DNA from: Nectonema munidae | Lineage: Eukaryota; Nematomorpha; Nectonematoida; Nectonematidae | Assembly (NCBI GenBank): GCA_030549495.1 | Contig: JAUIRK010000320.1 | Location: 157,643-221,642, forward strand | Reading direction: 5' to 3' | DNA: 64,000 nt | Shown here: piece after piece, positions 1 through 64,000 of the stretch | Position numbering within the stretch: position 1 is the stretch's first letter | How the letters are laid out: each line of letters begins with the position of its first letter | Made by a program: the position numbers and the translations under genes | Notes under the pieces: model-generated | What the model was told of the DNA's origin: nothing | Database searches by the model: none | The model's input: the letters and a program-made list of their open reading frames with translations, nothing else

Positions 1-511
1 CGATGACTTTCAAAAGGAAAAATGCTCTCCCTGCTATTTGAACTGTTGGAAAAAGTAAAATCGTTTTTGAGTTTGAACAACAAGGTTGACCTTCTGGTAG
101 TCTTCAGTTTCTTCACTAAGGATGGATTTATAACATGAATGGCTCATCTTGCTGTTATTTTTGAAATAGTGAACTGTATTATTCAAATGACTATTCAAAT
201 AACCCTTCTTCATTATTATTATTACTATTATCATCATTTTTGTTTATAAACTTACACATAATATCTTTTCATTTAACCATAATTATCTGTCATAGTTATA
301 TTTATTTTTGTCATTAATTATTTGTCATTAACACTTCTCTGAACATCACAATTCTTCTATTCTATTAATATAGACTTTTCTTTTACTATGCAAATTCTTA
401 TATATATATATATATGTAGTTATGTCTTTTCACGCGCTATTTGTTGAATAAAAGCTCCAGCCTTTCAGATTCTTTCTATTCATCACAATTTTATTCAACA
501 TCCAACCCTTT
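1..511. other. AT-rich sequence before gag fragment
   Basis: Only simple sequence is visible: an ATT-rich stretch near 205-237 and a short TA run near 400-416. No exon of the DDHD gene or transposon end was recognised. Confidence 0.4.
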
Positions 512-1078
512 ATGGAAAAAGCCCTCAGACCAAAGGAGTTCAACGTTCTCCCTAACGAAGAACAAAGTGGAAAATTATGGAAGCACTGGTTTAGAGGATT
601 CACTTACTACCTTGACTGTTTGAAGGATCACAGTCCCAACAAGCTTGAACTTCTCATCATTCACTTGGGACCTGACGTTGCTGAAAGCATACAAAAAGCG
701 TCAAGTTATGAGATGGCAATAAAGCAATTGGAAAGTGCATACGTCAAAGTTCCTAACGAAGTTCATGCAAGGCACCTCCCCTCAACGCGCGTTCAATCAA
801 GTGACGAGACCGTCGACTCTTTCTTTCAATCCTTGAAGGTGTTATCCATGAATTGCGAATTCAAAGAAGTAACTGCCGATCAGCACAAAGATCTTTTCAT
901 AAGAGATTCTCTCATCTCTGGATTGAGGAACAGTGCTATTCGAACCAGACTTCTTGAAAACACGAAACTTGATCTCAACACCGCAGTCAACCAAGCTAGA
1001 GCTATGGAGCAAGCTTTAAGCCAAAGCGAAAGCTACGCTATTTATAAAAAAAATCAACCAAACCTGTCAAAAAATTGA
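512..1078 (+). pseudogene. Ty3/Gypsy-type gag fragment
   Basis: A 188-codon open frame encodes the capsid-like part of an LTR-retrotransposon Gag. Seen are KLWKHWFRGFTYYL, AIKQLESAYVKVPNEVHAR, VDSFFQSLKVL and a region ending RAMEQALSQSES, the arrangement of arthropod Gypsy Gag proteins (W..W...F..Y...A...L...Y......+A...L......E....F...L+.L......). No zinc knuckle, protease or RT follows. The last ~10 codons are made of a 151-bp tandem repeat that begins around 1045, so the gag is cut off there. Codon use and GC are higher than in the flanking intron. Confidence 0.6.
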
Positions 1079-1870
1079 TTGATATATGACAGCTCAACTG
1101 AAAAAAGAAACTTTTAGTTTAAATGGTTATACAAAGTTTTCTATTTATATACACCCGTTTTCATGTATGCTGAATACGATGCTCACGTTTATCTTTAAAA
1201 AAAATCAACCAAACCTGTCAAAAAATTGGTATATATGACAGCTCAACTGAAAAAAAGATAATTTTAGATTTAGTGCTTATACAAAGTTTTTTTACACACA
1301 TATACCCATTTTCAAGTGTGCTGAATACGATGGTCACGTTTATTTTTTTTTAAAATCAACCAAACCTGCCAAAAAATTGATTGTATATGACAACTAAACT
1401 AAAAAAAACTTTTAGTTTAAATGGGTATACAAAGTTTTTTACGCATATATACCCATTTTCAAGTGTGCTGAACACGATAGTCACGTTTATTTTTTTTTAA
1501 AATCAACCAAATCTGTCAAAAAATTGATTGAAATATGACAGCTCAACAGAAAAAAAGATAATTTTAGATTTAGTGCTTATACAAAGTTTTTTTACACATA
1601 TATACACATTTTCATGTATACTGAATACGATGGTCACGTTTTTTAAAAAAAAATCATTCAAACTTATCAAAAAATTGATTGATATATGACAGCTCAACTT
1701 AAAAAAGAACCTTTTAGTTTAAATGGTTATGCAAAGTTTTCTATTTATATACACCCGTTTTCATGTAGGCTGAATACAATTGTCACGTTTATTTTAAAAA
1801 AAAATCAATCAAACCTTATCAAAAATTTGATTGACATATGACAGACTAACTGAAATAATTAACTCTTTAT
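1045..1870 (+). repeat. Tandem repeat, ~151-bp unit, about 5.5 copies
   Basis: The motif AATCAACCAAACCTGTCAAA recurs with its T at 1054, 1205, 1356, 1503, 1654 and 1805 (steps 151, 151, 147, 151, 151). Each unit also holds ATGACAGCTCAACT, TACAAAGTTTT and TGAATACGATGGTCACG in the same order. The array starts inside the 3' end of the gag frame and decays after about 1870. Confidence 0.9.
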
Positions 1871-2645
1871 TTAAGTAGTTATAAAAAGTTTTTTTTAAAC
1901 ATTTTTGATTAATTTGTGACTTTTTTAAAATCGTGGTATGTTTGCGGTCAGATATATTGTACTGATTTTTGAACGATTTGTTTTCATGCTATTCTCCAAA
2001 GACTATATTCAATTTTTTAGTAATTTCACAAATGAATTTATTTAATCAACTTCATTTGAAAATGACCTCTTGGTATGATTGAATATTTGAGACACCAAAA
2101 AGGGTACAACTTGAACCAAAATATTTTCCAGTCCTATTTTGTAAAAAGGTGTAAAATTAATTAAATCTTTTTGTTTAAAAATGGAAAAAAAAATTACTTT
2201 TATATCACTTTATTAAAAAATTTCCAAAGTGTGTATATAAATTTCAGTCGCACTAAATTTCTCACAGAATCTGACGAGTGTGCCAAAAAATGGCACGCCT
2301 ATTTTTTCAGAGAGCGAACAATAAAACTCAAAATTTTTAGTTGGTATTACAATTCTAAAAAGCACTTAACAACAGTTTTATTGATTTTTTTATTTTACTT
2401 GGGCTAATATGGATTAAATTCACATCGAATATTAACGCCTAAAATTATAGAAAAACCATCATGTCCTCTAAAATAACTCGCCCAAACTGGGCAATGTGAA
2501 AGAACTAACTAAGTAAGCAACAAACTAATAAACAAAATAAATTTTTCTCGAAAAGTTTTAGTAAGACCGTTTTTTCTCGCCATCATTAAATGACAATAAA
2601 TTTCATAAAACTGTATCTACTTACGTTCCTTACTTTTGTCGACAG
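1871..2645. other. AT-rich intron sequence, nothing recognised
   Basis: Open frames here (such as 2171-2407) are lysine- and phenylalanine-rich and resemble no known family. No transposon ends were seen. The stretch ends in the acceptor of exon A. Confidence 0.4.
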
Positions 2646-2849
2646 ATTCAACTGACCTTGAAATTGATGGCCCTTTCATTGATGATTTTGAATCCGTATA
2701 CAAGGTGGTTAAGCCTCACTGGAACTACTCGATCGCTTGTCAAGATCAAAGACCTTCATTTTCTTCTCTAACTCCACCACCAACAAAGTGGATTCAATTT
2801 TCCTTTTCCGACAACCAAGCTCTGGAAAGTGCATACAATTCCAAGGCCA
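2646..2849 (+). CDS. DDHD2-like: DDHD phospholipase exon A (WWE-like region, first part)
   Basis: The exon follows a TCGACAG acceptor and ends at A|GTATTT, so it takes two bases into its first codon and leaves one (phase 1). It encodes VYKVVKPHW, then [20 protein letters not shown], which matches the start of the WWE-like module of DDHD2/SEC23IP proteins (HW, then W..FS..D...LE.AY). The donor was chosen because only this GT keeps the frame into the next exon. Reading through reaches a stop at 2875. One or more upstream exons are needed for the N terminus; none could be recognised in 1-2645. Confidence 0.82.
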
Positions 2850-5691
2850 GTATTTTCCTTTTGTTCGTATAACGTATCGTGGTGGTGGCGTTTTTGATAA
2901 TAGTTCAAAGATAGACAGCTCTCAATACTTCATATGACATATCTTAAGTACATTTATATCTGAGACGCTGAGATTGCGTAAGAAAGGCACAGTATAATTA
3001 AAAAAAAAGATAAAACTATATAAGATATGTAGCAAGTGGGCAAGGGCGGTCGCCCCAAGATAATCGCGGCTCCTAAAACAGCTTAGCAGGTTCGGTTCCT
3101 CTAAATGTTTTGGCTTCCTTTGACCTTCAAGTCCTGCTACGTCTGTGTGGTATATACACATGAAATTGAGGCAATTTTAGAAATAATAATACTTGCAATG
3201 CGACTCGGGAGAGTTTGTTTTCTGTAAAATACTCCTACTCTTACTATTAGTAAATATATATAATAAAACAAGGATGGTTGTATTTATTTAGAATATTTAA
3301 TATAAAAAACAAAACGGTTAAAATGCAGGGAATAGTTTATTACTATTTCAAACACACAAAATCTTCATAATCATGCATTAAAAAGTAGAAATGAGAAAGT
3401 GAAGAGGATTACTCTACTTCTTCTCTACTAATCCTATTTGCTTTCTCATACATACCTACATAGTGGGTAAAACTATGGAGGCATTTTTATGTATGCTCCA
3501 TTCAGCACCTGTCTGTGTTCTTGAAGAGATGATATTAATAATTACTATTATTATTTAGCATTTGTGTGAAGAGATGAATTTAATTTTAAGGAAGCATACA
3601 CTAAAGGAATTCGAGTCAAAACGCCCGAAAACCAAAACGCCAGAAACCAAAACGCCCGATACAAAAACACCCGATACAAGAACGTCTGAAACTTGAATCT
3701 ACAAAAAGCATTTAAAAATTTAAGATTTTTCTTGTATCTACGCTTTTTTCCAATTATTATCTAATATATTTTTATAAGAATATGTTTAATTTAACACTTT
3801 GTTGTTTCACATGCATAAAAAAGTGATACAAGATTCCTAATTTATCAATTTTATCGAATCGAACGACTCCTGAAATTTTGAAGCAAAATCAGAAATTATT
3901 TATTTTCTTGTTTTCCTGTACTCTTTCATGCCGATAGGTCAGTAATGCATAGTTCCTTCAAGTGCCCAAAAGTCCATTTAATTTGATTATCTGAAATGCC
4001 GAAGCAAAAATATTTCGTTTTATCTAATGAAAGTGATATATCAAAGTTTAACACTACTAATAAACGAAATTTGGGTACAATAAAAAAAAATGTTTTTTCG
4101 TTTTAAAAAAAATGCCGTACCATATATGGGACGTTCGTACACCCCAAAAAATTTTGAAAAAGCAAAAGACGATTTTATTAAAACATTTTTTTAAATTTAT
4201 GGTAAGCGATAAAGCATTTCATACTGAAGTCCAACATTGCATTTGATGCATTTTGTGGGAGTTTTGGAATGACAATGTCGACATTTCAATCGGAGTGACC
4301 AAGTGTCCAGTGTTGTCGAATCTTGTGATGTCTGCACAAGTGATTTGTGATTTGGACTTGCCAGAGCTTTGGATGATTGAGGATAAACTCCATAGTTTTT
4401 TTATAAACTTTCAGCCACCATTCTGCGGTAAAAAAGTTTATCTTTTTTTTCAGGGTTCGGGGTCAACCTGTACACAAGCCAAGATTGCATGAGCAATGAA
4501 TCAAAAAGATGCATTACAATAGGCATATACCATTTTTCCCCTTAAACAACTTTTATAAATCATGAGATTTTGGTCCATTCTGTCTACATGCCCCATCTCT
4601 CGATTATAAACATTTAAAAGCTTTGGCTGATTTATTTTTATCATACTTTTTAATGTACGCGAGTATCGTGAAATTTTACTTAGTGGCTCTACACCATACT
4701 TGTTAGATCCACAGATCACAACCCGATTATCAAACCACTCACAAACGTTAAAAGAACAGGAATTGTATGCCTTAAAACTCCCTCTAGGTTCTTTCTTAAA
4801 ATCTTTTTCACTTTTTTTTTGGAAAATTGAGCAGCCTGTTCTTTTTTATGGTAGCCGTCATGTTCTGTTTTTTTCTTTAATCATTTGAAACAAGTTCAAG
4901 GTTGAAAAAAAGTTGTCCATGACATAATGGTATGAGTTGATGATCTTCTTGTTGTTTTTCTCAACAAAGTTGAGTACTACAGATTCCCCTAAAGTTAACC
5001 CTGTACTTCTTTTTTTCCGATTTACCTTGATAAAGATCAAAGTTCACTAAATATTCAGATTGAATGCAATCTGACCATCGCTTATACCCAAACCTTTGAG
5101 GCTTTCCTTTGATGAACTGTTTCAGATGTTGACGACCATAATACGGTATCATCGTTTCATCTATACTCTATAGCATGAAACTCTGTTACAGGAGCATTTG
5201 AAGAAAAAATTTGATTTAGTTTGTCAATAAGAGGCCGTATTTTGGTGAACTTATCACTTGTCAAGTTGATTGTTTTCTGAAAAATGTAAGTAATTTTTTA
5301 TTTCATCAAACATATCTCTCCTCATTGCCGACGATACAATTTTCAAATCACAATCCCCAGTCCTCACTCTTGTTCCAATACATGCGATATTTAGGTAATT
5401 TATGGTAGCGCATTAGAGTGAAAATGCCAAAAAAAAACTTTAAATTCATCATTACTCAAGTTCAAATTAAAGTTGTTTTGCGAAGCATAATTGTTTGTAA
5501 ATGAAACAATCATGTTAATGAGAGTTTCATCAAAAATAGATGAAAAACATCATCAAATTCAAGTTGGCGTTATCATAGTAACTTGGGTGAAGAGCTTCTT
5601 TGAATTCATTTTCATGAAAATTAACACACTCACTGTTCCAATGAAAAGACTTTTTTCTTTAAACTGGTTCGATTTGATTAGTAGTTTGTCT

Positions 5692-5736
<45 letters not shown>

Positions 5737-8700
5737 GTGAATCACACATCTTGAACGAAACCAAAGTTCCTTTTCCCCATCAAATTGTCTATATCGCCGA
5801 TGTCTTCGTCTCCTGAATCTTCATCTGTAACCACATCAGTACAATTAATGGGCGGTTGAATGAAAATTTGGGAGTCAGTTATCTTTTCTGTATCAATAAA
5901 CTCCAACAAATTATTTAAAGTATCATCCTTAAAAATGTGAGAATGCACAATATATTTTGAAATAAAAGTTTGCTTTCACAAAACCAATGATAAAAAAAGT
6001 AAAATTAAATATCTCATACTTCATACCAAGATTTATTTATCAAAAATATGGAGAATGTAGTAAATAAGTTTTCGTCCAACATTCTTCTCAGGGTCTCTTT
6101 GATATATAAAGCTCAGAATAAAAGTTAAAAGACTATAGAACGCAATAACGTCCACATTAGGAACTCTTGGTTTTAATTATGCTATGTTGATAATATTCTC
6201 GCCAGTTTTTATGATAATCTCAAATTCAATATCCACATCCCAATTCGAGAATGTGAAATAAACAAAACCCGAATTCTTCAACATTAAAACTCAATTTTTT
6301 ATTCAAAATAATAAAAAATTCAAACTATCAATGTAACATTTAGAGCTCAGCTAAAAACATATATATATATATATAATATATATACAGTCAACCCTCAATT
6401 AGCCGGACGTTATGGTTCAGCAATATTTTTGTCCGGATTATGAGGTTTCCTTTCAAATGAATAATTTACTACACGTTAGACCAGACTCTTCCTAATATTT
6501 ACAAAAATATGTCAGGTATTAATATTTAAGTCTTTGAATAGACGCTGTTTATTCATAAGAAGGAGAAGGAAAAAGTTTATTTTTCATACTTTTTTAAATA
6601 ATAGTTTAATAATTGGAAACTGCAAATAGACAAAATACTTTGATTCATAAAACACAATGTAAACGTATAAACAGTATTTTAAAAATTCTTTGAAACATTC
6701 ATAAACCTTACCTTCTTATTTTAAGCAATTATTCTGACCTTTTAACTAAGTTGATAACTTTTTTATTAACTGGAGAATCAGATTTTTAGTCCATAGCTTG
6801 AATTGCAGCCAAAATATTGATTATCCTACTCGTGACATGCATGCATCAACTCGATGTGAAATATTGAAGGTTGGTATTTGTTTACGTTTTTGTTAATAAC
6901 TAGATTTGACCCGCTCAATTTATTGAGCAGTAAAAATTTTGGGGTGACATATACTTTCGGCATACAAAGAACTTTATTTACGACCCATATGTGGGTGGGA
7001 TTTTCGGCAATAAAGAGTAGTCACATCTTTTCTGGTTTAAAACTGATTTTCCTTTTAAATTGGTAGTTTAATTGTTTTTCAAACCAAAGAAATAATGCAT
7101 TTTTGTATGATCACTTTTATCTTTCAAGTCAAATTGATTGATCACTATCATTTCGTGTCAAATCAACCGTTTTGAAACTGTCCAAATAAATAAACTTCAA
7201 AAAATAGTAACGTCCGAATTATTATTTTCTAGCGTTTTGATATTGGGCGTTTTAGTTTTTGGGCATTTTGGTATTGGGCGTTTTAGTTTTCGGGCATTTT
7301 GACCCGGCACCCACTAAAGTTAGTTAGCATTTGTGTGTTTTGAAGAGTGATATTAATTTTAAGGAGGCATAGAACAGCGTGGAAGTGTATTTGAAAAAAG
7401 TAAAATACAAGGCCTTAATAACTTATAATCTTATGTTATTTAGAAGATGACATTTTTGGAAAAAAAGATTTTTGAGAATGTGCAAAAACATATTGATACT
7501 TGAAAATAATAGTTCAAGTGAAATAAGATTAATTTTCTTTTTTACAATTCTTTAAAAAAAGCTCTCTTGTTTTCAACCTTTTTTATATCATTCTAAAAGG
7601 CCTCAAAATGGCAACTATAAAGTTTCAAAAAAAGATTCATAAATTTGCTAATATTTGTCAGGGCCGGGGAGTCGAAGTTTAAATCTTCGACTCCTTTATT
7701 TTTTTAGACTCCGACTACTCCTACTCCTACTCTTATTTTAAATACTTGTTTGATTAAAGACAAACTGATTTTAGACTTAATAGGATGTCAGGGGATAAAT
7801 CTTTAAACTTTGGTAACAATGAATTAAATTCAAGTGTTTAGAATGTTTTGATCTAAAAAAAATCATACAAAACCAGAAAAATATAGGATATAAAAACTTA
7901 CTTGTAGTTGGATTCAAGTTTTAACATTCTCATACTGTATATATAGTGAATAATTTCACGTGTCATGAAAGAATTAAAAATCGCAAAAACATTAGATACA
8001 TTTTTACATCACGCTCTCTGAGTGATCGATGAAACCAACATTTTTCACGCAATTTTTTACGATATTAATTAATATATTTGTCAAATAAGCAAAATAAAAT
8101 TCTGTAATCAAAGAATCAAAAAATATTTTTTCTTTTTAAATATATCGTTGGCTGCCGTTACTTTTAGTATAGAAAGATAAACCTAATCTCTCTATTCATT
8201 TTTATTAAATCATGCATATAGGAAACTAAAGGTAAGGGGAGCCAACGATATATTTAAAAATACATGCGGCGTTCATAGTCACATAAATTAAAAAATAAAG
8301 CCCTGAATAAATACGAATGATTACAATCGCCCTATTTATACATAGTTTTATTTTTTCATATAAATTTTTTGTTCATTTCCCTGTTCCCTCGCAACCTAAT
8401 GCTTTTATTTTATATAGCCTTTTTTTCATTCATGACTATGAATACTGTATGTGTTAAGTTTTTATTTTTAGAAACTCTCTTTGCATAAATAATTTTTGAT
8501 TTAAGATCTTCTCATTTCAACCAATGGAGGAAGATATGACGTTAATTTAAATACAATGACTCGAATTTCCGCTTATTGGCGAGACAAAGAAGTGTCCAAT
8601 GTAAGAAGATCCACTTGGTACAGAATTGATGCAGATTTAAAGGCGTACATTCCTTATGAGTCCGAGATCGCCCAACTTCTTGAAGTTTGATTTAATTTTT

Positions 8701-11700
8701 TACCTTTCTTAAAGATTTCAGTTTTTCCGAATTCATTTCCATTCCTCTACTGGTGTAATGAGTGGGGCATGGATGAGTGGAGATTTTACATCAAGGTTCA
8801 GCTGCCTCTTCACATGAGTTTTTCAGAGACTTTTCGACACTTCATGTTATGTAACGATATAGCTCATTAAACGAGCGTTGTGTTGTGATATTTTATAGGG
8901 GACGCATACGGGGATCAAGCAAGGCTTTTGTTTTCCCTATTATTTTTGCTTACCTGTGTTCACATGTATGTGAGAGATTAAACCGTGATTATCGGTATAT
9001 ACGCGTACATTAGGGTTGGTCGATTTTGCATATTTTTTAAAATCTCTATCTGAACACACTTTTCTACCGCTGGATAGAAAAGCTTAAAAAGCTTAATTAA
9101 AAAATTTATTGAATTAATTTTTACGCATATCTAAAGTTGAATACGCTTGAAGGTATCAAACAAAAAATATATAAAGACCTTATAATAAAATAAATATCAT
9201 CCATCAATATAAAAACTTATTTATGTATCAGGAAATATGACTATTTTGGAAATAGTCTCCTTTTGACATGAAAAAAGAGCGTTTAGATCTGCCTTTTCGT
9301 TGCCAGAAACATCCTTCATTATCGGTGCTTTCAACAAACAATTAGAATTTAGATCAATCATTTCGTACCACTTTTTAGCATTCCATTTAATTTTAGGATT
9401 TTTTTCTCCACTTTAGCGTTTTCATTAATGTTTCAGTTCATTGTAAAAATTATTTTCTATAGTAACAATATCCAAAAAAAAAGTCAACTCAATATTTCTA
9501 GCTATAGTATTATCATTTTTGAGCATTGGATAAAGAAAGTTGTCAGGAAGTAAACAAAAAACGTTTCCTTGCAAATTATGTTTGACGCATCATAAAGAAT
9601 ACGTTTCATTCGCTCAATGGAAAAAAAGAAGCGTTATGAAGTCTAGAAGATACTTTTATTTCAAACCGTGCTATAGCATAAACTTAAACAATGTAATCTT
9701 CAAGATTTTTTAATTTTCATTTGGTAGTACTGACCCTCATTATAAGGAGGAACCTGGTATCACACTTTACATTTTTAAAGGTTAGTAAAAGATTCATGTG
9801 TTAGATATGTCTATTTGCTTGTACGCTTCTCCATTTTCTTGGATTCTTTGTATCCATTTGCTTCTGCTGGTGCATCCTTGTTTTAGTCCTAGTTCTTGAA
9901 GGCTCTTCGCATAATAACATCTCTCCATCTTATACGTTGTCGTCCTCTGCTTCTTCTTACCATCCAGCGCTATGTGTCATTGCTGGTTAATCTCTATTTG
10001 CTAATATGCATATCAGCAGAATAATGGCAAAAACGCATGCTATCTAACTTTTCATTTCTTTGTTGATACTTGCTGCTTTAGATGCTGCTGTCATAAATGA
10101 AAATACAGTATTGCAACGCGAAATGAATAACTGACACTTCTTTTACTTTGACACATGATATAATTGCGTTTTACACTGTATTTACACATGTTTTCATCAT
10201 AAGCGGATTTATCAGCAGTTCCTTTTAAGTATTCTGCCAAAAACTTGTAAGTTTTCTCAAAAGTTAGAGATATTATTTCTCTATTTCCTGAAGAGACACC
10301 CATCCTAAAAATGAACTTTTTTTAAATCTCTAGTTGCGTTGTTAAATACAATAAATATTTTTTTGTTGAAAGTCATAGAAAAACTGAAAAACATTCTTCC
10401 AAAAAACAGTATCATCTTCACTTCAATCATTTATTGGCGAGAACTACTTTGAGAAAAAAGTGGGACAACGTTTTTTATCAGCAAATAAACCAATCAAATT
10501 AAAGATTTGTTTAAATAATGATATTGAAGAAATTATGCAAAGAAAAAATCGCATGTTATCACGTTAATATTTTGCGGTCACTCTTTATTTGAAAATGGAC
10601 AAGTTACATCAATTGAAGTGGATAGAAGTTTTTCTATGCTCAACAATATATTTAAAAAAAATCGGAATTTTTATGATGAAAGTCTTTGCAATTATCTTAT
10701 CATCAACCATAATTATGATATTGTACATGATAAAAGCTCAAATTTGTAAAATATATTTTTTATTTCAATAAATAAATTGTTTATAAAGTTATTTTTTTGG
10801 GTTTATTTTTTCGTTAATAAAGTCAATGTTATCATTTATAATGTCTATTTTTCTTGTTCCAGTAGTAGCTAATTGAGTATAAGTTATATAAATATAAGTG
10901 GTTATCGGGTGTCTTGATTCTTTTGAGCTTTCGGAAGATAGTCAATGAAAATTATGAGGGCTCGTCTCGCGTGCCCAACCTCTTGACTTTTTAGAAGATA
11001 TCAAAACATGTGACAAATGAGTTTTTCAAAACTCAATATAACAAATTAATTAAAAAATTTTTAATCTATCCTATATACACAAAAAGTAGTTAAATCTATT
11101 GCGTGTTGAAAATTTTGAATAACTAGCATGGTAAACTTTGAGAAATAGAAAGCTTGGTAGGGTAGTAACAGAATTTATTATCCTCATTAAAAATCTTATA
11201 TTTTGATGTTTTAACCAAAGTTTACTCTTTATTTAATGTAGATATTATTTGGGGGAGTAATGTCTATATTTACTGAATATTTGAACTTTATTGTGTTCAT
11301 AAAGCGTGTCAAAAATGATAAGTGAATTACATGTGTTTGTTGAAAAAGTATTAGTAGGATGATAAGTTAATAATCTGACACATCTTGCACATATTTTCCT
11401 GATCAAAGTCTGTAAATATACTCTATTTGACCTAAGAAACTTGGATATGAGTGGTCTAAAAGTTTATCAATAGCATGCTAGGGATAAAATATTAATTAAT
11501 GCAGCATGACTACAAAATGTAGACAATTATCGGTCGAGGGTTAAAACGAATACAAATCTTTATAAGTAAGAGCATTCTTCTCCCGATTGCATTGCGCAAA
11601 AAAGATCTCCATCTTTAGAAAAAATAATTCTTGTTGCAATTTTTTGGTCTTTTGCTTGTCCCAAAAAAATTAGACATAAAATAGGCTGCAGTAAGTCTTC

Positions 11701-14700
11701 TCACATTATTCTTTATTTTACTTGATAAAGTAACGTTGCCGTTTCGAAAAATTTTGTATCGTTTTTCACGTTCTTGTTCCTAATAAAGATTATAAAATTT
11801 TAATTTTTTCATTTAACTAGCAAATGGAACAACCTATCAATTGTATTCGATAAAATAGGCTAGGAAATCGTTTATAAATTTTTGCAACAAATTCCTATCT
11901 CTAGCCACTTGGGAGCTCCCTTCCTAAATCAAATAAATATTTATTTCACCCGTTTACAGATTGCTTCATATTTTAAAAATAGAAATAGAAAAACTAACTC
12001 TTTCAAGTTTTTCGCTTCATTAGATGGTCCACTTGCCCGGGAATAAACGTCTCTACAATTTCTTGCTTCAGCTCTACCTCTTGAGGACTGTCGAGGCTCC
12101 CAGAAAAACGGCGTTCCATCAGGTAAACAAACAATGAACCAAATAAGAGTAATTGAAGAATTGCCATGAAAAGCGAAATGTGTTAACGTGATAAATGAAT
12201 GTCACAATCATTCCCAACCAAGTGAGAAATATAAAACCGCTCAGAAAAGTTCACAAAAGAAACGAACTATGAAATGCTAGTAAAAGCGAAGCCTATTGAT
12301 GTGAAAGATGAATATAGACAAAGAATCAATTACAATCAAGTGAGAAATATACAAACCGCGCATACAAATTTCAATCAAATGAGAAGCAAGAAAAATCACC
12401 AAGGAAACGAACGATAAATTGCCAGTAAAAGGGGAGCGTATTGATGTGAAAGAAAAAGATAAATAAATAAATTCCAATAAAGTGTGAAATAATAGGGAAG
12501 TGAATGATAAATTGCCCGTCAATGCGAAGCGTATTAGATGTGATGCAGGAGGTTACATAAGATGAATATAAAAGTGATAAATATACAAACAGCGCAGAGA
12601 ACCCGAGCTGAGTGAGTAAACAATAAGATAAATAAGTAATTGGAGATTTTCCAGTAAAAGCTTGTGTGATAAGTGTCACGCAAGATGAAATATGAAAAAT
12701 CAATATATTTTATTCAAATAGATGAAATAAATAAACTACCAACAAATTATTTCACCCATTTTTATTTTAAACTCTTAAAATAAAAAAATCACTTTTGCCC
12801 TTTTTAAAATCAAACTGGATTCCCCAAAGAATCGAAAGTTCAATAACTATGCTATAATTAACAACTTTTATGGAAAAAAAGTGAGATTGGTTGATTGATA
12901 AAATAGCTATTTTTAAGATATGGGCTTTTTTCTCTATTACTGTGTCCTGCGTGTAATTGCAAATCAGGGCGTCCTGCTAAGATTAACAAAGTACTTCGTA
13001 TTTTAGAAAATTTGATCTAGATGCATGGCATTCAAATCTCTTTGCATTTTTATGAGCGAAAGGTGTTGTAGTTTTTTCAGCACTGCTAAACAAACATGGT
13101 TTTAGCATCTGAGGCTGATGTCTGTTCTGGCCTCTTGCAAGACCGAAATATCTCTCACGCTTTATATCAAGTCTTTTTCTCTTTTCAGAAGGAGTATCTT
13201 GAAGGCATAATTCATCACAAATGGAATCGGCGCCTCGTCATTTCTGAATGTGAAACAATCCACCTCCACAATCCTAAATATTTCTTGCACACAAAAATCC
13301 TCCCCAAATCGTTCGACGGCTTCTTGGTAATTTTAATATCTTTCAAAATCTTAACAAGGACACGCTCAAAATTTTATTTTTCAAGCGGGAATGCCTTTAT
13401 CAATATAAGAATAATTTTTATTAAGGTTTTGTTTCAAAAACGCTTTTCAGTGTCTCCTATTTATTAAGTATATATAAACCCTTTATAATTCTTCTTCTTT
13501 TACCTTATACACGTTTGTATCACCTTTACACACCACAATTAACATTTCAATTTCGAGCATTGCTTTTCAATCTTTATCTCACTATGTCTGCCTTTCATAT
13601 AAATTTCTCAAATTTGAGACTTCTTAATCCAAATGTTTAAACAGGACTAGAGTCAACAATTTATTGGACTCAAAAGTTTTAGATAAGTAAATTTCCACGA
13701 CAATCTAACTCATCCCACAGGCACTAAGCATAGATGAAGTAAATATGAGTGGCAGATTTAGGAAATTACCAACGATGTAATAACTGGCGCCTGCACTTGA
13801 GAGATACCAGAAGAAGATTATTTTCAAATGCATGATATTTTTATATCAAGTTAAAAAATCAAATGAACGTGTCTTTTAGTCCCTTTCATAGTGCACCTTT
13901 TCTTTGCTGTTTGGCAGCCACGTTAAACAACTATATGCATATTCATCGAATCATGCTCGCACAGATGATGATGCAGGATGTGTGGTTTTTCAATAATCCT
14001 GCTACTCGATACTAAAGCATCTATATTTCCACACCCATCTAAACTCGCTTGTAAATATCTACAAATATGTTTTTTACTAATCACGATTGGAACCGTATTT
14101 TTAGAATCGCAATCCCAATAAAAATTAGAATTTTAATCAAACTTCAAAGTAGTATTTAAAAAATCAGAATCATAATAATAATTATCTAGAATCGGACCCC
14201 ACACTGCTATAGATGGATGCATACATATATCCCTACACTACATTTTCACATGTGAATAGCTTGGAATTTTAACACAATTTAATTCTCCACCATTAGAACA
14301 TATATCCCAAACTCTAATTTTTTCCAATATTGATAAGGTAAAAAATTGTGCATTTAAATATTTCCTTGTAACCGAACAAAATTTTTTGTTTCCATTATTA
14401 TATAGCGTAGACACTGTGGAGCGATAAATGATTAAGTGATGGGCGACATACGTTCGCTTGAGCGATAAAACTATGTCAAATATTTCCTACATACGATTAT
14501 TTTGCTACGTTTTAAAATGCTATATTAAAGAAATCACTTCTATTTCATCATTTCCTCTTCTTGATAAACTTTTTGTCTCCCCTAGTTCAACCTTTAAAAT
14601 GTCTCGGAAGGTAACATATATCTTTATGGAATCCAAACATTCTTCATTTCTTTACTTCGATGGACTCATCTTGATTTAACCAACTCAACATTACAATTAG

Positions 14701-17700
14701 AAATACCATAAGAATCGTTGCCTTTATTTTCAGTATGTGTCTCCATTTTTAATTTGTATTAAAGGCTAAATCTCTCTGATAAAGTTTGGATTTTGATAAA
14801 CTTTCAAAGTATCCTCTTGAGTATTAATTCTACAATTTAAAAATCATGGACACATTCATCTACAATCTTATGAATAAAATAGTTGAAACATGTATTAACT
14901 ATTTCCCATGCTTATTTCAAACAATGACTTTTCAGCACTTTGTAGTAAATATAATTTTTTTGTTTATGTAATTAAAGAAACTGACGATCTTCATTATTTT
15001 AATGACTTTTTCATCGTTGCCATGAAAACTATTAAAATATACTTTAAATCAACTACTTCATGGCCTAGAGATGGTGATACTCGAATGGTCGTTTTAAGTT
15101 TCTATGAAGGTCATGCCAGATTTGGGAATTAATTTGCATGCCCGCCGATGTAAAAGACTTCTAAGATCCCCAGATCTTATCACACATGATTAGTTATTCA
15201 GGTAGTGTTTAGTTTGTTTTGTGGTTGGTAGTATTTTATAAAAATCTAAAGGGTGATTCGTAAGGAGCAATTTTTCTCTAAGTTGTGATGCATCTAGTTT
15301 TAGATGTTTGGTAGAAGTATTTTTGTCCTTTGTTATGAATGTTGTACATCCAGTTAGAATTGTGAGTATCATTGTTTTGTATCACTTGTAATTTCTCTGT
15401 GTTCGTGTTGAAAGTGATATGTAACAAGATAGCATTTGAATATTCAAGAGTAGGACGAGCGATTGTTGTGTTTGTGCTGAGCCGTTTTTTCCTCCACTTA
15501 GTGGACGTAGGCGCTTTGAACTTATTAAGTTTTGGACATGTTTTTTGTATCTGTTAATTCGACATTGTCACACATGTTTGCTCAAAGTAGATTGCATTAC
15601 ATTAACGAACAATTTATTTTTATGATATACTGCCTTAAGAATGTGTTTATTTTCCTTCTTTTTAGTTTCACTAAAGAACGGTTTTCCTGTTTTCCCGTTA
15701 AAAAATTCCTGATCCGTGCTTATAAAAAGTGTTTATATTTTGTGATTCAACTTTTATAAAATCAAAATTTTTACTATTAACCTTTTTGAAAGGCCGCTGT
15801 CATCTATTACTATCATCACCGCTCTTTACAATCGTAGTTTTGTCTTACTGTCCGGTATCATTATTTTGTCTCACTGAAAACACTGTTTTTTCTTTTCACC
15901 ACTTGTCAAATATTTTACATTTAGAAATGAATGACTAGAGCAGTAAGCTAGTCCATATCAAATCAAAAAACCTGTTGAAATTAATCCTGATTTTTAGCTT
16001 ATATTTTCCCCCTAAACTTCAGTATTTTTTGCAGAAGCAAAACGTATCTACGAGTATTGTGAAGCGCGGCGTTGCTGAATGTCCACATATCAACGAAGAT
16101 GAAAGTGCTTTCATCGATAACCTCCTCTTTATCATTCATGGAATAGGAAAGTACTGCGATCTCAAGTTCAGTACAATTCATCAGTGTGGTGAGGAAACTT
16201 CTCTTTTGTTTTTATCCCTTTGAATTTGTTTTGTTCGAGACACCACCATTGTTCTCTCTGTTTTTTCAATTTAAAGATATCCATAAATCTACTTTTATTT
16301 TGACATATTTACCTAAGAACCAATTTGAGCGTTATAGAATGAAGCACGGCTTAGAATTTATTAGACCATTTCTCCTATTTTTTAACGTCCACTCTGAAAG
16401 ACTAATTGATTTATAATTTTGATTAAACACTTGAGTTTTCAATTTTATGTTTCGTCTTCAATTGCTCCGATTTACTAAGCAAGTCTAAAAATGTGGTCCA
16501 AAAGCGTATGATAAGTTATAGCCAGTATAATAAATAATCGTTTCGCGCTTCCCTCGAAACACGGAATCGTTTTCATACGATGACAGTGAATCATTCGAGA
16601 GGTGCAAACGAAATTTTCCCTCCCTGCTTCACACTACACATGAAGCAAAACTTAGCAAAAATGGTGTATGCATCAGAGATTTGTTGAGTGCGCGAAACTC
16701 TCCATTGGGACAAAAAATTTCGGGGTATTAAAACGGGGATTGTTCATTTTATTGATTTATTTTATAATATATTTTAATGTTCTTAACTGTTAACATAAAT
16801 GATATAATTGTAAATATCACTGTAGGCAGGGCCGGCCTTAGTGATTGCGGGGCTCAATGCAAAAAATTTTTGCGGGCCCTAGCATGAGCGAAAAGCAATT
16901 AAAAAATACATAAAATTTATTTTATCTTTTTAACCCATTTTTGACGATCGTTTCCAAATTTAAAGAACCCTAATTGCCGAAGGTTATTTTTGAAATCAAA
17001 AAAAAATATATATTTTTGTTTTAATATATAGTAAAAATACTAAAAAACAAATAGTAAACAAAAATTTAGAAAAAAATTTATTTTATATAGCAAAATTTAC
17101 ATGGGTCACCCGTGACCCGCTAGCAATGTACAAATTGATAATGAAAAATAAAATATTGGTTAAATGATTTTAACATAGATTTTATATATAATGTAAACAT
17201 AATAACAAATAAAAACTATTTTTATAATAAAAAGCATTATATTTATTTTGATAATATAAAAACTCTATGATATTCTTCAAAACATTCAACATGCAATCCA
17301 ATTGAACACTTTTTACATTTCGTTTGACACTTCTTTTTACAACGTCTACATCTGATCCTTTTTTTTCTAGAAGGATCATTTTCTAATGTTTCAGTAATTG
17401 GAATAATTATATGATCAACAGAATCAAACCTTGTTTCTGAAATAGGGTTTGCCATAGCTATTTCTTTTCCAGGATTTGGAGACACTCCATGAGTTTGTAG
17501 AAGAGTTCTTGCTAAATATCTTCTAAAATCAAGTTGGGATATTTTTTTACCTTCTTCACTCATTTTGAAAATTATCCAACTTTGGTTGATTGCCAAATCA
17601 ATAAGATGGGTTATAATGGGAAAATACCTTTTTTTCCATGAAGAGAGGCTCTATATTTTGCAACATTTTCGTTCATTCTGTCAACCCAACCCATTTGAGA

Positions 17701-20700
17701 ATTGTAAAATTTTATTGAGGCAGCAATTATTACTTTTACTCTTTTTTTTCAAACGTTTAGAATAACGAAAAATTTCTTCTTCAGGTTTTGAATTTAAGAA
17801 ATTCGAAGCAACAAGAACTTCTCGGTTGTCTTGCCATTAGCAAAATGATATACCATGTTTCTCCTCCAAAAACTCTTCATAAAAACCCCTATTCTTTTTT
17901 GCTATTTCTTTTTTAGACAAAAGCGGTATTTCATTGACCCTATTTCTTCTAAAAGTAGAGGTAATTTTTTGTTGTTTTTCGGTCATTTTATCAAAAATAT
18001 TCAAACTCGAAAAATAATTATCACTAACATAATGATAACTATTTTCTAAATATTCAGAATTTTTTTAGAAAAACCTAAAACGACACTCTCTCCCATAGTA
18101 CAAGATGGGATTTCATCTGAAAACAATGTATTTTTACCTTGATATAAATCAAAATTGACTACATAACCTGGATGAACACAATCACTCCATTGCTTGTAGC
18201 CAAACCTTTGCGGCTTACCTTTCATAAATTGTTTTAAAAAATGGTGTCCATAATAAGCAATCATACTTTCATCAATGCTATGGATTTCTTAATATGGCTG
18301 GTTTTTATTAAAAATTTTATTCATCTCTGTAACCAAAGGCATTACTTTTGTAAATTTGTCAGTAGGGTTTAAGTTATTGTTGTCAGAAAAATGAAGATAT
18401 TTCTTTATTTCATCAAATCTATCACGACGCATTGAATCAGAATCTATTTTGACATTACAGTCTTCTGATCTGCTCCAATATAGTCTCCTTTGAGGAAGTT
18501 TATGGTATCCCATCAAAACAACAATTCCTATAAAAACAATGATTTCCTCTATAGTTAGATTCAAATTCTTATTTTTTTGACTTGCGTACAAGTTGCTATA
18601 CTCAACTATCATTTCAAGAAGTTCCCTTGTAAAAAATAAATAAAAAACATCAATAATATTCATTGGTCTATTATAAAAGCGCGGAAAGTTGACAGTAGCG
18701 AAATCTTTGTTCAACTTGCTTTCCACGCTGTCTTTTCTCCACTTTCTTTCAGAACATGGCTTTCTTTTTCTACAAATTTCACTTTCTTCACTAACGCTTT
18801 CCAAAACCACTAGTTCAGCTTCCGCATTCAATTGATTTCCAGATAGATGATTGATGTCTAAATCATTTTCGTCTCCAGAGTCTTCATCAGAGATAACACT
18901 GACTGCGTTAGTTGGTAGTTATATGTAAATTTCACCATTCACTAATCCATTCTCTTAAATATACTCTATTATGTTGTTCAAATTGTCCTCTTGAAAAAAA
19001 CTTATAAATATGCGTAAATATTATTATGTAATTATGGCTTTTGCAAAAGGCCTTAAGGCCGGCCCTGACTGTAGTGATAGATGAACATTTATAAAAATAG
19101 TGTTTTGGTTGAACTTTCTTCCACACGCAAGCTACAAAAAGAATATGAGAAAAATAATTTTTATACTTCTAAATTAGTTGAAGAAATTTAAAATCTTCAT
19201 GAGCTGGAAGCTTGTAAAATAATTATCGAAATAAAAATATGGCCATTTAGTAACGTAACTTTTGAAACATTCTTCAAAACAGATCCTGGAGGGTGGGATT
19301 ACAATTTTCTCAATTATATATCTTTTTATAGTATTTATTAGGATTGTTTGTCTTCTGAGTAAATTTTCGATATTACTTTTCTTGTTTTAAGGTTAAGTCT
19401 TATAATGAATATTTAAAATTTATTTTTTTCATTATCGTTCGCTTCTTTGCTATAATAGTAATGCACATTTGAGCTATATTTGATCAGAGGCAGTAATGTA
19501 GGCAGTCATGTGAATAAGAGCGCATGCATTTTTGAGCGAGGCGAATATTTTTTATAGCACATATAACTCTATAATTTAAGGCTTAAAATGTGTATCCCTA
19601 TTAATTACTGTAACCTAGCCCGTCGATAAGGGGGGGGGGGGATGGAGAAAACTTAGTACAAATAATATCATTTTCTTTTCTCGTAAACTCAAGGCTGAGA
19701 AAAGTCAAATCGAATTCGTAATCAATAAAACGGTTGGTCGAGGGTTTCATCAAAGAAAAATGGGATCAGTGATAAAATGTGTGCTCGGATGGAATGGAAC
19801 ACCCGCAATATTAAGTGTACATCAGGTTTTCATTGCCAGAGAAAACATGTCAATCTCACAGAGATAGCGACTCATTGCCTGTCTCACCTAGAAAACCTTA
19901 CTTTTTGATAAATGTCACTTGAGCTTAACACTGTTATAGAAGATGTTATTCAGGTCTTATGACATTTCATCATACGACACTTCATCACACGACAGTTAAT
20001 GTGTTTTTCTTCATTTTTCATTACTGGAGTAAGGTTTTTTAGGAATGTACCGATTCCAAATATTACAAACAACTTCAGTTTTGTCAAAGCATTTGACAAA
20101 ACTAAATTAACATTTTGTTTATTAAAAAACAAATTAGATAACACTTTCTTTATTTAATATAAATTTTAAAATTTGAAAGAAATTTTTCAAGGTTTGAAAA
20201 ATATTTTTTTATTTATTTGAAAAAATGATTCAATACAGATTCTTAAAAAAAATAGCTGAAGTACATCGCTAGTTTTTTTTTTTATAAAATTCACAGTTTT
20301 ATGTCATGAAATGTCGTGTGATGAAGTAAAGCCTTGTTGTAATGAAATAGAGTTGTGTGTGGTGATGTGTCGTAGCACGGTTATTCAAACAGTAAATTTT
20401 ATTAAATCATCAGCATTGAATTCAAGGCTGTTTATTGAAAAGTGCTGTGCTATGGGATCCGAATATGAACATATGTTTTACTACTCTTCTATCAGGGGGC
20501 TATCACGAGAAAAAGAGCTTTACATGCGTGCAGAGGTTCAAATTTTCCTAAACGGGAAGAAACATGTGCTGACATCAACGCTTACACGAACAAAGTAATT
20601 GCTTAAAATGGCATATCTGACAGAAACTTCATAGTTGAATTTCTTGAATATGTCAATTAGGGTGTCTCTGATGCCTTTACAGTTTCATAAATCAACCAAC

Positions 20701-23700
20701 CTTATTTATTTACAGCATATATATCTTATATATCTAAAAACCTGAAAAAAAATTATTTGATCAAAGTTTACCTTAGGCACATCTTTATATCAACTTAGAG
20801 GTCGTTCACATTTAACGTTATAAATATTTTGGTTGATTTTCATACTCCCCTCCTCTTTTTTTATGTCCTTATTAAGTCAACTTAAAAAAATGATTAATGA
20901 CTTTTTTCAGCTACTTCACTTCTCTCTACTTTTGGTTGACGTCTATTGTAAAGGCCTTTTTATATTATATCAATATTTTGAAGCATGTAAAAAAGAAACA
21001 CAAAGTTTATTCAAATGTTTTTAAACATCAAACTATAAAGAAAATAACAATTTTTTTAATCAATTTTCATACTTCTGTTTTTTTCTTTGGTTGGGTAAAG
21101 CTTTCCGACCGTTTTGAAGAACTTGCAAAACTTGTTGAAAGTTTTCCTCTTCTTTAGATATTGAAATATAATCTGAGCAAAGCTTGACTCCCCGCTCTGC
21201 GACGTCGTTTACAACTAACAAATTATCAACAGTTTCTTTTCCTTCTAAATAAAATTATTGTTTTTCCAGTTATTGACTTCCTCTTCAAAAAACGTTGTAT
21301 CGATTTGAAGTAAATGAAAAAACATCCAAGAATCATATCCAATCAATGAAGAAATGTTATGCCAATTTTCTAAATTTTTCAAAGTTGGAAAACTTGGTTT
21401 ACCAAAATAATTTCCTATTCGACTATGAAAGTCAAGCTTTGATGGTTTATTTTCTTTAAGATTTTTAATTATAAGTTGTTTCGTTGAAGCATCTACTTTG
21501 TCATTAAACAGGCTAATTGGAATCACTTCTTCCGTTAAATACCAAAAATGTCGTGATATGGCCTTAATAGCAGAAGTCGCACAAGTCATGTCAATTTCCT
21601 TATATTTATATAAATCTTTGAGAAGCTTGAAATCATTAAATGGCGCATACGAGGCTAGATGTGCTTCAAACCACCAGGTTACATAAAAAAGTTCACAAAT
21701 CTTTTTACTTTACACTTTTGCTCATTTGTTATTAAATCTTTCAATGCTATTTTTTTGATATATTTTCACAAAGCATTTCAATTTTTAAAGAATACAAAAG
21801 CTTTGACATCCACCTGGCCTTATGAAGTGCTCCCGGTCTTCTAAATCCTGCGAAGTTAATATTTTTTCCCCGGCTTAAATACAAGCAAACAAGATCTGCA
21901 AGTTCCTTATAATCTTCTCTAATAAAATGTTTCGACTTTAATTGTTTACAATAACTTAAAACTTCTTCGATCATTCTAGAGTATTTACTATCAAAAACTG
22001 GAAAAGACAATTCTTCTATCAAATGAGTGTTTAAATCGGAAAACTTGAACTTGAATCTTTGAAAAAGTGATACATTAGGACCACTTGATGGTTCAATTTT
22101 AAGAACATTCCAGACATCGCTTAGAATAATCTCACCGATATGATGGCGGCAAGCAAACCACAATAAAGGTCTTTCTAATTTTCTTTGTAGAAAAACGCAT
22201 GTTCCTGTTTTTATTCCAGTATTACAGGGTGGAGTATCAAAAACTATACCGTTGACACTATTTTCGCAGTTCCATTTCTTTAATAAGTTTACACATGCTT
22301 CAGCATGTACTTCTCCGGTTTTTCCAGATGTTTTCTTTGGTATTTTAGGAACACCCAGAAGCTTTATTCCTGTATCCCCTGAAATTAAAACAGGCAGTCT
22401 TTCTTCATGGTCAGAGTTTTGTAGTGTCTTCATGATCTTGCTATCCCAATGCAAAAGAATTTTTGATGGAGCTTTCCAATTCAATTTTATTTCACTAGCA
22501 ATAGCTTTACTTTCAGAAACTCGACTTCTTTGAATGTAACTGTGACTTAAATTAACAGCATGAGGATCACCTCCACACTGTTTTATCATTGTTTTCATAG
22601 TGACTGAAAGAGCTGTTGTTGAAAGTTTATTTCTTAGGCTTGATTGAACCAAAGCTTTAGATTGTAAGACATCATGGGGAACAAAAAGAAGTGTACCAGT
22701 TTTTACTTTTCTTTTATGACGTCTTTTGCTAAACTTTTGAACAAAAGAGCTATTTTTCTCATTTTCGTTGTCTTCATATTCTTCAAATTGGCAACATGAA
22801 CTTGAAGACGCAAAACTGTTAGTTGCCAACTTTGATCTGGTTTCTTCCAACTTCTTTTTCTATTCTCGTTTTTCAACTAATTTACCAATCACATTATCTT
22901 TACAAGTATAGGATGCAGCTCTTCCATCTATCATACTTTTTATAAATTTAATGTCTTCTTCCAGGGTTAATATTTCAATTTTTGATTTACATTTTTTCTT
23001 CTGTTCCATCATCGATTTAATATTCTTTGGCCAAAAGGGCATTGTAAGTGTGAGCATGTTCTGAAATTTTTTTACTTTTTCACTTGTTAGTCTTCTTGAT
23101 AATGGAATTTTTCTTGCAAGTTTAAACTCATTATAAAAGCTTTCAACTTTTTCACAAACTTTGTAATCAGATATAATATCAATTCCAGCTTTCAAGTAAT
23201 GCTTTTTTATTTCTTCTAACACAATTTTAGATGCTTTTCTTTCAAGTTTAAGATTTTTTGTTTTGTCTTCACTTCTCAATTTTTCCATATTGAATAAAAA
23301 ACATAACAAAACTTGTTGATGAGTTGGAAATCGACATCCAGTAATTTTCAGGTTATCTAAAGATGAAGATTCGCAAAGAAAATTCAAAAATGACTCAGAA
23401 CTTCTTGTCTTCATTTTATAAATTAGAAGAAAAAATAAATATGATGTTGAAAAAATTATTTATATTCTAAAATAAAAAATATATTTAAAATCATAATTTT
23501 TATTATAAATATATATTATATTAAAGAAAAAGATGATGTGCTTGAGGTAAAACAAATGTCATAAACTTTATATTTTATATTTGTGTTATTTAGACCTAAT
23601 CGCTATATTTCTCAGAGGTTGAGCTCTTAAAACTAAAAAAATTTATTTTTGAGGACATCAGAGACACCCTAATGTCCATACAAGGAAAATATGAGACTAT

Positions 23701-26700
23701 AATCTGTGTGTCAGAAAAGTTTAAGGCTTTCAAAACAAACCTAAGGGTGTGGAAAGGAAGGATTGAACTAACAAAAACGGCGTGCTTTCCACTTTTAAAC
23801 CCTTTTCTGGAAGATGGAAAAGACTCCTCACTTCTGGCCATATAAAGTCTCATTGTTGAGCACCTTGAGAAATTGAGTGAGGAGTTTGACAGATACATTC
23901 CGTGTGGAGAACTGCATGAGAAATACAAATATTTGTGAAGACTCTTCGATATCCAAGTCCAGGATCTTTCAGAAGAAGAGCCTTCTATCCAAAATAGAGG
24001 AGCTTATAGAGATCCAGCATGATGAAACTCTTTGTTTTAACTTTCACCTACAAACTCTAATTGTGTTCTGGACTGCTGTGAAAAAAAGAAACCAGTCCTT
24101 GGATTCGAGGCTGTGAAAGTGTTATTGCATTTCGCTACAACCTATTTGTGTGAATCACGATTTGCAGCTCTGACTGCCATCAAAACTAAAAGCTAAGGTT
24201 AAAGCTCTGGCTGCCACCGAAACATGATTTGAACATGACAGCACTTTTCAAGCCTGAACCACGAATAGAGAAACTTAGCAACATGATACAAGCCCAAGGC
24301 TCCAATTAAAATTAATTTACCTGTTCACACCTTTGGCTTATTTTTTAAAGAATGTGACAGAATATTATTTCAGAAATGGTTGTTTTATTTAATGTCAAGT
24401 TTTAAAATTCATATGCTGTGAATATAATAAAATTTAAAGTACCTCTGTTACAGATAAATTCATTAACAAGTGTCGTCCCCTACTTTTACAGCCAGCTAAC
24501 CATATAGTTTTAATAAAATAAATGCAACTAAATTAGTGGGGTCGCGTCATATTTTGAGAAATATAATTGGGGTCGCTTAAAAAATGTTGGGAACCACTGA
24601 CTAAAATAAAATATAACAAATTTTAAAATAAAATATAACATTTTGTAACAAACACGCCTATTATAAGTAAGTAGCTAATTGCTAGCTTTTTTGTACTATG
24701 ATCCCCAAAGGTGAATCACATCTAGTACGACAAAAGCACTAGTGTATATACGATGTACTCTATTTATTATGCAAGAAAAAGATATTCTATAAGACTATAT
24801 TTGGGTTTTACTGTCAAACATACATGACACTTCGAAAATATGTATTTAAAATTGGACGACTGTTTTCTCGTCGCAGCCGTTTGCAGTGAAGTAAATTCTT
24901 ATAGCTTTTACCCTCTTGTGATGCAGTAGCTTGACTTTTAGTTATTTCAATCAAATTTGAATCACCAGGACACGCAGCTATCAAATAATTAGGCAATTCT
25001 TTGCTGATCCACATTTGGGGATCATGTTAATTAGTGGGTTACAAGACAACAAAAGCATTCATATATGATAGCAAAATATTTGTTCCTCTTGCTTTTTGTC
25101 AGGATAATAGGAACACCGAGTACTGCGTAAAAACTGTATGACAGGGGAGACTACTTTGTAAAAAATTAGTTTGCGTTTCTATATGTGAAGTAAACATTAG
25201 TATTTTTTGTGCTATCAATGACTAAAATGTTATTTTCAAAAATGGAAACCTTTTTATAGTGTTGGCTGTTGGCTAAAGGCAGTAATAAATAACATGCAAG
25301 TATTTCAAAATGAAGTAAATTTTAATGAAGTTCTTTGTTTTAACCAAATTTTTATAAATATACTTTTTTGCAGCGTAGCAAACGTGCGTAAGCTTTTTCA
25401 AGTAAAACGCGGGCGTGGCTAAATGATTCTTACAAAGCTTGTCTATAACATCCTCAATATTTATATTACACCACAAACTCCCGTCTAGACTCATATATAA
25501 TAGGATTTATTTATTAGCATTCGAATTTTTTTCTCGCGCTTTTTAGAAATTAATAATTCATCGACATCAAATTCGCCCACGCTTATTTTTACCTAAGAAC
25601 GATTTGTCTATGAAAAACTAGTTAAATCATTTTATTATTCCTGTTATAGACACTTTTGTACCAAATACATTTTCATTTCGATTTTAATTACGTAACATTG
25701 TTCTTAATTAATATGTATTTTTGCTTGATTGTGTTCATACTACCTAAACTTACTCAGCTCAAACAATGCGGAGATTGTCATCGAATCTTGTGGAATCACA
25801 TTTCAAATCTTTCTCCGTGAACTCTGCCTCTAGTCGTGATGAAGATGTGGACTCTTCAAGGCCTCCATCCACTCCCACTGCTCAAGATATCAATGCGATA
25901 GGGAGAACAGAATTTTTGCCTGTCACTTGGTACGAAAAGTTGCACTCGTCAGAAACTGGAATTGATAAGTAATTAATTCCTTCAAAATTCATATTTCTTT
26001 AGCGCGAAAATCTTTTCCTCCCACCTTTAAAATCTTGGCTTGGTGTTATACAGCCCTTAAAATTATTTTCTTATACTTCTACACTACTCTTTTAGCTTAA
26101 TTGCATTATAAAAGAAAAAACGTATACACTTGGCAATACAATAATAAAAAAATAATTTGGTTTCTTTCCAATGGAAATCTTCCATAGCTGGACAGATGAA
26201 GGCGATCATTACTGTAGGGATTTCAGCTGACTGAGCAGATACGATTAACTTTTGTTTCTCTAGGCCCACAATTGATAAACACCTGACTCAATCATCCCTA
26301 TCCGGGTATTGATTGCGGTCCTGAAAAAATAGGGATACAGCTATGAAAAAAGTAACACTACTTGAATTGTATTCAACAAACGAATGTTAAAAAACAGTTA
26401 GAATCAAGCACTGCCTTAATCTCTTAAGTTCTTGTATTCACAGACTCTTTTAATCAAAAGCATGCACTAAAACACTCGGTGCGTTACTTTCCTGACATGC
26501 CGCAGGATAAACTGAGCCATGGCTTTTTAAGGTAAACGGATAACAGTTTCCCGAAGAGAAAAGTTACCACCACATTGCCAGGTGTTAACTGCTTTTTCAT
26601 TCGCTATAGTAGTGTAGAGAACCTTAGTTCTGTTACAGTAGACTTAGTATCTGAAGAAACAATAGGGCATCCGCTCTCCTACAATGACACACACCGTGTA

Positions 26701-29700
26701 GAAACTTTAACCAATCATTGCTTTAGATATTCATATTCCAAATTTTAGTATAAAGTGATTGTAGTAATTTTAATAATTCAATATTATTATACTTGCTTTT
26801 CCCAATTTATCTTTACTCAAAATGTTTCATGAAGGCTAAAAGTATACTTTGAAAGGAGAGACGAAATCCACATCCACTTATATTTGTACGAAGATAAATT
26901 CAAAAAATTGTCCTGGTAAATATTTTCATTTCTCACATGGAGTTTTATTTAGTTACTCTTAACAGGTTTAATTATTTTTTACCAAATGTCAGGACAAAAA
27001 GATCAAAATTTTGTTCATCATAATCATGAAATGGATGATGCTGAAGTTCATAATTTCAATGAAAACATTAAAAAAGAAGCTAAAAAATTATTCTAAAATA
27101 ATTCAAATACCCTTCTTTTAAAATTTTAATTTATAAGAATTTAAAAAATTCTTATAAAGAAAGAGGGCATTAATATTTTTTATAAAAGTACAAACTTTAT
27201 TTACTCTACGACAAAAAATTTATGTAAATAATTATAAAATAAATTATAAAAATTTGTTGAGTCAACTTTTTCGAACAACTATAAATTAGTCTTAATAAAC
27301 AAAACGAAATAACTGGAATTTGGAAGAAAACACCATAGAAGAATGTTTTTACAAAATATATTAGCTGATTGCGAATAATAAAAACTTTTGTATACTTGAT
27401 TGATTAGTAACATTCGGAAACTTTTGTTGCATTCAAGAGGAAAAATTCTTTACGTCAATCATTTTCAATCTGAAACTATGATTCGCTATTCTTTCTACAC
27501 AATGTGTGAGGTTTTCACCGTAGAATGATTCTCTTATTTGCTAAATTTAATTTAAAATTCCTGAAATCAAATATATATAGCATCATTATTCTTAGATATT
27601 CGTTTTATTTTATGTTTTAGTTTTTTATTATCAAGATTGCTTTGAATAATTGGCAATGTTTTATCACTTTCCTTAAAATTTTTGTTAATTAAACTTAGTA
27701 CAAATAATTTAATTTTTATGTAATTTATAGCGTATAAAGGATTGTAATAGCTAATTTTTATAAATTTAAATGTGTAGCAAATTTTCTTCCAAAAATTGTA
27801 AACATTCCATTTCTATTCAAAAGAAGCAAATTTATATTCACTTCTTCATACGAGTCAATTCATAGACCCAAGTTCTAAATATATTTTCAAATAATTTACT
27901 GAATATATGTCTAGGTAGAATATGAAGATTATATAACACCATTGTTTGTTTTTCTGTGTTACTAATCTAGTTTGGTAACATTTCTTTGCTAAAAATTTTA
28001 AAATTAAATAAAATTTAAGCAACAAACAATGCATCTCGTACAGAGCAATCAATCCACCTAAACCATTCATGAAACAGTCTTGTTGACAATTAGTGGGATG
28101 AGAGACTGAGCTTATAATCAATATTGCATCGGAAAGTGGGGTTGATAAAAGCTTAATTACATCCGATGAGTAGTGATCTATATGATCATATATGAATGAT
28201 TTTGTCCTCTTGTTTGGTTCACAAACATTGTAAAAATTTTAGCGTGGCGGCCTCTTTATAATTTTTTAAAAACTCGGGATCTCATTAAAAATTAGGTCAA
28301 CATATAAACTACTGTACTAAAAAAAGTGACGCAATTGTTTATTCACAAATAGTCTAAATATCCAAACAATGTCAATTGGCTGGATCCATCTGTTTTGTCT
28401 AAAGCAGTTTTGCTCTCTTTTGGCCAATGCAACTTCCATATTATTATTCACTTCCAAACTGTTTCAGGATTTGGTTTCAATGGCAAGTAGCATGGAAAAC
28501 TCTTGCTCACACTCATATATAATTGCGAATCGAATCAGAACTTTGAGAGCCATCTTTGCAACATCAGAATAGGGCTGTCCTATTTCAATCGAAAAATTGC
28601 CATGAGACATGTTCTCGCTTAATGCCATTGTTGTAAAAACTTCACTTTGTTAAATATTTCTCTTGCAGTTGTTCTACCGCTAAAAGTTTCCCAAAATAAA
28701 AAATAGTCTACCAGGTGTTTATCATATACATATTGTACCTAAACACTTTTTGGCAGCAGTTGTTTTTTTGAAACTTTATAGAATGCTTTCCAACCCAACT
28801 AATATTTTGCAAAAACATCCCTATGTTATCAAACCTGGATTTGTGCAATAGTTCAGCTTGACGTTTAAAATAGTCAATAGTTTTGTTTACTGAACCGAGT
28901 GCTTTATTTCCAGTGCCAGCTTCACTAGGGCTCTGGAAAATTGGATGTAACACTAAAGGCACTAAGGTTCCTCTTCCCCACCAGACGTTAATGCAGCAAA
29001 ACCAAATTTAAGTATGAGTCGTCGTATTTGATTAACCCGTTAACGACCAGAATAATCAGACGATATCTAGTATAAAGCAGAAGATTTGTATTAACGCAGA
29101 CGATTCACATTTTTGTAAAGTCGACTGTGGTCGAGAACCGATTAAGAAAAATACACAATGACATCTATAAAATCAGGCCTTAAAAGCAATTAAAAATAAA
29201 AATATTTTAACTCAATCCAAAGTCTAAATTGTTTATTATTTTAAATGTGACCTGTTGGTAAAATTCGCAAAAGATCCTACCCAGTTAAGGCTTCTCGATT
29301 CCCATGTAACTGCTTCGCGATTCCTTAGGTCACCACTGACCAAGAAAGTAGTGATCCAAACAGAATTACAAATGACACTTCATAAAATTAGTGCAGTTAT
29401 CCCCAGTTATGGTGGGATTGAGAGTCTAAAGTGCAAGAATAATGGTGTCGTGTTCACTGGACAACAATTCTTTTATGATAAATTTTTAAAAATATAAAAA
29501 AAAAGTATTATTCAGACTACTGAAAACAAACGACGTCATTTCCATTTTTCTTTTTAACCATACCTTTGACGAGTTCCTAAAATCCCAAACTGGATGTTTT
29601 TCCGCCCAAGCCACAACTACAGCAATTCTTCTTTTTATAGTTTCTCATTTTTATGATCGTATATTTTTTTATTTTTTTCATAGTTTATTGAATATTTAGT

Positions 29701-32700
29701 TACTGAAACTTACTAAACTTTGACTTTTATTGAAAATATTATGTTCAAAAATACAATGCTACTTAACACGAAATACTGTTTCCAAGCATATATAATGCGA
29801 GACACTGATCAATGGTGCGATCAAATTTTTTAAACGCTCTCTAATTGGTTCGCGTCATATATCAACAATTTTCAGTTCATTCGCATCATACACTCATATA
29901 AATTCTCTCTCACATAGCCTGATTTTATTTTTTGAAATTCAGGACTTTGTCAAATATCTCCCTCAAAACAATACCAGTTTTTCGTGAGTTCGTCAATTCC
30001 ACTTGTGTTGATGTCTTGCTGTATATGAGCCAAGAATACTGTCAATTGGTTGTAAATAGCGTGGTCGAAGAATTGAACTACCTCTATGCCATATTCATGA
30101 CGCGAAACCATGGCTTTAATGGAAACATTGGCATCTGTGGGCACAGCTTGGGTATGTGAAGTTTTTTATTCTCTAGTAGCCAACGAAAATTAACATTGAA
30201 ATTAAAAATTTTTAAGTGGCATTAATACATTTTTATACTTCTGCTTAAAGTTCATGTTTGTCTGACCTCTACTTGAATCCACACTAATGTGTAATTATAT
30301 TTCCAGTAAAGAAGTTGGGCGATCAATTTTTTTACAAATGGGTCGACACACGCGTCAATCTAAAAATAAATTGCAATTTTACTGATGTATAAGTTGAATG
30401 AACTTATTTATCAAACTTGTTTTTTAGAATCTGTTAATTTGACTTTCCTTTAATTGAAAGAGGAGCTTTTCATTTCCATCAACTTTTTGAGAACTTTTCA
30501 GCTCTAGAATAATTTTCTTAATTTTGTTTTCCACAAATGTAATAGGGTCCCCATTGGAACAGAATTTTTTGAGATGCCTCAGCTAAGATTGAATGAGATT
30601 TTTAGTGGGATATATTTTAAAGGCTATCAAACAAACATTTTGTATAAGATTTAAAATCTGGAAAGGAGTCAAAGTTAATGTATTGCGAGGAAAGTGAATT
30701 TACAATGTAAATTTGTCGTAAATTTGTATTTGTGGCTCGTGATTATACATCTAATAATCTTATAAAAAATAGACATCTTTTGTTGCTTAAATTTCTATCT
30801 TGGGTGTAACGTCCTTTCAGAGTCACAAATTAAAAAATGACATGGGTAGCGATAATATTAAAACTTCCTTTTATTCATGAAAATATATCTTAAAAGTAAT
30901 ATTATCTTTAGCTTCTGAAATCTAATCTAAAATTGAGTTTCTGTTCTTATTTTTTATAATTTTACTTAAAATAAAATTTTACAAATTAGTTAATTGAATT
31001 ATTTATCTTTTATTTTATTTTTCTAATTTCAACAAAAGAGTCTTGATCCTTGAATTTTACAAATATAACACACTTCATGATAAACTTGTGAGTTTTTTTA
31101 TTGTTTTCTATATTGATCAAAAATTCAATTCATTGCCAAGAAATATAACTATAAACATTTTAGGAACTTTTTGTAATTTGGTCATTTGACAATTTAGTTT
31201 ACATAACTTTTAGTTTTAGTTTGTAATGCTTGACAATGGGTAATAAAATGTAAGATGATAGTTGACTGATAACAAAGATGATAATGGCTCACCTACCTAA
31301 AAGAAATCTGATGATTTTTATTTATCATGTGTTGATGTGATTGTTTTCGTAAGCGTCCACAATTGAAAATCCATACACTATTGTTGAAAACGAATTTGTA
31401 GATAAACAAATGAGTATAGGTAGCAGTAGAAAAATAGGTTACTACGGATTTTAGACACAGTGATCACTATTTATCCCATGTAACAAAGCTAATCTTAATG
31501 ATTTTCACCAGTTTTAGAAAGCGATTTGGTCACAATTGTCCTTTTTGCTTTGGATGTTCTAGTACTGAAACACATCCCTAGCAAAAAGTCTTATTTCTAG
31601 GTATGCTACATTTTCTAACCAAGTGAAGGTTTTATACCATAGCTCTCTTTTCTCTCTTTTCTAAATCTTTAGAAAACACAATACTTGGTTGACCCGATTC
31701 AATATTTTGTGTTCGACGGGCAAAACTATCTGTCTTATGAAGTCCTTATGGAAAGGCATATATTGGAAGACTAATTAGTAATACAGTCACACCTCCTTTA
31801 TCCTATACTTAATTATACGTCAACACCGCTATTCGGTACAATATTGACTAAGATCTAAAAGTTTTTTTCTCATCCTAGCAATTGCCAATTCATATCAAAT
31901 GAATTGGTTGGATGGATTGATTACTCTGTATTGAGCCACTTTACCGCTTAAATATATTTAAAATGTATGAATGTTAAAATTTTAAGCAAGGGAATGTTAC
32001 CTAACTAGATAACGCAACAGAAAAACAAAGAATCAACCAATTTGTATAATAATATTCATATTATCGCTACCAATCTCTAATTAAGTAACTTTTTTGAAAA
32101 TATATTTAGGACTTGGGTCTAGGAATCGACAGTTATGAAGTCGTGAGTTTAAATTTGGCCCTTTTAAATAAAATTTAAAGTGTAAAATGATTTGTATATA
32201 AGGAAATGTGTTTATAGTAGTAAGTTCAAGCATCTGCATCAAGTATTGAATTAATTAAAATTGTTAAACAAAACAAGATCGTAGTTTTCTCTGTATAAAT
32301 ATAAAGGCATACCTTCAATTCATTTATATGCCTGCTTTTAGGATCTGTGATCGCTTTTGACATATTGTCTCATCAAGTGAAGCTTCCTTTGCACTGCTTC
32401 AATTTAAATCAATCAAATTTGACAACCAAGAGTCCTTCTAATATCAAGTTTGCTCTCGATGACATTGACGAAGTTGACTTTTCTAATTCTAAAGATGATG
32501 AGGTAAATTAAATCTGCAAAACCTTTAAAATGCTTAACACGGAGGTAACCACCTGGTTTTTCTCTTCTTATGTATGCTTCTAAAAAATAAAATATTGCGT
32601 AACCGTAACCTATTCGTAAATGCGACTGGATATATAATCATTTTTACTTCTCTTAAATTTTATTTTCATTTAGCCAGGTATTTTTTTTATTTAAAAAGTT

Positions 32701-35700
32701 TTATTCAAAATAAATCTTCGACATGTGTTTACTGTTCACTGGAGAAGAAGGGTAGCGTGTTGCTTGGATTGGAGTATGGTTTTAATTACTGTTTTTGGAA
32801 TTATCATTTTAGCCCGAGTAGTTTTTAAAAATTTCAGTCTAAAAGCGTTAACCAAGCTAAGGATGTATAAAATTTGTAATGTAGTTGAACCTAATGGTTA
32901 CCTATGTCTAGTGGACACCTTACAGTTCATAATAAACAGTTAAAAATTTAATTGTATTTTTATATAGGAAAAGAAATGGAGGAAAATTTCAAACAATTTT
33001 ATTTAAAACAAAAATAAATCCCTGAAGAAAAGGCATTTTTGTGAAGTGAATACCCCAAAACACTCCTTAAGAATAAACACCAAAATAAATAAAACTTTAA
33101 CTTTGCCTTATTTTTATTAATATAACTAACAATTTATAGATTTAAGCCCTAAAAAACCTACTTTTAAATAAAATATTTGCAATAAAATAATATATAATTT
33201 AAAATTACTTTTTTTCTTCATACATTTAATTGCTGAGAAATATGATCATATTAATTAAAAAATGTTATTGATAAATCTATCTCGCAACATAAATTCTTGT
33301 AGATACGATGTTATAAATTCTCTTTGCAACCATGTATTATTTTTATGTTTGTTTTCTGCTTGGTCCAATTTGATTAAATATTTTGAGTATAAACTACATT
33401 TTGAATATTGGCAGATTTACTGTTTTATGAACATAGCTAATGTTTGCAACTTAACATATGCTCGCCATTCATCACTCTAAATAAAGGATCCAAGTCGAGC
33501 TACTTTTTCTATTATATGAAGTAGTGTTTCTGCTTTCCCATCTTCTACAACTTCCATATACCCAATTGCACAGGAAAAAGAAGTATTAAGATTTGAGGAG
33601 CTCTTCATCAACTATATTTTGGTTTTTGTGAGTGTTAAGGTAATTTATTAAGCAACTATGCCTTGCTTCAATGTCCGGCATTTAAGTAGTGTTAACATAA
33701 ATAAATGTTGGCTCAGGGATGCCTTTTAATTAAAAGGTGCAATGAGCTTACAACATATATTTACAATCATATAACATTCTTCCCTTCCAGGAAAACAAAG
33801 ATCACCATTATACTTGAAGTCTTTCCATGGGCTTTCTTTTCCTACTTGATCTTGGAAGGAGTTGAGAGCCTTGGTCTTCAGTTTCCTTTATACATTGTGT
33901 CTCTCCACTATCCGTTTGTTCTTCTTTATCAAATGCGGTACCGCCTTGACAATCGTTTGTTGTAAGCCCACCTTTTTCGGCAATATTTTCCATTGAGTAC
34001 TCCTTTGAGTTTTGGTTTTGAAGAGCTTTACTTTGAGGGGCTGGTGATAGGTGCTTCACGGAAACAATATAACAATGATATCAACAATGATAATGTGTTT
34101 TTTTGTAGTTTTTTGAAAAAGGCCGTAAGGCTGAAATATTGAATTTATTTAATACTTGTAAAGTGGAGTAATAAAGCTATTTTTGCTTCTATTTCTTAAA
34201 TTCAATGTGCACTGACTTCGCCCTTCATATTATTCGTAAATAAGAGCATCAGATTTATGCTGAGAAAAGGCTACTTTTTATCTACATGAAAAGCATCATC
34301 AAAGTTGAAAACCATAAATCATACATTACTTTTTTGAAGCGTTGTAAGTATCATAAAGTCGTACCCAAAGGTTTACAAATAAACCTATCAAGTAATAATT
34401 TTCTCTACACCACTGTGAAAGGTGAATTACAAGATAGATTTAATTCAATCATCCCCAACTGTTTTGATGGAAAAAGTTGTTTTCAAAGATTACACAAGCT
34501 TAAGCTTAAACACACTAAACTTTTTTGTTTAATTTTAAACCAGCGATCCTTTCCTGATAAAATGATAACTAATGGATATCGTCTTCTCATCGTCGTAGAG
34601 CAAGAATATTACAAAGTGAGATTTAAAATGATATGCGTCAAATCAAAGAATTGTTCCTATGATGGTATTTGTGAATTAACTCTTTTCTATAATTCAATTT
34701 AGATAAGTTTTGAGAGGAAGCGTAACCAGCTTTCAAAGGGTTGGCAATTTAAGCAACATTCTAAAAGTGTTTATGATCCCAAAATTGGCGTAAACTTTCC
34801 GAATATCACCTTCCACCCAAATGTCTTCTTCGCGTTTGGAGCGTCAATCGGTTAGTTTGTCTTTGTTATCTATACTTCTACAAATAAATGCTAATTTATA
34901 ACAGTTTTGCATGTTTAATTTTTTACTTAGTATTTGAAAGTATCTGGATATTGTTAATATCTTGTAATTTATTCAGAGAAATTTTTCTAATATATAAAAT
35001 ATCAGAATATATTTAGATTCTATTTATTTCAACTATAAGCTACTCAAAGTCTCTCCTTTACTCCACCAAGCTATTAACATAAACAAACTTGGTAATAATT
35101 TTGAGATGTTAAGAATATATATTCCTTGAATTTTAAAACAAGCTGACTGTTTTTTACAGGATGCGTGCCGAACATTCAACGATCATCCTACTCAAAAGTT
35201 TTTGGTAGTTACGTGCCTGAAGCCAACCCTTTAATACACCGAGCTACTCACTGAAGCGTAGCGAGTGAACTATGAAGTGTTTCATATATACTAAAGGTAT
35301 CGTGATGTGTTTTGATTGGAATGTCGCAATTCAGTGATGTTAGAATAATCAGATTCGAAATCCAAAACACTAGAATACTTCATACTCCCATATCAAAACA
35401 AAAAAATATTTTAAATTCAACACTCTTTATTTTTTCAAGTTGAGGCACTAGAGCAGTGGTCGGGAACCTATGGCTCGCGAGTCAGACATGGCTTTTTTGA
35501 TGACTGCACCTGGCTCTCAGATAAATTAGGTGGCCTTCAGGATAAAGGGAGGTATTGCGATAATGCATATCCTTCTTCCCAATTCTACACTCTCTTAATT
35601 TCTTCATCATTACGAATCACGGCGACACAGATAAAGCTGATGATGATGCAGACTTTGTGTATTTAAATAACTTCGATAAAACAATATTGTTTAAAATAAA

Positions 35701-38700
35701 TTCAGAGTGTTATTTTACTCTAAAATTGTTGGTCTTCTTTTTCCATTTATTTGTAAACAGTATTTAAAAATATATATGGCTCTCAGAGGATTAGATTTTA
35801 AAATATGTGTTTTTTGGGCTCTTTTAGCCAAAAAGGTTCCCGGCCCCTGCACTAGAGCATCGCTTGATTACTTTTTAAATTTTTACTTCCTAAATGTTAA
35901 AAAGGCAAAACTAAGGAATATTTTTAATTTAAGAAGACATGGATACACCAGATTGAATATTGATTGTGAATTTTATTCTAGGACCAAATGGCAAAATTTA
36001 CCCATGTCTCTATAAAAAGAACAGCCCCTGCTCTTCAATTTCCAACTTAAAATATATTTGTCATCTTTGAAAAAATTCTGTGCTTCCCTTTCTTTTATTG
36101 GTAAACAACAAAAAATTTACAAAAATAAGTATATTGGAGGAAAAAATTTGAGAATGGAAAACCGCACAGCGGATTCCATTCTCCTAAGAGAAAAAATGAG
36201 TGTATGTGGCCTTGTATCACAGTCTTGGGACCACAACACTTGTAGGTAGAAAAACTCTAAAGTTTAACATAAAAAAGAGACCCCTAGGGCCTTAATGTAA
36301 GAATATTTGTAAGATTATAATTTGAGGCCCTTGGGCTATAATACACACAAAAAAAGACTTGTCTTTGATCCGGGTGGGTGGGAGTTGCGGCAGAAATTCG
36401 ACAAGAAGAAAAGAAAAAGTGAGAATTCTAGGAGCGGGAGCTCTTTTATAGGGAGCTCATAGGATCCAGCTACTCGAGCTTCTGATTGGCCAGGGCTTGC
36501 CATGTGCCAGTTCCCTCCAAAACATCCGGTATTGATGACTTTCGAGGCGCCAATTGTTGGATTATCAGGAATTTAACAGGCGCTAACTGCAATGTTAACG
36601 GATCCTATCTGGTAGGATTTGGCTTACTCCTAGAATGCTCGGGAAGCTTGCTTCCCAGAACTTTTGGAGGTGTTTGAAGATGGGGGTTGTGTCATTTTTG
36701 GTAGTTTGGGTTGCAGGAGAGGTTCTTCTGGAAGGTTCGTCTGCAGGATTCTCATTGCTTGCAATGTAGGAAACGTTTTCCCTGAGGAAGTCATAGTTTC
36801 CAAACTTAATCAAAAATGCAATCAGGATAAAACTTCTAGTGGACTTGCCACCAGCATTTTTAACCACTTCAATAGCGACTTGGGAATCAGACCTTATTTG
36901 GTGGAGTGGGAAGAGCAAGTGCCCAAGGGCAAGGGCGAGTAGCTCCAAGTCCGCTATGTCCCAGTCTGTTATTTGAAGAGGAAAGCTGTATGTTTTATCG
37001 GCGTTGTTTGTGATGCCTATCCCTCTGAGGGATGCATCTACGTAGATATAACCCTTAGGTTTAGTATAGTTATACATGTCCCAGGACGAGAAGATTGTGT
37101 TCCAACCTTCTCGGTGGAGGAATTTAATGATTTCTTCATTAGCCGTCTGGCTTAAAATCTTGAAGCCTAATGAGAAGAAAATGAGAAGAATCTTGGCCGG
37201 TGTGTCAAGGTTCCTAGGTAATATGTTATCACTCCTAGTATCCTTTGACACCATTTGACCGAGGGGGCCCATTTCATCAGGTTGCTTAAAGCTAGGGCAA
37301 CCATCGCTTTGATGATTAGGGCTCTGTTCTTTGCGGGGATGAACATTTTATGTTGTTGCAAATTAAGTGTAACTCCTAGGAAATTAAGTGATTGGGTGGC
37401 CCGGGTGATAGATTTGTTCTTATTTATGACAATCTTGCATTCTGTTTCAAGGAAACTGATGAATAGGGAGCCATATGTGTTGGTGTCATCTTCCGTTTTT
37501 CCTAGGAGAAGGAAGTCATCTAGGTATAGAATTATCTGGATGTTGTGGTTTGGGTACCTTCCTAGAAAGGTGCCCTTGAGGCTCATCAGGCACCGTTGCA
37601 GGACTCCGGGTGAAAAGTTTGCTCCCATTGGGAGTCTGGTGAATTTCAAGTTTTCAAAGGGTTTAGCCCTTATTGTGAAGGTAGATTGCCAGTGCTTTGC
37701 TACTTTGATGCCGTAAAAAGCATCTTTTAGGTCTAGCTTAATTGCCCATTTAAAAATTTCCCTGATGTACTTAAGTTGGAAGGGAGCTACCAGCTTAAGT
37801 TTAGGGCATTTAAATAGTTCCTTGGTGAAAGCAAAATTTGCCACTAGCCTGGTTTTTCTTTCTGCCTTTGGGACGATGAAACACGAGCTAAGAACCCTTG
37901 GATTCCTACAGGGTTCCACGATTCCCACTTTAATAAGTTGTGGAATTACTGTGTTCTTGATAAATCCACTCTGTCCCTTGGGAGGTAGTAAGTAATTGGA
38001 CAGGCTTTTGAAGGGAACATTGCTAGAAATGCGAGGTGCGTAACCTTTGGTTAGCGTGTTTCTAGTAAATTTGCACCTAAGGTCCACTGGGGGCCGAAAG
38101 GTAGGGCAACTAGCGTGAAGGTTGCTTCATTTGGTAGTTTCAGTGACGTGGAGTCTTTAGCGAAGTCTCCGATGGTATCTTGGAGAGTGTTCAAATCCAA
38201 AATGGACTGGATTTGTTCTTCATCCCGGTCGCTAGGACCAGGGGGTTTGTCCTTGTTTTTATTGTTTTCGTTTTCAGGGTGGTCGGGTTCTGGAGGTTTG
38301 TCTTCTCCTGAAAGGCGGGTGGTGAATATCTTTCTCCATTCTTCTGGAGTGTGTTTGTTCTTATTTCTTAGGTAATAGTCTAAGAAATCCCGGTAAGCTT
38401 CAGGAGTGTCATTATCCGGGTTCGTTAGGAAGTCCAGTTCCGGTAAATTTGTTGGGATCACCTGGACTATTGGTGGGTTAAAACCCGATAAAGATATCTC
38501 TGGGATGTTGTCCACCACTTCGATTTCCACCCCGCTAGGGGATGGGGGTCCTAAGACCGTGTTCAGTTCCTCACTGGTGAGGAGGTGTCCAACGGTAGGA
38601 GAGGGAGGTCCGAGGATGCTTCTACGTCCTGTACCGTTGGTAGGGGGAGGATCACCTCGGTGACGTTTCCTATTTCACTAGTGAAGGAGAACAAGGAGTC

Positions 38701-41700
38701 GGAGAGATCTTCTTGCGGCCCCTTGGGCGTAAGTTCCGAATAGAGAAGTTAATGGGACGCTTTTCGTCTATAGGGACTATGTCCCCCCTTCCTGAGAAGG
38801 ATAGGGTGGTCTGGACCAAAGGAGCTACCCTGGTATGTGCCCGCTCTTCCCCACAAGAAGGCCGAAGGTTCCTCGGACGTGGAGATGGTGGGGAAGCCGC
38901 TAAGTAGGGGTAATTGGAATGGAGCGCATCCATTCGCGAGGAGCGCAGGCGGCACTACTCAGGCGGACCTGAGTAGCCCTGACCCACTGGGGGTTTTGAG
39001 AAGGAGGCTTGCCTCTGAAAATCTTCTGGACTAATCTTCTACTTCTTTCCGCCCTTAGGGCGGGCTTGGCGTTCCGTTCCGGTTCCTCGAAAGGAAGTAG
39101 TTGCGCGAGGTGGAGGGCGATACTGCACCGAAGTGGGAATGCTGGATATCTTGGCGGCTGAAAGCGTAGAAGATGAAGAGCTACCCGCTTGGGTCCAATT
39201 GATATGGAGAGCAACAATGTTCGTGCGGAGCGAGTCTTGTAGTACTGATAAGCTTTTCAGGGAGAGGTGTTCCAATGTCTCCTTCACCAAAGAAAGATAG
39301 CATAACAGGACTTCATCCTTCGTGTGCAGCTCCTTGCGGAGAGCCATGCTCTCGATAATCCGGTTGCGCTGCCTGGCGAGTTCAACGGGGAGGGGGGGGG
39401 GGGGGTATTGTATATACCCATCTCCCCGTGATCCATTGTGCCATAGCCAGCCGGGAAGGCGAAAGCGGAAGGAGGGAAGGACGGTTGCAAGAAAGCCGGC
39501 TGCGGTGTAGGTTGAGGAGGAACTGGAGCTTCTTGGATAACGGGCAGGTTTGCAGGAGGAGGAGGCGGATGGAAATTACGTCCAAACAAGGTTCTTGCCG
39601 GAGTCGAGGGAGTCGACTGGGGCAACACTTCGAGCGCTTCCTGGCGACGGGTGAGAGTGGCCAACTGATCAGATAAGCCAAAAAGGAGCACTGGGTCCAG
39701 TGGTTCCCGGTCGTCGGATGAAGGGCCCTACAAAAAAACTTAAAAATTCCTCTAAACACCAAAACAGTACAAAACACCGCAAAAATCCCAAATCACCTCA
39801 AAAAATTGCAAAAACTTCAAATATTTCTAAAGCACTACAAAAAAGATCCTAAAAACTTTCGAATTTTTTTTGGGTTTTTAGTGTAACTATCTTTTTTATA
39901 ATGCTTTAAAATTATTTGCCGTGTTTTGGGATGTTTAGAGGTGTTTAGTCTGACCGGAAGCTTTTATCTCTATATTGCAAAGCACATGACACAAGAAGCT
40001 TCTCTCTCTCTGTTATGTCATATATCCATTCTTCTCTAACTTTGAAATCATTTGATCTATCACACACACACACATGCTTTTTCTTTGTTTCGCAATTTTT
40101 GACATCGTACGCTCTCTATTTCTTTCATTTCATACTAATCCTCTTGCTTCACAAATTCTCACTAACCTGCCTTATTGATAAGAACAGCCCGCATCCACCC
40201 GCCCCATACAAAATTTTCTTCAAATGACCCGCATCCGCCCCGCCCCACAAAAAATAAAACGTGGACACCCACGTCCGCACCGCGAGTCCGGGGCCCGCAT
40301 AACCCGTGTGGGTTATCCGCCCCGCGCAGGGCTCTAATTCGAATACATGCTAATGTAAGATAAGAGAATAAAAGAAGGAATACAGACACTTTCGAATCAA
40401 TCAAACATCTACCCAAGCTTCTCTGAAATTCCTATCAAACATATTTTACAAACGATGCGTGAGAACTATATAATAATAATCCATTGTTTCAATATTCACA
40501 CAATAAGTAAGCAATGCTAATCACAGTGTCTCCTCCTTGTAGTATTTTTGAGCAAACACATGTTGATGATCCACTAGATTTTCTCATCTTTTGTCACTGA
40601 TGATTCTAATTCTCTTTCTCTCTCTGTTTTTCTCTTCCGCTTTCTCTGCTAAAACTCAATCATTCACTCAAGCTCTCTTCTTTCATTCAAGCCCTCTTCT
40701 CTTGATAAGCTCTCTTATCTCATTCAGCTCTCTTCTCTCCAGTGACGTAGCTAGGGTGGGCATGAGGGGCCGTGCCACTCTCCTATGTACCTCATGGTGC
40801 CCCCATGCATCTTATGCGATATCAGTTTTCGAAAATTTCTCCAATGAAAGGATCAAGAAAGTATAAATAATGTTGCGCACGTTTTTTGTTTTTAAATTGT
40901 GCCCCTTCTATCAACTTTTTTTTTTGGCTACACCACTGCTTCAGTCAAATTTGCATTTAGAGTTAAATTAAAATAGTTTTCAATCGTTACAATTTTATAT
41001 CAATGGATATTGTTAGACTCGCGCTAAGACCTTTTTTCAACAAAAGTCACAATGTTTCAGTTGCTAAAAATGTACTTAATCTATTTATAACAGCTGTCAG
41101 AATTTTATTTGTGGGCAAAAATATTCAAAAAACACTGATTTTCTTTTTTCTTATACTTTGATTTATGTTAGTTTAAATAATTTTTTAGACTTAATAATTT
41201 TATAAAAAGTGATTAAATTACCATTTTTGTATACTATGATTCTTTGTAATATTTAAAAAATACAAGTGCTACCAAATCACCCTATAAGGGTTAGCTACTT
41301 AAACGTTGGCTTTTGCTGCTTATAAAAACTTGAAAATATCAAATAAACTCTCATTCTTTATGCCTCCTATTATTTTGAAATTATTCTGAGAACAAACGGT
41401 TCCATTTTAAAATAGTGAAAATTGCTTTATTAGTTTATTTTGTTTCCTTTCTCTCTTATGTTAATTATGTAGCAAATTTTTCAATTTTGAGTAAAGGGTG
41501 GGGTGCATTTGGTGTATTTTCATTGACAAGACACTGATGTACCGCTTATGTCAAACTATAAACAAATTCGTATCGATGAGGAATCGAATCCAGAGGCTTC
41601 CATGCTTAGTTCATCATCTCAGCCAACCTGTCATGCCACCCATATTCTATGTATGCTGTAGGGCAGCATTTTTAAACTTTTTTTACCGCGACCCATAGCA

Positions 41701-44700
41701 AGAACCACGGTTTGCATCGCGACCCATAATACTTAGGTATAATAAGACAAACTCTGTTCACTAGGTTCATTTATTCAGCATCGACTATTTATATGTCCTT
41801 TCTTTTTTGTCATGACCCATTTTATTTTTCACGCGACCCACTGAAGGGTCGGGACCCACAGTTTGAAAAACGCTGCTGTAGGGGATATGTCAAATTAGTT
41901 TTCAAAAAACTTAAGTTATGCTGTAAAATTTTTTAGTTTTTGTTGAAGCTCTATAACTTTTTCTGATAGACTTTTTTCCTTAAAAGTTATTATAAAAGGC
42001 AAATCATTGCAAAATGATAAAATTTATTTTACTTTTTGTAAATTTTTGTAGCTTGCATCAATTTAGCTTTTAAACTATTTTTGAATGATGCTGAGAAAAA
42101 TAAAATAATGCAATCTTAATGCATTGTTTTATTTTTCTTTGCACAATTATAACTTCATTTTATACCCTTGCCCCTGAATCAATCACATTTTTTTCATATA
42201 AACTTCGCAGGGTGTCTAGTAGACTCTTTGCCTTCAGACTACATTAACTCATATAAAGCTATCCAACCCTGAGTTATTTGTTTTCTCTATGAATCAAATA
42301 TCCTTTCATCAATTCCTGTAATGTACCTGGTAGACTACTTTATTTTTCAAATGAAAAGCCTATTCCACCCCCTCTCCCTCCCCACAATTTAGGATTTTTT
42401 TTAAACTTTTCGTATTCTGCAAACTTAATTAAAATATTTTCGCTGGAAGTATAGTATTTAAATTCACCAATTTTGTAAAAAAAATATAAAGTAGTCTTAT
42501 AAATTTAGGACTTTAGGTATGCGCTGAATACACTCTATTTTAAAGGATTGCTTGAATATTTGGTCTATCATGGTATTTCCAGACCACTAATTTTGAAAAT
42601 TGCAACAAAAAAATTTCGCCCCCAATAATTTCGTATCTCTTCTGTTTTTATATCGTTACTTTCTTTAAACCATTTTTTTGATTAACTAAGTTACCAAAAT
42701 CTCGGTACCATTTCCTCCAAAATATATCTACGATATTTTGCATGTGCATGAATCTTGAATAAGGATACTTTTTAAAATCCAACGTACTATGTTCTGAATG
42801 GGTGTTTCCTAAAAGTAAATCATTTGGGCACGAATATTTTCCCTCTTCAGGATGAGTAGGATGCTTTCCAATTGGTCTGTTATTCATAATGCTTGCAATT
42901 TCAAATAAAACAGTTTGGAATTCTTCAAAATTAACGACTGCATCTTTTTCTAATTTCAACATTAAGTTCCTTTTTACGCTTTTAATTAATGACTTACTCA
43001 CTTACTTCGTTTTCCCAAGGTGCCTAAGCGGTGAAAAATGCCATTGCATTTCTATGGGTTCCACGTCACCATAGTTTTCCACTGCTTGTTTAATGTCTTT
43101 AGCACTTTTTATTAGCTGTGATACTTTGTCAGAAAAACGCTTTTTTGGGATACCCCTGAAAGAAATAAACCTCCTAAACGCCCTTAAGAAAGCAGCTGTA
43201 TCATAGCTTGACAACGCATCTAAATATACTGCTCTCGTTGTTAAGCAGTTTATTATTAATCCAAAACCTTTGTTTTCAGTTCTAGATCTCCCCCTTTTCT
43301 GTTTAAGCCGTATTGGTCCAAACAAATCTAGGGCTATGTACTCAAAGGGCAAAGATGGTTCAAGTCTTTCTCTAGGCAGAGGACCCATTTTTTTGTTGCA
43401 CGCAATTTTATCTAGTATTTTGCACGTTATACATTTGAACCGTACCGACTTTGATAACCTATTAAGATTTATAATCCAGTATTTGGCTCTAACTTTGCAA
43501 GATGTGGCATAAGCACTCGTGTGACTGTGATCGTGAATATATTTAACATACAACTTTGAAAATATATGATTTCCTGGAAGTATGATTGGTTATCCAATTT
43601 CCTGGGTACGTCCTGATACCCGCTAAATTCCATCTTTATCTTTGTATGGCAAAGGGTTTCGAAATTCATTTTTATTCATATTAATTTCAATTGTGCTTTG
43701 TGCATTTTTTATCTATAAGTTTAGGGCTTCTTCCTTCCGTTCTTTACTTATCGTATCATTGAGTAAGCGGTTCCACCAATCCTTCTTACGATTTATAACT
43801 TCCAAGACTCTTGCTGCTACATTTATTAGCATCTTGTAGTTTCGAAATCTAGTAATATCAATGTATTCACAGACGCTTCCTACCTGATTTTTATTCCTAA
43901 TATTTAAATTGATACCTTTTTTTGCATAATCTAATACAAGCCAATTTTTAAAATCCTCGTATGAAAATCTTGGGGCCGTTTGCCACTCAGAATATTCCTC
44001 AAATTTATGCGAACAAGGTCTTGTTAAAATATCAGCCATATTTTCTTTACTTGGTATGCAAAACCACTGTTTTGGTGCTGAAAAACCGTGTATTTCTCCA
44101 ATCATGTGTGAAACAAAATTATCAAACTTATAAGAATCTTGGTTGATCATGGAAATAATTACTGTTGAATCAATGAAAAACAGAACTTTATCGAATTTAA
44201 TTCGACAGGTGCTCTGCAAAAATTTAGCCAATCTTTTAGCTAAAACTGCACCTTGCAGTTCTCCTCTCACTATAGTTAAGACATCTGTTTTCAATGGCCA
44301 GACTTTGGTTTTTGCGGCAATTAATCTACAAAAAATCTCATTATTTTGCAATTTATATCTTATGTATGCACAAGTTCCAAAGTCCTGATTTGAACTGTCT
44401 GAAAATTAAACTTAAAATATTTCTTCCGGGAAACTTAAAACCAGCCACATTTTTACTCTCCTTAGCAAGGTCATAATTAAAATGGGAGTTAAATACGTCG
44501 TCACCGACATTCCAACATATACCCAGTACTTTTTAAATGATCTGTTTTGAAATCATGCAAAACTTTGTTGCCTGAAAAAATCCACTTTTTAATGAAAAAA
44601 TTAGCCTTGGACAAGACTTGAAATTCGACTAATAATTCCTTCAAGTTGGGATAAATTCATGCATGAATCTAATATATCGTCAACATAAGACTGTTTTGCA

Positions 44701-47700
44701 ATCACATCTTCAATATGTTTACAATGAGCTAGTTGAGCATTCTTATTCAAAGCAACCATACTTATTGCTGCAGCAGGTGCATCCCCGAAACAATTAACTA
44801 CCATCAATTAAAATCAATGACTGTGCCACTCTAATGGAGTAGTCTTTATTACATGATACATCTTTTTAATGTATCCCAGAAATGCAAACCTTCCTTCTCT
44901 AAATCTTATTAAAATTTCTAAAAGATTATTGATCATTTTTGGACCTTTATGCCAATACTCATTTTAATGCCCAACGTATCATATACGATACGCAATTGAA
45001 TACTATCATTTGTGTCCAACGTATCACATATGATACCTTAACAAATATAAATAGTTTTTACACTTATAATCACAACTGAGTTTTTTTACATTAAACATAT
45101 CTTTAAAACTCCTAGATAAAACACGATCTATAAAAACAAATGAGTACTTGTCTCATGATAGTTTTTATTTCAAATTATAAAATATAGTTTATTTCAAGTA
45201 TACTATCACTTAGAAATTTCGATGTTTTGAAAAGGAGTAGCTACACATGTGACATGATTCATGATAAATATTTAGAGCAAACAGATAGCATATAATAGTT
45301 CACCATCAAATTTTATCTCATGATGTTGTGTTTAAGATGTGAAGAGGAAAAAATGTTAAAGTATCATATGTGATACGTATGACTTGACGATGAAAATCAT
45401 TATCAGTGAACGACAACTCAGTTGTCATATTGCAATCTTAAAAACAGATAACAGTGATCAATCAAATGTATGAAGTAATTTTCATTTATCTTTTTCAATT
45501 TTAAGCCTTCTTATTTGACTTTTCTGCAAAGCTCTGCTCGTTTTTATATTCAGCAACTACACTCTTATTACCTTTCTCATAATAACGATCAATGGTACTA
45601 AAATTTGAATGTACTCGTATTCATGAAATTGGTAACCATTAAAAATCGAAAAATAACTGAATTTTTTTTACATTCATGTTTACATGAGAAACAATGTTTT
45701 GATCATCAATTGCCATGATACTCCAGTTTTTAGTTCAAATTAAAAAAGTTGTGGCTAATTTTGATGAAGAAATAAAAAAATAGTTCTAAATGTTTCTGTT
45801 GATGCATTTTTTCTTTAGTTTTCCTAAAGGACGGAGTGTAGTTTTTTATCATGAAGTGAAAGAAAGGCCAAAACATTAATGTTTGTTTCATATTCTAGAG
45901 TTTTATTATTTCTGATATACTTGAATTAATTGACGAAGAAGAAATAGCAAATGGTGATGTTTATATTGAGCCTCCAATAAACGCTTGCTCTTTGGTTTCC
46001 GACGAAGAATCTGGGGTTGAAGAAAATTTTTCATTCGATAACTTGACAACAAATCAAATTGCTGCGTCTAGAGTAGTCACGAACTTGGATGAAAATAATG
46101 ATAATGATGATGAATTCCAATAAACTCTAAAATCGAATGGGAAAAAGTCAAGTGTTCAATGGAGTGTTATGAATACTGGCCGAAACTTGAAAAATGAATT
46201 TCTTCTAGTTCATGGGCCTCATGATCAACCTCTGTCTCCTTATTCGTTTGTCTTCTTTTTTTCAACTTAGAATTGATTGATGCAATTGTTTGATTTACCA
46301 ATCTTTATGCTGCCCAAAAAAATAATGCCTTGAATACATCAAGAGAGGAAATTCTTTGTTTTCTTGGAATTTTGATAATGCGAGGGTATACTATTTTGTC
46401 TAGAAAAAGAATGTACTGGAAAAAAACAAGATTGCTTCAACTCATTTATAGCAAGCTCCATGAGAAGACAAAGATTTGAAGAAACCAAAAAGTATCTTCA
46501 TTTTTTGTGATAATACAAAGCTTGAATCCTCTGACAAATTTGCCAAAATCAGGATGCTTGTGAAGGAATTGAAAGAGAAGTATCAGTTGTTTATGCTTTT
46601 CAGAGAACTCAATTCTATTGATGAAACAATGATTTCGTACTTCGGTAATCATTGTAGTAAACAGTTTATCAAAGGCAAACCCATCAGGTTCGGCTACAAA
46701 CAATGGTCTCATTGTGTCTCGCCAGGATATTGTGTAAACTTCGATCTGTACCGAGGAAAGAGTCCAGACAGCTCTTATTTTGGTGTCGGACCATCAATAC
46801 TACTGAAGTTTGCCAATTCTCTCAATGAAAAAATGCTCAATAATTATCATTTTATTGCTGACAAGTACTTCTCCACTTATGATATTTTGAAAATAATGAA
46901 AGAATTGAACTTTAAAGTAACTTCGACATTAAGATCAAACAGATCAAGAAATTTCCCAATAATTTCTCTGAAATATCTCAAAAAAGAAAAAAGAGGATTT
47001 TATAAAATACTTACTAGCAAGGATGGAGTAAATTTGTGTCAGTGGTTCGATAATCGCTCAGTACTTGCTATAAGTAATGCTCTAACTCAACCTAATATGA
47101 TAATGTATATAACAACGAGATGGGATGGGTTGATCAAATGGACCAAAATATAGCAAAGTACCGCTGTTGTGTGCGTCGCAAGAAATGGTACTCGCCTATA
47201 TTTACCCACCTTGTTGATATGACTATGAATCAATCATGGATTCTTTACAGGTTATCTCCAGGAGTTAAACTAGACTATTTGCGTTTTAGGAGATACATTG
47301 TAGATTTGCCTCTAACAAAATATAGTACAAACCAGTGGCGGATCCAAGGGGGAGGGGCTCATGGGCCTTGCCCCCTCTCCTCCTATGAAAAACGGCTTCG
47401 AAAATTACCCTTACTAATTTTGCTTTTTCCTAAAACAATGCTTGTTGGTAGTTGATTACATGTTAAAAATATGAAAACATACGTAATTAGTGATTCTAAA
47501 AGACATAATACAGCTGTTGTATTCTCTGAAAACTCTTAGCAAAATTGCAAAAAAATTTAAATAGATTTCACCCCCCAAAATAAGAAATTAGCCAAGCAAA
47601 GCATTGGCAATAAATAATGGAACGACTTCAATCAAAAAGATTCAATCAACTAGGGCATTTTGTTTCTTCGATTGAAAACAAAAAGCGATTGAAATGCAGA

Positions 47701-50700
47701 AAATGTCACAGATTAACTCAAACAACTTTACTTTGAAAGCAAAGTTTTTAGGTACGTCTAAGTTTGAATTTAAAAATGACTTACAAAATCTAGTTTCATG
47801 TGTAATTAGTACAGTGCCAAGCACAACCTTTACATCTAAGTTGTTCTGTGCTTGAATTTTCCCAGGGATAAGTCCTTGGTGGTTCCTTGTTCAAAGTCCT
47901 TGTGAAGTTACAGGACCCTTGATTCTATCCTTTTGATTTTCAACATTTGAATACATGTATTTTTGCACTTTCAATTCTAACGTGAGAAATTTCCTCATTT
48001 CCTCAAACTTATCAAATTTATTAGCATTACAAAAATATCTAAACCAACTTAATTTAATCTCGTGACGTAACTTTTCTTCTATTATTAAAACTGTGTTTCT
48101 TAACTTCATATCCCAAATTAATGCCTTCCAAATCAAATATAGCGGTTTTAACTACACAAGGATTGTTGTACCTTCTATCTAAACTTTCAAACATATCTTT
48201 AACGTTATCCTGACAGCTTCTCACTATACTCAATGGAATTGAGCCTAACAATGTTTTAAATAATAATGGCGCGGTTGTATCGCCATACACAGGTAATATG
48301 TGTTTAAAAAATCGCGTTTAAACGCTAAATATTCCCTGATGTTCCCTTCAAATTTTGTCATTTTCGGTAATTCAAATTTAACCATATTTTGTATGGTATT
48401 GGCGGGATCGCCTTTCTTTTCCTCGGAAGCAATTATATAACAGTCTTTTATTAAAGTTAAAGAATCATTTTTAAAATTTTTAAACGTTTCATCTGTAGTG
48501 TATGAAATCTTTATATATTTCTTTAATTGGATTGGTTGAAGATTTAATAACACCTACAATACCTATGAGCTTTTCTTTGTTCAAATCTATTTTTTTATTG
48601 AGTACTTTAATTGAATCACTTAACATAAAAATATACGAATCTATCTTTGCTTTACAAGTCGAATACTTTTCATATACATCTAGTATGCACTCATCTTTAT
48701 CTTGACTCCCACTATATTCCTCGTGTTTCTCTACGACCTCATTATACAGGAGTTCTAACTTATTTGGGGTTTGAGTCAATTCCTCTAAATCTTTTATAGA
48801 ACCATTTATAAGATCAATTTTTTTACAAAAATTTGTCAAAGCCTTTTTAGCTATAATGCGATCATGCATACTGAGTGAGTGTAACTTACAAATTGAAAAT
48901 AAATTAAACAACAAAATATGAGTATGATATCATTCTGTGCAAAACAAGAAGAAGTGAAATAAATGCAAATCAAAGGTATACTTCTTTAGATTGTTACGTT
49001 GAACGTGTAATTGAGAATATAATTTTATTATATTAACGAAATTTAGTAGAGATCTTCAGTCAGTCTTCTTGGCTCATTGATAGTCTTTGTTGATTTCATT
49101 TTGACGATTAAAAAATCAAAGCTTACCTCTCAATTGCCAATTGTTTCCAAAATGATGTGAGGATAATGATGAAGCCTTCAATCAGTCGTCTTTGATCACT
49201 GAGATAAGGTGCTTATCAAGAGGAAATAGTTTGCAACGACTGGTTGGTTGACTTGTATGACTCAACTAAAAAATTTCTGACAAACATTGATTTATTGTTG
49301 TGTAAAGAATTTGAAGCTTGCAAAAATCACTTGTTCTATTTCGCAGATCTGTACTCAAAATTTGTTCAAAAGCGTTTACAAGGTCTTACAATTTTTTCAA
49401 GCTCGAGCAATTATAATGGACTTTCAAGAAAAATTAGAAATATTTAAATTTTCTCTGACACGTAAGGATTTTAAATATTTTTCAAACTTGCAAATGATGA
49501 AAGAATCTTAATATATATCAAACTGTGATTTGGATATATATAGTGGACATTTTAACAAGTTAAGAGAATATTTTAAACACTTTTTGAGGACTTGGAAAAC
49601 ATGAAAATTCCTGAATGGCTCATCAATCCTTTTGATACGAAAATAGAAAACGATTCAGAAGATGAACTTATTGAAATCCGCTTTGATTTCGAAGCTGAAA
49701 TGCTATTAAAATATAAATGTCTCAGCGAATATTGAAACAATATTAATACTATAATTGAATACTCTAAGCTGCGAAAAGCGGCTGAGCCGTTTTATTTGTT
49801 ATATGGTTGAAACAGGATTTTTAGTAACTCTAACTTAATTTTAACTAGACAAACAAATAAACTCAGCTTGGAGAAACGTGGTGATTTACGATTAAAGCTG
49901 ACTAATTTTGAACCAAATATCAATTGATTAATGCTCACCAAATACATCCATCTCATTAAATCGTTGAGTTTGTAAGCGTTTTCGTAAGTTTCTTTTATTA
50001 ACTATTTAAAAAAAACTGAATTTTTATGTAAAGCATTTTTTATTTTTTGTCATTATAAATGAATAATACAAAGGAATTTTATTGTACAATGTTATAACCA
50101 AATATTTTTTGAGGAATTGAAACAAACTTAACATCCAGAGGGCTCAACAAATCAAAAAGTTAGGAAATCCCTGCTCTAAACTCTTATATTTTATTTGGAT
50201 TAAACACTAGTCAGTTTTGTCATAGTTAGCGTTCAGAAGTTTACTTATTGTAATGAATATAATTTCTTCTCAATGCCTTCTTTAATGCGTTTCTTCAACC
50301 GCAACTCCTTCATTAATGTGCGCAGTAAAAATTTTAGGTATTTTCTTGGTAATACGTGGAATCCACAAAATTCCTCGACAGTACTCCTTACCGACGTGTC
50401 CATTTTTCTACAACATTTTTCATCCGAATGATCCTCTTGCCTTCAGGATAGAGTCTTTAATTTCTGAAGCTGATAAAGTTCCGCCTCCCGTCATAATTCC
50501 TCATCACAAAGGTCGAAATCGTATTCATCGAGGTAAGCTTTAATAAATTTCCAATACAATTTCTACCACCCACCCATTTTAGAATATTTTAGCTAAATTT
50601 TTCATGTAAAGTTTTTTTTATTTAACCTTTTTTTGACTATTTGCAATGAAGCGTTATATGCCATTTAGGACAATTGTTAAAAAAAAATTTTATATTATAA

Positions 50701-53700
50701 TTTTCAGTTTAAGATATCATAATCAATATAGAAATATATTATACACAAAAATTTGGAATTTTTCAAGCCTTTACATAATGAAATTCAGCCGTATCACATA
50801 TGAGAATCACTGGTCAAATATGGGTACATTTTTTGAAAGTTCTAAAAGGGCAAATAATTATTTTGTATGAAAATCTATAAAACACTTAACATGTACACCC
50901 ACCTTACACTTTTTACACATAGCTTGCTTCATAGTGTGGCAAAGTATACATTGGATTCTTCTTGTCTCTTCAGTATTACATTCAAAATGATCTTTGTCAA
51001 ATCTTACTTCATTCACCGGGTTCAAAACACTTTGTCGAGCTGACATAGATATAGAGAATTTCAACGAGCGCTCTTCGAAAACACCTATCTATCTTTTGAT
51101 TTTGAGTCAATCGTTATATCTACCACGCTTTGAGATACTGACGTATTGATCAAGTCACTCAAAATGGGCCAATACCATTTTTTTGCCTGGAATTGGCACT
51201 TGCTCCATTCGATCAACCCATTGCATTTGACTGCTGTAAACATTGAAAATATTCCGCTGGGAAACGAGAAGTTTCTTCCTTTCTTTACGAGAATATCTTG
51301 CAACATGAGATAAAGGCTCGTCTGTGCAAGAATTTGAAATTGCGAGTACTGATTTATTGTCATACCACTGGCAAATGTTGACTCCATCAAATGATAAAAT
51401 TTGATGGAAGCGTCTTTTCTTCTCTTTCATTCTCAAGGATGGAAATTTTTTGTTCTATTCTGGCCGATAGTCCCAGTTATCTTTTTTTTCATATCGTAAG
51501 CACTTCGTTAACTAATTCATACGATGAAAAAAATATCACACACAGTGATAATTATTTGGGCACAGCTGATTTAACTTATTGGAAAAGTTCAAAACTACTG
51601 AGCCCTCTAGACCAAATTTTTCTTTTTCTCGACTTTGAATATCTTTTCCTTGGTATAAGTCAAACTGAACGCAATATACAGGAGCGATACAATGCGACCA
51701 TTGTTTATAACCAACGCGTATTGGTTTTCCTCGGAGAAATTGTTTTGTCGAGTGACCACCAAAATATTCAATCAATGTTTCATCAATGCAATGAAATTCA
51801 GATGAAATTCAGCTTTTCTATCAAGGGACGCACTTTGTCAAATTTATTTTTTTCAGGAAGAGATGTGTTATCACACACGTGAAGGTATTTTTTATCTCTT
51901 CAAAACGCTTACGCCGCATCGATGAAGAAATCAAAGAGTTGTTGCAGTCTTCTTTCTTGTCGCAGTATAACCAGGAACGTGGCAGGGAGTTATTATTTGT
52001 CATGGCAACAATCTAGAAAAAAATTTACGATGGGGCAAAAGAAAAAATTATTAGTTGCAAGGGTGCTGAAATAGCTTTATCCTATTTATAAAATGCTTTT
52101 TATACTTCTTTCAATTGTCATTTGTAGAAAAGAGTAAGATGTGCTAAGATTAGCCAAATTGCCAAAATAATTGTAATTTTATGTAAAATATTTCTAAATT
52201 CTATTATAATTCTTAGTACTTTATAAAAATTAGGGCATCAATAGTTTCCTTTAGTCCGCTGGCTATGGATCTGGATCCAGGAATATAAATGATACACTTT
52301 TTAATATTTTTTAAGAAATCAAAAAAGTTAGCTATGAAATTCAATCATTTTGGACAGGAAAACTTGATAGTTCCGTCAAGACTTTAATGAGTGTAATCTC
52401 ATTCGTTCCTAACTTGATATACTCATATATGAGTGTTCCAATCTCCTCTTCATATCCTTCGATTTCTTCTACAAAGGACGTTCTTCAAACAAAAACATTG
52501 GATGCAAAAAGAATGTGTGATCATTATGAAAATGAAGAAGATGAAATAAAAAAAGTTAAACATGAATTGCGTAAGTTATCCGTTTACTATGCTTGTATAA
52601 CAGAACCAATAACATTATAAACCTAGGAAGAAGCGCACATTAGGGGCGGAAATGCGAATAAATTAATCTCTTTGTCTTTGACCTTGAGAAAACGCTTGTC
52701 ATCATAGACATTATATTCTTCATCTTTTCCATGTAAACCTCACTATGTTATTTTTTATCTGTAAGCCAAGGGTCTCGTTTAACTTACGCATCCATGACTC
52801 AAATCTCTGTGGGAAATGATAAAGATGTATGTTTGGTTGTAGATTAATCCTTCATCTTTGCTCATTAGTGCATTTCAAAGAACAATAAATAATGTACAAA
52901 ACATGTAAAAAGGGTAAATTCAATAATAGAAAACTTAAGGTATGGCCTTCATTAAAGTTAATATGTATTTAATATGTCAAATTGATTTGTGTTATATAAA
53001 AGTTCATAATCAGAGTTAGATAGTCATCAAACGTTTGTCATCTCTTATAATTAGGAACTTGTTCTTCAATCTTTTATCATAAATATATTTTTTAATTTTC
53101 ATAGATTTTTTTTAAATTGTTTAGATCAGGGTTTCCTAACAGTCGCCATATGATCTCCTACGGGGCCATCAAATAATTCTAGTTGTCCACAAAGCTACTT
53201 AGGGCCACAAAAATCTTAATTATATAAAAGCTTATTGTATTATGTGTTACTAATGAACTAAATTTTTGTGTTTATTTGTAATCATTTTCTCGAGAAATTA
53301 TAATAAAAGCTTTAACACCAAATTGGGATACATATGAAGCAAAAAGTAAATTTAAAAAAGACTCATTTTTAAGATTTACTTTTTTGAGATAAAATCTTAT
53401 ATACAATTAAAAATTTCTATCGCATTCACAAGTTTTAGAATGTATAGATAGCAAATCATTTTGCAATAGTTGCAAGGTATTTTCATAGTTTAAATCTCCC
53501 ACTTTTCGGCGAAAATGGAATCTAGGTATTTGCAATTATTTAGAAAATAGTTCTGCTGTGTTTAAACAAATATTCAAATATTTTTCAAAAACTGATGTTT
53601 TACATAAGAATTTAATTTAGTAAAAATTTCAATCAAAGAGAATTTTTTCCATTCATAAATCTGAGCTGAAAGATTATATTCTTCACTATTAAGGACTTAA

Positions 53701-56700
53701 ACTCAAAATAGAAAAATGGTATTCAATCGTTAGGGAATCCGTTATAAGAAAATTTTAACAAAGTGTTTATAGAACTTAAAAGGAATGAAGAATTCAAATC
53801 AAAGTTTGAAAAGGTGAAAGATCTCTTCTATTTTTTCATTTGATAATGGGTTAGTTTTAAAATTTTCAGAATCTCACTGCTCGATTTAAACAAAAATGGC
53901 AAATCCTGATTTAGAAATTTCAATTATATTTAAAATTTTAAGATTTTTTATTTTCGATTGAATAAAACTAGAAAAATTTAAGGGAATACTAAAGGGCAAA
54001 AAAATCTCAAGAGACAAGCTAGAGATAAAGAAAACACTGAGACACTAAGTTTTTAATTTCTGCGTAGACACAACACCGTATTAAAAATTTAGAATGAAAT
54101 ATAAACAAAACAAAACTGATTTCTGAGTATTTACATTTTAAACTTTTATTTCAAAAATGATTTTTCTAAAGTTTTTTTTTTAATTTTTCGAAGTCTTAAG
54201 AGGAAACTGTATAATCTGAAAGTCTTACTGTCTCCTCATTTGGCAATTTCAAGTCCTAAAAAGACTATTGCTATTTCATTAAAAATGTTGTGCACTATCA
54301 TCTTTTTAAAACATTTTTGTCTCCCCTAGTTCAACTTTAAAAAGGTTTCGGAAGATATTTAAATATAAAAATCATAAAATACTGAAAAAACATACTTAAA
54401 ATTTCAAAAATATATTTTACATACATATTGAAAGCACCATTTCCAAAATCTACCCAAAGATTTAAAACAATTAACTTTGTAATCTTTATGTATATACTAG
54501 GATAAGCCTATTCGTCTGTCGCTTCGCTCAAGTCATTGGATTCTAGGTGCTGTGATTCTAGGTCCCCTCAAAGAGCATTGCTACCTTTAATCTAGGTCCC
54601 CTCAAAGATCATTCATTGGTAATCAAAAGTAGATAGATGTGTTTATTTAAATTAAAAATAAAATTGTACAAACTCTAATGAAATCTTTCTTGTTTTATTA
54701 ATAAATTAAAAATATATATTTGAAATAGTGACAAATAAATTAATTATCTTTCTTGAGAAGAATAAATAAATCCATCAGCCATAACTTGAATTCGATATAT
54801 TGAGAATGTAAAATGTTATTGATGAAAAGGATTTTTTTCATTGGTTAAAATAAGTACATTATTATACATGTATATACAATTTATATTCCTATATATGGAA
54901 ACTTTTTGAAACAAAAGATTTATGCTAAAATAAAGTTATTTTGTAACTCAGACAGATAGGATTCTAAAAATGTATAAAACTTGTATATTTGGTGAATATA
55001 TCTGAAGTTATAATTTTGAGTACAGTGAAGGGGCCAGAAAAATAAAAAAATTTGAAATTTGAAAACGTATTCTGATAGAGTTTGATATGCTGATTCTAAA
55101 TATGTAATCCATTTGAAATGAATCGAATGAATTCTTAATTTTTTGCTGTCAATTTTGCTTACACAAATGTATTTTTGTATCAGAAAAGCTCATGAAGATT
55201 GATGCCTTCCTCGTGCTAACCACTAGGTGGTCATGTAAATTATATCGTGTGTAGATTTAAAATTCATCTATAAAAAAACTTGAATGCAAGAGTTTTCCAC
55301 TTACCAATTTTAATTTCGATATAAGATGCACCCCTGTGTGGTTTCTTCATCTCACAATTTTTGGTATAAATATAACGAATACCCTTCATTAAAAAACAGC
55401 AAAGTGGTATTTCTCGAATAAAAGACTATAAAATTAGCTACGAACACTACAAATAAACTAAGCGTCTAAACCCATAAAATAAACCACACATGCGTGCTCA
55501 AAGATGCGGTGAAGCGTAGAGATAAGAATTCACTGCGCTCACAAGCGTGTAATGCAAGGTTCTAGGAAAGTCTCTGAAGTCGGAAAATCACTGAAGTTCC
55601 ATGGAAAATCTGTGAAGTAATAATTTTTCACGCTTTGTTTTTCACGTGAGGGCGCTCCTCCCTCTCTCTAGCTGGCCTATCTTCCTCTTGTGTTACATTT
55701 TCTCTTTCACTTTTCTTACTCACCAAAGTGTGACATCTACGCCAATATCACTTACGCTGGGAAACAATTTATAAAGAGATGAGGAAATTCAATGTTTTAT
55801 TTGAATTAACTGAGTCACACATGGTATATCATCGATCATTACTATTTGGTAATACTAACTCGGGCATTTTATTAGCACATAAGTCAGTACTATTATTTTC
55901 ACATGTGTGGATTTTCCCACAATCATTCTCCCCTCCTTACTTATTGCATTAGTGCTGCAATAAGAATATTCTCCATTTTTACTATACGTTTAACCTTTAA
56001 GTTTATACATTTAAGTTTTCTACAGCTTCAAATTTCAAAAAAGAAATTTTTTCTCTAAAATTTTAAAATCACATGAAATTATTAATATTTACAGACAGCC
56101 AACCAAAATCTATAAATTCATGTTCTAAAATTTAGTTTTTATTACTTTAAGTCTTAGAAGGTTTTTGAAAGAGGTTTTTAAAAATTAATAAACCACATTT
56201 TAGAATTATATCTCAAAAAATATTTTGAAAGATATTGCTAATAAAAAAACAAAAAGAATCTTTTTCTAAAGGAGTATATGTAATTGCCTAGTTTGCCCCT
56301 CCCCGTTGACGACCAGAATAATCAGACGATATCTAATGTAAAGCAGAAGATTTGTATTAAAGGGCTTTGATAAACGCAGACGATTTTATTTTTGTAAAGT
56401 CGACTATAGTCAGCATCGGGCGTTAACGGGTTAATGTTAAAAGTAAAGCAATGAAAGTATCCATAATGGCTTAAAAATTTTTTGATGTCTTTTTTCCTGT
56501 TTTTTTATATTAAATATAAACACCGATAAATTTTACTATGTATAGTCGGGGCCCCTCTATCAGAATTATAATTGCGCCCGCAATTCCTAGCACCGGCTCT
56601 GAGATTGATGACCATTTTTTTAATTGCTCCCGAGTAAGCGGACATTTCTGTTTTTTGTGGACTGTTTACCTTAATGTTTTAACTGTTTTGGGATCATATG

Positions 56701-59700
56701 AAGAACAACCAACCCAACAATTTTAGGGTGGCTATTCTTCAGAAGAGAGATTTTAGGGTGGCTATTCTTCAGTTGAGTTTTATATTTATTTAAACTTTGA
56801 AATGTGTATTGTATAATTAAATCGAGTGTATACTAAACAAATTGTTTTTAATCGGATTACACTGATACACTAGTATATATTTAATCTTATAACACTGTAT
56901 AATCTTGAAACAATATCCTGTTTTGCAAGTCAGCTATATAATATTATAGATGTATACTTATTGTTTATTTTTTCAATTCTTCTCACAAAATGAATTTTCA
57001 AGATTTTATTTTGCCTTTACTAAATCAAAATTTTAATATTTTAGTTTTTACTAAATAAATTTTTTTAATTTTGCTTCAGTGGTATATTCTGTATAATATT
57101 ATTGAAAAACTATTTGGGGTGGTGGTTTCAAAAGGGTCATGCGGGGTGGTTGTTCTTCACTTGCTACTAAAATATTATCTTGTGGTCGTTATTATTCATC
57201 TGTTTTATATTAATCTTTCGATTGTGTATCTTTTCTTAATAATAATAATAATGATTTTTTAATGTTTTTCAAATAATTAATTTATGTTACTTAAACCAGG
57301 AGAATCAAGATGTACTTACTTTGAGTAAATGGCCCAGATACTCATATATTTTTTAAAATTGTACTCGCCGTTGAAAAAGTTTGCACACCCCTGGTTAAAG
57401 TCTATTTTTTCTTCATAAGAACGTTTACACTTTAGTGAGTGAAGATTCACTTTGAGCTATCTCTTTTATAAATTGTTTCCTGGCGTTGTGATATTGGCGT
57501 AGATTACACTTTGGGGAGTGAGAAAAGTGACAGAGAAAATGTAACACAAGGGAAGATAGACCAGCTAGAGAGAGAGAGAAAGCGACTTATGCACAAAGAA
57601 CTTACTTCACAGATTTTCCGACTTCAGAGATTCTCCGTCTATGTAATGCAACATGTGTTATCTTTCTTATCATAGTTATGCGCTAGAATCAATAACAAGC
57701 GTGATACCAGAGGAATGTGTTTCAATTTTATTTTGTTAAGTTAAAGCTCATCTTATTCAGAAAAACAAAAGAGGCAACATATAAACATATACTTTCTATA
57801 GATTTCGTTGTGTCTTTTTGTTGTCTCCTGTGATCTTGCCAGACCACTGATATATATATATATATAGACGATGATTCAAGAATAATGTTTTTCAAAGTTT
57901 AATAAAATCATTATATTTCATCCGATTTAGGTGAAATTTTCTGTGCACGCTAAAACATGTTTCTCTCACTTAGCTTGTCAAATTTAAACTTATTTAATTA
58001 CTGCTAAGGCATTTTTTCACATGTTTAATTTTCAACTGTCATATATATAAGTAGTCGTCTGGCAAGCTTTTTCTGCGTAATTTTTGTCTCCCGGTTGGCT
58101 TGCCAAGCAACCAAATTATATATTAATTTTTTTTATTTGTAAAAATAAAATTGAAAGCTTATCCTATGCTATATACGCTAGATTATTTTTGCAAAAGCTC
58201 TTAAAGTTTTTTTTATATTTTACAAAAAAATATGTTTTCCTTTTTGCAAAATATGCTTTTATGTGAAGTCAGTCAACTTTTATCTAGTTCCAACAATAAT
58301 TAACGTGATGAGTTTGTCTACTTTTTTTCAATATTTTATATAGCAAAGATAGAATATAGTTTTTTCCATTTTAAAATATCATAGTTAAAAAAATGTCGAA
58401 AATAAATATATTTATTTTACTTTTTAGGGGTCAGTATAATGTTTTTCTAATAATTTTTTTAATGTTTCTTTAATAAATGCTAAATTTTAGTATCAGAATA
58501 CGAAGTTTTGTTTATTTAAAAAAAATTAAATTAAATTTCTAATAAATAACAAGTAATTAACATTCTAACAATTTTCTATACTTGTTTTTTGCAATATCTT
58601 TTTTTGTTAAATCAGTCAAATTTTATTTAATTCCAAAAAATACCCATAATTCTCATGAATTTATATTATTTTTTCAATCTATCATATAACAAAGGTAATT
58701 TAGTTTTTTTTTCATTTTAAAATATCAGAGTAATAGAAAACTATCCAAAATAAATGAATATTTTTTTCTTTTTAGCGATTAATTGATTTTTCTCGTTTCT
58801 TGAATAAATACTAAACTTTAGTAGCAGAATAAAATGTTTTTTTATTTTGGATAACACGCGCATGCGCACGCACACGCACACTCCACTTTTTAACACGAGA
58901 TTTCCTATCTTTTTAAGAAGCACTGTAGAGGAAAAAGTTCACAATTATTTTTTAAGTTGAAAATGTCGATCGAGTCTAAAAATATTATTACTTCATTTTA
59001 AAATGTTAAGAACTTTTATTTCGAAATAATTTTCATTTATTTTAACAAAGGGCATTCGCTTTATTTATACCCACAGTGTGCTAAAAAAACACCACACCTT
59101 GCACTGATATCACGCTTGTTATTGATCTTAGCGCATAACTACACATGTTGCATTACGTGATTGCGAATGCAAAAACTCTTGAAGCATGTTTTTTGAATTG
59201 ATTCTTAGAAACAAAATTGCTTGTGTCAATTTTTTTGCATAGCTGCTCTTTGATCCTATCTAATCAGACGTAAAACAGAAAACACGTGTTCAACAACTTG
59301 CGTAGGAGGAAGCGCAGTCACCAAAAGAGCTGCTGATCCTTTTGCAATATCAGGAGAATTTTTAATTACTTTATTTACGCACATTTTCATATTCCTATCC
59401 AATATTTCTACTTGATTTAAGCCTTTCGTGACCAGTGTATCATATATGATACATAAAAATTTTTACCTTCGTCTGCTTTTTCAAATAGTTTTGTATATGA
59501 ATCTTCTGCTTTTTAATAAATATCGTGTGATTTTTCTGGTCACGAAAGAGTAAAAACAACTTAATACTATATAAGTTTTCTTTATTCAAAGATAAATAGG
59601 GATTAAAGTGCTTAACATATGAAGATTTCATTTTGTAGTCGAACCTTCAAGCATCGATTCAATTTTTCCAATTTCAAATATTTTGTCCACTTATTTGATC

Positions 59701-61242
59701 ACTCGAGGTTAATTGCAAAAAACCGTTAACCCGTTATCGACCAGAATAATGAGACGGTATCTAAGGTAAAGCAGAAGATTTGTATTAAAAAGCATTGGTA
59801 AAAGCAGACGATTCATATTTTTGTAAAGTCGACTGTGGTCGATAACCGGTTAATTCCAATTACACAAATTGTGTTAATATCTGTTTATTCACCTTGTCGT
59901 CCGTGTTTTTGGTACGTCTTTTCTCACTCCTGATGTTAGTAAGTTATTTCACTTCTTTCTTTTGCACTTTTTATAACAACTACATTTAAGGATGTTAAAT
60001 AAAGAGGTTATTTTGTATTGCTTCTATCACGATACATTATTTTCCTTTCTTCAATTCAAGGTTTTTACAAGTATTTAATATAATAAAATTATTAATATTA
60101 TAATTCAATCTACACAATGAACTAGAAACCAAATGTTTTGATATATCTTGGGAAGCAACAATCTATTTCTTTTAAATACTAGTCTTACTCTTAAATTTAG
60201 ATGCAGTATAAACTTTTTTGAAAGAATTTGTATTTGGCATACATTTTCGAGTTTTTTCGCCTGAAATGGGAGACACAAACACACTTTTTCTCTTTTCACT
60301 GTATCAAAATAGCCGTATCGCTTAAATCTATTATTTTGACTAAAATAGTCAGGATAACCATATTTTATCAAAATATTTTTCGATCTTGCAATATCTTTTT
60401 GTAGAAATTCTTCACTAGAAATTTTTGTATTCTATTCATCACGCATTTCACCAAATTAACTCTGTACCTAAAACGCGAGAAAGAATAGTATCTTAAATGC
60501 TGTTGAGAATTGAGGGATGTAGGAGATTGTTGGAGTCTTTCCTTCTCTTTTTTTCACAAATTTAAAATATTTCAAAGTCGAATTAGCCAACACTCATTTT
60601 ATTACTCATCTGTTCCCTTTTCTAATATTTTTTTAATGTAAAAATAGTATTTCATATGAAAATGTGATTTTTATAACGAATATGCAATGTTCAAATCTCA
60701 TTTTTAATCATTTTTAAAAGCGTTATTAACGCAAATACCACCAACGTCATCCAATAGGTGACACCTTTTAAATGAAATCGTCTGCGTTTATCAATGCCTT
60801 TTAATACAAATCTTCTGCTTTACATTAGATATTGTCTGATTATACTGAACGTAAACGGGTTAAGATGCTTTTAACATACACAATTTGCCATCAAATCAGC
60901 TTTTTGCACAAACTGAACTGATATTCGTGAAATCCCATTTTGAAAATCATTCTTCAAAAGAAAGCACAAGCTAATCAAATTTCTTTATTATATTGAAATT
61001 GGTTGAAGGTTTAACACCAATAAAAATACCGTTGATTTAACCTAAAATTTTCCAAACGTATAATAAATAAGCTGCCTGGGTAGAGGCTTTAGCCTTTGCA
61101 TCCTTTTAGAAAATACACAGTCAGATTGCTACTTTTATGGAATGTTGAACGCAGGCAAGAGAATCGATTATGTTCTCCAGGAAAAGCCGATCGAGAGCTT
61201 CAATGAATATATCTTCGCACTTCCGAGTCATCTCTGTTACTG
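2646..61242 (+). CDS. DDHD2-like: DDHD-domain intracellular phospholipase A1, 11 exons, partial at both ends
   Basis: Intracellular phospholipase A1 (iPLA1) proteins hydrolyse the sn-1 acyl chain of phospholipids such as phosphatidic acid and act on cytosolic faces of ER/Golgi membranes. The gene is a join of 2646-2849, 8506-8684, 13189-13326, 16035-16188, 25758-25968, 29943-30151, 32342-32502, 34703-34850, 50338-50532, 52358-52570 and 61110-61242. Every junction is GT-AG and every phase agrees, giving about 649 codons without a stop. The order is WWE-like region (codons ~10-150), HGIG (~200), GHSLG with the catalytic Ser (~364) and DDHD domain (~460 on). The type is DDHD2/SEC23IP rather than DDHD1, judged from the HGIG exon and the [10 protein letters not shown] exon. 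Start and last exons lie outside the exons found. No SAM domain was seen between GHSLG and DDHD. Orthology to DDHD2 versus SEC23IP is not settled. Confidence 0.9.
4500..5948 (-). pseudogene. piggyBac-like transposase, copy A, frameshifted
   Basis: Read on the minus strand, fragments follow the piggyBac transposase order. The acidic N terminus ([17 protein letters not shown]) is at 5742-5948, NYASQ...[16 protein letters not shown] around 5395-5500, [18 protein letters not shown] around 5285-5345, [12 protein letters not shown]...[10 protein letters not shown] at 5080-5170, a segment with DNFFST at 4858-5000, and DNRVV...[10 protein letters not shown] at 4501-4740. All three catalytic Asp positions (DETM, DNFFST, DNRVV) are still readable but lie in different frames, so the gene is dead. 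It lies inside the 3607-7311 element. Confidence 0.85.
5692..5736. repeat. (ATC)n microsatellite
   Basis: About 15 ATC units, ending in ATCGTG. It lies in the acidic N-terminal part of piggyBac copy A, where the minus strand reads GAT (Asp), so it may have grown from an Asp-rich codon run. Confidence 0.95.
6385..6450 (+). mobile_element. pogo/Tigger-like terminal fragment
   Basis: TA followed by CAGTCAACCCTCAATTAGCC and then GTCCGGATTATGAGG matches the form of pogo/Tigger ends (CAGTC.ACCCTC...CCGGA). The matching right end was not found, so this is a fragment. A TA-repeat precedes it. Confidence 0.45.
7659..7740 (+). repeat. Possible hAT-like terminal fragment (CAGGGCCGGGGAGTCG)
   Basis: The start CAGGGCCGGGGAGTCG is GC-rich against its AT-rich surroundings and is followed by complementary GACTCC and CTCCTACTCC runs. 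The form is that of some arthropod hAT MITE ends, but no second end or target duplication was found. Confidence 0.3.
8133..8260. mobile_element. Small hairpin MITE
   Basis: Arms 8133-8170 and 8223-8260 are nearly perfect inverted repeats (TTTTTAAATATATCGTTGGC in both, continuing with few mismatches to TTTAGT), with about 50 bp between. It lies 250 bp upstream of exon B. No clear target duplication was defined. Confidence 0.6.
8506..8684 (+). CDS. DDHD2-like: DDHD phospholipase exon B (WWE-like region, second part)
   Basis: The acceptor is TTTGATTTAAG and the donor GAA|GTTTGA; the exon is entered in phase 1 and left in phase 0. The product contains [10 protein letters not shown], then [16 protein letters not shown] and [11 protein letters not shown]. 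This is the typical second half of the iPLA1 WWE-like module (GGRYDV...YW....EVRR.TWF). Exon 179 bp. The acceptor polypyrimidine tract is weak, so the exact start is slightly less certain than the rest. Confidence 0.85.
9815..10010 (-). pseudogene. LINE reverse-transcriptase C-terminal scrap
   Basis: On the minus strand one frame reads [14 protein letters not shown] and a neighbouring frame continues with [16 protein letters not shown]. Together these have the R.RGRQR..WRD......R..W+...EAY form of the C-terminal part of RTE-like LINE proteins. It is short and frameshifted. The rest of intron 2 up to 12000 shows nothing recognisable. Confidence 0.4.
10011..12002. other. Intron 2 interior, nothing recognised
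   Basis: AT-rich sequence with short open frames only (for example 10091-10303 minus), none resembling a known family. No paired terminal repeats were noticed. Confidence 0.35.
12003..12167 (-). CDS. Possible small membrane-protein frame (54 aa), unsupported
   Basis: The frame starts [20 protein letters not shown], one hydrophobic segment followed by a basic cluster, then an amphipathic tail with [14 protein letters not shown] and a KRK near the end. An in-frame stop lies a few codons before the ATG. The first codons overlap the degenerate repeat at 12165-12720, and no other evidence supports expression. It is listed because it is less AT-biased than its surroundings. Confidence 0.15.
   Translation of the reverse strand: MAILQLLLFGSLFVYLMERRFSGSLDSPQEVELKQEIVETFIPGQVDHLMKRKT
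12165..12720. repeat. Degenerate tandem-like repeat tract
   Basis: The motifs GTGAGAAATATAMAAACCGC, GATAAATTGCCAGTAAAAG and GCGTATTGATGTGAAAGA recur with irregular spacing (about 145 and 95 bp between copies near 12263, 12408 and 12503). Long minus-strand frames here (12277-12703) only repeat a FHIN..FYWQF pattern and are not taken as genes. Confidence 0.6.
13189..13326 (+). CDS. DDHD2-like: DDHD phospholipase exon C (linker before lipase core)
   Basis: The exon follows a strong acceptor (TTTTTCTCTTTTCAG) and ends at TTG|GTAATT; both ends are phase 0 (46 codons). It encodes [16 protein letters not shown] followed by [13 protein letters not shown], matching the W..+L....E.I.LHNPK..VH stretch between the WWE-like region and the lipase core in DDHD2-type proteins. 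The open frame continues upstream of the acceptor, but that part has no resemblance to the family and is taken as intron. Confidence 0.85.
13327..15189. other. Intron 3, first part, nothing recognised
   Basis: AT-rich intron after exon C. Open frames are short and not family-like, and no terminal repeats were seen. Confidence 0.35.
15190..15590 (-). pseudogene. LINE (Jockey-like) RT C-terminal remnant
   Basis: Read on the minus strand, [13 protein letters not shown] is followed by [10 protein letters not shown] and then [24 protein letters not shown] and TNHPLDF. This is the usual end of insect and crustacean non-LTR reverse transcriptases (Y.S..W......L..IQN..LR..TGC.......HL.L.ASQ.R.....HPL). 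The frame changes at least once. It lies in intron 3, 450 bp before exon D. Confidence 0.6.
16035..16188 (+). CDS. DDHD2-like: DDHD phospholipase exon D (HGIG segment)
   Basis: The acceptor is TTTTTTGCAG and the donor TGTG|GTGAGG; entered in phase 0, left in phase 1. It encodes VKRGVAE and then [16 protein letters not shown]. In DDHD2 and SEC23IP the same VKRG...D.LVF.VHGIG..CDL+FR block opens the alpha/beta-hydrolase core. The HGIG form distinguishes this type from DDHD1 (HGVGQ). The 154-bp length fits the phases of both neighbours. Confidence 0.9.
16827..19067. mobile_element. hAT-type ends enclosing a piggyBac pseudogene
   Basis: The left end CAGGGCCGGCCTTA (16827) is the exact complement of the right end TAAGGCCGGCCCTG (to 19067). 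The flanking 8-mers are ACTGTAGG (16819-16826) and ACTGTAGT (19068-19075), a 7/8 match that fits a hAT target duplication. No hAT transposase is visible inside; nearly all of the interior is piggyBac copy B, so this is probably a non-autonomous hAT copy that received a piggyBac insertion. Confidence 0.7.
17243..18995 (-). pseudogene. piggyBac-like transposase, copy B, frameshifted
   Basis: On the minus strand an N terminus ([11 protein letters not shown]...[12 protein letters not shown]) is near 18850-18995. [27 protein letters not shown] and [20 protein letters not shown] are at 18289-18831, IAYYGHHF...[15 protein letters not shown]...FDLYQGK at 18046-18264, [12 protein letters not shown] near 17660, and a C-terminal part with [16 protein letters not shown]...CFEEYH at 17243-17596. 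The last is the piggyBac cysteine-rich domain. Several frameshifts separate the parts. TTAACCC at 16930-16936 could be its 3' end. Confidence 0.87.
19961..20330. repeat. Possible MITE with ACTTCATCACACGACA arms
   Basis: ACTTCATCACACGACA near 19979-19994 and its complement TGTCGTGTGATGAAGT near 20312-20327 face each other, with related CATTTCATCA copies beside both. About 350 AT-rich bases lie between. It directly precedes the first hAT A coding fragment and may have cut off its 5' part. Target duplication not defined. Confidence 0.4.
20311..20657 (+). pseudogene. hAT (ZBED5-like) transposase fragment, part before the nested insertion
   Basis: The frame reads [34 protein letters not shown] and [10 protein letters not shown], then KMAYLTE with one stop, and NFLNMSI just before the insertion. 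Vertebrate ZBED5/FAM200-type hAT proteins have the same VNFIK...L.SRLF..LC..MG.EH..LL.H..VRWLSRG...R...L..E+..FL..K order. The region lies ahead of the part found at 23672. Confidence 0.75.
20658..23671. mobile_element. 3,014-bp transposon of an unnamed family, nested in hAT A
   Basis: Terminal inverted repeats TAGGGTGTCTCTGATG (20658-20673) and the exact complement CATCAGAGACACCCTA (23656-23671) bound the element. The 8-mers on either side are ATGTCAAT (20650-20657) and ATGTCCAT (23672-23679), a 7/8 match. The host hAT reading frame stops at ...NMSI and resumes at MSIQGKYE across it, which fixes both ends. It holds one minus-strand gene (21060-23414) that starts 257 bp inside the right end. 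An 8-bp duplication fits hAT-type transposition; IS3EU-like is another option. Confidence 0.82.
21060..23414 (-). pseudogene. Transposase-like gene of unnamed family (CxxH type), nearly intact
   Basis: About 785 codons from ATG at 23414 to TGA at 21060-21062. The first 555 codons are one frame with a single TAG (22860-22862). Small indels follow near 21750, 21690 and 21245. The order is a lysine-rich N part with PFWPKN and [10 protein letters not shown], then [78 protein letters not shown] and [17 protein letters not shown] and CRHH resemble the D, D and CxxH of RNase H-fold transposases. I know this protein type from many arthropod and cnidarian genomes but cannot name its family. It is the only gene of its element. 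Confidence 0.75.
23672..24330 (+). pseudogene. hAT (ZBED5-like) transposase fragment, C-terminal part
   Basis: The frame resumes as [20 protein letters not shown], then [51 protein letters not shown] and, after frameshifts, EPRIEKLSN. This is the hAT C-terminal (dimerisation) region, where TTYLCE.-F is typical. At least three stops and frameshifts make it non-functional. It ends about 270 bp before the right end at 24599. Confidence 0.8.
25758..25968 (+). CDS. DDHD2-like: DDHD phospholipase exon E
   Basis: The acceptor is CTTACTCAG and the donor GATAA|GTAATT; entered in phase 1, left in phase 2. It encodes [14 protein letters not shown], a serine-rich low-complexity stretch that is probably a flexible loop, and [16 protein letters not shown]. 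The family has the same S..L+..HFK...GRVEFLPV.WH..LH pattern. The exon follows the largest nest of transposons in intron 4 (16189-25757). Confidence 0.9.
25969..29031. other. Intron 5, mostly unrecognised
   Basis: AT-rich intron between exons E and F. The minus-strand frames at 27855-28121 and 28708-28962 show no family signature. A less AT-rich part at 26400-26700 resembles nothing I know. Confidence 0.35.
29032..29145 (+). mobile_element. TTAA MITE family, copy 1
   Basis: TTAACCCGTTAACGACCAGA opens the copy and CCGATTAA closes it. The interior has AGACGATATCT, AAGCAGAAGATTTGTATTAA and TTTTGTAAAGTCGACTGTGG, shared with copies at 56302, 59726 and 60726. TTAA at both ends and CCC next to it fit piggyBac-type mobilisation. 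This copy lacks about 15 bp of the middle. Confidence 0.75.
29146..29942. other. Rest of intron 5, nothing recognised
   Basis: AT-rich sequence up to the exon F acceptor. The open frame at 29255-29497 has no known resemblance. Confidence 0.35.
29943..30151 (+). CDS. DDHD2-like: DDHD phospholipase exon F (catalytic GHSLG)
   Basis: The acceptor is TTGAAATTCAG and the donor TTGG|GTATGT; entered in phase 2, left in phase 1. It encodes [29 protein letters not shown] and ends with [16 protein letters not shown] is the lipase nucleophile elbow; the Ser codon is at 30145-30147 and the final Gly codon is split by the intron. It matches the LD+L+Y.S..YC...V..V..E+N.L...F..RN..F.G...+.GHSLG block of DDHD2-type proteins. 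Confidence 0.93.
30152..32341. other. Intron 6, nothing recognised
   Basis: 2.2 kb of AT-rich sequence between the two halves of the GHSLG codon block. No transposon ends or coding remnants were noticed. Confidence 0.4.
32342..32502 (+). CDS. DDHD2-like: DDHD phospholipase exon G (after nucleophile elbow)
   Basis: The acceptor is CCTGCTTTTAG and the donor GATGAG|GTAAAT; entered in phase 1, left in phase 0. The first codons continue GHSLG into [11 protein letters not shown], as in other iPLA1 proteins (GHSLGS.I.FDIL..Q). The rest is polar and acidic ([16 protein letters not shown]) with no resemblance to a SAM domain, which in vertebrate DDHD2 lies in this part of the protein. Confidence 0.9.
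32503..33807. other. Intron 7, first part, nothing recognised
   Basis: AT-rich. This is where a SAM-domain exon of a DDHD2-type gene would be expected, but the open frames (32574-32828, 33262-33480) do not look like SAM. Confidence 0.4.
33808..34059 (-). pseudogene. Possible retrotransposon pol C-terminal tail
   Basis: The minus-strand frame is polar and ends with [18 protein letters not shown] basic RRS.R.R..P.RL.. tail is common at the end of LTR-retrotransposon integrases. There is no catalytic part nearby, so the call is weak. Confidence 0.3.
34286..34702 (+). CDS. Unrecognised 138-aa frame abutting exon H
   Basis: The frame reads [20 protein letters not shown], then [11 protein letters not shown] and LKLKHTKLF. 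The FL..C..+.+.PKGL.I pattern recalls N-terminal parts of some transposon proteins, but I cannot name one. The last codons are the pyrimidine tract and acceptor of exon H. It is probably a remnant rather than an exon. Confidence 0.25.
   Translation: MKSIIKVENHKSYITFLKRCKYHKVVPKGLQINLSSNNFLYTTVKGELQDRFNSIIPNCFDGKSCFQRLHKLKLKHTKLFCLILNQRSFPDKMITNGYRLLIVVEQEYYKVRFKMICVKSKNCSYDGICELTLFYNSI
34703..34850 (+). CDS. DDHD2-like: DDHD phospholipase exon H (start of DDHD domain)
   Basis: The acceptor is TTCAATTTAG and the donor ATCG|GTTAGT; entered in phase 0, left in phase 1. It encodes [18 protein letters not shown], which matches the L.F.P..FFA.GSPIG entry strand of the DDHD domain. An open frame runs right up to the acceptor from 34286, but that upstream sequence does not look like this family. 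Confidence 0.9.
35160..35254 (+). CDS. Possible alternative last exon of the DDHD gene
   Basis: A good acceptor (CTGTTTTTTACAG) is followed by 95 bp that continue exon H in frame (G, then [15 protein letters not shown]) and stop at TGA 35252-35254. Its phase equals that of exon I, so it could be used in place of it and would end the protein inside the DDHD domain. The sequence does not resemble the family and no poly(A) signal was identified. It may be chance. Confidence 0.2.
35454..35849 (+). mobile_element. hAT MITE with perfect 8-bp duplication
   Basis: The left end CAGTGGTCGGGAACCTATGG pairs with the right end AAAAAGGTTCCCGGCCCCTG. CACTAGAG stands on both sides (35446-35453, 35850-35857). 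The interior has a TGGCTCGCGAGTCAGACATG start and GGCTCTCAG segments, and no transposase. About 600 bp after exon H. Confidence 0.85.
36595..37272 (-). pseudogene. Retroelement RNase H region
   Basis: Contains [13 protein letters not shown] (first Asp), [13 protein letters not shown] (Glu), [12 protein letters not shown] (Asp) and [15 protein letters not shown] (last Asp). Its frame overlaps the RT frame by about 100 bp with a one-base shift, so it is either a frameshift mutation or a programmed shift. It would degrade the RNA strand during reverse transcription. Confidence 0.75.
37167..38098 (-). pseudogene. Retroelement reverse transcriptase region
   Basis: The frame has [42 protein letters not shown] (first catalytic Asp), [18 protein letters not shown] and [12 protein letters not shown] (the YLDD active site), then LNFLGV. 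These are RT motifs in the usual order with all three Asp present. It begins at [10 protein letters not shown] in a frame one base off the upstream linker, with the shift at a CCCCC run near 38100. Confidence 0.85.
38051..38530 (-). pseudogene. Retroelement linker/pol N-terminal region
   Basis: A 159-codon frame, acidic and proline-rich ([20 protein letters not shown]), with [20 protein letters not shown] before it. It overlaps the start of the RT region by about 37 bp in another frame. No protease motif is visible. It belongs to the same element by position and composition. Confidence 0.55.
38670..39691 (-). pseudogene. Retroelement gag-like region
   Basis: The first part (39691-39400) reads [20 protein letters not shown], then proline-rich sequence and a poly-Pro run made by the C14 tract near 39392-39405. 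The next part continues in another frame with [17 protein letters not shown] and [12 protein letters not shown] (39039-39347). A third frame covers 38670-38933. The shift at the C tract looks like homopolymer length change. No zinc knuckle was seen. Confidence 0.5.
39392..39405. repeat. Poly-G tract in the retroelement
   Basis: A run of about 14 G. It marks the frame break in the gag-like region; its length is also prone to sequencing error. Confidence 0.9.
40180..40335. repeat. GC-rich fragment, possible hAT-type end
   Basis: Alternating CCCGCATCC, CCGCCCCGCC and AACCCGTGTGGGTTAT stretches end in GCGCAGGGCTCTAA. The complement (TTAGAGCCCTGCGCGGGGCG) has the form of some hAT MITE ends. No pair or duplication was defined. 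Confidence 0.35.
40740..40938 (+). mobile_element. hAT MITE, 199 bp
   Basis: CAGTGACGTAGCTAGGGTGG at the left pairs with GGCTACACCACTG at the right. The flanking 8-mers CTTCTCTC and CTTCAGTC match at six positions. The interior has GGGCATGAGG and an AT-rich end, with no coding. Confidence 0.65.
41664..41875 (+). mobile_element. hAT MITE with perfect 8-bp duplication, 212 bp
   Basis: CAGCATTTTTAAACTTTTTT at the left pairs with CAGTTTGAAAAACGCTG at the right. CTGTAGGG is on both sides (41656-41663, 41876-41883). The interior has two GCGACCCA motifs near the ends, as in other hAT MITEs. Confidence 0.88.
42640..44960 (-). pseudogene. BEL/Pao pol fragment: RT end, RNase H, integrase
   Basis: Minus-strand order: RT (44960-44601) with [36 protein letters not shown] and SYVDDILD; RNase H (44351-43713) with [27 protein letters not shown] and [12 protein letters not shown]; integrase (43553-42648) with an HHCC zinc region (HDHSHTSAY...CITCKILDK), LDLFGP, and [12 protein letters not shown], then NNRPIG. 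These are the BEL/Pao forms of each domain. Stops and frameshifts break it. The RT N-terminal half is missing where piggyBac copy C begins. No LTR was identified. Confidence 0.85.
44976..45036. repeat. Palindromes GTATCATATACGATAC and GTATCACATATGATAC
   Basis: Two 16-bp near-palindromes (44976-44991, 45021-45036) lie just inside the left end of piggyBac C; a third (GTATCATATGTGATAC) is at 45361-45376 and a fourth at 59437-59452 inside a MITE. Repeated subterminal palindromes can be transposase-binding sites; that role is inference. Confidence 0.7.
45915..47720 (+). pseudogene. piggyBac-like transposase, copy C, best preserved
   Basis: The N part is acidic ([28 protein letters not shown]). 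[17 protein letters not shown] is at 46445-46505. One 225-codon frame (46476-47153) holds all three catalytic Asp motifs: [21 protein letters not shown] and [12 protein letters not shown]. The next frame (47120-47335) has [20 protein letters not shown] and [11 protein letters not shown]. An insertion at 47333-47600 follows, then [20 protein letters not shown], the start of the Cys-rich domain. At least four frameshifts or stops; not functional. Confidence 0.88.
47720..48914 (-). pseudogene. BEL/Pao gag fragment
   Basis: Minus-strand frames overlap in order: an N part ([20 protein letters not shown]; 48914-48489), [20 protein letters not shown] (48553-48245), [20 protein letters not shown] with [11 protein letters not shown] (48290-48054), and [20 protein letters not shown] in a third frame (48136-47891). 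LPK...F.G....+..FK..F is the BEL/Pao Gag capsid signature. It is likely the front half of the element whose pol is at 42640-44960. The sequence between gag and RT (protease, RT N half) is gone. Confidence 0.75.
48915..49199. other. Sequence before BEL gag, no LTR found
   Basis: This should hold the BEL 5' leader or LTR on the minus strand. No repeat of it was found near 42640, so LTRs are missing or too decayed to see. CAGTCAGTCTTCTTGGCTCA and CAATCAGTCGTCTTTGATCA near 49058 and 49180 are loosely alike. Confidence 0.3.
49200..50173 (+). pseudogene. hAT transposase remnant B with right end
   Basis: The + strand reads [65 protein letters not shown], then [25 protein letters not shown] and, in another frame, [15 protein letters not shown]. 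This is the C-terminal half of a ZBED/SCAND3-like hAT transposase (NEVQ+RLQG, RRDF.+F, P.W+..PF, RGDLRL.LT). The right end GTTAGGAAATCCCTG stops at 50173. The 5' part and left end are missing. It lies 165 bp before exon I. Confidence 0.75.
50338..50532 (+). CDS. DDHD2-like: DDHD phospholipase exon I (DDHD domain core)
   Basis: The acceptor is AAATTTTAG and the donor CGAG|GTAAGC; entered and left in phase 1. It encodes [27 protein letters not shown] and [14 protein letters not shown]. The FHPNDP.A.RIE and PHHKGR blocks carry conserved Asp and His residues of the DDHD domain. The exon lies between a hAT remnant ending about 165 bp upstream and a piggyBac remnant starting about 325 bp downstream, after a 15.5 kb intron. 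Confidence 0.93.
50858..52003 (-). pseudogene. piggyBac-like transposase, copy D, frameshifted
   Basis: Minus-strand parts: [14 protein letters not shown] (51821-52003), [20 protein letters not shown] then [12 protein letters not shown] (51536-51775), [20 protein letters not shown] with SVLAISNS and [10 protein letters not shown] (51085-51436), and a C-terminal domain [20 protein letters not shown] with CFIDFH (50858-51064). The Cys/His pattern of the last part is intact. The N terminus beyond 52003 is missing. The copy lies on the opposite strand to copy C and 325 bp after exon I. Confidence 0.85.
52358..52570 (+). CDS. DDHD2-like: DDHD phospholipase exon J
   Basis: The acceptor is TTTTGGACAG and the donor TTGC|GTAAGT; entered and left in phase 1. 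It follows HRG with [15 protein letters not shown], then a serine-rich and charged stretch ([14 protein letters not shown]). The family has a variable acidic linker here between PHHKGR and RIDYVLQ, so identity rests on phase, position and splice signals more than on sequence match. Confidence 0.75.
52571..53126. other. Start of intron 10, nothing recognised
   Basis: AT-rich, no coding remnant or terminal repeat seen. Confidence 0.4.
53127..53215 (+). mobile_element. hAT-type left end, family of hAT B
   Basis: CAGGGTTTCCTAACAGTCGC resembles the complement of the hAT B right end (CAGGGATTTCCTAAC). It is followed by GGGGCCATCAA and GGGCCACAAA. No transposase or right end was found downstream. 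Confidence 0.4.
53216..54617. other. Intron 10 sequence, nothing firmly recognised
   Basis: AT-rich with no readable protein family. A 23-bp unit TCTAGGTCCCCTCAAAGAKC is repeated at 54557 and 54591. Confidence 0.35.
54618..55090 (+). repeat. Dispersed repeat R, copy 1
   Basis: The stretch from AATCAAAAGTAGATAGATG (54621) through TTATCTTTCTTGAGAAGAAT, CATCAGCCAT, GATATATTGAGAATGTAAA, TTGGTTAAAATAAGTACATT and GGATTCTAAAAATGTATAAA to ACGTATTCTGAT (about 55075) recurs in reverse at 61990-63940. This copy is uninterrupted. Confidence 0.8.
55555..57665. repeat. ~230-bp inverted repeat pair spaced 1.7 kb
   Basis: The arms are about 55555-55785 and 57450-57665. Both contain TCTCTGAAGTCGGAAAATC, CTAGCTGGYCTATCTTCC, TGTGTTACATTTTCTCT and TACGCCAATATCAC in the same order once one is reversed. 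A further partial copy of the outer flank (TATCACGCTTGTTATTGAT) is at 59105-59160 and near 57710. The pair may be the ends of a transposon; the interior shows no coding. Confidence 0.65.
56302..56434 (+). mobile_element. TTAA MITE family, copy 2
   Basis: CCCGTTGACGACCAGAATAA at the left, TCGGGCGTTAACGGGTTAA at the right, with the shared interior. TTAA is kept only on the right side. Length 133 bp. It lies inside the inverted repeat pair at 55555-57665. Confidence 0.75.
58215..58845. repeat. Two-copy tandem duplication, period ~340 bp
   Basis: CAGTCAAMTTTTATYTARTT, TTTCATTTTAAAATATCA and AATACTAAACTTTAGTAGCA each occur twice in the same order about 340 bp apart (58215-58510 and 58555-58845). 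The copies are well diverged. Confidence 0.65.
59417..59553. mobile_element. TTAA-type MITE with CTTTCGTGACCAG ends
   Basis: TTAAGCCTTTCGTGACCAG at the left pairs with CTGGTCACGAAAGAGTAA at the right. The 16-bp palindrome GTATCATATATGATAC lies at 59437-59452, as near the left end of piggyBac C. This suggests mobilisation by a piggyBac-like transposase. Confidence 0.7.
59726..59853 (+). mobile_element. TTAA MITE family, copy 3
   Basis: TTAACCCGTTATCGACCAGA at the left and GGTCGATAACCGGTTAA at the right, TTAA on both sides, 128 bp, full interior. This is the best preserved copy of the four. Confidence 0.82.
60726..60863 (-). mobile_element. TTAA MITE family, copy 4
   Basis: Reverse orientation: GAAATCGTCTGCGTTTATCA, AATACAAATCTTCTGCTTTA and GTAAACGGGTTAA. 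The left end is diverged. It lies 250 bp before exon K. Confidence 0.65.
61110..61242 (+). CDS. DDHD2-like: DDHD phospholipase exon K (C-terminal DDHD block)
   Basis: The acceptor is CATCCTTTTAG and the donor TACTG|GTTTGT; entered in phase 1, left in phase 2. It encodes [19 protein letters not shown] and ALPSHLCY followed by a split Trp codon. This is the most conserved C-terminal block of DDHD2/SEC23IP proteins and holds the last Asp of the DDHD signature. A nearer AG at 61120 was rejected because it breaks the frame with exon J. At least one more coding exon must follow; none was recognised up to 64000. Confidence 0.93.
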
Positions 61243-61675
61243 GTTTGTTCTTTTTCTATCTAACACTTTTCTTCAATTTTTTTTATCGCGGGGGGAGGGG
61301 GAGCAAAACTGTGATTTGAATTCCCTCTCTTATTTTTTAAATCACACTTCCTCTTTCATTTGATATCTTTTAAAAATGCTTGTAGAGTTTGTCAATCCTA
61401 CAAACACAATATTTAAATTTATTTTTCATAATGCATTTTTAATATTGACTGTGTGATATATGAGATTTGCTCACAAGAGGAGTCATAACATTATATATTT
61501 TCAACATTCTCATTCAGTGGGATGCAGGTTGCTATTCACATTCTTGACATCGAACTCATCCTGAGGAGCAGCCAGGATGGACAGCAGTATCTAACACCCC
61601 ACCCGTTAAACCACAACTCAAAATATGATAACCAAGAATGGAATAAGCCTCTTTGTTTCTCACATTGTTACTCAC

Positions 61676-61790
61676 GTAAAGATCATTGTTTACCCCCGTA
61701 AAGATCGTTTTTACCCCCGTAAAGATTGTTTTTACCCACGTAAAGATCATTTTTACCCACGTAAAGATCAATGGTACCTAAGTAAAGAAT
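61676..61790 (+). repeat. 21-bp minisatellite
   Basis: GTAAAGATC recurs at 61676, 61698, 61719, 61740, 61761 and, altered, 61782, joined by GTTTTTACCCMC. The minus strand reads a 7-residue repeat (IFTGVKT type), which is not taken as a gene. Confidence 0.9.
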
Positions 61791-62052
61791 CATCATAAAG
61801 ATAATTGGTACCCGCAAAGATCAAAATATGATAATAATTTAGTATATAAAATCTAAAACACCTTTACTTATTTTAAAATGAAATAAAGAAAGAAATTAGC
61901 AAATTAGATTATCATTTAAAATAAATTAAAGGATACAATATAAAAAAGTATATTATACTTTTCAATAATCAATATAACGCTCGCCAGGACAAAGAATCAG
62001 AATACGCTTTTAAATTAAATTAAATTTTTTTTTTATTTTTCGATTTTTCAGG

Positions 62053-62376
62053 CAGAGGCGTAGCTAACACTTTTGCCGCCCGGGGCGGTTGTAAAATCTG
62101 CCGCCCTTTATGACGTTGAGTTTCAAAAGCCTCCAAAAATTCAAGTCCGTACGCTAACCCTATCAGTGACGGGGGGGGGGGGGGAGTGCCTTTTTGACCC
62201 CCTCCACTAAAATTAAAACAGTCACAAAAATCTGGAATCGATTAAATTGAACAGAAAATTTAAACTAAAAATTAAATGGAATATTTTAACAAATGACCTT
62301 AGGACAAAATGCCGCCCCTTAAAATCTGCCGTCCGGGGCGGACCGCCTCTGGTGCCCCCCACTAGCTACGCCTCTG
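62053..62376. mobile_element. hAT MITE with perfect 8-bp duplication, 324 bp
   Basis: CAGAGGCGTAGCTAACAC at the left pairs with CTAGCTACGCCTCTG at the right. TTTTCAGG flanks both sides (62045-62052, 62377-62384). Internal GCCGCCCGGGGCGG motifs occur near each end, with a G-run near 62169. It sits inside repeat R copy 2. Confidence 0.9.
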
Positions 62377-62877
62377 TTTTCAGGTGGCTCAAAATATGAC
62401 TTTTATCACTTTTCATATATTCAACAAAAAATCAAGTTTTATATATTTTTAGAATCCTCTTATCATTCTGAATAACAATATTAGCTTTATTTTACCATAA
62501 ATCTTTTTATTCAAAAAAATTCATATATATTTGTATATTTTGTATATACGTGCATAATGTACTTATTTTAACCAATCAAAAAAATTCATTTGCATTAAAA
62601 AAAATTTACATTCTCAATATATCCAATTCAATTAATGGCTGATGAGTTTATTCATTCTTCTCAAGAAAGATAATAAATTATTTATATGACTATTTCAAAT
62701 CTATATTTTTAATAAAACAAGATTCTTTATTAAAGTTGTTTTTCTTAATTTATAAATTTTGTTTTTTTAGATTTCTATAAATTGATACCCACTATTGATA
62801 ATTTTTAAATAACTAATAGTTTTATTAATAGATTTCCTTAAAATCTAAATTATTTAGTTTATGAATTTTATTTTTTC

Positions 62878-63827
62878 AATAGTAAATTTCTACAATCTTG
62901 ATCATAGCCTGAAACTATTTTTTGACTGGATAAAACTAAATTCCTTAGTTGTTAATTATAACAAATCTAAAGCAATGACTTTTTCTAATATTGAAATAAA
63001 ACATTCAAAAGTTTTGGAAAAATATAATTTTGAAACAGTGAAAACTTTTAATTTGTTAGGTCTTGTGATGGATAATAAATTAAAATGGATTGATCACACA
63101 AAACATATCGTAGTAAAGTTAAATAGTATATTTGGAATATTGAAAAGATATAAAAATTATTTTACTAGTAGCGTAAAATTTAAAATATATAATGCATTAG
63201 TTGTTCCTCATTTGTATTATGGAGTAATTAACTGGGGGTATACTAATATATATAATATTGAAACTATACAAAAAAACATAATAAGAGTTGTTTTTAGTTT
63301 AAAATATAATATAGTCATACTTCAGCTTATTTTTCCAGATGCTCTATACTCAAGGTGAGCGATATTTATCAAATTCAGATGTGTAAATTTATTTACAAGT
63401 TTTTTTTACACATATCTCCCTCCAATCTTTAATAATTGGTTTACCTATTTATATCACTCAACACACTATTTTTTGAGATATCAACATAAGTTTTTTAAAC
63501 CATTAAATAAAAAAGTTTTTAATAAAAATTGCATAAATGATAGATTAATTAACTATTGGAATAAATTTTTGCATGATAAAGACTTTGTTCATAATAGCTA
63601 TTTGTCCAGCTTTGTAATATTTCATTTTTATTTTTATTAGGGTGGTAGGATACCAGCGGTTCTTATGAGCCTTTTTCAACCATCCTATACATACTTTACC
63701 TTCTTTTTTTTTACAAATCTCACAAATTCAATGTTTCATAATTTCATTTACTTTTTAATTCATTTTTGACTCTGTTATATCTCTGTGGTGTATGTATGAA
63801 ATAAATTCTTCTTATAATCTTAATTAT
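62878..63827 (+). mobile_element. 5'-truncated non-LTR retrotransposon (LINE)
   Basis: The coding part (from 62878 to about 63650) is the end of a reverse transcriptase: FFDWIKLNSLVVNYNKSKAM, FNLLGLVMDNKLKWIDHTKH, IYNALVVPHLYYGVINWG and, in another frame, PPIFNNWFTYLYHSTHYFLR. These are the thumb and C-terminal motifs of Jockey/CR1-like LINEs. A 3' tail follows to about 63827. A duplication of about 27 bp (TATTTAGTTTATRAATTTTA...) flanks it at 62851-62877 and 63828-63853, as expected for target-primed insertion. Confidence 0.75.
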
Positions 63828-64000
63828 TATTTAGTTTATAAATTTTATTTTTCTAAACTCTATTACTTTAAATTTTAATTTTCAAGTATAGATTTAAATT
63901 TATTTTTTATTTAAATAAATAGATCTATCTACTTTTGGTTAAGATATTATATATATTACATATAATTTATTTTTAATGATAATCTAAAGTAAAGTAAAAA

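Follow-up and report, generated by a model that had tools for sequence, protein, structure and literature searches.

Elements of the hAT superfamily have short inverted ends that start with YARNG, and an N-terminal BED zinc finger is common, though not universal, among them. A proposed fourth hAT family, hATm, is described in the accessible text of its source as having termini 5'-TAGGGTG and CACCCTA-3', 8- or 9-bp duplications, a transposase divergent from those of canonical hATs and more than 74 Repbase entries, with PF05699 reported in hATm-6 (PMC6004678). The Bathynomus jamesi genome paper, in the part available, gives hATm, under the label DNA/hAT-hATm, as 5.77% (PMC9107163), and for the hAT element hATx-6 the available text reports the strongest target biases at positions 2 and 7 (PMC8721813).

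The window analyzed here, a 64,000-nucleotide stretch of DNA from Nectonema munidae, holds at 20658-23671 what we read as a decayed cut-and-paste DNA transposon. We place it in the hAT superfamily and, within this, most likely in the published hATm family, with a probability of roughly 85%. The original prediction had assigned it to no named superfamily; this part of the prediction was not supported, since the ends and duplication length match those given for hATm in the accessible text (PMC6004678) and the predicted fold matches that of the hAT transposase Hermes, and the transposon family is probably an already named, if little-studied, one and not new. The features of the element are as follows.

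20658..23671, minus strand: whole element, 3,014 bp, supported by sister copies and empty-site paralogues
20650..20657, no strand: left target-site duplication ATGTCAAT, 7/8 against the right copy
20658..20673, plus strand: left terminal inverted repeat TAGGGTGTCTCTGATG, 16 bp
21060..21254, minus strand: C-terminal transposase frame with AER, the putative catalytic E
21245..21709, minus strand: transposase frame 3, helical insertion part
21747..22859, minus strand: central transposase frame, 370 aa, with HWD (first D), FD (second D), CRHH (CxxH) and ARW
22860..23414, minus strand: 5' transposase part, N-terminal helical region, terminated by an in-frame TAG at 22860-22862
23656..23671, minus strand: right terminal inverted repeat, CATCAGAGACACCCTA on the plus strand, reverse complement of TAGGGTGTCTCTGATG
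23672..23679, no strand: right target-site duplication ATGTCCAT, 7/8 against the left copy

The boundaries of the window element are real. Both the exact 16-bp terminal repeats and the 7/8 duplication of 8 bp that had been claimed were found at these positions; among random octamers of this region, a match of at least 7/8 occurs at a frequency of ~1.1e-3 and one of 8/8 at ~7e-5, and octamer pairs drawn at random from the element loci match at 8/8 with a frequency of ~8e-5. One 7-mer count revealed no subterminal repeats in the element. A search of the genome (211.6 Mb, 748 contigs) with the 16-mer end returned 11 places when up to one mismatch was allowed. Eight of these pair up as the two ends of four elements, namely those of the window and of contigs C563, C410 and C729, and the remaining three are lone ends; those on C50 and C635 belong to partial copies in which element sequence is present, and no element sequence was found beside the one on C365. 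The 34 places with two mismatches are at the noise level, with 25 matches for a reversed-pattern control vs. 45 in all. Thus the genome search for further copies with the same ends and 8-bp duplications, suggested in the original prediction, yielded three more two-ended elements, all with perfect duplications (atatatac, atgtgcat and gtatatat).

C563:261441-264462: copy 98.3% identical to the window element, gaps left out, duplication 8/8
C410:31304-34300: copy 98.0% identical to the window element, gaps left out, duplication 8/8
C729:745833-746736 (L034): internally deleted copy of 904 bp, exact ends, duplication gtatatat

Pairwise identity among the three long copies was 97.7-98.3%, gaps left out. 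The window and C729 elements have TAGGGTG at both ends, and one end each of the C563 and C410 copies is TAGGGTT, so that their inverted repeat of 18 bp contains one mismatch. The C729 copy is a MITE-like non-autonomous derivative of the window element.

An empty-site query, made by joining 120 bp from either side of the window element through one duplication, was also searched against the genome. It listed 40 places, two of which correspond to the flanks of the window element themselves; the other 38 are host-repeat paralogues of 77-85% identity, in all of which (38/38) the joint at query position 120 is covered. Of two paralogues aligned base by base, L062 has ATGCCCAT at the duplication site and L061 is one base shorter there. 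Uninterrupted paralogues were likewise found for the insertion of a relative, L021, where four places span the joint and two were aligned; for the flanks of another, L028, the repeat was matched on one side only. The element lies within this host repeat, which occupies ~20540-20657 and 23680-23799 of the window and of which the genome contains 38 or more further copies (77-85% identity). A non-mobile gene or pseudogene is ruled out by the copies with different duplications and by the empty paralogous sites, and the claim that this CxxH protein type is encoded by a mobile element with defined ends was borne out by the sister copies, duplications and empty sites taken together.

The transposase gene of the window copy runs on the minus strand from 23414 to ~21060, is split into four frame pieces and contains a single in-frame TAG: the frame 23459-22860 is followed, after the TAG, by 22859-21747 in the same frame, and frame changes then lead to 21709-21245 and 21254-21060. 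This agrees with the predicted single long gene broken by an in-frame TAG and a few small indels, and the HWD, FD and CRHH motifs are all present in the window frames. The window copy is unable to encode a transposase from its own sequence. The frame change at an A-run near 21,747 occurs in both the window and C563 copies with different run lengths; the C410 copy keeps the overall frame there, but stops nearby break its gene. A programmed frameshift at this run was considered and set aside, ordinary decay being the simpler account.

The TAG at 22860-22862 is common to the window and C563 copies, and was found in two of the four subfamily copies that cover the site (loci L030, L031 and L033 compared with the window). 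The same codon is TAC in the C410 and C635 copies and CAC in a more distant copy on C447 (locus L018). The C563 copy lies at a different site with a different duplication from that of the window copy, and as two copies at different sites have the stop in common, transposition probably continued, at least in part, after the stop had arisen, by means of enzyme supplied in trans. That the same TAG arose twice by independent substitution is possible but less likely.

The wider family is well represented in the same genome, where the central 370-aa frame has at least 114 matches and, in six relatives that were retrieved, the open frame measures 745-765 aa from the first Met. We scanned a set of 33 loci, which includes many partial or overlapping ones, for pairs of TAGGGTG and CACCCTA. 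When one mismatch per end was allowed, four loci gave an 8/8 duplication: L021 (TTGTACAG), L024 (ATGAACAT), L028 (AGGCGCAT) and L052 (GTGGACAT). When exact termini were required, six distinct elements had both ends, namely these four, C226 and L051. The C226 element (L045/L048; ~652.2-653.6 kb, 1,487 bp) has exact termini with flanking octamers alike at 6/8, and the octamers of L051 are alike at 2/8 in register or at 7/8 if one end base is counted as lost. L053 and L054 have 745-aa open frames and ~2.45 kb in common at 97% identity; no paired TAGGGTG ends with a clear 8-bp duplication were found for them in the terminus scan. Altogether the 8-bp duplication was observed for eight insertions in four subfamilies, seven at 8/8 and one at 7/8, a count that excludes L049 (without a left end), L050 (without a right end), L051 (off by one base) and C226 (6/8). 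In the target octamers, read on one strand each and with the window represented by its left octamer, T occupies position 2 in seven of eight and A occupies position 7 in all eight.

The likeness to hATm thus consists of the TAGGGTG/CACCCTA termini, present at both ends of the window and C729 elements and exact in the six relatives, of an 8-bp duplication, within the described 8 or 9 bp except at C226 and L051, and of a transposase divergent from canonical hATs, as given in the accessible text on hATm (PMC6004678). The TAGGG at both ends of the elements is also of the YARNG type. The original prediction had named as evidence against it a match to a well-described superfamily whose duplications differ in length; because hAT elements duplicate 8 bp too, the match obtained is to a superfamily with the same duplication length. 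Within the open-licence literature we recognized no other description of TAGGGTG/CACCCTA termini; a search for them there brought up, apart from the hATm paper, one about tandem repeats of centromeres. In viral contigs, eight stretches fitted a pattern and none was a relative; the reported bracovirus hATm thus provides no reference.

At the level of the protein, the proteins tested from the window family are matched by no Pfam hAT model whereas hATm-6 is reported to carry PF05699 (PMC6004678, accessible text). The Pfam profile search of the window minus-strand frames that had been proposed as a check found neither PF05699, the C-terminal Dimer_Tnp_hAT domain, nor a BED model at E<=1 in the four frames, and neither occurred at E<=10 among the matches listed for 41 A1 members (25 of 28 families) or for L049, L052 and L053. 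Weak Pfam matches below cut-off (PRESAN, Retrotran_gag_2 and others) were judged to be due to chance, and a PDB sequence search gave one match at chance level (E 1). Another hAT lineage than hATm, for example hATw or hAT19, might have acquired TAGGGTG ends by chance, and would suit both the absence here of the PF05699 reported for hATm-6 and a comparison with published hATm that consists of ends and duplication; we consider this unlikely, as the seven-base termini are identical to those conserved in hATm according to the accessible text (PMC6004678) and an arthropod genome may be rich in hATm, as shown by the 5.77% in the available part of the B. jamesi paper (PMC9107163). The ends and duplications, on which the assignment to hATm is based, fit that family, but PF05699 was matched by none of the proteins tested; we therefore describe the family as hAT-like with high confidence and name hATm as its most likely identity.

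As a positive control we took L055 and L056, two hATs from this genome that carry PF05699 and were picked because their open frames are long. One has TAGAGATGTATCGGAT at both ends and the duplication GTAAGAGG (8/8); the other has ends TAGTGTTG.../TAGGGTTG..., 12/16 alike, and the duplication AACTGATG (8/8). Both resemble the window family in their TAGNG-type ends (TAGAG; TAGTG/TAGGG) and 8-bp duplications, but differ in their end sequences (TAGAGATG... in the one, those just given in the other) and in being recognized by PF05699. The profile similarity of the window family to the L055-type canonical hAT alignment is marginal: hhalign gave a weak alignment (probability 17%, P 0.0014, 65 columns; 8% for A1), in which FD is aligned with D, N with N and CRHH with CxxH.

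Predicted structures of homologues show the fold of Hermes, with an RNase-H DDE domain, a large all-helical insertion, CxxH and RW. In both models the top Hermes row led the top row of every other protein by ~7 Z units, where a family missing from the fold lists is not thereby excluded, and the full-length structural alignment covers Hermes residues 135-609. The likeness to Hermes (PDB 2bw3, 4d1q, 6dwz) extends to the predicted RNase-H core, the all-helical insertion, the CxxH, the RW tryptophan in the insertion and the C-terminal E helix, whereas identity in the VIA alignments is 8-14%, and Hermes W182 lies two residues after the first D but in the window family W precedes it. Within residues 1-220 no column has Cys conserved at 80%, and among the 30 rows counted there are 16 with zero or one Cys; we therefore conclude that the family, unlike textbook hATs, has no BED finger, and PF02892 (BED) was absent among the Pfam matches listed for A1, L049, L052 and L053.

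The lack of conserved N-terminal Cys and of a BED finger, the different position of W, the weak hhalign score and the absence of the Pfam hAT domain from the proteins tested would also suit a separate DDE superfamily outside hAT, whose hAT-like ends and 8-bp duplications converged or were kept and whose likeness to Hermes would be due to the RNase-H fold, with a helical insertion, that is general among transposases. We judge this very unlikely, given the lead of Hermes in both models and the alignment to its residues 135-609, the hAT-like ends, duplication length and T2/A7 preference, and the correspondence of FD, N and CRHH with their hAT counterparts even in the weak hhalign alignment. CxxH-like motifs occur in both P elements and Kolobok; the fold match to the P element was weak, and a P-element or Kolobok-type identity seems extremely improbable. 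With the hAT assignment retained, hATm or its close kin might represent a deep hAT lineage unseen by current Pfam models, in which BED gave way to a putative helical N-terminal DNA-binding module of different fold and the active-site tryptophan moved to a position directly before the first D, a suggestion we regard as possible but doubtful. If true, end recognition and base stabilization during hairpin formation would differ from those of Hermes.

By analogy with hAT biology, a transposase from an intact relative would bind the element ends and cut by means of D-D-E (HWD, FD and AER) with CxxH assisting; excision may follow the hAT hairpin route, leaving the flanks hairpin-capped, and insertion would occur at an 8-bp staggered cut that favors nTnnnnAn.

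The window element itself is ordinary. Proteins of its type are numerous in the databases, where the central frame has 262 homologues (E<=0.001) out of 3001 candidates; most of those listed (120 from a set of 262 and 120 from one of 208) are nameless or called "uncharacterized" or "hypothetical". The ends, duplications and Hermes-like fold explain such proteins, which annotators could mask as transposons.

Other mobile elements lie elsewhere in the window. BEL/Pao-type retrotransposon remains occupy 43005-44405 on the minus strand (Peptidase_A17, E 1.3e-19; Integrase_H2C2 weak, below cut-off), and a retroelement reverse transcriptase frame (PF00078, E 4.5e-16) lies at 37170-38126 on the same strand, adjoined by frames at 36598-37347 (no Pfam match) and 38051-38674. 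Transposase fragments with PF13843 (DDE_Tnp_1_7), which we take to be piggyBac-type, are present at 18292-18918 (minus strand, E 6.7e-31) and 46464-47150 (plus strand, E 3.7e-29).
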